From Methylobacillus caricis (GTDB lineage: Bacteria > Pseudomonadota > Gammaproteobacteria > Burkholderiales > Methylophilaceae): a stretch of 64,000 nt of DNA. The notes under the pieces were generated by a model. That model saw only the letters and a list, made by a program, of their open reading frames with translations, was not told where the DNA came from and searched no databases. Below, one piece after another: positions 1 through 64,000 of this stretch (its first letter is position 1; each line of letters opens with the position of its first letter). The position numbers and the translations under genes were made by a program. The stretch covers positions 124,001-188,000 of the forward strand of contig NZ_JAJAVD010000004.1 of NCBI RefSeq assembly GCF_020532705.1, in the 5' to 3' direction.

Positions 1-174
1 GCGATCAAAAAGATCATTAAAGCGGTTGAAGCCGGTGACAAAACTGCAGCACAGAGTGTATACAACGAGAACATCAGCGTGATCGATCGTATTGCAGACA
101 AGAAAATCATCCACAAGAACAAGGCTGCTCGTCACAAGAGTCGCCTGAGCGCTTCGATCAAGGCACTTGCCTAA
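1..174 (+). CDS. rpsT: 30S ribosomal protein S20, C-terminal part
   Basis: Only the last 57 codons lie in the window; the gene enters from the left edge. The frame reads through a basic, alanine- and lysine-rich tail containing [16 protein letters not shown] and ends at TAA, which is the usual C-terminus of bacterial S20. S20 binds 16S rRNA in the small subunit body and is a primary assembly protein. A strong hairpin terminator follows 20 bases after the stop, so the gene looks monocistronic at its 3' end. The product is clear; the start cannot be seen. Confidence 0.95.
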
Positions 175-194
175 TTAATCGACAGCATCTTGTT

Positions 195-227
195 AAAAAG
201 CCGGGCATCAAGTCCGGCTTTTTTATT
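195..227 (+). terminator. Rho-independent terminator of rpsT
   Basis: AAGCCGG and CCGGCTT pair around a loop of nine bases and are followed by a run of six T. A run of A on the left side means it could also stop leftward transcription coming from purK. Confidence 0.85.
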
Positions 228-313
228 GTCTGAAGTAACATAAACCTCGCGTCAGCAGATCTAGGTCTACCCGGACAGCCATCTCTACCCGGGTGATTAT
301 CTATAGAACCAAA

Positions 314-1456
314 CTAATTACCGACGCCCAGCATATCCCGCGCGCGCATGGCCGTTTCCAGCACAGCCTCAGGAGAACCGCCAATCACTGTGAAATGTCC
401 CATCTTGCGCCCTGCACGTGCCTCATGCTTGCCATATAAATGCATCTTGAGCGCAGGCTCAGCAAGCGTCTCCGCCCAGGCAGGCTCGCCATCTTTCCAG
501 ATATCGCCAAGGATATTCACCATCACTGCTGAACTATGCAAGCGAGGCTCGCCCAAGGGCAGGCCAGCCAGCACACGCACCTGCTGCTCAAACTGGTTGG
601 TGACACAGGCATCTATAGTGTAATGCCCCGAGTTATGCGGGCGTGGCGCCATCTCGTTCACAAGCAGCCTGCCCTCACTGACAAAAAACTCAACTCCCAG
701 CACACCGATATAATCAAGCTTACGTGCCACTTCGATCGCCAATTGCTGTGCTTGTTGCCGTATGGCCTCGTCACCACGCGCAGGTACAATGCTTACATCC
801 AGCATGCCATTGAGGTGGCTATTTTCCGCCACGGGAAAAGCTTCCACGTTGCCATCCGCATCACGCGCGAGCACTAGTGAAACCTCGTAATCCAGCTTGA
901 GCATGCGCTCCAGTACGCATGTTTCACCACGGAACTGCTCAAATGCGGCCCGCGCTTCATCCTGGCTGGCCACTCTCGCCTGCCCCTTGCCGTCATATCC
1001 AAAACGTGCCACCTTAAGTATGGCTGGGTACAGGCCACTATCCAGCCCAGGCACATCATCCACTTGGCGAATCACGGCATAGGGCGCCACCGGCAAACCC
1101 GCATCACGGAAAAAATTCTTTTCTGCCACACGATTCTGGGCGATCGCCACCGAAGCAGCAGCTGGCCGCACAGTACAATATTGCGCAAGAAATTCCAGGG
1201 TTGCTGCTGGCACATTCTCAAACTCGGTAGTAATTGCCACGCAATGTTCAGCCAACCGTGCAAGGGCTGCCTCATCATCATAAGCCGCACAGATATGCAG
1301 GTCCGCGATCTTGCCTGCCGGACTGTTTTCATCCGGATCAAGCACTGCCACGCGATAACCCATTTCATGGGCCGCAATCACAAAAAAACGGCCTAATTGC
1401 CCGCCGCCCAGCATCCCCAGCATAGCCGGAGGGAGAATGGTAATTGCACTACTCAC
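314..1456 (-). CDS. purK: N5-carboxyaminoimidazole ribonucleotide synthase
   Basis: PurK uses ATP and bicarbonate to carboxylate AIR to N5-CAIR in purine synthesis. The 380-residue protein has the N-terminal GMLGGGQLGRF loop, an ATP-grasp core (LKVARFGYDGKGQ, then EVSLVLARDADG) and the NEMAPRPHNSGHYTIDA motif typical of the family. The length is normal. It lies 37 bases downstream of purE on the same strand, so the two steps AIR to N5-CAIR to CAIR are probably one transcript. An ATG at codon 12 or 15 is possible but would cut into the Rossmann-like start, so the first ATG is preferred. Confidence 0.95.
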   Translation of the reverse strand: MSSAITILPPAMLGMLGGGQLGRFFVIAAHEMGYRVAVLDPDENSPAGKIADLHICAAYDDEAALARLAEHCVAITTEFENVPAATLEFLAQYCTVRPAAASVAIAQNRVAEKNFFRDAGLPVAPYAVIRQVDDVPGLDSGLYPAILKVARFGYDGKGQARVASQDEARAAFEQFRGETCVLERMLKLDYEVSLVLARDADGNVEAFPVAENSHLNGMLDVSIVPARGDEAIRQQAQQLAIEVARKLDYIGVLGVEFFVSEGRLLVNEMAPRPHNSGHYTIDACVTNQFEQQVRVLAGLPLGEPRLHSSAVMVNILGDIWKDGEPAWAETLAEPALKMHLYGKHEARAGRKMGHFTVIGGSPEAVLETAMRARDMLGVGN

Positions 1457-1493
1457 AAAAAATTCCTCAAACTAGATATTCAGCAAAATAATT

Positions 1494-1988
1494 TCAAGGC
1501 TGGTCAGGCAATTCCATTACCAGCACCCGAGCAGTTTGCGCCTCGCGGAATGCAGCCAGCTTTTGCGCCAGGACGGTATCCGTGGTTGCCAGGATGGAAG
1601 CTGCAAACAAGCCGGCATTCGCTGCCCCTGCCTCACCAATGGCAAAGGTGGCCACTGGGATACCCTTGGGCATTTGCACAATGGACAGCAAGGAATCCTG
1701 TCCCTGCAAATGCCTTGAAGGCACAGGCACTCCAAGCACCGGTACTGTCGTCTTGGCTGCGACCATGCCTGGCAAGTGGGCAGCACCTCCTGCCCCCGCA
1801 ATAATGACACGCAAACCATTTCCGGCTGCCTGCTCGGCAAATTCAAACATCAGGTCAGGCGTGCGATGTGCTGAAACAACGCGCGCCTCATATGCAATAC
1901 CAAGATCAGACAACATTTGTGCTGCTGCACGCATCACGGGCCAGTCACTATCCGAGCCCATGATGATGGCTACCAATGGTTTGGACAT
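1494..1988 (-). CDS. purE: N5-carboxyaminoimidazole ribonucleotide mutase
   Basis: Class I PurE moves the carboxyl group of N5-CAIR to give CAIR. Visible landmarks are the phosphate-binding [12 protein letters not shown] near the N-terminus, the catalytic SAHRTPD motif around residues 40-46, and the glycine-rich [24 protein letters not shown] segment. At 164 residues it matches the short bacterial enzyme. It sits 10 bases after proB and ahead of purK; purE-purK adjacency is the common arrangement, while the link to proB looks like simple operon packing. Confidence 0.97.
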
Positions 1989-1998
1989 CTATTTCCCC

Positions 1999-3137
1999 TT
2001 AAACCAGAATCAGGTTATCGCGATGAATCAATTCCGGCTCATCGACATAACCCAGTATGTCTTCAATTTCACTACTTGGCTTGCGCAAGATGCGTGCAGT
2101 TTCAACTGCGCTGTAGTTGATCAATCCACGTGCAATCTCATGCCCTTCCGGATTGACACAGGCAACCACCTCTCCACGCTCAAAAGTCCCCTCGACCGCG
2201 GTCACACCAATTGGCAACAGGCTTTTCCCACCCTGTTGCAGCGCCTTTGCAGCCCCGGCATCCAACATAACCTTGCCAGCCAGACGCAGATGATCTGCCA
2301 GCCATTGCTTGCGCGCCAGGATCTTGATCTGTCCAGCCTGCAAATGCGTACCAACCACTTCACCGGCGGCCAGACGTACCAGCACATCCGGCTCACGTCC
2401 AGAAGCAATAATCGTATGAGCACCGCTACGTGCCGCGCGCTTGGCGGCCAATATCTTGGTCAGCATGCCGCCGCTGCCGATCAATGTACCAGCCCCCCCT
2501 GCCATTTTCTCCAATTCGGGATTGCCGGCCGTTTCATATTGGATAAATCTAGCGTCCGCATGCTTGCGCGGATCGGCAGAATACAGGCCTGACTGGTCCG
2601 TCAATATCACCAGTGCGTCGGCCTCTATCAGGTTGGCAACCAAGGAACCCAGAGTGTCATTGTCACCAAAACGGATTTCATCTGTCACCACGGTATCGTT
2701 TTCATTGATTACCGGGATCACGCCTAAATCAAGCAAGCTACGCAGAGTCTTGCGTGCATTGAGATAGCGTTTGCGGTCAGCCAGGTCAGCATGCGTGAGC
2801 AGTATCTGGGCAGTATGCAGGCCGTGCTTGCTGAAGCAGGTTTCATACATCTGCACCAGACCCATCTGCCCCACAGCCGCAGCGGCCTGGAGTTCATTAA
2901 TGGCCACAGGACGCTTTTTCCAGCCCAGGCGCTGCATTCCTTCGGCAACAGCGCCGCTGGATACAAGCACCACCTGCTTGCCACCTTTCACCAGCTGGGC
3001 AATCTGCTCGGCCCAGGCAACGATAGCCTGCCCATCAAGACCGGCACCATTATTAGTCACCAGGCTGGAACCCACCTTTATTACCAGGCACTTAGCATTC
3101 AACAGCAAAGACGTCATGCTCACACTCGACTCTATCA

Positions 3138-3138
<1 letters not shown>
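1999..3138 (-). CDS. proB: Glutamate 5-kinase
   Basis: ProB phosphorylates glutamate to gamma-glutamyl phosphate, the first step of proline synthesis. The N-terminal amino-acid-kinase domain begins with [13 protein letters not shown] and contains [28 protein letters not shown] and [19 protein letters not shown]-terminal PUA domain of about 80 residues follows (roughly residues 285-365), as in E. coli ProB. The start given is a GTG whose G is the last base of the obgE stop codon. An ATG at 3117 (protein beginning MTSLLL) fits the family N-terminus better and is a real alternative. Downstream of obgE, as in many betaproteobacteria. Confidence 0.95.
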
Positions 3139-4193
<1,055 letters not shown>

Positions 4194-4239
4194 TTAATTG
4201 TCGAAAAAATCTGCATTTTCAGCATAATACCGCCTGAAA

Positions 4240-4276
4240 CAAAAAAGCCCTATCGGATCGATAGGGCTTTTCCTGA
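4240..4276 (-). terminator. Hairpin terminator after rpmA
   Basis: AAAAGCCCTAT pairs with ATAGGGCTTTT around CGGATCG, with A and T runs on both sides, so it can act in both directions. On the leftward strand it ends rplU-rpmA just before obgE. Confidence 0.85.
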
Positions 4277-4288
4277 ATCGCTTAAAGC

Positions 4289-4546
4289 TTAGGCCGGAAT
4301 GATGCTGACCAGCTTGCGACGCAGTGCGCCTTTTACAGAAAAGGCCACTTTTCCGTCAACCTTGGCAAACAAGGTATGATCCTTGCCGATACCAACATTT
4401 TCGCCCGGGTGCATACGTGTACCACGCTGACGAACAATGATGCTGCCAGCAGAAACAAACTGCTCGCCGAAAGCCTTAACACCAAGTCGTTGCGCCTGTG
4501 AGTCGCGACCGTTACGTGAACTACCGCCTGCTTTTTTGTGTGCCAT
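4289..4546 (-). CDS. rpmA: 50S ribosomal protein L27
   Basis: L27 reaches the peptidyl-transferase centre of the large subunit. The protein begins [20 protein letters not shown], the classic N-terminus of proteobacterial L27 that needs no processing beyond the methionine. It has the usual 85 residues, including [23 protein letters not shown]. It follows rplU by 12 bases, the near-universal rplU-rpmA pair. Confidence 0.98.
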
Positions 4547-4558
4547 TTATATTACCCC

Positions 4559-4873
4559 TTACTTAGCAGCAATCTTTTCGATCTGGATTTCAGTAAAACT
4601 CTGGCGATGGCCTTGAGTCTTACGATAATGCTTACGACGGCGCATCTTGAAGATCAACACCTTGTCGCCACGGCCATGAGCCACAACCTTGGCCTGTACG
4701 CTTGCACCTTTAACCAGAGGAGAACCGATAGTCGTGCTTTCGCCATCGGAAACCAACAATACCTTGTCGAGAGTGATTTCACTGCCGACATCACCAACCA
4801 ACTTCTCTACCTTAAGCTTATCACCAGCGGCTACGCGATATTGTTTGCCACCAGTTTTGATAACTGCATACAT
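4559..4873 (-). CDS. rplU: 50S ribosomal protein L21
   Basis: L21 binds 23S rRNA in the large subunit. The start chosen is the ATG at 4873, giving a 104-residue protein beginning [14 protein letters not shown], the invariant family N-terminus; the frame is open eight codons further upstream but that extension is not part of the family. The C-terminal [17 protein letters not shown] stretch is the RNA-binding tail. A good promoter lies just upstream and the gene is transcribed divergently from ispB. Confidence 0.97.
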
Positions 4874-4912
4874 GGTTATGCCTCGTTTGCTACGCATTCA
4901 AATGAATCGGGC

Positions 4913-4940
4913 ATTATACGGAAATTAACAAGGAAAGCAA
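4913..4940 (-). promoter_or_regulatory. Sigma-70 type promoter of rplU-rpmA
   Basis: On the leftward strand a TTGCTT element (4935-4940) is followed by a 16-base spacer and a perfect TATAAT (4913-4918). This would start transcription near 4906, about 33 bases before the rplU ATG. Confidence 0.6.
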
Positions 4941-5063
4941 ATGCAATATGATGCCCGATCTTCAAATAGGTAAATCAACAAGCAGGGTGCCAGCCATAAG
5001 GCTCAGGACTCAGTTTCCCCGCGCCTATGTTAGAATCTGCTGACTTATTTTAGGCAGCCCAAC

Positions 5064-6032
5064 GTGTCCTTAGCTTTTATTCAGTCCTGTATCGCAGAAG
5101 ACATGCAGAAGGTCGATGCGGTCATTAGAAAATCATTGCATTCCGATGTTGCCCTGATCAACCAGGTGGCGGATTATATAGTCAATAGTGGCGGCAAGCG
5201 GTTACGACCTGCCCTAGTGTTGCTGTCAGCTGGCACATTCGGCCATATTGAGCCACGCCACCACGAGTTGGCTGCTGTCATTGAACTGATCCACACTTCC
5301 ACGCTGCTGCATGACGACGTAGTGGACGAGTCTGCCCTGCGCCGGGGAAAAGCAACAGCCAACACTCTATTTGGCAATGCAGCCAGCGTACTGGTCGGTG
5401 ATTTTGTTTACTCCCGTACCTTCCAGATGATGGTAGCCGTCAGAAACATGCGTGTCATGGAAGTGCTATCCGAGGCTACCAACACAATTGCGGAAGGCGA
5501 AGTATTGCAACTGCTGAATGTACACGATGCCGACATCACCGACGAAGCCTATCTCAAGGTCATTCACTATAAAACTGCCAAACTTTTTGAGGCCGCTACC
5601 CGCCTAGGCGCCATTATATGCAACGCATCCGAGCAGGATGAGGCTGCCATGGCAGAATATGGCATGCGGCTAGGGACGGCATTCCAGCTTATTGACGATG
5701 TACTGGACCTCAGCGGTGACAGCTCGGAAATAGGCAAAAACCTGGGGGATGACCTTGCTGAAGGCAAGCCTACACTCCCGCTCCTGTTCGCCATGCGCAA
5801 TGGAAATGAAGTCCAGCGACGAACCATCCGCTCTGCAATTGAAGAAGGTGGATTAACAGAATTGCCAGCAGTGATTGATGCCGTCAAAGCGACGGGGGCA
5901 CTGGACCATGTGCGCCAAATTGCGAAAACAGAGGCGGAAGCCGGCTGCGCAGCCATTGCCCACCTGCCAGATTCACCTTTCCGGCAAGCCTTGGTGCAGC
6001 TTGCCGAATTTGCGGTTAGCCGCAGTTTCTGA
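5064..6032 (+). CDS. ispB: Octaprenyl-type polyprenyl diphosphate synthase
   Basis: A trans-prenyltransferase that extends farnesyl diphosphate with isopentenyl units to make the ubiquinone side chain. The first aspartate-rich motif is HDDVVDESALRRGK (83-96), the second LIDDVLDLSGDSSEIGKNLGDDLAEGKPTLP (from 209). NSGGKRLRP (41-49) binds diphosphate. At 322 residues it has the normal IspB length. The start is GTG; an ATG at codon 14 would remove a conserved helix. It stands divergent to rplU-rpmA, a common arrangement in proteobacteria. Chain length cannot be read from sequence alone. Confidence 0.93.
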   Translation: MSLAFIQSCIAEDMQKVDAVIRKSLHSDVALINQVADYIVNSGGKRLRPALVLLSAGTFGHIEPRHHELAAVIELIHTSTLLHDDVVDESALRRGKATANTLFGNAASVLVGDFVYSRTFQMMVAVRNMRVMEVLSEATNTIAEGEVLQLLNVHDADITDEAYLKVIHYKTAKLFEAATRLGAIICNASEQDEAAMAEYGMRLGTAFQLIDDVLDLSGDSSEIGKNLGDDLAEGKPTLPLLFAMRNGNEVQRRTIRSAIEEGGLTELPAVIDAVKATGALDHVRQIAKTEAEAGCAAIAHLPDSPFRQALVQLAEFAVSRSF

Positions 6033-6066
6033 CGCAAGCTGCTTTTTGGTCAAGATAATTGAATCA

Positions 6067-6387
6067 TTAGTTAAGTGTAATCAAGTCCCCGCTATCAGCA
6101 CGGTAATAGCTCAAATGGGCGCACTCGCTAGTTGCTGGCGTCAAGGCTCCATCAAATAAAGACTCACCATCCACGTCCACCATGGCATAGCCATTGTGAT
6201 AAAGCGTTACCTCCGCATGCTGCAAACCATGTCTCATGGCAAAGCTCATGTAAGTCTCATCCTCGGACTCCTCATAGACTTCCCAGTTTGCCCGGCCTGT
6301 CAATTGCTCCAACCAACCCGACAAATCCACTTCCACACGGCAAACAACAGGAGCATCCCATGCTGCTTGAGTTCCAGTCTCTATCAT
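6067..6387 (-). CDS. Hypothetical protein, 106 residues
   Basis: I do not recognise this protein. It is acidic, soluble-looking and has no signal peptide or membrane segment. It contains WEVYEESEDETYMSFAMRH and a tyrosine-rich VTLYHNGYAMVDVDGESLFDG segment, and the composition looks like real coding sequence. It is transcribed convergently with ispB and divergently from pilD, so its neighbours give no functional hint. No other reading frame of this stretch gives a better candidate. Confidence 0.65.
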   Translation of the reverse strand: MIETGTQAAWDAPVVCRVEVDLSGWLEQLTGRANWEVYEESEDETYMSFAMRHGLQHAEVTLYHNGYAMVDVDGESLFDGALTPATSECAHLSYYRADSGDLITLN

Positions 6388-6534
6388 TTGCGTTTCCTTT
6401 CAGGTTAGTTATCACTCAACGCTTAGTTGGCGGCGGTTTTCCTTATTTCAAGGTTATATGGCAACTTTCACCGATGCGGTTGCCATACTTATATAACGGT
6501 GGGATGATGCGAAAAGTTTACTAATGACATCCTT

Positions 6535-7407
6535 ATGCCTGATTTTATTTTTGAATTCCTCACTCTACTGCGTGACAATCCACCTTTTTTTATCGGCTTT
6601 TCGGTATTACTGGGACTAATGATTGGCAGTTTCCTCAATGTCGTCATCCATCGCCTGCCGCGCATGATGGAAATGGAGTGGCAGCGCAATTATGCGGAAC
6701 TGCAAGGCACAACCGCAGAAAGCCAGGCAGCTTACAATCTGGTCAAGCCGCGCTCAGCATGCCCGCACTGCGGACACCAGATCACGGCAGTGGAAAACAT
6801 TCCCGTCATCAGTTATCTCTGCCTGCGTGGCAAATGCAGGGGCTGTAAAACACCTATCAGCCTGCGCTATCCACTGGTAGAAGCTGTCACAGGCATCCTG
6901 ATAGGCTTGGCAAGCTGGCATTTCGGATACTCGGGCATGGCCGTGGCAAGCTGGATATTGATTTGCGCCCTGATCGCACTCACATTTATCGACCTGGACA
7001 CACAACTCCTCCCTGATGACATCACCCTGCCCTTGCTATGGATAGGCCTGCTTTACAATTTCCACACTGGATTCACCGATCTGCAATCTGCTGTCGCAGG
7101 TGCTATAGCAGGCTATCTTATCCTATGGTCGGTCTACTGGCTTTTCAAGCTGGTCACTGGCAAGGAAGGCATGGGGTATGGCGATTTCAAGCTACTGGCA
7201 GCCCTGGGAGCATGGTTTGGCTGGCAACTTCTTCCGGCTGTCATTTTATTATCATCCCTTGCGGGCTCCATAATCGGCATAATCCTGATTGTCTTTGCCA
7301 AACACGGGCGCAGCAAGCCCATGCCCTTTGGTCCTTATCTGGCTTTGGGCGGGATGGCAGCACTATTCTTTGGCAAACAGTTATCGCAATTGTATTTAGG
7401 AACTTAA
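6535..7407 (+). CDS. pilD: Prepilin peptidase / N-methyltransferase
   Basis: An inner-membrane aspartic peptidase that cleaves type IV prepilins and pseudopilins and methylates the new N-terminus. The N-terminal segment carries GSFLNVVIHRLPRMM, then a zinc-binding cytosolic domain with two CxxC pairs (Cys76/79 and Cys101/104). The peptidase part follows with DLDTQLLPDDITLP (about 153-166) and GYGDFKLLAALGAWFG, which hold the two catalytic aspartates. About seven to eight membrane helices are visible. coaE starts one base after its stop, so pilD-coaE-zapD-yacG form a typical proteobacterial operon. No pilin genes are nearby. Confidence 0.95.
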   Translation: MPDFIFEFLTLLRDNPPFFIGFSVLLGLMIGSFLNVVIHRLPRMMEMEWQRNYAELQGTTAESQAAYNLVKPRSACPHCGHQITAVENIPVISYLCLRGKCRGCKTPISLRYPLVEAVTGILIGLASWHFGYSGMAVASWILICALIALTFIDLDTQLLPDDITLPLLWIGLLYNFHTGFTDLQSAVAGAIAGYLILWSVYWLFKLVTGKEGMGYGDFKLLAALGAWFGWQLLPAVILLSSLAGSIIGIILIVFAKHGRSKPMPFGPYLALGGMAALFFGKQLSQLYLGT

Positions 7408-7408
7408 C

Positions 7409-8017
7409 ATGTACGTTGTTGGACTCACCGGTGGCATTGGCGCTGGAAAAAGTGAAGCTGCAAAAATATTTGCCAACATTGGCGTACCGGTAGTAGACGT
7501 GGACGTCATTTCACGCAAGCTCACTGCCGCCGGTCAACCCCTGGTTGCAAAGATTGCTGAAGCCTTTGGCCAGGAATATGTCACCTCTGATGGCGCAATG
7601 GATAGAGGCAAGATTCGTGATCGTATCTTCTCGAATGACGCAGACCGCAGGCTACTGGAATCCATCCTTCACCCAGCCATACACACCGAGGCCCTGCGAG
7701 AGCTGGACAGCTACAATCATGCACCATATCAGATCCTGGCCATTCCGCTGTTTTTCGAATCCAACCGCTATGAAGGCATTGTAAATCGCACACTGCTCAT
7801 AGATTGCGATGAAGACAAGCAGATCAGCCGTGTTGCCAATCGAAACGGCTTTTCCGAGAAAATGGTGCGCTCCATCATTGCAGCCCAGGCATCCAGAAGC
7901 TTTAGACGCGCACTGGCAAATGACATTATCGACAATAACGGCACCTTGGATGAACTAGAGGCAAAAATTCTGCAGATACATGAAAAATTCATTCAGGCTT
8001 GCATAGTTAGCGAATAA
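7409..8017 (+). CDS. coaE: Dephospho-CoA kinase
   Basis: CoaE phosphorylates the 3'-hydroxyl of dephospho-CoA, the last step of coenzyme A synthesis. The P-loop GGIGAGKS is at residues 8-15, followed by DVDVISRKL and the lid region with RIFSNDADRRLLESILHP, all hallmarks of the family. The later IPLFFESNRYEG and DCDEDKQISRVANRNG stretches also match. Length 202 is normal. Translationally close to pilD (one-base gap) and upstream of zapD. Confidence 0.96.
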   Translation: MYVVGLTGGIGAGKSEAAKIFANIGVPVVDVDVISRKLTAAGQPLVAKIAEAFGQEYVTSDGAMDRGKIRDRIFSNDADRRLLESILHPAIHTEALRELDSYNHAPYQILAIPLFFESNRYEGIVNRTLLIDCDEDKQISRVANRNGFSEKMVRSIIAAQASRSFRRALANDIIDNNGTLDELEAKILQIHEKFIQACIVSE

Positions 8018-8070
8018 ATCTCATAATCCACCACAACTTAATATCCTAGTTGCTCAGCCTCGAGAAGCCC

Positions 8071-8829
8071 GTGCCCAGCTACGACTACCCTTTTAACGAA
8101 CGTATCCGTACCCTGCTGCGCCTAGAAGACCTGTTTATCAAGGTCTTGCACAATATCGAAGGGGAACATGAGTTCCATCACCACTGTGCATTGCTCTCGA
8201 TTTTCCAGATTCTGGATGTGATTGAACGGGCCGAGCTGAAAGTTGACCTGCTGCAGGAACTGGACAGGCAAAAAATGGTGATGAACAACCTGCGCGGCAA
8301 TCCCTCGATTGAAGAGCAAGTCCTCAACGACCTGGTCACCGATATAGAGTCGGCAGCCAAACCATTGCGCAACACCCCTGGAAAACTCGGCCAAACCCTG
8401 CGCGACAATGAATGGCTGATGAGCATCAAGCAACGTTCGGTTATTCCTGGCGGCGTTTGTGAGTTCGACCTGCCTTCATATCACTACTGGCTAGGCCTGA
8501 GTGAAACCCGCAGGCAAAATGACCTGAATTTCTGGCTAAGCCCGCTCATGCCGCTATATGATGCCATACGCATCATCCTGCATATCCTACGCGGCAGTGG
8601 GGCCACCACTTCATTGACTGCAAATAATGGCGCTTACCAGCAAATGCTGGGAGGAGCCAAGCCGGCCCAGATGCTGCGTGTGGAAATCCATGACGACCTG
8701 CCATGCTTTCCAGAAGTCAGTGCCAACAAATACGCTATCAATATTCGATTCAACAGTCTGGACAATGCGCAAAGACCTCGGCCCTGCGAATCAGACATCA
8801 ACTTCTCGCTGACACTGTGCAACCTGTAA
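8071..8829 (+). CDS. zapD: Cell division protein ZapD
   Basis: ZapD (DUF1342) cross-links FtsZ filaments and supports Z-ring assembly. The sequence YPFNERIRTLLRLEDLF at the start, EFHHHCALLSIFQILDVIERAELKVDLLQEL, and the GVCEFDLPSYHYWL segment match the family. I chose the GTG at 8071 because GAGAAG sits five bases before it and the family begins at this point; an in-frame TTG at 8050 lacks a ribosome site. The position between coaE and yacG is the usual one. FtsZ itself is encoded about 41 kb away in this window. Confidence 0.92.
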   Translation: MPSYDYPFNERIRTLLRLEDLFIKVLHNIEGEHEFHHHCALLSIFQILDVIERAELKVDLLQELDRQKMVMNNLRGNPSIEEQVLNDLVTDIESAAKPLRNTPGKLGQTLRDNEWLMSIKQRSVIPGGVCEFDLPSYHYWLGLSETRRQNDLNFWLSPLMPLYDAIRIILHILRGSGATTSLTANNGAYQQMLGGAKPAQMLRVEIHDDLPCFPEVSANKYAINIRFNSLDNAQRPRPCESDINFSLTLCNL

Positions 8830-9020
8830 ATACCTCTACAAAGAAACGCCTGGTTTCCTGCCCTCAATGTGGCGAATTATCCGAATATTCCAGCAACAAT
8901 CCATACCGGCCATTCTGCTCTGAACGTTGTCGCCTCATAGACCTTGGGCAATGGGCAAGCGAAAACTACCGGATTCCGGATACTGCAAAACCAGAAGATA
9001 TTCCTGACGACACGGAATAA
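8817..9020 (+). CDS. yacG: DNA gyrase inhibitor YacG, zinc protein
   Basis: A small zinc-binding protein that, in E. coli, binds GyrB and blocks gyrase. The frame overlaps the end of zapD by 13 bases and the only suitable start is the GTG at 8817, giving 67 residues. The four zinc ligands are Cys15, Cys18, Cys34 and Cys38 in the CPQCG and CSERC motifs, followed by LIDLGQWASENYRIP, which is diagnostic. Longer versions of the frame run into zapD and have no family similarity. Last gene of the pilD group. Confidence 0.93.
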   Translation: MQPVNTSTKKRLVSCPQCGELSEYSSNNPYRPFCSERCRLIDLGQWASENYRIPDTAKPEDIPDDTE

Positions 9021-9042
9021 TCCATTATCAGGCGGCTTCCTA

Positions 9043-9462
9043 TTAAGGATTCGCAGTAAACCCCAGTTGGTAAAAACGCTTACCGCTGGCAGTATCAAGC
9101 TCCAGGTTCATCAACCAGTCACTTTGCCCGCTCATGCATACCGGCAATGTCACTTTGGCCAGCCAGTCACCATCCTGCTGGCGTACGAACCTGTATTGAT
9201 TCAAACCCATCTGCATATCGCGCATATCGAATTTTGCTAGCACTGCCTGAGCCTCACCTACCTTGATACGTAACTCGAACGGCTGCATGACTCTGGGCGC
9301 CTGATCAGCCTGCACAAATATCCCCGCATTGCCGCAGCCTCGAACAATATCAGCACATGCTAGCTCTTCGAATGCCGGTATAGCAGGTTTAAGCAACCAC
9401 CAACCGCCGATGGCAATCAATGTCAGCAATAAAACCATCCCTGCATGTCGCAAGCGCATCAT
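9043..9462 (-). CDS. Hypothetical membrane-anchored protein
   Basis: A 139-residue protein I cannot assign to a family. One hydrophobic helix near the N-terminus (MVLLLTLIAIGGWWLL) is followed by a periplasmic-looking domain with a CADIVRGCG pair of cysteines and a single later cysteine in LPVCMSGQSDW. The ATG at 9462 overlaps the stop of the MutT-ThiE gene as ATGA, which argues for translational coupling and against the longer GTG start at 9471. The domain layout (anchor plus beta-rich domain with cysteines) would suit a periplasmic metal or redox role, but this is only a guess. Confidence 0.75.
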   Translation of the reverse strand: MMRLRHAGMVLLLTLIAIGGWWLLKPAIPAFEELACADIVRGCGNAGIFVQADQAPRVMQPFELRIKVGEAQAVLAKFDMRDMQMGLNQYRFVRQQDGDWLAKVTLPVCMSGQSDWLMNLELDTASGKRFYQLGFTANP

Positions 9463-10394
9463 TCCGCCCACACTGCGCGTTGCATGGCCAGGCCATGTGC
9501 GCCATGCGCCCAGGCCTGTCCCATGTCAGACAACTGCAATCCTCCCAAGGCATATACCGGCAAGGCATTGCCGCCCGCTATCCGGGCAAAACCATCCCAC
9601 CCCAACACCTGTGCGCCTGGATGACTCAGGGTATGCTGTACCGGGGAAAGCACGGCAAAATCCAGCCCCAGCTGTCCCGCCTTATCCAACTCCTGCTGGG
9701 AATGGCATGAGGCAGCACATAGCAAGCCCTCAGGCCTGCTCTCCAGCGCCAACAACCTGTCTGATGACAGATGCACACCATCCACCCCAAGCTTCCTGGC
9801 AATATCAATACTGCCATTCAGCAACACGCGCGCCTGGTAAGGTCGTGCTTTTCGCAGCACATGGCTGACAAATTGCTCCAATGCATCTTGCTCCAGATGT
9901 TTCTCGCGCACCTGGATCAGGGCGAACCCTCTGTCCAATGCACGTTCCAGACCAGCGAAAAACCTGGACTCTCCCAACTCTTGCAGATTGGTAATTGCAT
10001 AGATCGGCGGCAGGTTCAATGCCGCCAAAATAGGTTCATTTGCTGGCAGCATCGGACTAACCGTCAGGCCTGCCGGGGATTGCCAGCTCAATACCTGGCC
10101 TTCACATCCCTGTGGCTCATTGTGCCATTCCCGCACAATGAAGAAATGTAGCCGGACATGGCGGTCAGGATATTCAAAACTGCGCGTGAGCCATGGAAAA
10201 GCTTGTTTTACCTCAATCCCCAATTCTTCCCGCAACTCCCGCTGCAAGGCATGCAATGCAGTTTCGCCTGCCTCTATCTTGCCACCTGGAAACTCCCACC
10301 AACCAGCCCATGGCTTGCCCTCAGGTCTTTCCGCCAGCAATACACAACCATCATCGCGTCGCAGAATAGCCACTGCAGCATTCACTATCTTCAT
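9459..10394 (-). CDS. Nudix hydrolase (MutT-type) fused to a ThiE/TenI-like domain
   Basis: Residues 1-130 form a Nudix domain with the box GGKIEAGETALHALQRELREELG, the pattern of MutT enzymes that destroy 8-oxo-dGTP. Residues about 135-311 resemble thiamine-phosphate synthase: YAITNLQELG, ALIQVREKHL, LNGSIDIARKLGVDGVHL and YALGGLQ. Fusions of this kind occur in many proteobacteria, and the ThiE-like half is usually thought to lack true TMP synthase activity. Start overlaps the DUF815 stop as ATGA and the stop overlaps the next small gene. The oxidised-nucleotide role is inferred from the Nudix box. Confidence 0.9.
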   Translation of the reverse strand: MKIVNAAVAILRRDDGCVLLAERPEGKPWAGWWEFPGGKIEAGETALHALQRELREELGIEVKQAFPWLTRSFEYPDRHVRLHFFIVREWHNEPQGCEGQVLSWQSPAGLTVSPMLPANEPILAALNLPPIYAITNLQELGESRFFAGLERALDRGFALIQVREKHLEQDALEQFVSHVLRKARPYQARVLLNGSIDIARKLGVDGVHLSSDRLLALESRPEGLLCAASCHSQQELDKAGQLGLDFAVLSPVQHTLSHPGAQVLGWDGFARIAGGNALPVYALGGLQLSDMGQAWAHGAHGLAMQRAVWAE

Positions 10395-11266
10395 GATTTC
10401 AATTGCTCGGCAAGTGCACTACGGCCAATATGGTCCCGGGCAAACTGGTACGCCACACGCCCGCTGCGTGCACCGCGTGTATTCGAAAACAGCAAGGCAT
10501 CTGCCCGGGTCTGCTCCGGCATTTCCTGGATGCCATAATGTTGCAGCCACTGCTGGACGACAGCCAGATACTCATCCTGGCTAAATGAGTAAAATGAAAG
10601 CCAGAGACCAAAGCGTTCAGATAAGGATACTTTCTCTTCTGTCGTATCTCCAGGACGGATCTCACCCCCATCATGCTGCACCTGCAGATTTTCAGACATA
10701 AACTCCGGCATGAGATGACGCCGGTTCGATGTGGCATATACCAGGACATTATCTGAGGTCGCCGCAATAGAGCCATCCAGCACTACCTTGAGTGCCTTGT
10801 AGCCAGGGTCACTGGACTCGAATGAAAGGTCATCACAAAACACGATGAAGCGTTCCGGGCGATTGCGCAGCAAGCTGACGATCTCTGGCAGGGCTACCAG
10901 ATCCTGCTTGTCTACCTCCACCAAGCGCAAGCCCCGTTCAGAAAAACGGCTCAAGATGGCCTTAACAAGTGAAGACTTGCCAGTCCCCCTGGCTCCGGTC
11001 AGCAAGACATTATTAGCCGGATATCCATGCACAAACTGCTCGGTATTGCGCACAATTTCTGCCTTCTGCTCATCGACATTTCGTATGTCATCCAGCTGGA
11101 TATGGTGTGGATGTGGTACAACCTGTAAAAAGCCACGACCATTCACATGCTGCCAACGCCAGGCAATCGCCGACCAGTCAGGCTCGCTCACCGGGGGCGG
11201 CAGGAAACTCTCCAGGCGGGCAAGCACACGCTCAGCCCGCTCAATCAATTGTTCAAAATCAGCCAT
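10391..11266 (-). CDS. DUF815 AAA-type ATPase
   Basis: A 291-residue ATPase of the DUF815 family, whose biological role is not established. Walker A is GARGTGKSS (around 88-96), Walker B is FIVFCDDLSF (around 138-147), and a sensor-like VLVYATSNRRHLMPEFM follows. The N-terminal hundred residues are a family-specific part. It sits between argJ and the Nudix gene and overlaps the latter by four bases, as commonly seen in betaproteobacteria. Its sequence resembles AAA loaders but nothing here names a substrate. Confidence 0.88.
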   Translation of the reverse strand: MADFEQLIERAERVLARLESFLPPPVSEPDWSAIAWRWQHVNGRGFLQVVPHPHHIQLDDIRNVDEQKAEIVRNTEQFVHGYPANNVLLTGARGTGKSSLVKAILSRFSERGLRLVEVDKQDLVALPEIVSLLRNRPERFIVFCDDLSFESSDPGYKALKVVLDGSIAATSDNVLVYATSNRRHLMPEFMSENLQVQHDGGEIRPGDTTEEKVSLSERFGLWLSFYSFSQDEYLAVVQQWLQHYGIQEMPEQTRADALLFSNTRGARSGRVAYQFARDHIGRSALAEQLKS

Positions 11267-11291
11267 CTGCCAGAAAAAATCCTATCTTTAG

Positions 11292-12521
11292 TTAACTGCG
11301 ATAATCTGCGTTGATGCGCACATAGTCATAGGAAAAGTCACAGGTCCAGACTGTGACACCAGCCTGACCGCGATTCAACACCACCCGCACTGTAATTTCA
11401 GCTTCCTTCATCACAGCGGCACCGAGCGCTTCCACATAACTTATTGCCCGGCCACCATGTTCAGCCACCAGTACATCTCCCAGGTAGAGCTGCATCGTGT
11501 TGACATCAAGATCATCCACCCCTGCATAGCCAATTGCGGCAAGAATGCGGCCCAGGTTTGGATCAGAGGCAAAGAATGCGGTTTTGATCAAAGGTGAATG
11601 TGCAATGGCATAGGCCACCTTGCGGCATTCATCTTCATCACGGCCAGCTTCCACCTGAACGGTCATGAACTTGGTGGCACCTTCACCATCCCTCACAATC
11701 GCTTGCGCCAGTTCAACAGCAACCTCTGTCATGGCATCACGCAACGCCAGATAATCAGCGCTGGCAATGTCGCCAATTTCGCTGTTATCTGCCTTGCCTG
11801 TTGCAATCAGGATCAAGGAGTCATTGGTGGAAGTATCTCCATCCACCGTGATACAGTTGAATGAGCGATTCACGGCATAATCAATCAATGATTGCAATGC
11901 AGCCTGGCTGATGGCGGCATCTGTCGCGATATAGCCAAGCATGGTTGCCATATTGGGGTGAATCATGCCGGAACCCTTGGAAATCCCCGTGATGGTGACT
12001 TGCTTGCCACCCAGTATGATCTGACGCGAAGTGCCCTTGGACACAATATCCGTTGTCATAATGGCCTCAGCGGCATCAAGCCAGCGGTCTTCCTGCAAGT
12101 CAGCTACACATTGCGGCAAGCCTGCAACCAAACGCTCCATGGGCAGTTGCTCCAGGATGACGCCAGTGGAAAACGGCAGCACTTGCTCGGCCCTGATCTG
12201 CAACAAATCAGCCAGTGCCACACAGGTAGCACGCGCATTCTGCATGCCTTGATCGCCAGTACCCGCGTTGGCGTTCCCGGTATTGACCACTAATGCCCGG
12301 ATGTCATCAGGCTGTGCCAGATGCTCTTTGCACAAGGTGACGGGAGCAGCACAAAAACGATTCTTGGTAAACACGCCTGCCACCCGGCTGCCTTCTTCCA
12401 GCAACATCACCAGCATGTCCTTGCGATCAGGTTTGCGGATATGAGCTTTGGCAATGCCCAGTTTGACACCAGGTACTTTTAAGAGAGATTGCGCATCAGG
12501 CGCGACGAGATTGACTGGCAT
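11292..12521 (-). CDS. argJ: Bifunctional glutamate N-acetyltransferase / amino-acid acetyltransferase
   Basis: ArgJ recycles the acetyl group from N-acetylornithine to glutamate and so closes the acetyl cycle of arginine synthesis. The precursor cleaves itself inside [13 protein letters not shown], with Thr193 as nucleophile; KGSGMIHPN precedes it. DGDTSTND in the beta chain is also conserved. The ATG at 12521 (MPVNLVAPD) is the family start and gives 409 residues; a TTG seven codons upstream is less likely. With argA in the same window, this may be a bifunctional or mono-functional ArgJ; sequence alone does not decide. Confidence 0.95.
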
Positions 12522-12542
12522 GATAGGTATAAAGAGTGACAA

Positions 12543-12720
12543 AAGATTGATTCTACCGTATTCAGTTGGCGATTGATGCTGGCAAACAGGTCATCACCTG
12601 CTTAAACAAGGGATTAAAGGCTGGCATGATGCAGCATTGACCTTCTGGATTGAAACGGTACCCACATCCTCAAAAGCAAGACCAGTAGCAATATGGCGCA
12701 CAAACGTAAACTAGGAACAA
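12543..12720. other. Gap between argJ and the DUF1289 terminator
   Basis: No coding frame or RNA gene is evident in these 178 bases. They must hold the leftward promoter of argJ, but I see no convincing -35/-10 pair. Confidence 0.4.
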
Positions 12721-12753
12721 AATGAAAAGGCCGGAATCCCGGCCTTTTCATTT
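12721..12753 (-). terminator. Bidirectional hairpin terminator after DUF1289 gene
   Basis: AATGAAAAGGCCGG and CCGGCCTTTTCATT pair around AATC with flanking A and T runs. It closes the leftward secA-DUF1289 transcript 15 bases past the stop. Confidence 0.85.
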
Positions 12754-12767
12754 TGCTGTCATTGACA

Positions 12768-12950
12768 CTAACTCAGTAATTCGGCTTCACGGGCACTGGC
12801 TTTTTCAATTACCTGCTTGCGCTCAGCATTTCCCATGGCACGCCAACCGCGGATTTCATCAATCGTGCGGAAACACCCCTCGCAAAAACCATGCTCATCG
12901 CCAATCAGGCAAACGCCAACACAGGGAGAAACCACCACATCGGCATTCAT
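12768..12950 (-). CDS. DUF1289 small cysteine-rich protein
   Basis: A 60-residue member of the DUF1289 family with the pattern SPCVGVCLIGDEHGFCEGC and RTIDEIRGWRAM, where four cysteines probably hold a metal. The function is unknown in the family, though members are widespread in proteobacteria. It lies 15 bases after secA on the same strand and ahead of a strong terminator, so it is the last gene of the secA transcript. Confidence 0.9.
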   Translation of the reverse strand: MNADVVVSPCVGVCLIGDEHGFCEGCFRTIDEIRGWRAMGNAERKQVIEKASAREAELLS

Positions 12951-12964
12951 TGCCAGAATTCTCT

Positions 12965-15691
12965 TTAGCTCAGCTTACCGTGACATTGCTTGTATTTCTT
13001 GCCTGATCCGCAAGGACACAGATCATTACGGCCAACCTTGTTGCCATCGCGCTCGAAAGGACGTATCGCCACCCGGGCGTCACCATCTTCAATAGATTCA
13101 TCCTCTGTAGATTCACCATAGCTGGCATGTTGATATTGCACATTTTCAGGCTCCACTGGCTTCTCAACCGCCTCCACGTCCGCCTCGCTCTGCACCTTGA
13201 CCAGCATGGTCACTTGCGTTACCTCTCTCTTGATGGTATCCAGAAGATTGGAGAACAAGGCAAATGCTTCACGCTTATATTCCTGCTTGGGGTTCTTTTG
13301 TGCATAAGAGCGTAGATGGATACCCTGGCGCAAATGATCAAGCGCGGCGAGATGCTCACGCCAGTGGTTATCAAGGCTTTGCAACATGACAGCACGCTCA
13401 AACTGGCGCATCACACCAGCAGAAGCCTGCTCTTCCTTGGCTTTGTATGCTGCATCAGCCGCATCCTGGATATGCTGACGCAAGGTTTCTTCATGCAGGT
13501 TGGGATTTTCCTCCAGCATTTTCTGCAATGGAATCTCGAGACCCAATTCAGCTTGCAACGCTTTCTCAAGACCGGCAACATCCCACTGCTCTTCAAGACT
13601 TTGCGGAGGAATATAGGTGGTCACGGTATTCTGAATCACATCCTCGCGCATGACAGAGATGGTCTCGCCCACATCCGCCGCCTCCAGCAAATCGTTGCGC
13701 TGTTGGTAAATGACCTTGCGCTGGTCATTGGATACATCATCATATTCGAGCAATTGCTTGCGTATATCGAAGTTGCGGCCCTCAACCTTGCGCTGCGCGT
13801 TTTCGATGGCACGTGTCACCCATGGATGCTCAATCGCTTCACCCTCAGGCATTTTGAGGCGTTCCATAATGGCAGAAACACGGTCCGATGCAAAAATACG
13901 CAGCAACTGGTCTTCTAGGGACAAGTAGAAACGGCTGGAACCAGGATCACCCTGGCGACCTGAACGGCCACGCAGCTGGTTATCCACACGGCGTGACTCA
14001 TGACGCTCGGTACCAATAATATGCAAGCCGCCCGCCGCCAGCACGGCATCATGCTGCACTTGCCATTCAGCCTTAACAGCCGCGATCTTGGCGGCCTTGT
14101 CGGCTTCGGTTAGCGCCTCATCCTGCTCGATTGCCGCAATTTCAGGTTCAGGGTTACCACCAAGCACAATGTCTGTACCACGGCCAGCCATATTGGTGGC
14201 AATCGTAATTACCCCTGGGCGGCCAGCCTGGACGATAATATGCGCCTCACGCTCATGCTGCTTGGCATTCAAGACTTGATGTTCCAGCTTGGCTTGGTCC
14301 AGCAAGGAAGAAATCAGTTCGGAATTCTCAATCGAGGTAGTGCCCACCAGTACCGGCTGACCACGCTTCTGGCACTCCTTGATATCCTCGATCACCGCCG
14401 CATACTTTTCCTTGCCGGTACGGTAAACCTTGTCCATATGATCTTTGCGCTGAAGGCCTCGGTGCGTAGGGATCACGACCGTCTCCAGACTGTAGATCTG
14501 GTTGAATTCGTAGGCTTCAGTATCGGCAGTACCTGTCATGCCTGACAGCTTGCCGTACATGCGGAAGAAATTCTGGAAGGTAATGGAAGCCAGGGTCTGG
14601 TTTTCCTTTTGGATGGTCACTCCTTCCTTGGCCTCAACCGCTTGGTGCAAACCATCGGACCAGCGGCGGCCAGCCATCATGCGGCCGGTAAATTCATCGA
14701 CAATGACAATTTCGCCATCGCGCACCACATAGTGCTGGTCGCGATGATAAAGTGCCTGCGCACGCAGCGAAGCATACATATGATGCACCAGGCTGATATT
14801 GGCAGCGTCATAGAGGCTGCTGCCTTCTGGCAGCAGGCCGGCTTCGGCCAGCAGTGCCTCGGCATGCTCATGGCCTTGTTCGGAAAGCAATACCTGGTGC
14901 GATTTTTCATCCACCCAGAAATCGCCTTCGCCTTCCTCCTCCTTCTGACGCACCAGCTTGGCGGCAATGCCATTCATCTGCAGGTAGAGGTCTACGCTGT
15001 CATCGGCCTGCCCGGAAATGATCAGAGGGGTACGGGCTTCATCAATCAGGATGGAGTCAACCTCATCCACCAGCGCATAATTCAGGCCGCGCTGCACACG
15101 CTCTTCTGCTGTGAATACCATGTTATCGCGCAGATAGTCAAAACCGAATTCATTGTTGGTACCGTAAGTGATATCAGCTGCGTACGCCTTCTGTTTTTCA
15201 TCATGCGGCATCTGAGAGAGATTGATACCAACGCTCAGACCAAGAAAATTGTAGAGGCGGGACATCCACTCGGCATCACGGCGCGCCAGGTAGTCATTGA
15301 CGGTAACCACATGCACACCCTTGCCGGTCAGCGCATTAAGATAGGCAGGCAGCGTAGCTACCAACGTCTTGCCTTCGCCTGTGCGCATTTCTGCAATCTT
15401 GCCAGCATTCAGTACCATGCCGCCAATCAGCTGTACGTCAAAATGGCGCATGTTCAATGCCCGACGCCCACCCTCACGAACTACGGCAAATGCCTCAGGC
15501 AAGAGCTTTTCCAGGCCTTCACCCTGCTGGTATCGCTGCTTGAATTCTTCCGTCTTGCCACGCAACTGCTCATCCGTCAGTGCCTGCATGGTACTTTCAA
15601 GATCGTTGATGGCACGGACGTTCTGTGCATATTGTTTTACCAGCCGGTCGTTACGGCTACCGAAGAATTTTTTGAACAGCGCGGATAACAT
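12965..15691 (-). CDS. secA: Preprotein translocase ATPase SecA
   Basis: SecA drives proteins through SecYEG using ATP. The 908-residue protein has the Walker A motif MRTGEGKT (102-109), [19 protein letters not shown] for Walker B, the helicase-like second nucleotide domain ([45 protein letters not shown]), and the C-terminal zinc-binding and SecB-binding tail [17 protein letters not shown]. Length and motif order are normal. The gene lies downstream of an M23 peptidase, as in many beta- and gammaproteobacteria; I see no SecM-type leader gene. A small hairpin lies just upstream of its start. Confidence 0.98.
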
Positions 15692-15705
15692 GAAGTGACA
15701 CCAAT

Positions 15706-15723
15706 TTTCCGCCTACGCGGAAA
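15706..15723 (-). promoter_or_regulatory. Hairpin in the secA leader
   Basis: TTTCCGC and GCGGAAA pair around a four-base loop, 14 bases upstream of the secA ATG. No T run follows, so it is not a terminator; it could modulate ribosome access or be chance. Confidence 0.35.
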
Positions 15724-15798
15724 CCTCTAGGTTAGCTTTGATAATTGAGAAATTAAGGATAATTACAAAAAAACACTTAATAAAATCGTTTTAAATAC

Positions 15799-16677
15799 TT
15801 ACTTCATACTTTGCAGATACTTGCGTGGGTCAAGTGCAGCCCCGTTCAATCGCACCTCAAAATGCAGATGGGCGCCAGTGGAACGACCTGTGCTGCCAAC
15901 ACGGGCTATCATCTGCCCTCTTTCTACACGGTCACCAGCCCTTACCAGCAACTCGGACGCATGCGCATACCGGGTTTCCAAGCCTGAGCCATGGTCAATC
16001 CTCACGATTCTACCATAGTCGGATGTCTGCTCAGAAGCCGTTACAATTCCATCAGCAGAAGCATACACAGGCGTGCCATTCTCGGCTACAAAATCCAGGC
16101 CTTCATGAAAAGCCATTTGTCCGGAAAATGGGTCTACACGCCAGCCATAACTTGAGGAGTTATACGCAACATCGGTAGGCATGGTACTGGGCAAAGTGTC
16201 CGCCTTCAGGCGTTTCTGCAACATCAAGGCTTCCAACATGCTCAGCTTTTCGCTCCGGACATCAATATCCCGCACCAGTTCAGCAAGCCTTTCCCCAAGC
16301 TCCTGCTCTGACATGCCATAGGCATCCACGGCTGGGCCGCCCCTGCCAGGTGGCAGAATGTCGCCCTCACTTTCCTTGACACCAGCAAGAGAAGATAGCC
16401 TTGCACCCAGGGCATCCAGGCGCATCACCTTGGCCTGAACCTCTCCCAGCTGCATCGCCAAAGCATCAATATGCTCCTGCTCGGTGGCCGAAACAAACTT
16501 CAATGTTGTCGGCAACTGGGCTTTTACTCCTTGGTGCTCATGTCCACCATGTGGCACAATAAAAGCCCAGACCAGCGCTGCTGGCACCAGGCTGAAAAAC
16601 GCTATCGCAAGCAATAGCAGATTCAAGGAAACTATCCTCGGTCTTGCCATGCTGTTTGAAACAAAAATTATGTTCAT
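15799..16677 (-). CDS. M23-family peptidoglycan peptidase
   Basis: A membrane-anchored LytM-type endopeptidase or amidase activator. With the ATG at 16677 the protein has 292 residues; GAGGGGA lies five bases before this start, while the longer frame upstream lacks family similarity. An N-terminal helix (VSLNLLLLAIAFFSLVPAALVWAFIV) is followed by a coiled-coil-like stretch and the M23 domain with FHEGLDFVAENGTPVYASADG and RSTGAHLHFEVRLNG. The H(x)nD and HxH ligands are present (HEGLD, HLHFE), so it may be an active zinc enzyme. Upstream of secA on the same strand and divergent from the dciA-like gene. Confidence 0.9.
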   Translation of the reverse strand: MNIIFVSNSMARPRIVSLNLLLLAIAFFSLVPAALVWAFIVPHGGHEHQGVKAQLPTTLKFVSATEQEHIDALAMQLGEVQAKVMRLDALGARLSSLAGVKESEGDILPPGRGGPAVDAYGMSEQELGERLAELVRDIDVRSEKLSMLEALMLQKRLKADTLPSTMPTDVAYNSSSYGWRVDPFSGQMAFHEGLDFVAENGTPVYASADGIVTASEQTSDYGRIVRIDHGSGLETRYAHASELLVRAGDRVERGQMIARVGSTGRSTGAHLHFEVRLNGAALDPRKYLQSMK

Positions 16678-16702
16678 TGCTTCCCCTCGGGAGATTTCCG
16701 GC

Positions 16703-17119
16703 ATGCTCCGCATTAGCGCACTTTTTACTGAAAATGCCGAACTGGCAGCCTTGTCGGAACAGGCAGAAAAACTGACACTGTCGCAACAGAAATGGAACGC
16801 TGTGGTACCGGCTCCACTCAAACCATACACTCAGGCAGGGAGCATCGGCCATAAGCGGTTGACGGTATATGCCGATAACGGTGCCGTGGCTGCCAAAATC
16901 AAATTATTGTTGCCCAGCCTGATGGTTGGACTGCAAAAACAAGGGCTTGAAGTTACTTCAATTCGGGTGGAAGTGCAAGTCAAATCTTCCCCGGCAAAAC
17001 CAGGCAAAAAACTGCGAGTTATCAGCCCTGTAGCCGCGGCCAGCCTGGAAAAACTTGCCGAGGATCTGAAGGGATCAGCCCTCGGCGACGCAATAGCGAG
17101 ACTATCAAGACGCCGCTGA
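16703..17119 (+). CDS. DUF721 / DciA-like protein
   Basis: A 138-residue protein of the DUF721 family, which contains DciA, the ancestral loader of the replicative helicase. The N-terminal part reads ELAALSEQAEKLTLSQQKWNAVVPAPL, and the domain goes on with LTVYADNGAVAAKIKLLLPSLM, both family-like. The ATG at 16703 is preceded by CGGGAG at a good distance; upstream in-frame starts would lie inside the divergent peptidase gene. The DciA role is inferred by family only, and the protein ends in a basic tail. Confidence 0.78.
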   Translation: MLRISALFTENAELAALSEQAEKLTLSQQKWNAVVPAPLKPYTQAGSIGHKRLTVYADNGAVAAKIKLLLPSLMVGLQKQGLEVTSIRVEVQVKSSPAKPGKKLRVISPVAAASLEKLAEDLKGSALGDAIARLSRRR

Positions 17120-17169
17120 TTCAGTCATATCAACCAACCCGTCATCATGGATCTTTTGTAGCTCTACTA

Positions 17170-17961
17170 ATGGAATTTTTACTCTACTTTATTGCAGGCG
17201 CAGGGGCAGGTATTCTTTCGGGACTCCTGGGAGTAGGTGGTGGCACCGTCATTGTACCGATACTGGTATTCATCTTCACTGCGCAACACTTTCCCGAACA
17301 ACATGTCATGCACATGGCCCTGGGCACCTCGCTCGCTACCATTATCCTGACCTCAATCTCCTCGGCGCGTGCGCATCACAAGAAACAGAATGTGCACTGG
17401 ACAATGGTCAAGCGCATTGCCCCGGGCATCGTGATCGGCACCATACTGGGCGCATTGCTCGCAGGGCAATTGAATACTGCTATCCTGAAAACTGTTTTTG
17501 CGGTGTTTGTCTTGCTGATCGCCACCCAGATGATCATGAACTTTACCCCCGCTGCCCACCGGCAATTACCCGGCAAGGCCGGCATCTCCCTCATGGGCGG
17601 CCTGATCGGTGTGATTTCCAGCCTGGTAGGTATAGGCGGCGGCTCGGTTTCAGTCCCGTATTTGATCTACTGCAATTTCAATGCACGATATGCCATAGGT
17701 ACCTCCTCGGCCATCGGCCTGCCAATCGCCATTGCTGGTACAGCGGGCTTCATCCTGGCAGGATATTCTGGGGCGGCACTTCCCGCTTACAGTATGGGCT
17801 ATATTTATTTACCGGCGTTTATAGGCATCGCGCTGACCAGCATACTGACAGCACCTATAGGCGCTTACCTTGCTCATAAACTACCTATCCCTGTGCTTAA
17901 GCGGCTGTTTGCCTTATTGCTTTACATCGTTGGACTCAAAATGCTCTGGAGCCTGTTATGA
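17170..17961 (+). CDS. TauE/SafE family membrane permease
   Basis: A 263-residue integral membrane protein with about eight helices and the family's twin glycine-rich motifs: GILSGLLGVGGGTVIVPIL at residues 14-32 and GVISSLVGIGGGSVSVPYL near 145-165. Family members export or import sulfonates, sulfite or other anions, but the substrate cannot be read here. Its stop overlaps the ABC ATPase start by four bases (ATGA), so all three genes are probably one transcript, although a functional link with the exporter is not obvious. Confidence 0.9.
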   Translation: MEFLLYFIAGAGAGILSGLLGVGGGTVIVPILVFIFTAQHFPEQHVMHMALGTSLATIILTSISSARAHHKKQNVHWTMVKRIAPGIVIGTILGALLAGQLNTAILKTVFAVFVLLIATQMIMNFTPAAHRQLPGKAGISLMGGLIGVISSLVGIGGGSVSVPYLIYCNFNARYAIGTSSAIGLPIAIAGTAGFILAGYSGAALPAYSMGYIYLPAFIGIALTSILTAPIGAYLAHKLPIPVLKRLFALLLYIVGLKMLWSLL

Positions 17962-18716
17962 TGACCAGTCCCCAAGTCAGCAGCGACAACGTGATTGAAG
18001 TCACAGGCCTATACAAGCACTTCGATCAGGTGTGTGCTATCAACAACCTCAGCTTCGAGGCCAGGAGAGGCGTCACCACCGCCCTGTTAGGTGGGAATGG
18101 CGCAGGCAAGACCACCACTATTGCCATGCTGCTAGGCCTGTTGCTGCCCAGCAGCGGCAAGATCAGGATATTGGGTGAGAATATGCTGCAGCATCGTTAT
18201 CGCTTGCTTCATCGCATGAACTTCTCGTCACCTTATGTGGATTTGCCACAAAGGCTCACCATCAGGCAGAATCTCACCGTTTACGGCCACCTTTACCGGC
18301 TGCCGCAGCTCAAACAGCGTATAGAGGAACTTGCAGAAGCATTGAATCTATCCAAATTGCTGGACAGGAAATACGGCCAGCTTTCTGCCGGGCAGAAAAC
18401 CCGCGTATCGCTTGCCAAGGCATTGTTGAATGAGCCCGAGCTTTTGCTGATGGATGAACCCACTGCATCCCTGGATCCGGATACCGCAGACTCCATCCGT
18501 ACTTATCTTGAACAGTACCAGCAACGTACCGGTGCCAGCATATTGCTTGCTTCGCACAACATGGCAGAGGTCGAACGCATGGCCAGTGATGTGATCATGC
18601 TCCGCCAGGGCCAGGTAGTGGATAGTGGTTCCCCACAGGCACTGATTGAGCAATACGGCAGGACCAATCTGGAAGAAGTCTTTATAGATATTGCACGCCA
18701 TAAGGAGCTGAACTGA
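17958..18716 (+). CDS. ABC transporter ATP-binding protein
   Basis: The 252-residue ATPase carries Walker A GGNGAGKTT (about 45-53), signature LSAGQKTRVSLAKALL, Walker B LLLMDEPTASLDPD and the H-loop ASHNMAEVERM. It belongs to the NodI/CcmA/NatA-type ABC-2 exporters. Its stop and the permease start share a base, so the pair is translationally coupled. A typical substrate for this class would be a drug, lipid or polysaccharide; nothing nearby tells which. Confidence 0.92.
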   Translation: MMTSPQVSSDNVIEVTGLYKHFDQVCAINNLSFEARRGVTTALLGGNGAGKTTTIAMLLGLLLPSSGKIRILGENMLQHRYRLLHRMNFSSPYVDLPQRLTIRQNLTVYGHLYRLPQLKQRIEELAEALNLSKLLDRKYGQLSAGQKTRVSLAKALLNEPELLLMDEPTASLDPDTADSIRTYLEQYQQRTGASILLASHNMAEVERMASDVIMLRQGQVVDSGSPQALIEQYGRTNLEEVFIDIARHKELN

Positions 18717-19528
18717 TGGCGGCGCAAGACGTACACTTCTCTATCCGGCGCATAGGGGCAGTCGCCTTGCGCCACCTTTACCTCATGCGCTCATCCTGGC
18801 CGCGCGTGCTGGAAATGGTGTATTGGCCCACAGTGCAGATGATATTGTGGGGATTCATCACCTTGTTCCTGCAGAACAACAGCAGCTTCATCGCCCAGGC
18901 CAGTGGCGTTCTGCTTTCCGGCGTACTGCTTTGGGATGTGTTGTTCCGCGGCCAGTTGGGCATTGCCCTGGTATTCATGGAGGAGATGTGGTCACGCAAC
19001 CTGGGTCACCTGTTTGTCAGCCCATTGCGCCCCTATGAAATGGTGGCCTCGCTCCTGCTCATGAGCCTGATCCGGACCCTGATTGGCATTGGCGGCGCCA
19101 CCCTGATTGCCATCCCGCTGTTCCACTACAACATTTACGACATCGGCCTGCCGCTCATTGCCTTCTTCCTCAACCTCATCGTCATGGGTTGGGCCATAGG
19201 CCTGATTGTCTCGGGCATTGTCCTGCGTTATGGCATGGGAGCTGAAAGCATTGCCTGGGTCAGCGTGTTTGCCATACAACCACTATGCGCCATCTATTAC
19301 CCCGTAGCCATCCTGCCTAGCTGGTTACAACCCATCGCCTGGGCGTTGCCCGCCAGTCATGTATTTGAAGGTATGCGCGAGTTGCTGTTGCACCACACAC
19401 TCAATATCGCTCATATGCAATGGGCAGCCCTGTTGAATATCCTTTACCTGGGCATAGGCATCGCCATTTTCCTGGGCTATTTCCATACCGCAAGGAAAAA
19501 AGGCTTGCTACTGCAAGTAGGGGAGTAA
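18716..19528 (+). CDS. ABC-2 type transporter permease
   Basis: A 270-residue membrane protein with six predicted helices and the ABC-2 signature region around IGLIVSGIVLRYGMGAESIAW and PLCAIYYPVAILPSWLQPIAWALPASHVFEGMR. It pairs with the ATPase directly upstream and probably forms a dimeric exporter in the inner membrane. A bidirectional terminator follows the stop, closing the transcript that begins with the dciA-like gene or the TauE gene. Confidence 0.9.
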   Translation: MAAQDVHFSIRRIGAVALRHLYLMRSSWPRVLEMVYWPTVQMILWGFITLFLQNNSSFIAQASGVLLSGVLLWDVLFRGQLGIALVFMEEMWSRNLGHLFVSPLRPYEMVASLLLMSLIRTLIGIGGATLIAIPLFHYNIYDIGLPLIAFFLNLIVMGWAIGLIVSGIVLRYGMGAESIAWVSVFAIQPLCAIYYPVAILPSWLQPIAWALPASHVFEGMRELLLHHTLNIAHMQWAALLNILYLGIGIAIFLGYFHTARKKGLLLQVGE

Positions 19529-19539
19529 AGCGAGTATGA

Positions 19540-19575
19540 CAATAAAAACGGCGCTTCAAGCGCCGTTTTTATTGT
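19540..19575. terminator. Bidirectional terminator between the ABC permease and ppa
   Basis: AATAAAAACGGCGCTT and AAGCGCCGTTTTTATT form a near-continuous palindrome with A and T runs at both ends, fitting the two convergent transcription units. Confidence 0.85.
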
Positions 19576-19599
19576 ACGTCTAAAGACGTGAGTGTTGGC

Positions 19600-20127
19600 T
19601 TACTTGCCGTGACGTTCAACGCCGGCCACGATTTCAGCCTTGGCTTCGTCAACACCCTTCCACTCGCCAACCTTGACCCACTTGCCCTTTTCCAGGTCCT
19701 TGTAGTGTTCAAAGAAGTGGGCAATAGGCGCCAGCTGGAACTCAGGAATGTCTTGATAGGACTTGATGTCCTTGTATTGTGGGCAAATCTTGTCTACGGG
19801 TACAGCCAGCACCTTGGCATCCACGCCGCCATCATCCTCCATGGTCAATACGCCAATGGCACGGCAGCGGATCACTACACCCGGCTGCAATGGGATAGGG
19901 GTAATCACCAGCACGTCCACCGGGTCCCCATCTTCAGACAGAGTCTGCGGGATATAGCCATAATTGCATGGATAATGCATGGAGGTCCCCATGAAGCGAT
20001 CAACGAAGACCGCGCCGGAATCCTTGTCCACTTCAAACTTGATGGGCTCGCCACGCATGGAGATTTCGATGATGACGTTAAAGTCGTTAGGGATATCTTT
20101 GCCTGCCGGCACATTACAGAGGGACAT
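19600..20127 (-). CDS. ppa: Inorganic pyrophosphatase
   Basis: Family I soluble pyrophosphatase that splits PPi to phosphate and pulls biosynthetic reactions forward. The metal-binding signature [12 protein letters not shown] lies about residues 68-79, preceded by the conserved KYEVDKDSG-like [14 protein letters not shown] and [11 protein letters not shown]. Length 175 is normal for the hexameric bacterial enzyme. It stands alone between a bidirectional terminator and the DUF1232 gene on the same strand. Confidence 0.97.
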
Positions 20128-20229
20128 CGCTCAATCCTTATATGAGTTCGTTGGTTGTATATTTATTGATAACGCGGGATTTTAGCGCAAATCAGCCATG
20201 AACATCATCTTTGCCGCACATGTCCGGCA

Positions 20230-20484
20230 TCAGTCCTGTGCTGGTGTAGGTGCCAGATTGGCAGCAGCCACCTGCTGCCTGCACTCCTGGATCAGGGACT
20301 CAGGCACGCATTTCAACCCCAGGTAAATCAGGCCCGGCACAATCACCAGGTCATCCAATTGACCCAGCACCGGGATAAAATCGGGAATCAGGTCAAACGG
20401 CAACAAGAGATATCCAATTGCCAGCCCCAGCAAGGCTTTCGCCAGCCAGGGCGTTTGCGGATGACGCAGCACCAGCCGATACAC
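20230..20484 (-). CDS. DUF1232 (YkvA-like) small membrane protein
   Basis: A DUF1232 protein of about 84 residues with the family motif LPFDLIPDFIPVLGQLDDLVIVPGLIYLG within one or two membrane segments. The function is unknown. The GTG at 20484 is the first standard start, but the frame stays open into the end of purC and KTELAVYRLVLRHPQTPWLAK just upstream looks coding, so the true protein may be somewhat longer and overlap purC. Confidence 0.8.
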   Translation of the reverse strand: MYRLVLRHPQTPWLAKALLGLAIGYLLLPFDLIPDFIPVLGQLDDLVIVPGLIYLGLKCVPESLIQECRQQVAAANLAPTPAQD

Positions 20485-20528
20485 TGCCAGCTCGGTCTTG
20501 AGGCGCTGCGCTATCTGCTTTAGCTGAC

Positions 20529-21425
20529 TCAGGAGATAGACTTCCCGGTCAGGCGCTCGAATGCTTCACGGTATTTTTCACCGGTCTTGGCTGCCACATC
20601 CGCAGGCAGCTCAGGGCCTGGAGGCGTCTTGTCCCAACCCGTGGACTCAAGCCAGTCACGCACATACTGCTTGTCAAAACTGGGCGGATTCTTGCCCACC
20701 TGGTACTGGTCTGCAGGCCAGAAGCGGGAAGAATCTGGCGTCAGCACTTCGTCAATCAGGTAAAGATTGCCCTGGTCATCCAGGCCGAACTCGAACTTGG
20801 TATCAGCGATGATGATGCCACGCGTCAATGCGTACTCAGCGGCTTCCCTGTAAAGCTGCACACTGATGCGGGCCACCTTGTCTGCCAGCTCCTGTCCCAG
20901 CAACTGGGCACATTTTTCCAGGGTGATATTTTCATCATGATCGCCGACCTCTGCCTTGCTGGATGGCGTAAACAGCGGCTCGGGCAGTTTGGCGGCTTCT
21001 TGCAGACCGGCGGGCAGATTGATGCCGCATACAGTCTGGCTGGCCTTGTATTCCTTCCAGCCGGAACCTGCCAGATAGCCTCGCACGATGGCCTCAATTG
21101 GCAATGGCTTGAGCTTTTTCACCACCAGTGCGCGGCTGCCCAATTGGGATTTTTCCGCGGGATCAGTCACCACGCTGTCAGGATCAATCCCGGTCAGGTG
21201 GTTAGGCACTACGTGCTTGAGCTTTTCAAACCAGAAATTGGCAATCTCGGTCAGGACAGCACCCTTGCCTTCGATAGGCGTAGGCAGGATCACATCAAAT
21301 GCTGACAGGCGGTCACTTGCCACCAGCAGCATGTGGTTTGCATCAATATCGTATATATCACGCACCTTGCCCTGATTGATCAGCTTGAGGCTTTTGATGC
21401 TTGATTGCATAAGGGGTTTAGTCAA
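20529..21425 (-). CDS. purC: Phosphoribosylaminoimidazole-succinocarboxamide synthase
   Basis: PurC joins aspartate to CAIR to make SAICAR in purine synthesis, following the PurK and PurE steps encoded near the left end. Landmarks are [14 protein letters not shown] at the N-terminus, [43 protein letters not shown], and [32 protein letters not shown]. At 298 residues it is the longer type common in betaproteobacteria. Start is either a TTG at 21425 with AAAGGT upstream or the ATG at 21410. Confidence 0.96.
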
Positions 21426-21449
21426 AGCAATTACCTTTATCTCTAATTA

Positions 21450-21869
21450 CTATCTTGAATGATGATCTTGCTCAGGACCATCGGAATACGGAAATTTCAC
21501 ATGCCCATAGCGCACCACCAGGATGGCAACGGCGATCAGCAGAACCGAGGCTGATACTGCAAAGATACGCCAGGCTTCAAGCTCCTTGATATCCAGCACC
21601 AGGTAACGCGCCAGCGCGATGATGCCGATATACAGCGGATACCTGACTGGCAGGTTGCCTGAACCCAGGTAATGATTGAGCATGGTGAGGATTTCCAGGT
21701 AAAGGAACAGCAGCAGTAAATCCGCCACGGTCACAGCACCCGCCACCCAGATATGTACCATTGCCTGGCCGGTGGCAACGATAGTGGCAAGGGTAATGAA
21801 CACCAGCATGGCCTGCTCGATAAAGCCTATGCCGTGTTGGCCCATCTTGCTGAATTTGTTGGGTTGCAT
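21450..21869 (-). CDS. PsiE-family membrane protein
   Basis: A 139-residue protein with four hydrophobic helices and the PsiE-like signature EILTMLNHYLGSGNLPVRYPLYIGIIALARYLVLD. PsiE is phosphate-starvation-inducible in E. coli; its biochemical role is unknown. The gene follows fba on the same strand after 115 bases and precedes purC by 24 bases. No Pho box is evident upstream. Confidence 0.88.
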   Translation of the reverse strand: MQPNKFSKMGQHGIGFIEQAMLVFITLATIVATGQAMVHIWVAGAVTVADLLLLFLYLEILTMLNHYLGSGNLPVRYPLYIGIIALARYLVLDIKELEAWRIFAVSASVLLIAVAILVVRYGHVKFPYSDGPEQDHHSR

Positions 21870-21984
21870 ATTGACAGTCTGTCAGGGCTGATAATGGCAG
21901 GATTATACCTGATGGCTGCCAACGACAGATGACTGGAAAAGCCGGCAAACAGATATTTTATGTAGTAGAAACAGCGCTGTCTCA

Positions 21985-23031
21985 TCACTGCCTGTATCTT
22001 GCTGCCATGTCAGCAAGTGGCAAGGGCCTGATAGCAGCGGCATGCCCGGCAGAGCCAAAGGCTTCAAAGCGTTCCTGACATAATATGCCCATGGCCTTGG
22101 TCGCTTCCAGCAGGAATTTGCGCGGATCAAACTCACTGCGATATTGCTCCTGCGCAAGAAAACGCCGCACAGCGCCAGTAAATGCAATACGCAAGTCCGT
22201 ATCTATATTGACCTTGCGCACTCCGTTCTGGATACCTTTGACAATCTCCTCCACGGGCACGCCATAAGTCTCCGGGATATCACCGCCATATTGGTTAATT
22301 ATCTGCACTAACTCCTGCGGCACGGAAGATGACCCATGCATCACCAGATGAGTATTGGGCAGGCGTTGATGAATCTCGCGTATGCGGGCAATCGACAGCG
22401 TTTCACCAGTGGGCGGGCTAGTAAATTTATAAGCGCCGTGCGAGGTACCGATGGCAATGGCAAGGGCGTCCACGCCAGTCTTGTCCACGAAATCCACGGC
22501 CTCCTCCGGGCTGGTCAACAACTGGGACATATCAAGCTCGCCTTCTGCGCCAACCCCATCCTCCTCGCCGGCCCTACCGGTTTCCAGGGAACCCAGCACT
22601 CCCAGCTCCCCCTCAACGGAAACACCCACCGCATGTGCAGCCTGCACCACGGTCTGAGTCACCATCACGTTGTATTCATAGCTGGCAGGCGTCTTGGCAT
22701 CCTCCAGCAATGATCCGTCCATCATCACACTGGTAAAGCCTGTCTCAATCGAATGAAGGCAGATCTGGGGAGAGGCACCATGATCCTGATGCAAGACTAC
22801 GGGCAGATGGGGGTAGCTGTGCACGGCAGCCTCAACCAGCTTGAGCAGGAAGGCCTCACCCGCGTATTTCCTGGCTCCCGCAGAAGCCTGCAGGATGACA
22901 GGGCTATCACAGGCATCTGCCGCCTGCATGATCGCCTGCACCTGTTCCAGGTTATTGATATTGAAGGCAGGTACGCCATAACCATGCTCAGCGGCATGAT
23001 CCAGCAATTGACGCAGGCTGATCAACGCCAT
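21985..23031 (-). CDS. fba: Class II fructose-bisphosphate aldolase, Calvin type
   Basis: A zinc aldolase that joins or splits fructose 1,6-bisphosphate (and, in many autotrophs and methylotrophs, sedoheptulose bisphosphate). Zinc ligand motif HQDHG is at 81-85, with [16 protein letters not shown], the second zinc-ligand region near [10 protein letters not shown], and [12 protein letters not shown] near the C-terminal half. The long [16 protein letters not shown] insertion is typical of the Calvin subtype. It follows pyk after 159 bases and belongs to the tkt-gap-pgk-pyk-fba group. Confidence 0.96.
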
Positions 23032-23190
23032 GGCGTTTTCCTATCCTGCTGCATGAAAGCCAACGCTTGCTGCACTTTGAATAGTCTCCTAATAGATTTC
23101 AATATCAGTCAGCACTGTAAACCTGGGCAATAGACTATGGCCTATCCATCAACACTATTCCGACGAGTTGCAAAAGAAACATCAAGAGCT

Positions 23191-24633
23191 CTAGGGGTGC
23201 TCCCGCCTATGCTCGCCCACCTTCACGATCTGCAAGGTATTAGTGCCGCCGGCCTTGCCTATGGGCTCTCCAAAGGTCAGCATCATGAGGTCATCCTTTT
23301 TCACTGCCCCCAGCCTAAGCAACGTTTCCTCTGCATCGTAGAGTATATGGCTCAGGTCATTGGTCGGCTGCTCTATGTGATAAGGATAGACACCTCGATA
23401 TAGAGTGAGTTTACGCCTAGTGTTACGCTCTGTAGTCAGCGCATAAATAGGCACGTTAGTATTGGAGCGTGACAACCACGTGACGGATGAGCCCGACTTG
23501 GTCAGAGCAGCAATGGCCTTGACGTTCAAGTGCTCCGCCGCATGAATAGCCGCCATGGCAATCGCTTCATCAATGAAGCCAAACTCATCATTGACCTGTT
23601 GCTTGAGGTGCTGGCTGTCATATTCCTTTTCTGCCTCTATGCACACCCGGTGCATGGCCTGTATGGCCTCCAGCGGATAATGCCCCGCCGCGGTTTCTGC
23701 CGAGAGCATGACCGCATCAGTGCCATCCAGCACGGCATTGGCCACATCAGAAACCTCAGCGCGAGTCGGGATGGGATTGCTGATCATGGACTCCAGCATC
23801 TGGGTGGCCGTAATCACCAGCTTGTTGCGCAAACGTGCCATGCGGATCATGCGCTTTTGCAGTCCAGGCACTGCAGCATCCCCGACCTCCACGCCAAGGT
23901 CACCACGCGCCACCATGATCACATCGGAAGCATCAATAATTTCCTCCAATGCATCAATTGCCTCTGCACGCTCTATCTTGGCCACGATGGCAGCATGTCC
24001 TCCCGCATCCACTACCAGCTGGCGCGCTATCTCGATATCCGCACCCGTTCTAGGGAAAGACACTGCAATATAATCCGCCTCCAGCGCCACTGCAGTGAGG
24101 ATGTCCTCCCTGTCTTTCAGCGTCAGTGCTGCCGCTGAAAGCCCGCCGCCCTGCCGGTTGATGCCCTTGTTGTTGGAGAGCATGCCGCCTGAGGTAACCG
24201 TACAAAAAATCTCGGCATTTTTGACATCGTCCACATGCAACACGATGCGCCCATCATCCAGCAGCAGCACCGCGCCTGGCGTCACCTCTGAAGGCAGCGT
24301 CTTGTAATCCAGCCCCACTCGTTGCTGGTTACCCAGCTTGCAAGCCGCATCCAAGATAAACGGGTCCCCCACCTTGAGCAGGATACGATCATTCTCAAAC
24401 TTGCCTATGCGAATTTTGGGGCCTTGTAAATCACACAAGATACCTACCGGCTTGCCACTACGGCGACAAATATCGCGCACCAATTCAGCGCGCGCAATAT
24501 GATCCGCCGCTGTGCCATGCGAGAAATTGAGCCGCACCACATCCACCCCGGCATCAATCATCCGCTCCAGGATACTTTCCTCACTGGAAGAAGGGCCCAA
24601 CGTAGCCACTATCTTGGTTTTTCGTAATGCCAT
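23191..24633 (-). CDS. pyk: Pyruvate kinase
   Basis: PykA converts phosphoenolpyruvate and ADP to pyruvate and ATP. The start KTKIVATLGPSS, the catalytic MVARGDLGVEVGDAAVPGLQKRMIRMAR region and the TATQMLESMI motif (here ITATQMLESMISNPIPTRAEVSDVANAVLDGTD) are clear. Length 480 is normal. In the parent arrangement it would follow pgk directly, but here 2.5 kb of unrelated DNA separate them, so it must rely on its own promoter, in the 160 bases before the start. Confidence 0.97.
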   Translation of the reverse strand: MALRKTKIVATLGPSSSEESILERMIDAGVDVVRLNFSHGTAADHIARAELVRDICRRSGKPVGILCDLQGPKIRIGKFENDRILLKVGDPFILDAACKLGNQQRVGLDYKTLPSEVTPGAVLLLDDGRIVLHVDDVKNAEIFCTVTSGGMLSNNKGINRQGGGLSAAALTLKDREDILTAVALEADYIAVSFPRTGADIEIARQLVVDAGGHAAIVAKIERAEAIDALEEIIDASDVIMVARGDLGVEVGDAAVPGLQKRMIRMARLRNKLVITATQMLESMISNPIPTRAEVSDVANAVLDGTDAVMLSAETAAGHYPLEAIQAMHRVCIEAEKEYDSQHLKQQVNDEFGFIDEAIAMAAIHAAEHLNVKAIAALTKSGSSVTWLSRSNTNVPIYALTTERNTRRKLTLYRGVYPYHIEQPTNDLSHILYDAEETLLRLGAVKKDDLMMLTFGEPIGKAGGTNTLQIVKVGEHRREHP

Positions 24634-24797
24634 GACTGCCTTTCCTAGCGATTTCTCAGGGATTCATCATAACCCTGACAGCATCCAGCAGGAATCGTGC
24701 ATATTTTGTGCCATGGGAATGACAAGGAAACGACAACACCATGGCCAGTGATTTTTACCACGCACGCACGAATGAATGACCGGCATAACTTACTCAT

Positions 24798-24857
24798 GGC
24801 AAGAACTACATCAATAGCATTGAGAAATTCTGGAAACAGGCCCCCAACACCAATTAA
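24798..24857 (+). pseudogene. Decayed fragment of an IS1595/ISXO2-like transposase
   Basis: The rightward frame reads GKNYINSIEKFWKQA, then a few residues and a stop. This closely resembles the conserved segment of IS1595-family DDE transposases, recalled as KNHINGIENFWNQAK. The frame is closed just upstream, so only this scrap is left; no inverted repeats of the element are seen. The identification comes from recall of the motif and no search was run. Confidence 0.55.
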
Positions 24858-24983
24858 AGACATTCGATGAGTTGGCTGATATTTAGACTTTATCTAGTAC
24901 ATACAGCCTCAAATATTAATAAAACGCTAACAAAACATTCATTCCAGACTGTCAGAATTCTTGCGTAGTTTCTAGCAATAGTT

Positions 24984-25013
24984 GGGGCTGAAACTATGCC
25001 CCGATTTTATAAT
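24984..25013 (+). promoter_or_regulatory. Promoter region of PEP-CTERM gene 1
   Basis: A perfect TATAAT (25008-25013) lies 23 bases before the start at 25037. A GGGGC...GCCCC dyad (24984-24988 with 24998-25002) occupies the -35 to spacer region, where no good -35 is seen, so an activator or repressor site is possible. Confidence 0.4.
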
Positions 25014-25036
25014 CTTGGCACATGAAAGGTAGAATC

Positions 25037-25807
25037 ATGAAACATAAGCATTCCCTGCGGGCGCTGGCCATGGCAGCAATCACCCTTGGATTCGCGAGCG
25101 CATCGCAGGCCGATACCATCGCTGACTGGACCTTCGAGAAACCTGTCTACTATGGCACACCGACCTCGGTTCCCTATACCGCCGATGCCGGCAACGGCAC
25201 GCTCGATATCTTCCATTCAAAGAGCGGCTCGACTTACTTCACCGCCAACGGTCCCGGCGTGGGCAACGGCTCCTATGGTTCAGTGCGCACCAGCAATTGG
25301 TCAGTGGGCGACTACTACCAGTTCAGCATCAGCACGGCAGGTTTCGAAAGCATCGTGCTGGATTGGGACCAGACCGGCACCGGCGGCCCCCTGAACTGGG
25401 CACTGCAGTACAGCACCGATGGCAGCTCCTTCACGGACTTCGCCAGCTACCAAGTACTGGAGAACGGCGCCTCCACGACAGTGGTCTGGACCAGCGTCGG
25501 CACACCCAATGCAGCGTACCACTTCTCCTATGATCTTTCTTCGATCACGGCACTGAACGATCAAGAGGCAGTGTACTTCCGTCTGGTGGATACCAGCACC
25601 ACCAAGACCGTGTGGAACAACCCCAATGGTTCCGGCACAGTCAGCAGCAGCGGTTATAGCTGGGTGGATAATTTCGTAGTCACGGCATCACCCGTAGCGG
25701 CAGTGCCAGAACCCAGTACCTGGGCACTCATGCTCATCGGCCTGGGCCTCGCCGCTGGCGCCGCGCGCCGACGCCGCGCTAATCCAGCCTTTTCGTCCTG
25801 CCGCTGA
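25037..25807 (+). CDS. PEP-CTERM sorted surface/secreted protein 1
   Basis: The 256-residue protein has a signal peptide (MKHKHSLRALAMAAITLGFASASQA), a long beta-rich middle with many Ser, Thr, Gly and aromatic residues, and a C-terminal VPEPSTWALMLIGLGLAAGAARRRR sorting signal. PEP-CTERM proteins are cut by an exosortase (EpsH/XrtA type) and linked to extracellular polysaccharide. I chose the second ATG because AAAGGTAG sits seven bases before it. The tail extends about nine residues past the usual arginine cluster. No exosortase gene is in this window. It lies on the strand opposite to its glycolytic neighbours. Confidence 0.88.
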   Translation: MKHKHSLRALAMAAITLGFASASQADTIADWTFEKPVYYGTPTSVPYTADAGNGTLDIFHSKSGSTYFTANGPGVGNGSYGSVRTSNWSVGDYYQFSISTAGFESIVLDWDQTGTGGPLNWALQYSTDGSSFTDFASYQVLENGASTTVVWTSVGTPNAAYHFSYDLSSITALNDQEAVYFRLVDTSTTKTVWNNPNGSGTVSSSGYSWVDNFVVTASPVAAVPEPSTWALMLIGLGLAAGAARRRRANPAFSSCR

Positions 25808-25857
25808 AGGCGGCCGATAACAGACCAGTCAGGTTCTTGCGGAACGTCCTAGCAATA

Positions 25858-25895
25858 CAGACCACAATTTATCAATACAAATAAATTGTGGTCTG
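25858..25895. repeat. 15-bp perfect inverted repeat
   Basis: CAGACCACAATTTAT and ATAAATTGTGGTCTG face each other around an eight-base loop. No T run follows, so it is not a standard terminator. Its 'GTGGTCTGCCCC' edge looks like the ends of small palindromic elements that often accompany REP-type transposases, but no such gene is next to it. Confidence 0.75.
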
Positions 25896-25905
25896 CCCCT
25901 ATTAT

Positions 25906-26034
25906 TTAACTCAGCACGGGCAATAGGTCTTGCGCAGACTCATGCCAGAAATAGAGCCGCACGTCTAACCCGGCATTCACCAGCGCTATCACCGCCCCGC
26001 TTAACTGGGTAGCATGCCTGTTAGTTATTACTTC
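25906..26034 (-). other. Orphan open stretch, possible gene remnant
   Basis: Leftward frame of 42 codons ending in TAA and closed by TAG on its upstream side. It reads EVITNRHATQLSGAVIALVN followed by AGLDVRLYFWHESAQDLLPV, whose composition looks like real protein, but there is no standard start at its beginning. I read it as the C-terminal scrap of a lost gene and cannot name the family. Confidence 0.35.
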
Positions 26035-26084
26035 CTACGCGGACCAAGATTGGAAAATATGGCATCTAAATGACTTATTGGTAT

Positions 26085-26833
26085 TCAATTGTTCAAAGTT
26101 ATTGAGATTTCACTGATATCTTCTGAGTCAAGATGGAACCATTCTCCACGTTTTCTTTTGTGACTATATGTTTGATGAAGCGCCTTCTCCATATTTAAGG
26201 CAATCTTTCTATTAATGTATTTCTTTGCGGCAATAAGGTCGATTTTAGGCTGCTCACTTTGTAAAGTTTTTTCGCGAATGCCTGGTTATTAGAAATTCCA
26301 ATTTTATGTAAGCCATTACGAAGATCCTTCATCAAGTAAACAAAGCATTCTTCATTAGTCAATTCTTTAGTTATTGTGATATTAACGGAAGTTGGGAGTG
26401 AGAATAAAACATCACCCCATTCCTCTACACTTGAAAATTCAGAGCAAAATAGTAACGGAATATCTGACCATTTAATTTTGTGGCTTTTCTCTATGCCACT
26501 TATAGATGGAGTAAGATTGTTTATTGACCAATCTGAAGAAACAGGAAGTTTATTGTATTCACTTAATGTTTTTCGAGCCAACTTTCCCCAATTAATAAGA
26601 ATTTCTCGAAGCTCAGACTTCTTAGAAGAAAATTGATTCGGAGAATCGCCAGCTAGTTCTTGAAGGCGACTAAAAGCATTGCCTCCCTCAAATACTTTGA
26701 AAAGCTCCCTCTTTGGGAAGTCCTTATAAAACTGCCTAGAGGACGGTGGTTTTCCAAGTTTCTCCCGTAGATTTGTGTAAGCTTCTAAGGCCTTTTTAAC
26801 TGGCTCGTTCATATATATTTTCTTAGGTTTCAA
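26085..26833 (-). pseudogene. GIY-YIG (T5orf172-type) nuclease-like gene with a frameshift
   Basis: The first frame codes for 212 residues and stops at 26195. Its N-terminal half holds GKPPSSRQFYKDFP-type repeats like those found next to homing-endonuclease domains; the C-terminal part starts a T5orf172/GIY-YIG domain with CFVYLMKDLRNGLHKIGISNN. Just after NN the other frame continues the domain perfectly: REKTLQSEQPKIDLIAA, then EKALHQTYSHKRKRGEWFHL with the conserved glutamate, ending at 26085. One missing C near 26283-26285 would restore one 249-residue protein (NNPGIREKTL). So it is either a pseudogene or a sequence error. The gene is A+T-rich compared with its neighbours, suggesting transfer. 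Confidence 0.8.
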
Positions 26834-27148
26834 TGGCTAACATAAAGTATGCCATATCAATCGTCTTTGTTGTCATATCCTTAGAAACGCAATTTATCCC
26901 TACATTGAGAGTCCATATGCACACCAATCAAGGGCGAGCATAGCGATATTAAGTGGCCTTGATTTTTAGTCCCGTCTGGCTGCGCTAAGTAGCGGAAATC
27001 CTGCCGGACAAGGGGCAAGACCATTTGTTGCCTTTAAACCCTTAGTACCTTGAACTCAAAGATTGTTAGTCTCAATCACTACTGCGGCATTATGCAGGGA
27101 TGGGTTTCGCCTCACCGGGCGAGTCACTTTGCTTTGTGTCGCCAAGTA
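26834..27148. other. Gap between GIY-YIG gene and pgk terminator
   Basis: About 315 bases with no gene I can support. The part from about 27090 (GGGCGAGTCACTTTGCTTTG and GTCGCCAAGTACC) resembles the junk tails often seen after decayed accessory genes such as Rhs elements; this is an impression only. The beginning should hold the promoter of the GIY-YIG gene. Confidence 0.4.
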
Positions 27149-27182
27149 CCAAAAATAAAGGAGCCCGAAAGCTCCTTTATTA
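27149..27182 (-). terminator. Terminator of pgk
   Basis: AATAAAGGAGC and GCTCCTTTATT pair around CCGAAA, about 19 bases after the pgk stop. It isolates tkt-gap-pgk from the island and from pyk. Confidence 0.85.
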
Positions 27183-27200
27183 TCAGACCAATTCAGCAAA

Positions 27201-28382
27201 CTAACCCTTGGCACGCTGTTCCAGAATTTCCACGGCCGGCAATTTCTTGCCTTCGAGGAACTCCAAGAACGCTCCGCCTGCTGTAGAGATATAAGACACC
27301 TTGTCGTAGATGTCGTATTTCTGGATAGCCGCGATAGTGTCGCCGCCCCCTGCCAAAGTAAAAGCTTTGGTTTTGGCAATGGCTTCGGCTATGGTCTTGG
27401 TACCTTCGCCGAATTGGTCGAACTCGAATACGCCAACCGGGCCATTCCAGACAACAGTGCCAGCATTCATGATGATCTCGGCCAATTGCTTGGCAGATTC
27501 AGGACCTATGTCGAAGATCATGTCATCAGCCTGTACTTGGTCCACGGATTTCAGTACTGCAGGTTCATCCGGGTCAAACTGCTTGCCGCAGACCACATCT
27601 ACTGCAATTGGTACTGCTGCGCCACGATCAGCCATGGTTTTGATCAGGGCTTGTGCTGTCGGCACCAGGTCATCTTCGCTCAATGAGCGGCCAATTGGCT
27701 TGCCAGCGGCCTTGAGGAAAGTGTTAGCAATACCGCCACCCACCACCATCTGATCGACTTTTGCTGCCAGGCTTTCCAACACGGTGAGCTTGGTGGACAC
27801 CTTGGAACCGCCGACGATGGCCACCATGGGGCGTGCTGGTTCACACAAGGCCTTGCCGAGTGCGTCCAGCTCACCCACCAGCAGGTTGCCTGCTGCTGCC
27901 ACTGGCGCATACTGTGCAATGCCATAGGTGGAAGCTTCTGCACGGTGTGCGGTGCCAAAGGCATCCATCACAAACACATCGCACAAGGCAGCGTATTTGC
28001 GTGCGGTTTCTTCTACGTTCTTTTTCTCGCCCTTGTTGAAGCGGCAGTTTTCCAGTAATACCACTTCACCTTCAGACACTTCAAAACCACCGTCTATCCA
28101 GTCCTTGACCAGGCGCACAGGCTTGCAAAGCTTCTCAGCCAGGACATCGGCTACGGGTTGCAATGAGTTTTCTGCGGAATAGACACCCTCTTCAGGGCGG
28201 CCCAGATGCGAAGTCACCATGACGCATGCACCGGCTTGAAGTGCCTGCTGTATGGTAGGCAAAGAGGCAGTGATACGGGCATCGGAGGTCACTTTGCCAT
28301 CATTGACAGGCACGTTTAGGTCAGCACGAATGAATACGCGCTTGCCCTTGAGGTCCAGGTCAGTCATTTTGATTACGGCCAT
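27201..28382 (-). CDS. pgk: Phosphoglycerate kinase
   Basis: Pgk interconverts 1,3-bisphosphoglycerate and 3-phosphoglycerate with ATP formation. The N-terminal [18 protein letters not shown], the SHLGRPEEG segment, [17 protein letters not shown], the [19 protein letters not shown] part and the C-terminal [10 protein letters not shown] with [19 protein letters not shown] are all present. Length 393 is standard. It follows gap by 12 bases on the same strand and ends before a terminator. Confidence 0.98.
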
Positions 28383-28394
28383 ATATTCTCCAGC

Positions 28395-29468
<1,074 letters not shown>

Positions 29469-29481
29469 TTACTACCTGTCA

Positions 29482-31473
29482 TTACAGCACGGACTTGACG
29501 GTCTTCACTACATTTTCAACAGTGAAGCCGAAGTGCTTGAACAACACGCCGCCTGGAGCGGATTCGCCGAAGGTATCGATACCAACGACAGCACCTTCCA
29601 GACCAACATACTTGCGCCAGAAGTCGGTCACACCGGCCTCAACCGCTACACGCTTCACGCCTGGGGTCAGCACGCTGTCCTTGTAGGCTTGGTCTTGGCG
29701 ATCAAATACGTTGGTCGATGGCATGGAAACCACACGCACCTTGGTGCCGGCAGCGTTCAGCTCAGCAGCAGCCTTCACAGCCAGATCCAGTTCGGAACCG
29801 TTACTGATGATGATGACATCAGCCTTGCCTTCAACGTCGGAGAACACATAACCACCCTTGCGGATCAGGTCGAAGTGCTTCTCGTCGTGCTTGACGCCAG
29901 GAACGTTCTGACGGCTCAGCACCAGGCTGGTTGGGCCATTCTTGCGCTCAACCGCAGCAACCCAGGAGATTGCAGTTTCAACGGAATCAGCAGGACGCCA
30001 TACATCCATGTTAGGAATGTAACGCAGACCAGCGGTGTTCTCGATAGGCTGGTGAGTAGGACCATCTTCACCCTGACCGATGGAATCGTGTGTCAGGACA
30101 GCGATAGTGCGCTGCTTCATCAACGCTGCCATACGCAGAGCGCTCTTGGCATAGTCAGAGAACATGTGGAAAGTACCGCCGAATGGCAGCAAGCCACCGT
30201 GCAGCGCCATACCGTTCATGATCGCGAACATACCGAATTCACGCACACCGTAGGAGATGTAGTTGCCTGGCTTCTTGCCGTCAACGTGCTTGAAACCGGA
30301 GTAGCTGGTCAGGTTGGAACCTGTCAAGTCAGCAGAACCGCCGAGGAATTCTGGCAGCACTGGAGCCAGCGCAGCAATCGCGTTTTGCGAAGCCTTACGG
30401 GTAGCGACTGCTTCAGCCTTTTCGTTGGTTGCCTTGATGAAAGCGTCAGTCGCTTCCTTCCAGTTAGCTGGCAGTTCACCAGCAGTACGGCGCTTGAATT
30501 CTGCAGCTTCAGCTGGGTAAATCTTGGCATAGGCTTCAAACTTGGCATTCCAGTCGCTTTCCAGCTTGTCACCCTTGGCCTTGGCATCCCAACCGTCATA
30601 GACTTCTTGCGGGACAACAAACGGCTCATGCGGCCAGCCGATGGCTTCACGGGTTGCAGCCACTTCTTCCAGGCCCAGAGCAGAACCGTGGCAGTCATGT
30701 GAACCGGACTTGTTTGGTGAGCCCTTGCCGATGATAGTCTTGGCAGCAATGAAAGTCGGCTTGTCCTTAACCTTCTTGGCTTCCTGGATAGCCGCTTCAA
30801 CAGCAGCAGCATCGTGACCGTCAACGTTAGGAATCACGTGCCAGCCGTAAGCTTCAAAGCGCTTAGCGGTGTCGTCTGTGTACCAGCCTTCGATATGACC
30901 GTCGATGGAGATGCCATTGTCATCCCAGATCGCGATCAGTTTGCCCAGGCCCCAAGTACCAGCCAGCGCAGCGGCTTCGTGGGAAACGCCTTCCATCAGG
31001 CAGCCGTCACCCAGGAAACAGTAGGTATAGTGATCAACGATCTCATGACCGGGCTTGTTGAACTGGTCAGCCAGCAACTTTTCAGCCATCGCGAAACCAA
31101 CCGCATTGGTGATGCCCTGGCCCAGAGGACCAGTAGTGGTCTCAACACCAGGAGCATAGCTATACTCAGGGTGACCAGCACACTTTGAATGCAGTTGACG
31201 GAAAGTCTTGATATCTTCGATACCCAGATCATAGCCTGTCAGGTGCAACAGTGAGTAGATCAACATGGAACCATGGCCGTTGGATAGGATAAAACGGTCA
31301 CGGTCAGCCCAGTTAGGGTTCTTTGGGTTGTGACGCAGGTGGTGGTTCCAGAGAACCTCTGCGATGTCTGCCATTCCCATCGGTGCGCCAGGGTGTCCAG
31401 AATTTGCCTTCTGAACTGCGTCCATGGATAGCGCACGGATGGCATTTGCTAAATCTTGACGAGTTGCTGCCAT
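29482..31473 (-). CDS. tkt: Transketolase
   Basis: Thiamine-diphosphate enzyme moving two-carbon units between sugar phosphates; in ribulose-monophosphate methylotrophs it helps regenerate the formaldehyde acceptor. The ATG at 31473 ([21 protein letters not shown]) has AGGGAG before it and is the family start; 663 residues. ThDP binding is seen in [14 protein letters not shown] and [10 protein letters not shown], and [21 protein letters not shown] near the N-terminus is typical. The C-terminal half holds the pyrimidine-binding and transketolase C domains. First of the tkt-gap-pgk group, behind an unusual leader. Confidence 0.97.
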
Positions 31474-31497
31474 ACATATCTCCCTACGGTTGAAGAG

Positions 31498-31537
31498 AAA
31501 AAGGCTCCGCCAGCACAACAAGGCTGGAAGAAGCCTT
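31498..31537 (-). terminator. Terminator-like hairpin in the tkt leader
   Basis: On the leftward strand AAGGCT pairs with AGCCTT and an inner CCAGC pairs with GCTGG across a small internal loop, followed by TTTTT. It stands 24 bases before the tkt ATG, and those bases are taken by the Shine-Dalgarno site, so there is no space for a promoter after it. Confidence 0.65.
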
Positions 31538-31622
31538 ACCTCAAATTCTTTGAAAACCCCTTGGAACTACAGGATGCTGAAACTGTTGCAAGCCACAGTT
31601 TCGCAGAGGTATTTAGCCCGTA

Positions 31623-31651
31623 ATTATTCCTTAGATAAAGCTTTTCAGCAA
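31623..31651 (-). promoter_or_regulatory. Candidate promoter of tkt
   Basis: TTGCTG (31646-31651), a 17-base spacer and AATAAT (31623-31628) on the leftward strand. It would give a leader of about 143 bases containing a GAAACTGT/ACAGTTTC hairpin (31579-31602) and then the terminator-like hairpin. Confidence 0.4.
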
Positions 31652-31696
31652 TACCAGCATTAATATTAATGTCTTTGAAAGACAAACTTACGTCGG

Positions 31697-32263
31697 CTAT
31701 TTATCCTCGCTAAACCACTTAATGGAGCAACCTATGGAAGGCACTTGCTCAACCGGGCCGTGACCGGTTTCAGCCACCAGCTTCATGGCCTGGTAAAGGT
31801 CGCGTGTCCGGTTTTCAACCGGGACCATCACACGTCCCTGGTTATCAAAGCGTCCGCGATACTGCAACTCAAGATGCGCATTAAACCCGAAAAAATCCGG
31901 GGTGCACACCGCACCATAGGCCTTGGCAACCTCCTGGCTTTCGTCAAAGAGATACGGAAAGGGAAAATGGAATTCACGGGCTACTTCCGCCATCTTCTCG
32001 AATGCATCATCAGGATAAGTCACTGCATCATTGGAGGAAATTGCCACGGCATTGATGCCCAGCTCGCGCAAGGCACGCACATCGGACACCAAACGCTCAC
32101 GGATGGCCTGCACATAAGGGCAATGATTGCAGATGAACATCACCAGCGTACCATTCACCCCCTTGACCTCTGATAAAGCCCAATCCTTGCCATCAACGCC
32201 CGGCAACTTGAAGTCCGGGGCTTTCCAGCCAAAATCACACACTGGCGGATTAAGACTTGCCAT
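31697..32263 (-). CDS. Thioredoxin-fold redox protein (AhpC/TSA-like)
   Basis: A 188-residue cytosolic protein of the thioredoxin superfamily. It begins with APDFKLPGVDGKDWALSEVKG, carries the active-site-like CNHCPY motif after VMFI, and continues with ISSNDAVTYPDDAFEKMAEVAREFHFPFPYLFDESQEVAKAYGAVCTPDFFGF, matching the AhpC/TSA family found next to many housekeeping genes. The function (peroxidase or thiol-disulfide exchange) is not known. It is upstream of tkt on the same strand after 223 bases and divergent from rsmE. Confidence 0.88.
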   Translation of the reverse strand: MASLNPPVCDFGWKAPDFKLPGVDGKDWALSEVKGVNGTLVMFICNHCPYVQAIRERLVSDVRALRELGINAVAISSNDAVTYPDDAFEKMAEVAREFHFPFPYLFDESQEVAKAYGAVCTPDFFGFNAHLELQYRGRFDNQGRVMVPVENRTRDLYQAMKLVAETGHGPVEQVPSIGCSIKWFSEDK

Positions 32264-32320
32264 TTTCCACTCTCCTTCAATTAGAATTCTCGTTCATATT
32301 AACAGTAACACCGCACACCG

Positions 32321-33058
32321 ATGAGCACTCCACGCTTCTACTGTCCACACCCGCTTTCCCCTGGAGCACACATAGACCTGCCAGGCAACGCGGCAGTCCA
32401 TGCCAGCCGCGCGCTGCGTATGCAGGCAGGGGATCAGGCCATCCTCTTCAATGGGGACGGGCACAATTACCTCAGTGAATTCACCAGCATGAGCAAAAAT
32501 AGTGTACATGCCACCATACTCTCTGCAGCACCAGCAGAGACCGAATCTCCGCTAAACATCACGCTAGCGCAAGCCATTTCTTCCGGTGACCGCATGGATT
32601 TCACCATCCAGAAAGCCGTGGAAATGGGTGTCAGGGCAATTCAGCCAATTGCCAGTCGGCGCAGCGTAATCAAACTGAGCGGGGAACGCGCAGAAAAACG
32701 CCGGGAGCATTGGCAGAATGTCGTCATTTCTGCCTGCGAACAATCCGGCAGGGCAACAGTGCCTCTAGTTGCCATGCCAATCTCCCTGGCAGAATGGCTC
32801 TCGCAAAAGCCGGACGCCGGCACCTTCATCACACTCGCTCCAGGCTCTGAAAGAGTGCTGACAGACCTGGCACCTCCGGCTGGTGATATCTGCTTCCTGA
32901 TTGGCGCGGAAGGCGGCTTCACTGACGAGGAAATCGAACTAGCCGCCAACCACGGATTTACAACCGTCCGTATGGGCAAACGTATCCTGCGCACAGAAAC
33001 TGCCGCACTGGCTGCTCTCGCGGCCATGCAAATACTTTGGGGTGACTTCGGCCACTAG
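32321..33058 (+). CDS. rsmE: 16S rRNA m3U1498 methyltransferase
   Basis: A SPOUT-fold methyltransferase that methylates U1498 of 16S rRNA. The N-terminal PUA-like segment MSTPRFYCPHPLSPGAHIDLP and HASRALRMQAGDQAILFNGDG, then AISSGDRMDFTIQKAVEMGV, and the knot with FLIGAEGGFTDEEIELAANHGF and MGKRILRTETAALAAL are diagnostic. Length 245 is normal. Start is the ATG at 32321. It runs divergent from the thioredoxin gene and 78 bases ahead of argA. Confidence 0.96.
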   Translation: MSTPRFYCPHPLSPGAHIDLPGNAAVHASRALRMQAGDQAILFNGDGHNYLSEFTSMSKNSVHATILSAAPAETESPLNITLAQAISSGDRMDFTIQKAVEMGVRAIQPIASRRSVIKLSGERAEKRREHWQNVVISACEQSGRATVPLVAMPISLAEWLSQKPDAGTFITLAPGSERVLTDLAPPAGDICFLIGAEGGFTDEEIELAANHGFTTVRMGKRILRTETAALAALAAMQILWGDFGH

Positions 33059-33076
33059 TTTTATTTGCACTCAAGG

Positions 33077-33096
33077 CATATTTATATTTAAATATG
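33077..33096. promoter_or_regulatory. Dyad upstream of argA, candidate operator
   Basis: CATATTTA and TAAATATG are perfectly inverted around TATT, about 40 bases before the argA start. A TACAAT that could be a -10 lies at 33117-33122, so the dyad would cover the -35 zone. This fits an operator for a small HTH regulator. Confidence 0.4.
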
Positions 33097-33136
33097 TCCT
33101 AAAAGCAGCAACCCCTTACAATACCGGATTCTTGCC

Positions 33137-34702
33137 ATGTCCCTAGGTAGTGCCATTCGTAAACGCCGCAAGGCACTCAATATGACCCTGCAAGAGCTGG
33201 CACGCAAAGTAGATGCGAACAGCGGCAACCTGTCCCGTATTGAGCGCGGATCGCAAGGCGTGTCAGAAAGCATGTTGCACAAGCTTTGCAATGCACTGGA
33301 TTGCAGTGCCGCCTTTCTTTACGCTCAAAGCGAGAGCGAGTCAGGCAAGTCCACCTCGACATCACGGCTAACCCTGCAGCAACCACAGGAGTTCGTTCGC
33401 TGGTTTCGTGCGGCAGCACCTTACATCCATGCATTTGGCGGGCGCACCTTTGTCATTGCATTTGGTGGCGAGGTTGTCGATGACGGACAGTTCGTCACCC
33501 TTTCGCATGACCTGAACCTGCTTGCCAGCCTGGAAGTAAGGTTAGTGCTGGTACATGGCTCACGTCCGCAAATTGAAAGCCGCCTGAAGCGTGCCAAAAT
33601 CAAGACCCATCTGGTGAATGGCCTGCGCGTCACCGATGACGAGGCCATGGAGGCAGTCAAGGAAGCCAATGGCGCAGTACGTGTTGAAATAGAATCCCTG
33701 CTTTCCATGGGGCTTATCAACTCGCCGATGGCGGGGGCGGATATCCGTGTAGCCAGCGGTAATTTCGTTACCGCCAAGCCACTGGGAGTGAGAGACGGGG
33801 TAGACTTGCAGCATACCGGCGAAGTACGAAAGGTAGATGCCATCGGCATCCAAAAGCGGCTGGACGATGGCGAGCTGGTACTGCTCTCGCCGCTAGGGTA
33901 CTCCCCCACCGGCGAGGTATTCAACCTGACACTGGAGGATGTGGCAACCAGCGCTGCCATTGCACTTGACGCAGATAAATTGATTTTCCTGATGGACTCT
34001 TCCGGGGTTCACAATATTCGTGGGGAATTGTTACGGGAAATGACGGCTGACAAAGCCAAGAATCTGTTGCGCCATAGCGAGAACAATGGCGGACAGAATA
34101 TTACGGAAGATGAACTTTATTACCTTCCCGCAGCCGTCCGCGCCTGTGACCAGGGCGTCGCCCGCACGCACCTGATCAGCCGCCATACCGATGGCGCCAT
34201 CCTGCAGGAGCTCTTCACCCATGACGGCATAGGCACCATGGTGACAGAGGCCTCGCTGGAAGCCATGCGCAAAGCCGATATCGGTGATGTCGGCGGTATA
34301 TTGCAACTGATAGAGCCGCTGGAGAACGAAGGCATACTGGTCAGACGCGGACGCGAACGCCTGGAAATGGAAATTGACCGGTTCCACGTCATGGAGCACG
34401 ACGGCAAGATCATCGGCTGTGCAGCGCTTTATCCCTTCCCTTCAGAAAAAACTGCAGAATTGGCGTGCATGGCGATTCACGCCGCATTTCGCCGTGGCGG
34501 GCGCGGTGACCGGCTGCTCAGCTATTGCGAGGAACAAGCGCGCGAACTCGGCTTGAAATCTGTATTTGTCCTGACCACTCGCACCGAACACTGGTTTCTT
34601 GAACGCGGCTTTACAGAAACTGATGTAGAGAAACTGCCAGGCGAAAAACAGAAGTTGTACAACCTGCAACGCCGTTCCAAGGTGTTCAGCAAACGCATCT
34701 GA
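33137..34702 (+). CDS. argA: N-acetylglutamate synthase with an N-terminal HTH domain
   Basis: ArgA makes N-acetylglutamate, the first step of arginine synthesis. Residues 1-62 form a complete XRE-type HTH: IRKRRKALNMTLQELARKVDANSGNLSRIERGSQ. A serine-rich linker (about 65-83) leads to the amino-acid-kinase-like domain (AFGGRTFVIAFGGEVVDDGQF, LVLVHGSRPQIESRL), the regulatory arginine-binding part of ArgA, and then the GNAT domain with AIHAAFRRGGRGDRLLSYCEEQA and WFLERGFTE. The linker holds no ATG, GTG or TTG from which a normal ArgA could start, so the fusion is encoded as one chain. Total 521 residues against about 440 for typical ArgA. A dyad lies in its promoter region. Confidence 0.9.
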   Translation: MSLGSAIRKRRKALNMTLQELARKVDANSGNLSRIERGSQGVSESMLHKLCNALDCSAAFLYAQSESESGKSTSTSRLTLQQPQEFVRWFRAAAPYIHAFGGRTFVIAFGGEVVDDGQFVTLSHDLNLLASLEVRLVLVHGSRPQIESRLKRAKIKTHLVNGLRVTDDEAMEAVKEANGAVRVEIESLLSMGLINSPMAGADIRVASGNFVTAKPLGVRDGVDLQHTGEVRKVDAIGIQKRLDDGELVLLSPLGYSPTGEVFNLTLEDVATSAAIALDADKLIFLMDSSGVHNIRGELLREMTADKAKNLLRHSENNGGQNITEDELYYLPAAVRACDQGVARTHLISRHTDGAILQELFTHDGIGTMVTEASLEAMRKADIGDVGGILQLIEPLENEGILVRRGRERLEMEIDRFHVMEHDGKIIGCAALYPFPSEKTAELACMAIHAAFRRGGRGDRLLSYCEEQARELGLKSVFVLTTRTEHWFLERGFTETDVEKLPGEKQKLYNLQRRSKVFSKRI

Positions 34703-34750
34703 GTACGCAGCAATTATCCGTTAACTCCAAAATTACTGTTGACCTTTTAA

Positions 34751-34820
34751 ATGAGAATAATTATTATTAATTAATCGATTGTGTAAATGATATTTATTTA
34801 CGTTAATTGATTATTCTCAT
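34751..34820. promoter_or_regulatory. Two inverted Fur-like sites upstream of PEP-CTERM gene 2
   Basis: ATGAGAATAAT (34751-34761) and its exact inverse ATTATTCTCAT (34810-34820) flank an A+T-rich region that also contains GTAAAT and ATTTAC (34783-34788, 34796-34801). The left box reads TGAGAATAATTATTA, matching the TGATAATNATTATCA Fur pattern at 12 of 14 defined bases. Confidence 0.55.
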
Positions 34821-34874
34821 CGCCTGCTCACGCTCATAGTGCTCAGGCACTAACCAGCATTTAAGGGGAAAATA

Positions 34875-35621
34875 ATGAAATTTGCTTACACCAAGGGCAT
34901 TCTTGTTCTAAGTCTGCTTGCCACAGCTTCGTTCGCTCAAGCAGCCACCGCCACCAGCGAATATTTCACCAATGTCGCAGATTCTCTTTCTACCGATGGC
35001 TTCAACCAATTGATTGCCACCCGTCTAGGTTCCGGCACAACTGGGGTAACAGCAATAACAAATGGGGTTGTCAGTAATGCCCCTGCTGGAGATGCAGAAC
35101 TTACTCGCACATCCGGCACAGCCTACCCTGCGAGTTTCGGTCTTTATGAATACATGGGCCCTTATTCTACATTTACCGTCTCGGATAGCACCGTGATTTC
35201 CGATCTGGGCTCCATCGTATTCCAGAGCCATGTCAACCCTGGTGGAAACTACTCTCTCGGTGGTGCAGGTGGTATTGATGCTGCAATTTCAGACGTATTC
35301 CTGAGCTTTAACGGCGGCAGCCAACTCCTTTCGGCTACTACTTTCAGCCTGACAGATGCCATTGACAACCCAGGCTCACCTTTCTATGACCCCAGCAATC
35401 CAGTTGTCGAGGCAGCAATTGGCTACTTCACATGGGATTTGAGCGGCATCAGTGACCCGATTACCTCTTATTCCATTTCTTTCGGTACCCATGCGCACAG
35501 CAGCATCATCGCATTCCAGGTTGACCAGATCGCTGCCGCAGTACCTGAGCCTTCTGCTTATGCATTAATGCTTGGCGGCTTGGCATTGGTTGGTTTCGCA
35601 GCGCGCCGCAAGAAAGGCTAA
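34875..35621 (+). CDS. PEP-CTERM sorted surface/secreted protein 2
   Basis: A 248-residue secreted protein: signal peptide MKFAYTKGILVLSLLATASFAQAA, a middle rich in Ser, Thr, Gly and Asn with beta-type repeats, and the C-terminal signal VPEPSAYALMLGGLALVGFAARRKKG. The start has AAGGGGA nine bases before it. It is not similar in its middle part to the first PEP-CTERM protein as far as I can read. It stands alone between argA and the leftward fhs gene; the Fur-like boxes upstream suggest iron-regulated expression. Confidence 0.9.
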   Translation: MKFAYTKGILVLSLLATASFAQAATATSEYFTNVADSLSTDGFNQLIATRLGSGTTGVTAITNGVVSNAPAGDAELTRTSGTAYPASFGLYEYMGPYSTFTVSDSTVISDLGSIVFQSHVNPGGNYSLGGAGGIDAAISDVFLSFNGGSQLLSATTFSLTDAIDNPGSPFYDPSNPVVEAAIGYFTWDLSGISDPITSYSISFGTHAHSSIIAFQVDQIAAAVPEPSAYALMLGGLALVGFAARRKKG

Positions 35622-35654
35622 GTCTAGTTAGGCTTCCTCACCACCTACCCCGGT

Positions 35655-35701
35655 GCGGCAATCTTCCCAGCAATAACGGGCAGGTTGCCGCTTTTATTTT
35701 A
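35655..35701. terminator. Terminator between PEP-CTERM gene 2 and fhs
   Basis: GCGGCAA and TTGCCGC pair, with an inner imperfect CCC/GGG extension, followed on the rightward strand by TTTTATTTTA. It serves the rightward gene; the leftward side has a weaker run. Confidence 0.65.
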
Positions 35702-35711
35702 TCTTCCCTTC

Positions 35712-37385
35712 CTAATATAGCCCAACTACGTGGCCGTTATCATCAATATCAATCCGGGTGGCGCAAGGTTCCTTGGGCAGGCCTGGCATGGTCATGATGT
35801 CATCACAGATCATCACTATAAACTCGGCTCCTGCGCATAAGCGCACTGCACGGACTGTCACCACGTGCTCGTGCGGCAAACCGCGCTGTGAGGCGTCGGT
35901 TGAGAAGGAATACTGGGTTTTCGCAATACAGATTGGATAATGTCCATATCCATCATCCTGTAGCTTGTCTATGATGGACCGGACTCGGCGCGATGCATGA
36001 ATATCACTGGCCCCGTAAATATTGGTCGCCACTTTACGTAACTTCTTCCAGAGATCATCTGCATCGTCATAGACATAACGCATGGCCGCACCTCGAGCTT
36101 CAACCAGCCTGACCACCTCCTTTGCAAGCTCGATTGCCCCCTCCCCGCCCTTGGCCCAGTGTTCAGCCAGCACAACCCTCACACCGAAGGGTTGCATATG
36201 GCGCTGCACCAAGGCTATCTCGGCATCAGTATCATGGCTGAACCGGTTAATCGCCACTACGCATGAAAGACCATAATGGCGAATAACATTTTCCACATGC
36301 TTTTCCAGATTGGCCATGCCTGCCTGCAAGGCTGGCAGATTTTCCTGGTCAAGTGCAGCCACGTCCACCCCGCCGTGATACTTGAGCGCACGCATGGTAG
36401 CCACCACGACACAGGCATCAGGCTTGAAGCCTGTTTTCCTGCACTTGATATCAATAAATTTTTCTGCGCCCAGATCAGCGCCAAAACCAGCTTCAGTCAC
36501 CACATAATCAGCCAGTTTGAGCGCCGTGCTAGTCGCAATCACAGAATTGCAACCGTGGGCAATATTGGCAAAAGGGCCGCCATGCAGGAATGCCGGAGTA
36601 TGTTCCAGCGTCTGCACCAGGTTGGGCTTGATCGCCTCCTTCAACAATACCGTCATGGCGCCATGTGCCTGCAAATGGCGCGCGGTAATTGCCTGTCCAT
36701 CATAGTTATATCCAATCACGATATTGCCCAGGCGCTCCCGTAAATCCTTCAGCGAAGTCGCCAGGCAAAACACTGCCATCACTTCCGAGGCCACGACAAT
36801 ATCAAATCCATCCTCGCGCGGCTGGCCATTGACCTTGCCACCCAAACCTATGACTACCTGGCGCAAGGCGCGATCATTCATATCCACCACCCGCTTCCAG
36901 CTCACCTGTCGAGGATCTATCCCCAGGGCATTCCCATGGTGTATATGATTGTCTATCATCGCGGCCAATAAGTTATGTGCAAGCGCAATGGCAGCAAAAT
37001 CACCTGTGAAATGAAGATTAATGTCTTCCATGGGCACCACTTGGGCGTAGCCCCCCCCGGCCGCCCCTCCCTTCATGCCAAATACAGGCCCCATAGAAGG
37101 CTCACGCAAGCACACTATTGTTGGCTGCCCTATCTTGTTCAATGCATCCCCAAGGCCGACCGTTGTAGTAGTCTTGCCTTCTCCTGCAGGGGTGGGACTG
37201 ATCGCCGTGACTAAAATCAACTTGCCATCAGGCCGGGACTGCAATTCCGGGTTCGCTGCCAGATCTATTTTGGCTTTATAGAGTCCATAATTCTCGATAG
37301 AGTCTTCACTGAGCCCGAGCCTGAGGGCAATATCTTTGATCCTTGACATACTCGCCTGCTGGGCAATCTCTATATCACTGGGCAT
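35712..37385 (-). CDS. fhs: Formate-tetrahydrofolate ligase
   Basis: Uses ATP to join formate to tetrahydrofolate, giving 10-formyl-THF for purine and formyl-methionine synthesis and, in methylotrophs, assimilation of formate carbon. The P-loop-like [19 protein letters not shown] lies about 70-88, with [37 protein letters not shown] and [15 protein letters not shown], all strongly conserved. Length 557 matches the standard enzyme. It is divergent from argB across 176 bases. Often named ftfL in methylotrophs. Confidence 0.97.
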
Positions 37386-37522
37386 GCTTCATCCTTTTAG
37401 CAATCCATGACGGTGACACTGCTGAAATTATTCAAAGATTAAATTGCAGTCTACCTGCCAGAGTGGGGCTTTAACAGCGAGTTTGTCACTCGGACGCACG
37501 ATTTTCACATCAATCAGGTTAA

Positions 37523-38446
<924 letters not shown>

Positions 38447-38467
38447 GCACGCATTTACACTCCACAG

Positions 38468-39145
38468 ATGCGCGATCAGGTCTGGATTTTTGACCTTGAC
38501 AACACCTTGCATGATGCAGATGCGGAAATATTTCCGCATCTGCACATAGAGATGACGCGTTACATCATGAATGAGCTTGCCCTGGAAGAAAGCGCCGCCT
38601 GCCAGCTGCGCCAGCACTACTGGCACACATACGGCGCCACCCTCAAGGGCTTAATGCGCCATCACCAGATATCCCCCCGGCATTTCCTGCAGCAGACCCA
38701 TCAACTTGATCAACTGCCAGCCATGGTGAAAACTGTAAAAAGGCTGAGACACATGCTGCAGCAACTCTCTGGCCGTAAGGTAGTATTCACTAACGGCCCA
38801 ATGAGTTATGCCAAAAGAGTGTTAAAATTACTCGCTATCGACGACTTATATGAGCAGGTCTTCAGTGTGGAATCCTCTGGCTTCCATCCCAAACCTGCCA
38901 TGCGCGGCTTCCAGCATCTGCTGGGGGCGCTCAAGGTCAAGCCAGGCAGCTGCATATTGCTGGAAGACAGCCTGCCAGCGCTGATGACCGCCAAGCGCCT
39001 GGGCATGAAAACCATTCATGTATCCAGTCGTCTGCACAAGCCAAGCTATGTCGATGCACGCATTTCCAGCATTCTGGATTTGCCAAAAACACAAATTTAC
39101 AAAACATATAACAGCGCAAAGTGTTACGACATCTTGCCCAGATAA
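38468..39145 (+). CDS. HAD-family pyrimidine 5'-nucleotidase
   Basis: A 225-residue HAD hydrolase resembling yeast Sdt1. The nucleophile motif I is WIFDLDNTLHDADAEIF (Asp10 and Asp12 in FDLDNTL), motif II is the VFTNGPMSYAKR segment, and motif IV is ILLEDSLPALMTAKRLGMKTIHVS. The cap insert between motifs I and II is helical (MTRYIMNELALEESAACQLRQHYW). It is placed 21 bases after argB and 11 bases before slmA, the usual order in many betaproteobacteria. The nucleotide substrate is inferred by family. Confidence 0.88.
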   Translation: MRDQVWIFDLDNTLHDADAEIFPHLHIEMTRYIMNELALEESAACQLRQHYWHTYGATLKGLMRHHQISPRHFLQQTHQLDQLPAMVKTVKRLRHMLQQLSGRKVVFTNGPMSYAKRVLKLLAIDDLYEQVFSVESSGFHPKPAMRGFQHLLGALKVKPGSCILLEDSLPALMTAKRLGMKTIHVSSRLHKPSYVDARISSILDLPKTQIYKTYNSAKCYDILPR

Positions 39146-39156
39146 CGAGGTAAACC

Positions 39157-39735
39157 ATGGCTCTTAAACCCGGAGAACGCAAACAGCAAATACTGGAGAC
39201 TCTGGCAAAAATGCTGGAATCCCCAAAACGGGAAAAAATTACGACTGCCTCCCTGGCGGCAAAACTGGAGGTCAGCGAAGCAGCGCTATATCGCCATTTT
39301 CCCAGCAAGGCAAGAATGTTTGATGGCCTGATTGAGTTCATCGAACAAACCCTGTTCGGCCTCATCAACAAGATCACTACTGAAGAAACCGACGGCTTGC
39401 GCCAGGCACGCCGCATTGTCACCATCTTGTTGCTGTTCGCAGAGAAAAATCACGGCATGACCCGCGTTCTGATTGGCGATGCCCTTGTCAATGAGGATGC
39501 CAGCCTGCAGACCCGCATCAACCAGCTGTTTGATCGCATTGAGTCTACCTTGAAGCAAAGCCTGCGAATCGCCGAAACGCAGACCGGCCGCAAGTTTGAC
39601 CCTGAATCGCAGGCCAACCTGCTATTGTGCTTCGTGATTGGGCGCTGGCACCAATTCGCCAAGAGCGGCTTCAAGCGCAAGCCCATGGAGTTTGTACAGC
39701 AGCAATTGACGCTGCTATATGGATTGGAAGAATAA
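39157..39735 (+). CDS. slmA: Nucleoid occlusion protein SlmA
   Basis: A TetR-fold protein that binds chromosomal sites and blocks FtsZ assembly over the nucleoid. The N-terminal HTH (LEVSEAALYRHFPSKARMFDGLIEFIEQTLF) and the C-terminal VIGRWHQFAKSGFKRKPMEFVQQQLTLLYG are close to the family. Length 192 is normal. The gene follows the pyrimidine nucleotidase by 11 bases and argB further up. Assignment as SlmA rather than another TetR regulator rests on the whole-length pattern and is fairly sure. Confidence 0.9.
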   Translation: MALKPGERKQQILETLAKMLESPKREKITTASLAAKLEVSEAALYRHFPSKARMFDGLIEFIEQTLFGLINKITTEETDGLRQARRIVTILLLFAEKNHGMTRVLIGDALVNEDASLQTRINQLFDRIESTLKQSLRIAETQTGRKFDPESQANLLLCFVIGRWHQFAKSGFKRKPMEFVQQQLTLLYGLEE

Positions 39736-39741
39736 AGTGTA

Positions 39742-39779
39742 GATAGACGCCAAGTCTTTTAAAAGACTTGGCGTCTATC
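39742..39779. repeat. Perfect 38-bp palindrome between slmA and the TonB receptor gene
   Basis: GATAGACGCCAAGTCTTTT is followed at once by its exact inverse, with no spacer. It sits between two convergent genes, so a shared terminator is the most likely role, although no T run follows the outer edges; the central TTTTAAAA would form the loop. Confidence 0.8.
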
Positions 39780-39789
39780 CGTATATGTC

Positions 39790-42273
39790 CTAATAACTAT
39801 ATTTCAACGTCAGCATGGCATTTCTAGGCGTGCCATACATGTTATTACCGTTGGTTTCATTGAATGCCGGAATGTAATAGCGCTTATCCAGAATATTGTT
39901 TAGGTTTAACGCCAACAATACTTCAGGCGTAACCTGGTATGCCATGCGCGCATTCAAGACCGAGAACCCTGGCACCTCATACTCCCGGTTATATCCCAAG
40001 GTATAGCTTTGTGCATTGACCCCTCCTCCGAGACTCAGCTTTCTCCATTCACCAGGGAGCTGATAATTAGCCCATATCCGCAACATATGTTTCGGAGTCC
40101 ATTGGCTAAATACTTTTCCTTCATTGACTGGATCATTGATGAACTTTGTCGTGTTGAAAGTATACCCTGCCGCCAGTTGAAAGCCAGCCACCGCTTCGCC
40201 ACTCACTTCGGCTTCCACCCCTTCGCTACGCACCTTTCCTGAAGCAACAGAACAATAGCTTCCACTGCAGGCAAAACCAGAAGCATAGTCGGTCACGGCC
40301 CGGTTCTCATGGTTATATCTGAATAAGGCCAGCGAAGCATTGGCCCGTCCGCCCATCAATTCGCCCTTGATACCAAGCTCATAATTGGAGCCGATAATCG
40401 GATCGAGGCTCTTTCCACTTAAATTTCTCTCTGACTGGGGTTCAAAGACATCGGTATAGCTCGCGTACATAGACCATTGATCATTCAACGCGTAGACCAA
40501 CCCGAGATAGGGCGTCACCTCGCCGGCAACATTATTGACTGCCTCATAATTAGTCGATGGCTTGGCATAAGAATAGTCATACCAACTGGTGCGTGCTCCT
40601 ACAATCGCAGTCAATGGCTCCGTCAGCCTAATACGCCAGCTACCATAGATGCCTTTCTGCCTCACATCGTAATTGGTAAAGCTATCAATGCCTCCAGCAG
40701 CCATAATGGACGCATAATTCTGCCAAGGCCTGTGGTGATCGATGGCGAAAATATTGCCGCCGGGAGTAAAAGTACGAGCCCACATGTCATTGGAAGTGTA
40801 TTTCGAGTAGTTAGCGCCAAGGGTCACTTCATTTTTAAGTGCAAACGCCTCAAACTGGCCCCGCACATACATATCCAAACCAGTCTTGGTAGCGTCGAAA
40901 TCCGTGGCCCAGTTCGCGAACGTCAGTCCGCTGCCATCGGCTGCGACATCTCCATGCATGCGTTGATGTACGGAGGTATTTCTCTCCCGCATACGCAATG
41001 CGGAAACCTTAACCTTCCAGTCACTATTGAAGTGATGTTCAAGATCGGCATACAGCGTGGTCTGGTCGATCTCGGCCCGATTCCATACCGCGCCAACGTA
41101 AGTGGATCGCGGCAACCCGATATCGCTGCCATCGGGATAACGAGGCAAGCCACGTATCATGGGACGTGAATCGCTATCCGAATTACTGATGCCTATTCCG
41201 ATCGTGGTATCGGGCCCCAAGTCATAATCCAGCGCGGCATACAGCGACTGGGTATTTTGCCAAACATAATCAATAAACGATTTCGTACGATCCTCATCGA
41301 TGACGATACGCCCGCGCAGGCTGCCTTCTTCATTTAATGGCCCGCCCGCATCAAGTTGTAATCCATAATGATCCCAAGATCCCGCTTTAACGGTCATCAC
41401 GATGGTTTTCTCCAATTGTCCGCGCTTGCGCACCAGGTTGATAGCACCTCCTGGGCTGCCTGTTCCCTGCAGCAGCCCCGAGGCCCCGCGCAATACTTCC
41501 AAGCGATCGAAAAACACCATGCCCTCGGCCCCCCAGTTACCCAGTGCATACGTATTGCGCGGAATGGGAACGCCGTCATATTGCCAGGCATCAATCTGGA
41601 AACCTCGCGATGAAAGCACCATCCCCTGACCAACCCCCGCCACACCGACCACTCCGGTTACAGTATTGGCGGCATCCCTCAAATCAGTAATACCCATGTC
41701 ATCCATGCGCTGGCGTGTCAGCACGCTGACCGACTGCGGGATATCTTTGAGCGCCAACTCACCCTTGCCTATGCTGACCACGTTGGAGGCATAAGATCGA
41801 GTACCTTCCGTAGTAGTCGTCCATCGCCCATTCTGCGCCCTTGCCACCACATTTACTTCAGGCAAAGTATCAGCACGCGTTGATGAACCAGCAATAGCGG
41901 CCACCTTCAAACTGAAGCTGCCTATATCAGTGGTCACCAGCGCCAAGCCAGTACCCAGCAAAGCCTGCTGCAATGCCTGCTGTGGCGTAAAATCACCGCG
42001 TACCGGGGCTGATTTCTTGTTGGCAAGTAATGTCGCGTCCACCGTTAGCACAGCACCCGTTTCTCGGGCTATTTGGTTTAAGGTCGCGGCAAGCGAACTT
42101 GCTGGCAAATCGTAGTAGCGCTTGTCATTTTTTTCTATGGCGTCAGCCGCCATCGCGGAATGAGTGGTAACGTCAAGCACTGAGACTGCGAGCATGACGG
42201 CCAATATCATGAGTCGCATCGATACTGACTGAGCACAATGTTGAGTATTAGAATCTGGACGAACAGCAAACAA
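39790..42273 (-). CDS. TonB-dependent siderophore receptor with STN signalling domain
   Basis: An outer-membrane ferric-siderophore receptor of the FhuE/FpvA kind. After a signal peptide (LMILAVMLAVSVLDVTTHSAMA) comes an STN domain (about 70 residues: YYDLPASSLAATLNQIARETGAVLTVD) for signalling to FecR, then the plug (GELALKDIPQSVSVLTRQRMDDMG, LRGASGLLQGTGSPGGAINLVRKR) and a barrel ending in NMYGTPRNAMLTLKYSY. Start is uncertain: TTG at 42273 has AAGGGG seven bases ahead; ATG at 42219 lies nearer the signal sequence and has no good ribosome site. Third gene of the FecI-FecR-receptor set. Confidence 0.9.
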   Translation of the reverse strand: MFAVRPDSNTQHCAQSVSMRLMILAVMLAVSVLDVTTHSAMAADAIEKNDKRYYDLPASSLAATLNQIARETGAVLTVDATLLANKKSAPVRGDFTPQQALQQALLGTGLALVTTDIGSFSLKVAAIAGSSTRADTLPEVNVVARAQNGRWTTTTEGTRSYASNVVSIGKGELALKDIPQSVSVLTRQRMDDMGITDLRDAANTVTGVVGVAGVGQGMVLSSRGFQIDAWQYDGVPIPRNTYALGNWGAEGMVFFDRLEVLRGASGLLQGTGSPGGAINLVRKRGQLEKTIVMTVKAGSWDHYGLQLDAGGPLNEEGSLRGRIVIDEDRTKSFIDYVWQNTQSLYAALDYDLGPDTTIGIGISNSDSDSRPMIRGLPRYPDGSDIGLPRSTYVGAVWNRAEIDQTTLYADLEHHFNSDWKVKVSALRMRERNTSVHQRMHGDVAADGSGLTFANWATDFDATKTGLDMYVRGQFEAFALKNEVTLGANYSKYTSNDMWARTFTPGGNIFAIDHHRPWQNYASIMAAGGIDSFTNYDVRQKGIYGSWRIRLTEPLTAIVGARTSWYDYSYAKPSTNYEAVNNVAGEVTPYLGLVYALNDQWSMYASYTDVFEPQSERNLSGKSLDPIIGSNYELGIKGELMGGRANASLALFRYNHENRAVTDYASGFACSGSYCSVASGKVRSEGVEAEVSGEAVAGFQLAAGYTFNTTKFINDPVNEGKVFSQWTPKHMLRIWANYQLPGEWRKLSLGGGVNAQSYTLGYNREYEVPGFSVLNARMAYQVTPEVLLALNLNNILDKRYYIPAFNETNGNNMYGTPRNAMLTLKYSY

Positions 42274-42376
42274 AGTGAATCCCCTTATCAATAATGGAAA
42301 AGCAAACGCTTTCCCTTGTTTGCCGAACAAGATTAAGAAAGTGATAGAGGGGGAAGTGAAAAAATTCTTGTTTAGA

Positions 42377-43399
42377 TTATCTGGGATTGGCCTGGGCAAA
42401 ACCAACTTCTTTAGGTGGATCAAAACTCACCCAGAAACCTCCGATATTGCTAATTCGCACAGGAAGCGCGGCTGCCAAGGCTGAGAAGGCAAAGTCCGTG
42501 TCATCTACCGGGAATGTCCCAGTCACACGTAATCGCGCTACATCTGGATTTACCCTGATGCGCCCCAGACGATATCGTGCCAGTTCCGCCACCACATCTT
42601 CCAGGGCAGCATTTTCCACCATCAGCATGCCATCCTTCCAGGCATCCATATAGGCATGGCTGGTCAGCATGGGAGATAACTCATGGTCATGCAGAATGAT
42701 GGACTGGCCTTCTTCCACCAGTTGCTGCGGATCACACTCGGCAGCTGGCTGTGGTCGGCATATCGCGGGACGGGCAATCACAGCAGACTCGGTCACACTG
42801 AGCAATGCACTACCATCGTCAAGGGTACGTACAATAAAGCGGGTGCCCAGGGCACGCATATTGCCTACGGATGTGAGCACCACCATCGGGCGTGACTCAG
42901 CCTCATCATGACCAGTTTCCACCTCGATTTCACCATGGTGCAGTATGATGGCGCGTTGATCCACATCGTATGCCACATCAATCGCGGTACGGGTATTCAA
43001 GTGAATCACCGTGTTATCCGGCAAGACAATCAGTCGGCGCTCACCTGTTGCCGTATGGTAATCCGCCAGCAAGCCACTGAAAGGCTGATACTGATTGAAT
43101 GCTGCCAATGTACCAACAAGCATCAATACCAGGCTGAAAGTAATGGCACCACGCTTGATACGGCGCGCCTTAATCGGTTTGGTGAGGATGGAACGCAGGG
43201 TAGAAGATTGTGCAGGGGCAATGGCGGCATCCAGCATGCCCAGTTGAAGCCAGGCACGTGCATGATCAGGATGAGCTGACAGCCAGAAGTCCAAGGCAAT
43301 ATTGTCGCGCTCCGTGCTTTCGCCGGAACTCATACGCAATTGCCAGTCTATGGCTTGGTCCAGCACGCGCTGGGAGACTGGCAAGTTCTCATTACTCAT
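42377..43399 (-). CDS. FecR-like anti-sigma / sigma regulator
   Basis: A 340-residue inner-membrane protein: a cytosolic N-terminal part (NLPVSQRVLDQAIDWQLRMSSGESTERDNIALDFWLSAHPDHARAWLQLG), one membrane helix (GAITFSLVLMLVGTLAAF), and a periplasmic FecR domain (RRLIVLPDNTVIHLNTRTAIDVAYDVDQRAIILHHGEIEVET). FecR relays the signal from the receptor STN domain to the sigma factor. It overlaps the sigma gene by eight bases. The extra 300-residue periplasmic part ends in a domain resembling STN-interacting regions (FPVDDTDFAFSALAAALPVRI). Confidence 0.92.
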   Translation of the reverse strand: MSNENLPVSQRVLDQAIDWQLRMSSGESTERDNIALDFWLSAHPDHARAWLQLGMLDAAIAPAQSSTLRSILTKPIKARRIKRGAITFSLVLMLVGTLAAFNQYQPFSGLLADYHTATGERRLIVLPDNTVIHLNTRTAIDVAYDVDQRAIILHHGEIEVETGHDEAESRPMVVLTSVGNMRALGTRFIVRTLDDGSALLSVTESAVIARPAICRPQPAAECDPQQLVEEGQSIILHDHELSPMLTSHAYMDAWKDGMLMVENAALEDVVAELARYRLGRIRVNPDVARLRVTGTFPVDDTDFAFSALAAALPVRISNIGGFWVSFDPPKEVGFAQANPR

Positions 43400-43958
43400 G
43401 GGAAACGAGCGGAGTTATCGGCAACACTTCTGCACTCACGCTCTCCGTCGAACCAAAGCGCAACGTATAGGCCTGACGCGCAGCACGAGCAAGATATTGG
43501 CGCACTCGCGGCACAGAAACTCCCAACAATTCGGCAATCTCAGCATGCTTTAGGCCATCAAGACGGCTGTACAACCAGGCTGCTCTTGCCTTGGGACTGA
43601 GACCTGCCAGCAGGCTATCCATTTGCTGCAGCAGTTGCAGGGTTTCAAGCCTATCTTCTGGTGAGGGCTGCAAGGCTTCTGGAAACTGGGCAAGTGCCTC
43701 CAGATAGGCTCGTTCAAGATCGGCACGACGAAAGAAATCCACCATGATGCGCTTGGCAATAGTGGTGAGGTAAGCCCGTGGCTCATTGATTTCATCAATT
43801 GGCCGCGTCTGCTGCGCACCCAGAATGCGGATAAAGGTATCCTGCGCAATATCCGCAGCATTGTCAGGGCAGCCAAGCTTTTTGCGCAGCCAACCCCTCA
43901 GCCATTGGTGATGGCTGGCATAAAAGTTATGCAACAGATTATGTTGTGTTTTGCGCAT
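43392..43958 (-). CDS. ECF sigma factor, FecI type
   Basis: An extracytoplasmic-function sigma factor of the iron-starvation (FecI) group. Region 2 reads ADIAQDTFIRIL and MVDFFRRADLERAYLEAL; region 4 reads LDGLKHAEIAELLGVSVPRVRQYLARAARQ. I prefer the ATG at 43958 (MRKTQHNLL, CAGGG four bases before it) over the longer ATG at 44003, which would put the Fur-like palindrome inside the reading frame. With FecR and the STN receptor it forms one surface-signalling loop. The genes it controls are probably the receptor and possibly others elsewhere. Confidence 0.92.
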   Translation of the reverse strand: MRKTQHNLLHNFYASHHQWLRGWLRKKLGCPDNAADIAQDTFIRILGAQQTRPIDEINEPRAYLTTIAKRIMVDFFRRADLERAYLEALAQFPEALQPSPEDRLETLQLLQQMDSLLAGLSPKARAAWLYSRLDGLKHAEIAELLGVSVPRVRQYLARAARQAYTLRFGSTESVSAEVLPITPLVSHE

Positions 43959-43987
43959 GAAACCCTGAAATGCTGAGAAACATTTAT

Positions 43988-44002
43988 TGAGAACAATTCT
44001 CA
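43988..44002. promoter_or_regulatory. Fur-like operator upstream of the sigma factor gene
   Basis: TGAGAACAATTCTCA is a six-base-arm palindrome, about 30 bases before the preferred sigma-factor start. It resembles betaproteobacterial Fur sites such as the ones seen here before PEP-CTERM gene 2. Confidence 0.6.
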
Positions 44003-44062
44003 TTTTATCAGTCCTCCATTCGCTTGAATAGTGTTAACCCCTTTGGCCTTTATACTTTTACA

Positions 44063-45298
44063 TCACGTTTTTATCGTTTTACTCGCGAAATCAAAATTCT
44101 GCTTGATTGCATCCACCCGCGCATCAAACACTGCATCCTTGATATCGGCAGGATTTTTCTGGGCAGCAGCAATTGCGCCTGCATCCACCTGCATCACCAC
44201 ATTCAGCACTTCCAGCAAGCATTGAAAGTGCGGTAGGTCCTGTTGCTCAAAATTGGTACGTCCTCGCGCATCAGCCTCGCATGCAGCGAGAAAATCGCGA
44301 AAACGCTGCGGTTGGCGTATCGCGTCTGTTTCCAGAAGAAATCGTAACACAGTATCAGGACGCATTTCATTGACCTGGTGTACCTTGCCATGAAATCTGG
44401 CCACTACCTGCGCCAATTCCTTACAATCGTTGGGCACGCGCAAGCGCTTGACCACATCCTTGAGCAAATCCATGCCGCGCTCTTCATGCCCTATGTGTCT
44501 TGGCAGTATCTCTGCAGGAGTGGTGCCCTTGCCCAAGTCATGTGTCAGGGCAGCAAACCTGACAGGAAGCGAGAACCCTTGGCTGGCAGCATAATCAATC
44601 ACCATCATGATATGGATGCCAGTATCTATTTCAGGATGATACTTTGCAGTTTGCGGCACACCGAACAGGCGGTCCAGCTCGGGGAATATGCGTTGCAATG
44701 CCCCACATTCGCGCAACACATCAAACATGCGGCTGGGACGGGACTCCATCAAGCCTTTGGCCAATTCCTGCCAGACACGCTCTGGCACCAAGGCATCCAC
44801 TTCCCCTTCATTCACCATCCGCCTCATCAGCAGCATGGTTTCATTTGCCACGGTGAATTCGGTAAAGCGTGCTGCAAAGCGTGCTGCCCGCAGGATACGT
44901 ACTGGGTCTTCACTAAATGCAGCGCTGACATGGCGTAATTGCTTCGCCTCAATATCAGCCACGCCATGATAAGGATCTATCAATTTTCCAGCCTGATCCT
45001 GGGCTATGGCATTAATAGTAAGGTCGCGGCGCGCGAGATCTTCCTCCAGGGTGACATCAGGTGAGGCATGTACCTGAAAACCCTTATATCCCTTGCCAGT
45101 CTTGCGCTCCGTACGGGCAAGGGCATATTCTTCATGGGTTTGGGGATGCAGGAATACGGGGAAATCCTTCCCTACAGGACGATAGCCCAAAGCCACCATT
45201 TCCTCCGGCGTGCTGCCAACCACGACATGATCACGGTCCTTGACCGGCAGGCCCAGCAATTCATCCCGTACGGCACCGCCCACCGAGAAAATGTCCAT
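44063..45298 (-). CDS. cca: CCA-adding enzyme (multifunctional, with HD phosphohydrolase)
   Basis: Adds or repairs the 3' CCA end of tRNA. The N-terminal nucleotidyltransferase contains SVGGAVRDELLGLPVKDRDHVVVG with the catalytic aspartates, then the flexible-loop and ERxxxE regions (RRDLTINAIAQD, EDPVRILRAARFAARF). The C-terminal HD domain (FAALTHDLGKGTTP) gives the phosphatase or phosphodiesterase activity of the long beta- and gammaproteobacterial enzyme. The ATG at 45298 (MDIFSVGGAVRD, GGTAGGGGT before it) is the family start; the longer frame upstream overlaps the reductase gene. Length 411. Confidence 0.95.
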   Translation of the reverse strand: MDIFSVGGAVRDELLGLPVKDRDHVVVGSTPEEMVALGYRPVGKDFPVFLHPQTHEEYALARTERKTGKGYKGFQVHASPDVTLEEDLARRDLTINAIAQDQAGKLIDPYHGVADIEAKQLRHVSAAFSEDPVRILRAARFAARFTEFTVANETMLLMRRMVNEGEVDALVPERVWQELAKGLMESRPSRMFDVLRECGALQRIFPELDRLFGVPQTAKYHPEIDTGIHIMMVIDYAASQGFSLPVRFAALTHDLGKGTTPAEILPRHIGHEERGMDLLKDVVKRLRVPNDCKELAQVVARFHGKVHQVNEMRPDTVLRFLLETDAIRQPQRFRDFLAACEADARGRTNFEQQDLPHFQCLLEVLNVVMQVDAGAIAAAQKNPADIKDAVFDARVDAIKQNFDFASKTIKT

Positions 45299-45302
45299 AC
45301 CC

Positions 45303-46271
45303 CTACCGCTTGCTGAAACTACGCCCGGCCAAGCTACGGAAACGGTCATACGCACTTCTGGGCGTGTCGCCAGCCAGGTACTCTGCAGCCACGGACTCCA
45401 GTGCTGTTGGCTGTATACCGAACAGGTTGGACACATCCCCATCACAAACGCTATCGACTTCCATCGAAAACAGGTTGTCGCGCGTCATCAGCTTGATGGG
45501 CATCAGTTCCAGGGCATATGCCTGATAGTAGGAAAACCTGTCATTGAGCGAAATGATGCGGCGCTTCTTGCCCAGAATGAAGGCAACAAACTCGATCAGC
45601 TCCTTCAACGTATAGACACGAGGCCCACCCAGATCAAAAGCACGGCCATAAGTACTGATGTTTTCCAGCGTGCTGACAAAAGCATGCGCCACATCTTCCA
45701 CCCAGATAGGTTGAAACCTGGCTTGGGGCTTGGCAACGGCAATCACCGGCAAGATTTTGACCAGGCTGGCAAACAAACTGAGGAAACTGTCGCCGCGGCC
45801 AAAGATCACCGAGGGCCGGAACACCGTAACCTGGATCTCACCAGACCTGGCCAGGACTGCTGCCTCACCGGCCGCCTTGGACTTGAGGTACTCACTCCTG
45901 GCGCGGCTGCTGGCTTTCAAGGCGCCCATATGCACTAGGCGGCCGACACCCTGCTTGCAGCATATATCAGCCACACGGCGCGGCAAATCGACGTGCAGGG
46001 ACTGGAATGTTGCATTGCCTGACTCATGCAATATGCCCACCAGGTTAATCACCGCATCCTGGCCATGTATGTGGCCGGAAAGCGCGGTATCGTTGAAAAT
46101 ATCGCATTCCACCACCTGCACGTTGGGCAGCAGGATCAGATGCTTGCTGCTTTCGCGCCTGCGCGTTAGCACTTTCACGTCGTATCCCGCAGTGCTGAGG
46201 CGTTGCACAACAGCACTGCCGACGAAGCCAGAGCCACCCAATACACATATTTGTCTGATACGTTGCATCAA
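45303..46271 (-). CDS. NAD(P)-binding protein, NDUFA9-like
   Basis: A 322-residue Rossmann-fold protein of the atypical short-chain dehydrogenase type related to the NDUFA9 subunit of complex I. The start reads QICVLGGSGFVGSAVVQRLS, and the middle holds VINLVGILHE, YLKSKAAGE and VFRPSVIFGRGDSFLSLFA. It has no clear catalytic YxxxK tyrosine pair in the standard position, as usual for this group. The exact reaction is unknown. It lies between slt and cca on the same strand, four bases before cca, a conserved pairing in betaproteobacteria. Confidence 0.85.
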   Translation of the reverse strand: MMQRIRQICVLGGSGFVGSAVVQRLSTAGYDVKVLTRRRESSKHLILLPNVQVVECDIFNDTALSGHIHGQDAVINLVGILHESGNATFQSLHVDLPRRVADICCKQGVGRLVHMGALKASSRARSEYLKSKAAGEAAVLARSGEIQVTVFRPSVIFGRGDSFLSLFASLVKILPVIAVAKPQARFQPIWVEDVAHAFVSTLENISTYGRAFDLGGPRVYTLKELIEFVAFILGKKRRIISLNDRFSYYQAYALELMPIKLMTRDNLFSMEVDSVCDGDVSNLFGIQPTALESVAAEYLAGDTPRSAYDRFRSLAGRSFSKR

Positions 46272-46349
46272 ATACAGTCCTTACTTTATTAGTATGTCAC
46301 CAAGCCACGGCCAAACCTTCTCCCAAGGCGGCAGTGTTATCACTTTGCC

Positions 46350-48386
46350 TCAATCCTCTTCCGCGCTGACTGCGCTGCCTACACCAGGCACCACGCCCAA
46401 ACGCTCCTTCAGCGTCAGCTTCCTGGTCCCCAACTGTTGGGAATAGTAATAAGAATTGCCCAGCACCTTTTTCACATAATCACGCGTTTCACTGAAAGGG
46501 ATGGTTTCAGCATATACCGCACCTTCCAGTGGCTTGTTCGAAGCCCAGCGCTTGGGACGCCCCGGGCCTGCATTATAGGCAGCTGTCGCCATCAACGGCT
46601 GACCGTTCATCTGGTCCATGGTGTAACGCAGATAGTGCGTACCGAACTTCAGGTTGGTATCCAATTGGTTGATCATGGAAGGCTCGTAATGGCCCATCCC
46701 TATCCGCTTAGCTATCCACTTGGCGGTAGCTGGCATCACCTGCATCAGGCCAGAGGCACCAACGGAAGACTTGGCCCAGCTGACAAAGCGGCTTTCCTGC
46801 CGAATCAGTCCATACACCCAAGCTTCGTCCAGCGAGTTTTCGGCAGCATAGCCCTGCATCATGTCACGGTATGGTGTGGGATAGCGCAAAGCAAAGTCAT
46901 GCAGCAACTTGGTTCGGTCTGCAGTACTGATGGCAATATCATACCAGCCTTCCCGGAAGGCCACTTCAGCCGCTGCGATCAGCTGTTTGTCGTCAAAATC
47001 GCTGGTGGCGTAAACCCATTCCGCCCTGGATTCCCAGCGCATATCCAGGCGCCGCAATGCCAGCGAGCGCTGTATGCCGGGATATGCCAAGGCAACACGC
47101 ACTTCTTCTGGGGTTGCCTTGTAAAAAGCGGGAGGAGCGGTCACCACATCCCCCATCTCCTCTTCGGCCAGCAAACCATAATAATTGTTTTCCTTGGATA
47201 ACCTGACGAGTATCAGGTTTGCAGCCACCAGCTGCTTTTGCTCTTTGAGTGCACGCGCCTTCCAGTAACGCCACACCCCTTCATCCTGCTGGGCTTCCGG
47301 CATCTCGGCAATGGTGGATTGCAGGACTTTCCAGTCGCCATTGCGCAAGGCAGAACGTGCTTTCCACTCAAGCTGATCCTTGTCCAGTACAATATTGCCG
47401 GCACGGTCGTAATAGGCCAACGCCAGTGGATCATGCTTGCGTGCGGCATGTACTGCAAAGCGCCCCCAGAAATAGTCACGATCAGCAGGGTCAAAATTAG
47501 TATGGACTTTTTCCCATATATCCAGCGCCAACGCTGGCTGGCTTTTGCTCAAGCGTTCCAGCGCGTAAAGATTGAGTTCTTTACCCAGGCGGCTCTTGAA
47601 GGAAACCTGGCGTTTCTCCAGCACCTGCTGTGGATTCTGGTACACCCGGTCGAGCAGTTTCAGGCTGGATTTGTCAAAATTAGGCATACGCTGCAGCACG
47701 GTCTTGGCAACCGTGATCTTGGAACCTTGCAAGAGCAGGCGGGTACGCGCCCAGATATCCTCTTCACGCAAAACCCCGCCCTTTTGCAGGCGGTCGAATA
47801 CAGCCTCGCAATTGGCTGGCAGCTCACTGCCGGTCATCCACAAAGTCTTGCCATCCAGTACCGCGGCCTCAAGACCTTGTTGAATACCCGCGTCAATCGC
47901 ATAGCAACTGACAGTAGCGTCATCGCGCTTGAATTTTGGGTACTCATCAAAGAAGGTCTGCCAATCCTGCCTGCGGGCCAGTGCCTTGAGCCATTCGCCA
48001 CGCACGCGGTCGGCAAAGGGCAAGTCGGCATAACGGTCAAGAAAACTGCGTACGGTCTGGTTGTCGGCCTGGCTCAGGTTAAGCAGCATTAACCAGTAAT
48101 CGGCATAGGGCGCCAGCACATGGTGCTGTGCCTGCAGTTTCTGTGCAGCCTCGGCAAGTACTGTAACGTTACGGGAGTTATAGGCATTGCGGGCGCTGAC
48201 GAAAAGGTCATCCGGGCTTGCCGCCCACAGCGTGCAGCTGCAAAAAAGAGCAGCCGCCACTATCATCCGGCCGAAGATGGCCAACAGAAACCCAGCAAAT
48301 GTGACGCAGTTGCCTGCCATACTTGCTGCATTTCCTGTATTGCTGCGTGCTGCTATACAGCTTGTGTTAGCCTCTCTCAACTGCAT
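46350..48386 (-). CDS. slt: Soluble lytic murein transglycosylase
   Basis: A periplasmic muramidase that cuts the MurNAc-GlcNAc bond with anhydro-MurNAc formation. The signal segment MIVAAALFCSCTLWAA is followed by a long alpha-helical superhelix with tetratricopeptide-like repeats (residues about 60-450) and the SLT domain: VYGLIRQESRFVSWAKSSVGASGLMQVMPATAKWIAKRIG, with the catalytic glutamate in QESRF, and TAAYNAGPGRPKRW. Length up to 678 is near the usual 640-650. Start codon uncertain: in-frame ATGs at 48386, 48320 and 48266 all precede the signal peptide, none with a good ribosome site. Confidence 0.93.
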   Translation of the reverse strand: MQLREANTSCIAARSNTGNAASMAGNCVTFAGFLLAIFGRMIVAAALFCSCTLWAASPDDLFVSARNAYNSRNVTVLAEAAQKLQAQHHVLAPYADYWLMLLNLSQADNQTVRSFLDRYADLPFADRVRGEWLKALARRQDWQTFFDEYPKFKRDDATVSCYAIDAGIQQGLEAAVLDGKTLWMTGSELPANCEAVFDRLQKGGVLREEDIWARTRLLLQGSKITVAKTVLQRMPNFDKSSLKLLDRVYQNPQQVLEKRQVSFKSRLGKELNLYALERLSKSQPALALDIWEKVHTNFDPADRDYFWGRFAVHAARKHDPLALAYYDRAGNIVLDKDQLEWKARSALRNGDWKVLQSTIAEMPEAQQDEGVWRYWKARALKEQKQLVAANLILVRLSKENNYYGLLAEEEMGDVVTAPPAFYKATPEEVRVALAYPGIQRSLALRRLDMRWESRAEWVYATSDFDDKQLIAAAEVAFREGWYDIAISTADRTKLLHDFALRYPTPYRDMMQGYAAENSLDEAWVYGLIRQESRFVSWAKSSVGASGLMQVMPATAKWIAKRIGMGHYEPSMINQLDTNLKFGTHYLRYTMDQMNGQPLMATAAYNAGPGRPKRWASNKPLEGAVYAETIPFSETRDYVKKVLGNSYYYSQQLGTRKLTLKERLGVVPGVGSAVSAEED

Positions 48387-48462
48387 TTTGTATTACCTGA
48401 CTCCATGAAGCTCAATCAAGCATAGCATAGCCATTCTGATAAATGGCTGATGTCGCCTGAAA

Positions 48463-48645
48463 CTAATAGAGAATGATGCGGCCCATGGCGATGACAAGCG
48501 CCACCACCAATAGCATGACCAGGGTGAACTTGATCAGCTGCCAGGTGAATTTCAGGTAACGTTTGTCACCTGAAATAATGTAGATACCCATTGATACCGC
48601 GACTGAAATCAGCCCCAGCACCAAGAGAATACGTAAGACCAGCAT
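48463..48645 (-). CDS. Small two-helix membrane protein
   Basis: A 60-residue protein with two hydrophobic helices (LVLRILLVLGLISVAVSMGIYII, then FTLVMLLVVALVIAMGRII) joined by SGDKRYLKFTWQ. The pattern of membrane segments and a short basic loop looks real and the gene starts two bases after lpxC. I cannot name a family. Its place after lpxC suggests a link with the cell envelope. Confidence 0.7.
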   Translation of the reverse strand: MLVLRILLVLGLISVAVSMGIYIISGDKRYLKFTWQLIKFTLVMLLVVALVIAMGRIILY

Positions 48646-48647
48646 GG

Positions 48648-49577
48648 TTATATATATTGCAACACTGGCGGCACGCCTATCGGTGTCTGGAATGCCCCCG
48701 GCGCTTCTTCAAACTTGTCGAAAGTGGCATATTCCCAGGCATCGGCATCGGCGAGCAAGGTCCGCAGCAGTTGATTATTCATATAGTGGCCGGCCTTGAA
48801 GGCGCTAAATGCACCTATCAGCGGATGCCCTAATACATAAAGATCGCCGATCGCATCGAGCATCTTGTGTTTGACGAACTCATCGTCATAACGCAAGCCG
48901 TCAGTGTTCAGTACGCGATACTCATCCAGCACAATGGCATTATCCAGGCTGCCGCCACGGGCAAGCCCCATGGAGCGCAAAGCTTCCACCTCATGCATGA
49001 AACCGAAGGTGCGTGCGCGGCTGATTTCCTTGATATAGGAATTGTCGGCAAAATCAATGGACACCTTCTGCCCAGTATGTTCCACGGCAGGGTGGTCAAA
49101 ATCAATGGTGAAATCCAGCTTGAAGCCAAAATAAGGGTCAAAACGCACCCACTTGTCACCCTCGCGATATTCCACGGTTCTCTTGATGCGGATGAATTTC
49201 TTCATCGCTGGCTGTTCGACAATGCCGGCCTGTTGCAGAAGGAAGACAAAAGGCCCGGCACTGCCGTCCATGATAGGCACTTCACCCGCATTGAGCTCAA
49301 TATGGATGTTGTCTATGCCAAGCCCGGCAAGTGCAGACATCAGATGTTCAATCGTGGCAACCCTTGCACCGCCGCAATCCAGTGCGGAGCAGAGCTTGGT
49401 ATCGGTAACGAGATGAGGTTGCACCCTGAATTCCGCGGTATCGGGCAGATCGACCCGACGGAATACAATCCCGGTATCAGGCGCGGCCGGCCGCAAGGTC
49501 AGGGTAACCTTGTCGCCCGAGTGCAATCCCACACCGGTGGCACTAATAGTCGTTTTCAGTGTTCTTTGTTTAAGCAC
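48648..49577 (-). CDS. lpxC: UDP-3-O-acyl-N-acetylglucosamine deacetylase
   Basis: LpxC carries out the committed, zinc-dependent step of lipid A synthesis. The zinc and catalytic motifs are visible: [17 protein letters not shown] at the start, [65 protein letters not shown], and [32 protein letters not shown]. Length 309 is normal. It sits downstream of ftsZ at the end of the dcw cluster, a common proteobacterial arrangement. Confidence 0.97.
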
Positions 49578-49712
49578 TGTCGCCCCCTCTCTCGAGAGCC
49601 CTCATTCGTTTTCAATTGCCTGATTATAACACGCTGGCTGCACCTGCCATGGCAGGCGTCATCATCCACAAAGTCCCCATACGGGCAACCTATCCAGCTT
49701 ACAGCTTGCTAC

Positions 49713-50876
49713 TTAATCAGCCTGTTTGCGCAGGAATGCAGGAATGTCGTATTCCTCCACGCCTGACATCTTCATGGCTTCAACCTGTGCACGACGGCCG
49801 TTGGAGCTGAATACGGCAGGGCCTTCTTCATCTACGCCACCTACGTACATGGGCTGGTTGGTCGTACCATCGCGCACCTGCGTCATGACACGCAGCTCCG
49901 GCTTTTGCTGACGACGGTTGACAACACCGTTGAGGCCAGTGGCCACCATGGTCACGCGCAGTCCGTCACCAATGGATTCATCAAACACATTGCCCACAAT
50001 CACGGTGGCGTCTTCGGCAGTGAACTCCTTGATGGTGTTCATGACATCATAGTATTCCTTCATCTTGAAGGAAGTGCTGGCAGTAATGTTAACCAAAACA
50101 CCTCGTGCATTCGCCAGGTTCACGTCTTCCAGCAACGGGCTGGCAACCGCCTGTTCAGCCGCAATACGGGCACGTTCGCTACCAGTGGCAGTTGCAGAGC
50201 CCATCATCGCCATGCCCATTTCAGACATCACGGTGCGCACGTCTGCAAAGTCGACGTTCACCATGCCTGGGCAATTGATGATTTCGGCAATACCCGAAAC
50301 CGCATTGTGCAACACGTCATTCGCCGCCTTGAACGCATCCAGGAAAGGTACATCCTCACCCAACACCTGCATCAGCTTTTCATTGGGAATAATGATAAGA
50401 GAGTCCACGTGCTTGGAAAGTTCTTCCAGGCCTTCCTGCGCCACCTTGGTACGCTTGCCTTCAAAAGAGAAAGGCTTGGTGACGACAGCTACAGTCAAAA
50501 TGCCCATTTCCTTGGCTACTTCGGCGATGATGGGGGCTGCGCCCGTACCAGTACCGCCACCCATGCCGGCGGTAATGAACAGCATGTCGGCACCATCAAT
50601 GATCTCGGCAATGCGGTCACGGTCTTCCAGCGCGGCTTCACGGCCGATTTCCGGACGTGCTCCAGCACCAAGGCCCTTGGTAATGTCAGTACCGATTTGC
50701 AGGACTGTCTTGGCCTGGCTCTTCTTCAACGCCTGCATATCAGTGTTGGCGCAAATAAATTCCACGCCGCCGACTTCCTTGGCAATCATGTGGGCAACAG
50801 CATTACCGCCGCAACCACCCACGCCTATCACCTTGATCACGGCCTCTTGTGAGTCCCTGTCCATAATCTCAAACAT
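49713..50876 (-). CDS. ftsZ: Cell division protein FtsZ
   Basis: A tubulin-like GTPase that forms the Z-ring. The nucleotide-binding GVGGCGGNAVAHM is near residues 18-30 and the tubulin signature GGGTGTG is at 106-112. The C-terminal peptide EEYDIPAFLRKQAD (374-387), which binds FtsA and, in other species, SlmA and ZapD, is complete. Length 387 is standard. GGAGG lies a few bases before the start. Two of its regulators, ZapD and SlmA, are also encoded in this window. Confidence 0.98.
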   Translation of the reverse strand: MFEIMDRDSQEAVIKVIGVGGCGGNAVAHMIAKEVGGVEFICANTDMQALKKSQAKTVLQIGTDITKGLGAGARPEIGREAALEDRDRIAEIIDGADMLFITAGMGGGTGTGAAPIIAEVAKEMGILTVAVVTKPFSFEGKRTKVAQEGLEELSKHVDSLIIIPNEKLMQVLGEDVPFLDAFKAANDVLHNAVSGIAEIINCPGMVNVDFADVRTVMSEMGMAMMGSATATGSERARIAAEQAVASPLLEDVNLANARGVLVNITASTSFKMKEYYDVMNTIKEFTAEDATVIVGNVFDESIGDGLRVTMVATGLNGVVNRRQQKPELRVMTQVRDGTTNQPMYVGGVDEEGPAVFSSNGRRAQVEAMKMSGVEEYDIPAFLRKQAD

Positions 50877-50949
50877 GTTAAATCCTCCTTAAGTTACGTC
50901 TGCCTAAACTCGAAAAAATCTGCAACACACTACACATTCATGTTTACTA

Positions 50950-52188
50950 CTAAAAATTCCCCTGGAACCAACTCTTCATGCGGCTGAACACCTGACTGAA
51001 AGAATTGGATTCCATCTGGCCCTGGAACTGCCGTTCCACCTGCTGCTTGCCCATCAGGACCAAACCCACTCCGGTGGCGTAACGCGGATTTCCCACCACC
51101 TCGGACAACCCTCCCACATAACGCGGCATGCCTAAGCGCACCGGCATGTGGAATATCTCCTCACCCAGCTCCACCATGCCTTTCATCATGGAAGAACCGC
51201 CTGTAATCACGATGCCGGAGGCAATCATTTCCTCCATGCCACTGCGGCGCAGCTCGCCGAGCACAAATTCATACAGCTCAACTACCCGCGGCTCGATCAC
51301 CTCGGCCAAGGTCTGCACCGACAGCTGGCGCGGATCACGCCCATCTACACCAGGCACCTCGACCACTTCACGCGGGTCGGCCAGTTGGCGCAATGCACAG
51401 CCATGCTTGATCTTGATTTCCTCGGCAGATTGCGTTGGCGTGCGGAAAGCCACGGCAACGTCATTGGTAATCTGGTCGCCAGCGATGGGCACCACTGCGG
51501 TATGACGAATCGCGCCCTGCTTGAACACGGCAATGTCGGTCGTGCCGCCTCCTATATCCACTAGGCAAACACCCAGTTCCTTTTCATCGTCGGTCAGCAC
51601 AGCCATGCTGGAAGCCAGCGGCTGCAGGATGAGATCGCTCACTTCCAGGCCGCAACGCTTGATGCACTTGACGATATTCTGCGCGGCCGACACGGCCCCA
51701 GTGACGATATGCACCTTGACCTCGAGCTTCATGCCGCTCATGCCCAATGGCTCACGTACATCCTCCTGGCCATCGATGATGAATTCCTGGGTCAGGATAT
51801 GCAGGATCTGCTGGTCGGAAGGCAACGCGATTGCACGTGCGGTCTCGATTACACGGTCCACATCCATCTGTGTCACCTCGGCATCCTTGATCTTGACCAT
51901 GCCATGCGAATTGAGGCTCTTGATATGGCTGCCGGCAATGCCGGTAAACACGGTACTGATCTTGCAATCCGCCATCAGCTCAGCCTCTTCCAGCGCACGC
52001 TGTATCGCCTGCACCGTGGAATCTATATTCACCACGACGCCCTTTTTCAGGCCGCGCGAAGTGTTCTGTCCCAGGCCGATGACCTTGAGGCTGCCCTCTG
52101 GCTGCAACTCAGCGACAATGGCAACAATCTTCGATGTCCCAATATCCAGCCCGACAATGAGATTTTTATCTTCCCTCACCCTGCTCAT
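50950..52188 (-). CDS. ftsA: Cell division protein FtsA
   Basis: An actin-like ATPase that anchors the Z-ring to the membrane. The first nucleotide-binding motif LIVGLDIGTSKIVAIVAEL opens the protein, VCLVDIGGGTTDIAVFKQGA and IVITGGSSMMKGMVELGEEIF carry the second and third, and the C-terminus SFSQVFSRMKSWFQGNF is the amphipathic membrane-targeting helix. Length 412 is normal. ftsQ ends 25 bases upstream of it. Confidence 0.97.
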   Translation of the reverse strand: MSRVREDKNLIVGLDIGTSKIVAIVAELQPEGSLKVIGLGQNTSRGLKKGVVVNIDSTVQAIQRALEEAELMADCKISTVFTGIAGSHIKSLNSHGMVKIKDAEVTQMDVDRVIETARAIALPSDQQILHILTQEFIIDGQEDVREPLGMSGMKLEVKVHIVTGAVSAAQNIVKCIKRCGLEVSDLILQPLASSMAVLTDDEKELGVCLVDIGGGTTDIAVFKQGAIRHTAVVPIAGDQITNDVAVAFRTPTQSAEEIKIKHGCALRQLADPREVVEVPGVDGRDPRQLSVQTLAEVIEPRVVELYEFVLGELRRSGMEEMIASGIVITGGSSMMKGMVELGEEIFHMPVRLGMPRYVGGLSEVVGNPRYATGVGLVLMGKQQVERQFQGQMESNSFSQVFSRMKSWFQGNF

Positions 52189-52213
52189 TTATCTCTCCAA
52201 TTTTCCATGTTAC

Positions 52214-52945
52214 TCAGGCTGCCCCTGTCTCTCGTTTGGGCACTGCCACTTCAGGCTTGCGTACCGCAAAGCCATTCGGGTAGCGTAAATCGGCGTAACT
52301 GATGCCCACTTTCAATCCGCCCAATGTCTGGCTGTACGCACCCGCAAATTTCTGCAAACGCTCTTCCATCTGTTCCCGGCCCAGTTCTATCACCAGCCCC
52401 TTGTCTGTTTTAATCTGCCATGCACGACGGGGTGTCAGCGCCAATTGCGCAATACGCATACCGTTCACCCCTGCCAATATCTGGCTGTATTTTCCGTAGT
52501 ACTGCGCTACTTCCTTCACACCATCACCCGGCCCGTAGAACACCGGCAAATCACTGTCTGATGCGGCATGGAACAATTCGCCATAGGTATTGACCAGCGC
52601 AATATTGCCCCAGCGTGCCAGTTCCTTTTGCTCTTCCACTACCACTTCCAGTTTGTCGGGCCAGCGTTTGCGCACGCTCACTTTGCGAGCCCACGGCAGC
52701 TTCTGGAAGGAATCGCGTGCCTTGACCACGTCTACCGTAAAAAAATTGCCTTGCAAATGACGGTCCACAATCAACTTGATCTGCTCCCGTGTCACATGTT
52801 CCAGCTGTCCTTCCACCCGCACTTCCTTCAGCGGGAAGATAGGCAAGTGCACCACCACGTACACCAGGCCATACAAAAACATCACGGCCGCCAATGCATT
52901 GAGGAAGTTCGCGATCCAGTTGAGGACGCGCGGCTTATCCCACAT
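52214..52945 (-). CDS. ftsQ: Cell division protein FtsQ
   Basis: A bitopic protein linking early and late divisome parts. A short cytosolic tail is followed by a membrane helix ([22 protein letters not shown]), the POTRA domain ([37 protein letters not shown]) and the beta domain with [24 protein letters not shown]. Length 243. It overlaps the ddl gene by 11 bases, the usual dcw packing. Confidence 0.95.
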
Positions 52946-53849
52946 GTGCAGACTCCAGCACTCTCAACACCAGCGCATCAAAATCCAGCCCCGCAGCCCG
53001 CGCACCCATCGGTACCAGGCTATGGTCCGTCATTCCTGGCGAGGTATTCACCTCGAGGAAGTAATGCTTGCCAGCCTCATCCATGAGGAAGTCCACCCGG
53101 CCCCAGCCACTGCCGCCTATGGTGCGAAATGCTTGTATTGCCTCGGCCTGGATCTGCATTTCCTGCTTGGCAGGCAATCCGCACGGGCAGATATATTGCG
53201 TATCGTCCCGTAGATATTTGGCCTCATAGTCATAAAACTCATTGGCAGGCACGATACGGACTATCGGCAATGCGGTATCTCCCAGAATGCCTACCGTATA
53301 TTCACCACCGCCGACAAACTGTTCCGCAATTACCAACGGGTCAGATTGAGCAGCCAGCTCATAAGCGGCTTTAAGCGCGCCCGACTGTTTCACCTTGCTG
53401 ATACCTATGCTGGAACCTTCATTGGCAGGCTTCACAAACAAGGGCAAACCCAACCTCCGCTCTATCGCATCAAAATCACTGTTCGCGGTTACCAGCTCAA
53501 AATCCGGCGTCACTATCCCGGCTGAGCGCCACAGCAATTTAGTACGCCATTTGTCCATGCCCACGCTGGATGCCATGACACCGCTGCCTGTATAGGGAAT
53601 CCCCATCAATTCCAATGCGCCCTGGATAGTGCCGTCCTCGCCATAGCGGCCATGCAGGGCGATAAATACACGATCAAATGCTGCCAGCTCATGCAAAGGT
53701 TTTTCGGCCAGATCAAATGCGTGCGCATCCACGCCGCTACGTTGCAAAGAAGCCAATACTGCGCCACCGCTATTGAGCGATACCGCGCGCTCACCGGACT
53801 TACCACCCAGCAGCACAGCCACTTTGCCAAACTGACTACTCATGCCCAC
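52935..53849 (-). CDS. ddl: D-alanine-D-alanine ligase
   Basis: An ATP-grasp ligase making the D-Ala-D-Ala dipeptide for lipid II. Visible are [23 protein letters not shown] at the N-terminus, [60 protein letters not shown], and [31 protein letters not shown], as in DdlB. Length 304 is normal. The second ATG (53843, MSSQFGK) is equally good as a start. Overlaps murB and ftsQ. Confidence 0.96.
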
Positions 53850-54733
53850 TCTCCAATTACCCTGACTTCCTGTTGCAATTCCACACCCTGTTTCTGCTTC
53901 ACTGTTTCACGCACATGCGCAATCAGGTTTTCTATATCGGCAGCACTGGCTTCACCTGTATTAACGATGAAGTTGGCATGCTTTTCTGACACTTGCGCAC
54001 CGCCTATGCGATATCCCTTGAGCCCACTGGCCTCGATCAACCTAGCGGCATGGTCGCCCGCCGGATTGCGGAATACCGAACCTGCATTTGGCAGGTTCAA
54101 TGGCTGGGTGGCCAGGCGCCTTGCCAGCAATTGTTTGATTTTCAGTTCCGCTTCGCTGGCATCGCCTTCTTCCAATACAAACCACGCGCCGACAAACCAT
54201 TCATCTGCCGCTGGCATTTCCACATGCCGGTAGGCAGTGCGGAATTCTGCCTTGCTGCGTGCATGCAGCTGGCCTTGGCGGTCTATCGTCAGCACCTGAT
54301 TCACCACATCCCAGGTTTCACCGCCATGGCAGCCTGCATTCATTGCCAGCGCCCCGCCCACGGTACCGGGGATGCCCGCCATGAACTCGGCACCATGCCT
54401 ATGCTGGCGCGCAGTAAATTTGGCAAGCTTGGCGCATGTGACACCGGCCTCGGCAAACACCATGTCGTTGTCCATTTCAAGCGCAGTCAGTACGCCATGC
54501 ATCAATATCACCGTGCCCCGCACGCCTCCATCCCGTATTAACAGGTTGGAGCCCAGACCGATAAACTGGACGGGTTCTCTCTTCCCCAAGCCAGCGAGGA
54601 AATTCGCCAGATCATCCAGGTCTGCTGGAATGTAAAGCCTGTCGGCAGCACCACCTGCACGCCAGCTGGTGTAACGCGCCAATGGTTCGTTCAGCAACAA
54701 AGTGCCTGAACCGGGTTCGCGTTGCGCCATCAC
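53840..54733 (-). CDS. murB: UDP-N-acetylenolpyruvoylglucosamine reductase
   Basis: The FAD-dependent reductase of UDP-MurNAc synthesis. The start has the FAD-binding [40 protein letters not shown], then [26 protein letters not shown], and the catalytic [48 protein letters not shown]. Length 297 fits the short type (no E. coli-like extra domain). Its start overlaps the murC stop by four bases. Confidence 0.97.
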
Positions 54734-56124
54734 TGGGCAAGCTCCCTGGTTTTTGCAGCCACCTGGCCAATAGAGCCAGCGCCCATGACAATGACCACAT
54801 CATCACTTCGCGCCATATCCAGGATTGCCTGCGGCAACTCATTGGTCGTTTCCACAAACAGCGGCTCAACCTTGCCCGCCACGCGCACCGCCCTCACCAG
54901 AGAACGCCCATCCGCGGCAACAATAGGTGACTCACCAGCGGAATAAACTTCTGTCAGCAAGGCCACATCTGCGCTGGAAAGCACCTTGACGAAATCCTCG
55001 AAGCAATCACGCGTCCGCGTATAACGATGAGGCTGAAAGGCCAGTACCAGGCGACGCCCGGGAAACGCGCCACGGGCCGCGGCAATCACGGCCTGCATTT
55101 CAACCGGGTGGTGGCCATAATCATCGATCAGGGTGAAAGTACCCCCATCCCTGGCCTGCACTTCGCCGTAACGCTCAAAACGGCGCCCCACTCCCTTGAA
55201 TTCTGCCAATGCCTTGATGATGGCGGCATCCGGTACATTCAGCTCACTGGCAACGGCAATTGCGGCCAGTGCATTCAATACATAATGATTGCCCGGCAGG
55301 TTGAGCGTGACATCAAACGTGGTAGTCGCCCCATTGATGCGGCTCACCGTGAAATGCATCTTGCCGTCTTCAGCCCGCACATTGCTGGCACGTATCCGGG
55401 CTTCTTCGGAAAAGCCGTACGGCATCACCTGCTTGGAAATCTGCGGCAGGATGGCACGCACATTCGGGTCATCTATGCAGACCACTGCCATGCCGTAGAA
55501 TGGCAGGCGTTGCAGGAACTCGACAAACGCGCCCTTAAGCCGTTCGAAATCATGGCCATAGGTGTCCATGTGGTCTGCATCTATATTGGTCACTACCGAG
55601 ATGATAGGGGTCAGATGCAGGAAAGAGGCGTCGGATTCATCGGCCTCTGCCACGATAAATTCACCGGTTCCCAGACGCGCATTGCTGCCAGAGGCTTCCA
55701 GCCGGCCGCCAATGACAAATGTCGGATCCATGCCGGCTTCAGCCAAGATGCTGGCAATCAGGCTGGTAGTCGTGGTCTTGCCGTGGGTACCCGCAATCGC
55801 AATCCCCTGGCGAAAGCGCATCAGTTCAGCCAGCATCAATGCGCGCGGCACGATGGGGATGCTGCGCTCGCGCGCCGCCGCCACTTCAGGATTGTCATCC
55901 TTGACCGCGCTGGAAATCACCACTACATCGGCACTGCCCAGATACTCTGCCGCGTGGCCCTTGCGCACAGTAGCGCCAAAGCCTGCCAGGCGGCGCGTAA
56001 TCGCGTTATCGGCAAGGTCGGATCCGCTGACGCTAAAGCCCAGATTGAGCAGCACCTCAGCAATGCCGCTCATGCCTGAACCGCCGATACCGACAAAATG
56101 CACGTTCTTGACCTTGTGCTTCAT
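54730..56124 (-). CDS. murC: UDP-N-acetylmuramate-L-alanine ligase
   Basis: Adds L-alanine to UDP-MurNAc. The start ATG at 56124 overlaps the murG stop as ATGA and has GGAGGT before it, giving [29 protein letters not shown]; the longer frame has no family match. ATP-binding [18 protein letters not shown] follows, then [14 protein letters not shown] and the C-terminal domain ([27 protein letters not shown]). Length 464. Confidence 0.97.
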
Positions 56125-57188
56125 CGCGCCACCTCCGCACAAATATTGGCAACAGTGGCTGTTGCTTGTGGCTTGCCCAGCGCACGCGCCTTGAGCGCCA
56201 TGTCCAGCAGCCTGTCGCGGTTCATATCTTTAAGAATGTCCAAAATCACGCCTATGGTTAAATCTTTTTGTTGTACCAACAATGCGGCGCCTCCCTCTAC
56301 CAGATAGGCCGCGTTATACGTCTGATGGTCATCCACGGCATATGGGAAAGGCACCAGCACACTGCCGACGCCTGCTGCGGATAATTCCGCCACAGTCAAA
56401 GCACCTGCACGACAAATGACCAAATCGCTCCATGCGTACATTTCTGCCATATCCGCAATAAACGCCCGTGTATCCGCCTCGACCCCCGCATTGCGATAAT
56501 GCTGTTGCAACTGCTCTATATGTTTCACGCCAGCCTGATGCACGACCTGCGGACGTTGTTCAAGCGGAAGCCTTGCCAGTGCTTGGGGAATCACCTCATT
56601 CAGTGCCTGCGCCCCCAGGCTGCCACCCACTACCAGCAGGCGTAGCGGACCCTGACGGCCCGCCATACGCTGCTCTGGCGCCTCAACCTGGGTGATTTCC
56701 TTCCGTACAGGGTTACCGACCAACTGTGCCTTATTGCCAAATGCGCTAGGAAAGGCTGCGAGCACTCGTTTGGCAAAGTTGGCCAGACTGCGGTTGGTCA
56801 ATCCGGCAATTGAATTCTGCTCATGAATCACCAATGGACGACGCAACAGCCAAGCTGTTACACCACCTGGAAATGCAGCAAAACCTCCCATGCCCAATAC
56901 CACTCCAGGCTGGTATTGGCGCAATGCACCATAACTTTGTGAAATCGCCACTGCCAGCTGCATCGGTAACATCAACCAGCGGTTGATGCCGTTACCGCGC
57001 ACGCCCTTCATGCGAATCACCGAAACATCGTATCCCTTGCCTTCTATCAGGCGATTTTCCATGCCTCCCTCGGTCGCCAGCCAGACTATCCTCCAGCCTT
57101 GGGCGCGCAGGTAATCAGCTACCGCCATTGCCGGGTAGACGTGTCCACCAGTGCCGCCAGCCATCACCATGAGGGTTTTGTTAACCAT
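56121..57188 (-). CDS. murG: Undecaprenyl-PP-MurNAc-pentapeptide GlcNAc transferase
   Basis: MurG adds GlcNAc to lipid I on the inner face of the inner membrane. The ATG at 57188 ([27 protein letters not shown]) has a strong GGAGGTG and is the family start; the upstream part of the frame is not conserved. The GGTGGH loop, [10 protein letters not shown]-like [48 protein letters not shown] and [37 protein letters not shown] are present. Length 355 is normal. Confidence 0.97.
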
Positions 57189-57327
57189 GCAGCACCTCCA
57201 CTGACAAAAATACTGTGGAGAAAGAAGAAAGAATTTGGCGACGACCGATGCGCTCAACCTGATGGCGCAGATCAGCCTTCGCTGAAACAAGCGCCTGACA
57301 ATGCTGGTGAATCCCTCGAAGCATCAT
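57181..57327 (-). CDS. Possible small ORF between ftsW and murG
   Basis: The 135 bases between ftsW and murG break the otherwise continuous packing of the cluster. In them, an ATG overlaps the ftsW stop as ATGA, with GAAGGGG ten bases ahead, and opens a 48-codon frame ([20 protein letters not shown] and then [11 protein letters not shown]) that ends inside the murG start region, overlapping it by eight bases. The peptide is basic and soluble-looking. It could be a real small protein, a leader that couples translation, or chance. Confidence 0.4.
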
Positions 57328-58490
57328 GCTGGCAACCCCTTCTGAAGCCGACGATTTTCCCAATCAATCCTGAGTAGGATGGCAAGCGCGATGCAGTTGG
57401 CCAGGATGCCGCTGCCGCCGAACGAGAGCAGCGGGAGGGTCAGGCCCTTGGTGGGGAGCACACCCATGTTCACGCCGATATTGATGATGCTCTGCACGCC
57501 TATCCAGACTCCTATTCCCTGTGCCAGCAAGGCAGAGAAGTAACGCTCGTTATTGACGGCTTCCTTCCCAATGCGGAAGGCACGGATGATGAGCCAGGCA
57601 AACAAGCCGATTACCACCAGGACGCCAGCAAAACCCAGTTCCTCAGCAATGACGGCCATCAGGAAATCAGTATGCGCTTCCGGCAAGTAAAGCAGTTTTT
57701 CAACGCTGGCACCCAGCCCGACTCCCAGCCATTCGCCACGGCCAAATGCGATCAGGGCGTGGGAAAGCTGATAGCCCTTGCCATATGGGTCGGCCCAGGG
57801 ATCCATGAAACCGATCACGCGCTGCATACGGTATGGTGAACTCCAGATCAAGCCAATCACTGCAACTGGCAGCAGGGCAATCAGCCCACCAAAGATGCGA
57901 CCATTGATGCCCCCAAGCCAGAGGATAGCCATTGAAATGGAAACGATCACACTGAAAGCGCCGAAATCAGGCTCGCGCAGCAACAGCCAGCCCACCACCA
58001 CCATCACACCCACCATAGGCAGGAAGCCACGTTTGATACTGTCCATCACCTCGGCTTTGCGTATGGTGTAATCCGCCACATAAATAGCGGCAAACAGCTT
58101 CATAAATTCCGACGGCTGTAGGTTGATCACGAACAATGAAAGCCAGCGCTGGCTGCCGTTCACATTGCGGCCCACGCCAGGAATCAGGACCAGCACCAGC
58201 ATGGCAAGCCCCATCATGAACAAGTAGGGCGCCATTTTCTGCCACATGCGTGTAGGCACTTGGAAAACCACAAAGGCGGCAGCTAGGCTGATGGCGAGGA
58301 AAATGGAGTGACGCACCAGGAAATAAGTTGGCTGGTGGCCAGTCATCTTGTCTGCTTCTGCCAGGGCGATAGAGGCTGAATAGACCATGACCAGGCCTAT
58401 ACCCAGCAAAATCAGGGTGACCCAAACCAAGGCTTGGTCATAAGGCGATGAAGGGGCAATGCGCTCACGCCCGCTCAGCATATACATCAT
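57324..58490 (-). CDS. ftsW: Peptidoglycan glycosyltransferase FtsW
   Basis: A SEDS-family polymerase acting in the divisome with FtsI. About ten membrane helices are visible. Conserved segments are [102 protein letters not shown] and [31 protein letters not shown]. Length 388 is normal. The start overlaps the murD stop as ATGA. Confidence 0.97.
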
Positions 58491-59848
58491 GGCTGTGACT
58501 CCCTTGCAACAAGGGTTTGAACTGCCGCCACAAAGACCTGGGCACGATGCACATAATTACGGAACATATCGAAACTGGCGCAAGCCGGGGAAAGCAATAC
58601 AACATCGCCCGGCTGTGCCAGGGCATATGCCTGCTCTACTGCCTGCTCCAGACTGGCGGCATGCTCAAGTTCAGCCCCGGTTCCGGCCAGGGCAGCAGCG
58701 ATTGTGCCAGCATCTCGGCCTATCAGGACAACAGCACGTGCATTGCTGCTGACAGGGCCAATTAGCGGTGAAAAATCCTGCCCCTTGCCATCACCACCGG
58801 CAATCAGTACCACCTTGCGCTCCAGGCCTGCAATCGCAGCGCAGGTGGCGCCCACGTTAGTGCCCTTGGAATCATCATAGAAGGCAATATCACCGGCTTC
58901 GGCTATCCACTCCACACGGTGCGGCAAGCCTTTGAACTGGCGCAATGCGGCAATCAATGGATCATATGGCAATGCCAGGGCGCGACATAACGCCAATGCC
59001 GCCAAGGCATTGGCTGCATTGTGCAATCCAGCGATTTTCAGCTCAGCCATCTTCAGCAGCCGCTGTTGGCCTTGTGCCAGCCATTGTTCACCTGCATGCG
59101 ATACCAGGCCAAAATCATTATCGAAAACTGGCGCATCCGTACCAAAACTGATGATATGCCTGCCAGGCAAAGCCATGGACTTGCTCCAGCTATCCTCACG
59201 GTTGAGTACCTGCACACCCAGGCTGCTGAATATGCGTGCCTTCGCCGCGGCGTAATCACGCAGGCCGCTATAACGATCCATGTGGTCTTCGCTGATATTC
59301 AATACAGTTGCAGCGTCTGCCACCAGCGAGTGTGTGGTTTCGAGCTGGAAACTGGAAAGCTCCAGAACATAGACGTCTGCCATGTCATTGATGGCATCAA
59401 GTACCGGTAGGCCAATGTTGCCTGCAACCACTGTCTTCAAGCCTGCTGCCCTGCACATTTCACCTACCAGGCTAGTCACCGTGCTCTTGCCGTTTGCACC
59501 AGTAATGGCAATCAGCTTTGCCGCGGGCGAACGGAATTGCGCAAACAATTCAACATCGCCCACCACCGGGATACCCTGCTGGATAGCTGCCTGGATTTGC
59601 GGCTCAGCCAATGCAACCCCTGGACTTGCCACAATGACATCGGCCCCGGCAAAACTCTCCTGACTGAAACTCCCCAGATAAATCGGCACTTCTGGCAGCT
59701 CACGCTGCAGTATCTCCAATCCTGGAGGGACCAGGCGTGTATCTGCAACAGACAGCAACGCGCCCTGGCGCTTGAGCCAGCGCAATGCTGACAGGCCGGT
59801 ATCACCCAGCCCCAGCACCAATACGTTTTTGTCTTTGAGTTGCAGCAT
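58487..59848 (-). CDS. murD: UDP-N-acetylmuramoylalanine-D-glutamate ligase
   Basis: Adds D-glutamate to UDP-MurNAc-L-Ala. The N-terminal [18 protein letters not shown], the ATP loop [48 protein letters not shown] and the C-terminal [53 protein letters not shown] region are conserved. Length 453 is normal. It follows mraY by 12 bases. Confidence 0.97.
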
Positions 59849-59860
59849 GTTGTTTATGTC

Positions 59861-60946
59861 TTACCTCAGCTTCAATGTTGAAAGGCCTACTAAAACCAGC
59901 ATCATGGTGATGATCCAGAATCGCACCACCACCTGCGTTTCTTTCCAGCCTTTCAATTCATAGTGATGATGTAGCGGCGCCATGCGGAATATGCGTTTGC
60001 CGGTGAGCTTGAATGAACCTACCTGCAACATGACGGAGATAGTCTCCATCACGAACACGCCACCCATGATGAACAGGACGATTTCCTGACGCACGATCAC
60101 GGCTACAGTGCCGAGCGCAGCACCAAGTGCCAGCGCCCCCACATCTCCCATGAACACCTCGGCTGGATAGGCATTGAACCAGAGGAAGCCCAGGCCGGCT
60201 CCACCAATCGCAGCACAGAACACGGTCAACTCACCGGCACCGGGCACATAAGGCACACCTAGGTATTTTGAAAAGTAGAGGTGACCTGCAACATAGGCAA
60301 ATACCGCCAGCGCACTGGCCACCATCACGGTCGGCATGATCGCTAGGCCATCCAGGCCATCCGTCAGGTTGACGGCGTTGCTGGTACCGACAATCACAAA
60401 ATAGGTCAGTACGATAAAACTGACAGCACCCAGCGGTATGGCAAAACTCTTGATAAACGGCAGGATCAGCTCGGTTTCTGCTGGGACACTGGCGGTATGG
60501 AACAGGTATACCGCCACGCTGATGCCAATCAAGGATTGCCAGAAATACTTGGCCTTGGCTGACAGGCCTTTGGGATTGCGATATACCACTTTGCGCCAGT
60601 CATCAATCCAGCCAATCACACCAAAACCCAGCGTGGTGAAAAGCACCACCCAGACAAAGCGGTTGGAAAGGTCAGCCCATAACAGGGTGGAAACAGCGAT
60701 TGCGACAAGAATTAGCGCTCCTCCCATGGTCGGCGTACCAGCCTTGACCAGGTGGGTCTGGGGGCCGTCATCCCGCACTGATTGGCCGACCTTGTATTGC
60801 GTCAGTTTACGGATCAGTGCAGGGCCAACCAGGAATGAAATCGCCAGTGCAGTCAAGGTTGCCAACACTGCACGCAGCGTCAGGTAATTGAAGACATTGA
60901 AGCCGCGCACATCATGCGCCAGCCAGCGGGCAAGTTCCAGTAGCAT
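59861..60946 (-). CDS. mraY: Phospho-N-acetylmuramoyl-pentapeptide transferase
   Basis: MraY joins UDP-MurNAc-pentapeptide to undecaprenyl phosphate, giving lipid I. A polytopic protein of 361 residues with about ten helices. Signatures are [71 protein letters not shown] and the C-terminal [26 protein letters not shown], with the catalytic aspartates in IDDW and LTDGLDGL. Its start ATG and the murF stop share a base. Confidence 0.98.
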
Positions 60947-62304
60947 TATGGTTTCTCCGTTTCATCTTGCAGCAAGGCCACGACCCGCTCCATACGCATA
61001 AAGCGCGATCCTTTAATCAACACAGTGGTTGTTGCATCCAGCCATGGCTTGACCGCAGCAACCAGCTCATCCACAGAACCGTAATGGCCGGCACTATCAC
61101 CAAAGGCAAGTACCGTATTGCGACTGAGGTCACCCAATGCAAAAAGACGCTGGATGCCTGCCTGCCGTGCATAAGCACCCAGCTCCTGATGCAGTTGTTG
61201 TTCATCCGCGCCAAGCTCTCCCATGTCACCGATGATCAGGAGACGCCGACCGGCCTGCTGGCTCAATACATCTACTGCAGCATGCATTGAGGCCGGGTTG
61301 GCGTTGTAGGTGTCATCTATCAGCACGGCCGCATTAAGCCCGGTTTTGCGTTGCAAACGGCCATTGACCCCGGCAAAACCTGTGAGACCCGTACTGACTG
61401 ACAGTAGTGAAGCGCCCATGGAAAGTGCTACCGCAGTTGCAGCCAGAGCATTCCGTACATTGTGCAGGCCAGCCACAGGCAGGGTGACGGCGCTTGTGCC
61501 TTTAGGCGTATGAATAACCAGCTCGGAAATATCGGCCTTTAATTCGTATTGCGCATATACATCCGCAGTATCGTCCAGACCGAATGTCACGACTTGATGT
61601 TTGGCCGCCAAGGATTGCCAAAGGGAGGCATGGACATCATCAGCATTGATGACGGCAATGCCGCTATCTGCCAGGCCCTCGAAAATTTCACCCTTGGCGT
61701 GGGCAACGCCCTCTACAGACCCAAGCCCGCCGAGATGCGCAGAGGTTGCATTATTGATCAGCGCAACGTCCGGCTTGCCTATATTGGTGAGATAACTGAT
61801 CTCGCCAAAATGGTTCATGCCCATTTCAGTCACGGCGAAACGATGCTCGCCCCGCAGGCGCAAGAGGGTCAGCGGGAGGCCAAGATCATTGTTGAGGTTG
61901 CCCTGGGTAGCAAGCACCCTGTCATCTGCACCGGCCTCTACCCGCAATATGGCTGCCAGCATTTCCTTGACCGTGGTCTTGCCATTGCTGCCAGTAATCG
62001 CGGCCAGGGGAATCTTGAATTTGCTGCGCCAGCAGGCGGCAAGGTCACCCAGTGCCCGCCGGGTATCTTTCACCAGCAACGCTGGACGGGCAAGGGCTGA
62101 ATCGTCAGACACCATGACAGCTGCAGCCCCACCCTCCAGCACTTGGGAGACATAGTCATGCCCGTCAAACCTGTCACCATGCAAAGCGATAAACAATTGC
62201 TGCGGCTCAAGCTTACGGCTGTCGGTGCCCACGCTGCTAAATAACACATCATTACCCAATACCTGGCCTTTAGTAGCGATAGCAGCTTCAGACAAACGCA
62301 TCAT
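60946..62304 (-). CDS. murF: UDP-N-acetylmuramoyl-tripeptide-D-alanyl-D-alanine ligase
   Basis: Adds the D-Ala-D-Ala dipeptide to complete the pentapeptide. The start ATG at 62304 overlaps the murE stop as ATGA, with GGAGGT before it, and gives [13 protein letters not shown]. Conserved parts are [100 protein letters not shown], and [22 protein letters not shown]. Length 452. Confidence 0.97.
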
Positions 62305-63755
62305 GCCGCACCTCCGCGCTGCCATGCATTGAGCGCCTGTTGCGCAATTTGTGCATCATTGAAGGGATACTGACCCCCCTCGATCTCCTGGTAGTCCTCA
62401 TGCCCTTTGCCTGCCACCAGCACCACGTCACCTGCACGGGCAGTATTGATCGCTGCGGTAATAGCCAGAGCCCGGTCCGGCTCTATTTGATAAGCCCCTT
62501 TCAAGCCAGCCACCACTTCTGCAATAATCTGCGTCGGATCTTCATCGCGCGGATTATCGGAAGTCACAACAACCTCGTCTGCCAGGCTAGAAGCCACTTC
62601 CGCCATCAGTGGGCGCTTACCTTTGTCGCGATTTCCGCCACATCCGAAAACGCAAACCAGGCGGCCAGGGGCTTGCTCGCGCAGGGAGGCCAGCGCCTTC
62701 TCCAAGGCGTCTGGCGTGTGGGCATAATCAATCACCACCAGGGGTTGTTGTTTACCGCCCAGCTGTTGCATACGGCCGGGTGCGGCAATAATCTGCCCAA
62801 GCACATCCACAGCACGATTGAGCTCAACGCCTGAGACCAGCAGCGTGGCCAGTACCGCCAGCAGGTTATACGCATTGAAACGACCAAGCACTGCCGCCTC
62901 GACCGTAGCATTGCCGTAAGGCGTATTTACCTGCATTTGCAGGCCCGACTCATTGAAAGCAAGCTGGGTGCCGCGCACATCGCCGCTATCCAGGCCATAG
63001 GTCAATACATGCTTGCCTGTTTCAGCCAGTTCCACCGACAATTGACGACCAAAGGCATCGTCATGGTTAAGAATGGCGTGCCCCAAGTCTTCAAATGCAA
63101 ACAGCTTTTTCTTGGCATCGGCATAGGCATGCATGTCACCGTGATAGTCCAGATGGTCGCGCGTCAAATTGGTCAGCACGGCTACATCAAAATGCACTCC
63201 ATGCACGCGGCCTTGCTCGAGGCCATGCGACGATACTTCCATGGCAGCCGCCACAGCACCTTGGGCCAGATAGTCCGCCAGCATGCCATGCAGCAAAATG
63301 GGATCAGGTGTCGTATTGACAGCAGCAGACAACGCTCCAGGAAAACCATTGCCCAGGGTACCGATCACGGCGGTCTTGCGCTGCAATAAAGTGAACGCTT
63401 GTGCCAACCAGTGGGCACAAGAAGTTTTGCCATTGGTACCGGTGACACCTATCATCCATAGCTGCTGTGACGGACGACCATAAAACGCATCTGCAATATT
63501 GCCGGCCTGCTGGCGCAAACCACTCACGGGTTGATTTGGCAATGCCCATCGCGCATCCCAGTCGTATCCTTCACGTTCCCACAGCACAGCTGCTGCTCCT
63601 TGTGAGATAGCCTGGGCTATGAATTGACGACCATCAGCTTTTTCACCAGGGAATGCCAGGAACACGCTGCCCGGATGCACCTGGCGGCTATCGGCGGTGA
63701 TTGCGCTGAAATGACTGCGATCAAGTGTGATGTGCTCAAGACCCAGCAGACTCAT
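62301..63755 (-). CDS. murE: UDP-N-acetylmuramoyl-tripeptide synthetase (MurE)
   Basis: Adds the third amino acid, meso-diaminopimelate in Gram-negative bacteria, to UDP-MurNAc-L-Ala-D-Glu. The carbamylated-lysine and ATP region GVTGTNGKTSCAHWLAQA, AMEVSSHGLEQGRVHGVHFDVAVLTNLTRDHLDYH, VIDYAHTPDALEKALASLR, and SDNPRDEDPTQI are present; the last DNPRxE-type motif is the one that selects diaminopimelate. Length 484. Start overlaps the ftsI stop as ATGA. Confidence 0.97.
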   Translation of the reverse strand: MSLLGLEHITLDRSHFSAITADSRQVHPGSVFLAFPGEKADGRQFIAQAISQGAAAVLWEREGYDWDARWALPNQPVSGLRQQAGNIADAFYGRPSQQLWMIGVTGTNGKTSCAHWLAQAFTLLQRKTAVIGTLGNGFPGALSAAVNTTPDPILLHGMLADYLAQGAVAAAMEVSSHGLEQGRVHGVHFDVAVLTNLTRDHLDYHGDMHAYADAKKKLFAFEDLGHAILNHDDAFGRQLSVELAETGKHVLTYGLDSGDVRGTQLAFNESGLQMQVNTPYGNATVEAAVLGRFNAYNLLAVLATLLVSGVELNRAVDVLGQIIAAPGRMQQLGGKQQPLVVIDYAHTPDALEKALASLREQAPGRLVCVFGCGGNRDKGKRPLMAEVASSLADEVVVTSDNPRDEDPTQIIAEVVAGLKGAYQIEPDRALAITAAINTARAGDVVLVAGKGHEDYQEIEGGQYPFNDAQIAQQALNAWQRGGAA

Positions 63756-64000
63756 ACTACCTCCTTGATTTCAGGAATATCGTCTACCGGAATCACCACG
63801 TTATTGTTTGGCGCGTCCTGCGGAATGGCCAGCATGCGCAGGGCACCTGACATCACCTTGCTGAATACTGGCGCGGCCACCGTGCCGCCGTAATACTTGC
63901 CTGCACCCGGATCATCGATCATGACAGCAACAATCAAGCGAGGATTGGAAGCCGGTGCCAGGCCGACAAAAGACGATACATAATGATTGGCCTGATAACC
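63752..64000 (-). CDS. ftsI: Peptidoglycan transpeptidase FtsI, C-terminal part
   Basis: The last 82 codons of penicillin-binding protein 3; the gene continues past the right edge. It reads NHYVSSFVGLAPASNPRLIV, AVMIDDPGAGKYYGGTVAAPVFSKVMSGALRML, the end of the transpeptidase domain typical of FtsI, and terminates with an acidic tail. It makes septal cross-links with FtsW. The active-site serine motif lies outside the window. Confidence 0.95.
   Translation of the reverse strand, partial: GYQANHYVSSFVGLAPASNPRLIVAVMIDDPGAGKYYGGTVAAPVFSKVMSGALRMLAIPQDAPNNNVVIPVDDIPEIKEVV

Follow-up and report, generated by a model that had tools for sequence, protein, structure and literature searches.

In Methylobacillus caricis, ArgA carries an XRE-type DNA-binding domain (HTH) at its N-terminus, and the fused protein, here called HTH-ArgA, is probably a trigger enzyme that controls its own gene, arginine being the likely corepressor, a reading to which the comparisons of genes and promoters below lend a probability of roughly 0.7. 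The evidence points to control aimed at its own gene, together with argB where argB directly follows, and not at an ArgR-like regulon. The gene lies in a 64,000-nucleotide stretch of the genome (the window) for which an earlier, sequence-only reading had ventured that one chain could be both an enzyme and an arginine-responsive regulator. Both halves of that proposal have gained ground, the first through a classical ArgA domain order and the retention of the checked substrate- and arginine-site residues, the second, as far as regulation itself goes, through a promoter-specific operator that appears to track the recognition helix of the HTH; a response to arginine is suggested by the conserved arginine site and the published behaviour of N-acetylglutamate synthase (NAGS).

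The fused gene and its distribution

The fusion gene is a single open frame with an ATG start (window 33137–34702, + strand), encoding 521 aa followed by a stop codon, and its assignment draws on the frame, on domain matches and on family-wide conservation. The XRE-type HTH, residues 1–62 (33137–33322), is matched by the Pfam model HTH_3 at residues 7–60 (E 9.9e-10, 38.7 bits against a cut-off of 23) and comprises five helices in a predicted model (3–13, 18–25, 29–37, 44–53 and 58–67), among them the predicted recognition helix at residues 29–37, SGNLSRIER (33221–33247). It is followed by the linker SESESGKSTSTSR, rich in serine and variable between species (residues 63–82, 33323–33382; pLDDT <50 at 70–83), by the amino-acid-kinase-like (AAK) domain (residues 83–370, 33383–34246), which opens with an N-terminal helix at 83–100 and holds K281, E358 and the motif ELFTHDGIGT, and by the GNAT N-acetyltransferase domain (residues 371–521 plus stop, 34247–34702), all on the + strand. 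Pfam places AA_kinase at 104–348 and Acetyltransf_1 at 409–483, the NCBIfam model NF003641 for amino-acid N-acetyltransferase covers residues 81–520 (E 1.9e-209, 696 bits against a cut-off of 344), and TIGR01890 scores 591 against a cut-off of 203. These matches, above their cut-offs, bear out the earlier description of an XRE-type HTH joined through a serine-rich linker to a full ArgA. The predicted model, built with 20 sequences (mean pLDDT 83, pTM 0.67), arranges the chain as the HTH, an unstructured linker at 70–83, the helix at 83–100 and then AAK and GNAT; its top PDB match by E-value is the arginine-free NAGS of Neisseria gonorrhoeae (ngNAGS) 2r8v, with a target TM of 0.64, and the second is arginine-bound ngNAGS 3d2p, with a target TM of 0.91.

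The window's genome has one copy of ArgA, and the closest named relative is Methylobacillus gramineus (96%). An RNA methyltransferase gene of the RsmE type (Pfam match PF04452; 32321–33058, + strand) lies upstream, and argB, for acetylglutamate kinase (37562–38446, + strand), lies downstream beyond two further genes; read by eye, the gap at 34875–37385 holds a PEP-CTERM-like gene and an opposite-strand formate-tetrahydrofolate-ligase-like gene. In 13 of 23 genomes, by contrast, argB follows argA directly on the same strand, starting 24–178 bp beyond the point where the argA match stops. The window's genome also has a second argC-like gene (L230, G000:C1:266610-267629; 313 bits, above cut-off), of which the 22 further genomes searched showed no counterpart at the same threshold.

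An ArgA match is present in 146 of 150 Methylophilaceae genomes, one of which (G064) is ArgB-like only, leaving 145 with ArgA; the four genomes with no ArgA match are incomplete. The match begins at or before query residue 11 in 142 of the 145, and an uninterrupted HTH-ArgA reaching residue 477 or further was found in 139 of the 150, at identities from 96 down to ~40%. This family-wide, uninterrupted frame upholds the claim that both parts are made as a single chain and excludes the frameshift that the sequence-only reading had raised against itself. Among the remaining copies, that of G062 is broken, those of G091 and G105 are split across contigs, the late-starting matches of G007 and G118 have an HTH on inspection, and G033 has Ns at the N-terminal region and no readable HTH; no intact HTH-free ArgA was seen among the 145 genomes. 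The broken copy, in the draft genome of Methylobacillus glycogenes JCM 2850 (L069, G062:C27:305223-306781), is split near residue 175, either by a sequencing error or by a real lesion. The same earlier text had argued for one chain from the lack of a start codon in the linker, and this holds for the window, where in-frame ATG, GTG or TTG codons within codons 1–130 occur only at 1, 16, 42, 46 and 47; it is weak as a family rule, since 59 of 101 relatives have a possible start codon within or just past the linker, at unconserved positions.

The search across lineages that had been suggested finds the fusion Methylophilaceae-wide. None was seen outside the family among the matches listed for 399 genomes of the order, where HTH-free ArgA reaches up to 70% identity among those matches, and no clean fusion appeared in 369 genomes of the class searched with the N-terminal 135 residues, 107 of which matched, the window's own genome counted in. 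Two low-start matches (G712 and G671) were rejected as fusions for their in-frame stops and an extended match at 28–520 (G199) for its missing HTH. An HTH profile run against 330 frames from twenty long open frames gave a best E of 0.46; as a positive control, a profile from which the far lineages had been withheld recovered 32 of 32 of them, with a worst E of 3.7e-8. No report of an HTH-ArgA fusion was found in the open-licence full-text literature, and the term ‘DNA-binding’ occurs 0 times in a NAGS review (PMC4490483), in keeping with the claim that ArgA as known so far lacks such a domain.

ArgR (PF01316) was above cut-off in none of 100 family genomes, with two weak sub-cut-off matches, and in none of 60 genomes of the order, while 8 of 14 control genomes were positive; PF01316 matched neither the window's genome nor HTH-ArgA itself. 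A published survey reports ArgR as absent outside gammaproteobacteria (PMC5343134). Since the whole order sample is without ArgR, its absence does not single out the Methylophilaceae, nor does it mark the fusion as a replacement for ArgR.

In an alignment of 82 fused proteins (without L069, L075, L094, L095, L097, L125, L126, L129, duplicates and short proteins), K281, E358, T361, G364, G366 and T367 are identical in all 82, and ELFTHDGIGT fits the NAGS motif E-(L/I)-(F/M)-(T/S)-X-X-G-X-G-T (PMC4490483). The positions of ngNAGS R316 and C356 are R404 in 82/82 and C444 in 81/82 fused proteins, and that of R425 varies (R, K or N) whether or not the protein has an HTH. The arginine-site Lys and Glu are also present in 50 of 50 HTH-free ArgA, so that their conservation is not specific to DNA control. 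Against congeners, AAK and GNAT have dN/dS values of 0.01–0.05 at saturated dS.

Candidate operators in the argA promoter

Of 82 promoters of fused argA genes, 77 carry a 13-bp palindrome, TGY-N7-RCA, where dinucleotide shuffles give a mean of 9.8 and at most 17, and 55 carry at least two such sites (shuffle mean 0.58, largest 2), an enrichment that is partly selected because the pattern was chosen after viewing those promoters. In this first count, genes were taken as fused when the match started at or before residue 10 and as HTH-free when it started at residue 60 or later, leaving aside L069, L125, L126, L095, L129, the in-between L146, duplicates and upstreams shorter than 100 bp. At HTH-free argA the site occurs in 12 of 52 promoters (shuffle mean 4.9, largest of 50 shuffles 9), a slight and unexplained single-site excess, and it is doubled in none of the 52. 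Sixty more loci, 50 of them distinct, were fetched after the pattern had been chosen; the enlarged set, without duplicates and upstreams under 95 bp, has at least one site in 114 of 131 promoters and two in 87 (shuffle means 14.1 and 0.7). The later 50 promoters, free of pattern-choice bias yet from the same genera, have a site in 39 and two in 37, with shuffle means of 5.2 and 0.3. All these counts concern promoters related by descent, which are not independent; among 46 HTH clusters (80%), the majority of members have a site in 41, and at least half have two sites in 32.

Among the arginine promoters tested, the site is enriched only at argA. It stands before argC in 1 of 24 cases, argB in 2 of 23, argD in 3 of 23, argG in 2 of 23 and argF in none of 23, each below the shuffle mean and never doubled; argD, argF and argG lie together in 23 of 23 genomes, so the argD promoter is the one that counts. 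A double-operator model, whose alignment and sequences were selected for having the double site and whose invariant columns are thus so by construction, ranked the argA promoter as the best match in 19 of 21 genomes, at ≤150 candidates scored per genome, and in 9 of the 11 genomes outside model building, four of the held-out matches being weak (E 0.03–0.84). The exceptions are G014, with a better match elsewhere, and G002, with none. No ArgR-like regulon was found at argB, argC, argD, argF and argG or in this genome-wide double-site scan. Two further hits, one by metX/metW-like genes (L190) and one before a pilin-like gene (L192), both named by eye, look like chance. Separately, a lone site, TGTAAAATACGCA, stands 43 bp before argB in G016 (L259), where argA is ~6 kb away, and is perhaps a separately gained operator, or chance.

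The window's own promoter is a modest example of the pattern. Candidate operator 1, TGCACTCAAGGCA (33066–33078, + strand), fits TGY-N7-RCA with a matrix score of 11.9, and candidate operator 2, TGTCCTAAAAGCA (33095–33107, + strand), 29 bp away, is degenerate and scores only 5.8. The putative promoter (33065–33093, + strand), assigned from the family pattern as a −35-like TTGCAC, a 17-bp spacer and a −10-like TTAAAT, is weak here and clearer in relatives; a strict promoter scan of the window's argA upstream returned nothing. A perfect palindrome, CATATTTA-TATT-TAAATATG, was dismissed as the operator, as it is not common to relatives; its position coincides in part with the AT-rich spacer that separates the two shared sites. 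Better-scoring single sites occur elsewhere in the window, at 4212 and 39081. The former, TGCATTTTCAGCA (4212–4224), has the top score of the window, 19.4, and precedes by 33 bp an obgE-like gene that is followed by a proB-like gene (glutamate 5-kinase), both read by eye; it could be a second target or chance.

Across 76 double sites, taken at 29–31 bp spacing, 16–18 bp, and in 63 cases 17 bp, separate the TTG of operator 1 from a −10-like hexamer. This hexamer reads TAnnnT in 58, whereas shuffling the spacers gives 21.6, and operator 2 begins 0–3 bp past it. Adjacent sites are spaced mostly by 28–32 bp (78 cases), then by 50–52 bp (10) and 41–42 bp (9), and more rarely by 21–22 bp (5), 9 bp (3) and 39 bp (1). 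At a 10.5-bp period, the resultant is 0.87 for the 103 spacings of at least 13 bp and 0.78 for the 25 spacings outside 28–33 bp. The spacings of 41–42 and 50–52 bp occur in the small-genome groups g13 and g15, which suggests that these lineages keep roughly the same DNA face.

The recognition helix and the candidate operator

The recognition helix is the best-conserved stretch of the HTH, with L32 and E36 invariant in 82 proteins and N31, S33, R34 and I35 kept in 79–81 of them. The HTH has a dN/dS of ~0.04 in the three computable of four congener pairs and the linker one of 0.06–0.30 in three pairs, both at saturated dS. No linker column reaches 95% conservation in the 82 proteins, and linker length varies across relatives. 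Taken as a whole, the HTH has a mean majority of 0.68, below the 0.80 and 0.72 of the enzyme domains, and it is retained even in genomes of 1.2–1.4 Mb.

In the predicted model, residue 30 is the second position of the recognition helix, and the matching place in the 434 repressor contacts bases. Within the 131-promoter set, proteins with Gly at this residue have a site in 110 of 111 promoters and those with Ser in 4 of 20. With residues 30–31 as Gly-Asn, 110 of 111 promoters have a site and 87 of 111 have two; Ser-Asn goes with a site in 4 of 18 and never with two, and Ser-Ser with none in 2. The later promoters alone give 37 of 37 with a site for Gly-30 versus 2 of 13 for Ser-30. The sole Gly-30 promoter without a site belongs to L130, whose start is uncertain. 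On a quick tree of 101 proteins, with HTH columns included, the residue-30 class switches at least three times, and in independent pairs the site has either shifted with the class or stayed unchanged, never moving in the opposite direction. The link between helix and operator thus depends on two to three changes, too few for covariation to reach significance (sign test p 0.5).

The Ser-30 lineages have upstreams of their own kind. Most of those in clade g19 (L100, L101, L314–L324) are without TGY-N7-RCA and, read by eye, carry TTTGCA...ACC-like elements whose left halves are still separated by ~30 bp, so that the operator seems to have changed naturally to TTTGCA...ACC. The upstreams of the small-genome g15 lineages with Ser-30 (L155, L158, L161, L278–L280) are also without the site, and that of L161 has a different AT-rich palindrome, AGCAATTATT...AATAATTGCT, near the start.

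Proposed mechanism, alternatives and biological meaning

In NAGS, bound arginine is flanked by the end of the AAK domain on one side and the N-terminal helix on the other, and its binding shifts this helix and makes the ring wider and axially shorter; in ngNAGS the N-terminal helices interlace between adjoining subunits (PMC4490483). The enzyme of Escherichia coli is hexameric when arginine is present and forms an exchanging mixture when it is absent, while ngNAGS is hexameric either way (PMC5146650). On this published behaviour, and on the conservation of the arginine site, HTH-ArgA may be expected to respond to arginine. Its ArgA body would make N-acetylglutamate, bind arginine and assemble into a hexamer, as bacterial ArgA usually does. 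One flexible linker would separate the HTH from the arginine-site helix and, as this helix is interlaced between neighbouring subunits, the HTHs would be offered in pairs, each pair reading one TGY-N7-RCA palindrome. Two operators three (or about two, four or five) helical turns apart, and so facing the same side of the DNA, could then be bound by one hexamer. With operators covering the −35 and the start region, binding would block argA and any following argB; where argB comes directly after argA, self-repression would govern the first two steps. Arginine, which favours or tightens the hexamer, is the likely corepressor, and feedback inhibition and repression would both be driven from a single arginine site. 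The DNA binding, the oligomer, the repressive sign and the role of arginine are what we infer here.

The same operator evidence would fit a protein that represses its own promoter with arginine uninvolved, answering to protein amount or to another ligand such as glutamate or acetyl-CoA, and a long, variable linker of unconserved length could uncouple the HTH from the arginine-driven movement. We regard this as unlikely, given that the HTH adjoins the arginine-moved helix (predicted model; PMC4490483) and that a plain autorepressor needs no fusion to an arginine sensor in every sampled genus. That the operator belongs to a separate regulator of argA, leaving the HTH to protein contact, tethering or little role, is considerably less probable: covariation offers just two to three events in defence of the HTH, yet the doubled operator marks fused argA and is found at 0/52 HTH-free argA and at none of the other tested arg promoters, it fades where the recognition helix differs, and no other stretch of the HTH is as well conserved as that helix.

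An HTH of this type does not fix the sign of regulation, and HTH-ArgA might instead activate its promoter at low arginine. Operators on the −35 and the start region are in usual repressor positions, and with operator 1 on the former and operator 2 on the latter, activation appears very improbable. An artefact of assembly or sequencing, or two proteins with separate starts, would find an example in the broken draft gene of M. glycogenes JCM 2850, but the uninterrupted chain in 139/150 family genomes and the absence of a standard start in the window's linker, or of a conserved one in relatives, reduce its chance almost to nothing. Within the preferred reading of an arginine-responsive self-repressor, we advance a fuller picture tentatively, at somewhat below even odds: a hexameric, arginine-sensing ring with three HTH pairs would bridge DNA by gripping the argA promoter at two (or three) phased operators, one arginine event would both inhibit the enzyme and shut the gene, an ArgR-less order would gain a one-protein, nearly one-target circuit, and changes at a single residue of the recognition helix would have altered its DNA specificity on two or three occasions.

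Judged by the features tested, HTH-ArgA is classical ArgA apart from the added domain. The enzymes of N. gonorrhoeae, E. coli and Pseudomonas aeruginosa have the same full AAK and GNAT body and the arginine-site Lys and Glu that HTH-ArgA also keeps; at ~440 residues and two domains, they lack its ~80 extra N-terminal residues of HTH and linker. Trigger enzymes such as PutA, NadR, BirA and PepA (a term of Commichau and Stulke 2008, cited in PMC8249747) likewise combine an enzyme and a DNA-binding domain in one chain, and PutA, which according to the same source binds the putA-putP spacer only, acts at its own locus, as HTH-ArgA would. HTH-ArgA differs from them as a feedback-controlled first biosynthetic step and probably a hexamer, and no trigger enzyme made from NAGS was found in the open-licence full-text literature. 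BzdR, with an N-terminal XRE-type HTH, a linker and a shikimate-kinase-like domain (PMC3602430), shares the layout of DNA-binding domain, linker and enzyme-derived domain, and the HTH of HTH-ArgA weakly matches, below cut-off, the BzdR-type NCBIfam model NF006015. The C-terminal part of HTH-ArgA is AAK plus GNAT, which places it outside the BzdR subfamily, and whereas the enzyme domain of BzdR is inactive and binds benzoyl-CoA, HTH-ArgA retains the checked substrate- and arginine-site residues. ArgR gives the arginine-dependent repression of arginine synthesis that HTH-ArgA would also give, through a different domain (PF01316); it controls ~20 genes per genome in gammaproteobacteria (PMC5343134), whereas the site linked to HTH-ArgA is enriched only at argA among six arg promoters tested.

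HTH-ArgA offers a directly testable answer to how arginine synthesis could be controlled in an ArgR-less family that spans genomes of 1.2–1.4 Mb to Methylobacillus. If the reading is true, a classical feedback enzyme of arginine synthesis joins the trigger enzymes, and allosteric and transcriptional feedback use one common sensor. The natural variants of operator and helix provide a handle on the evolution of DNA-binding specificity and, in the engineering of methylotrophs, self-repression could offset extra argA.
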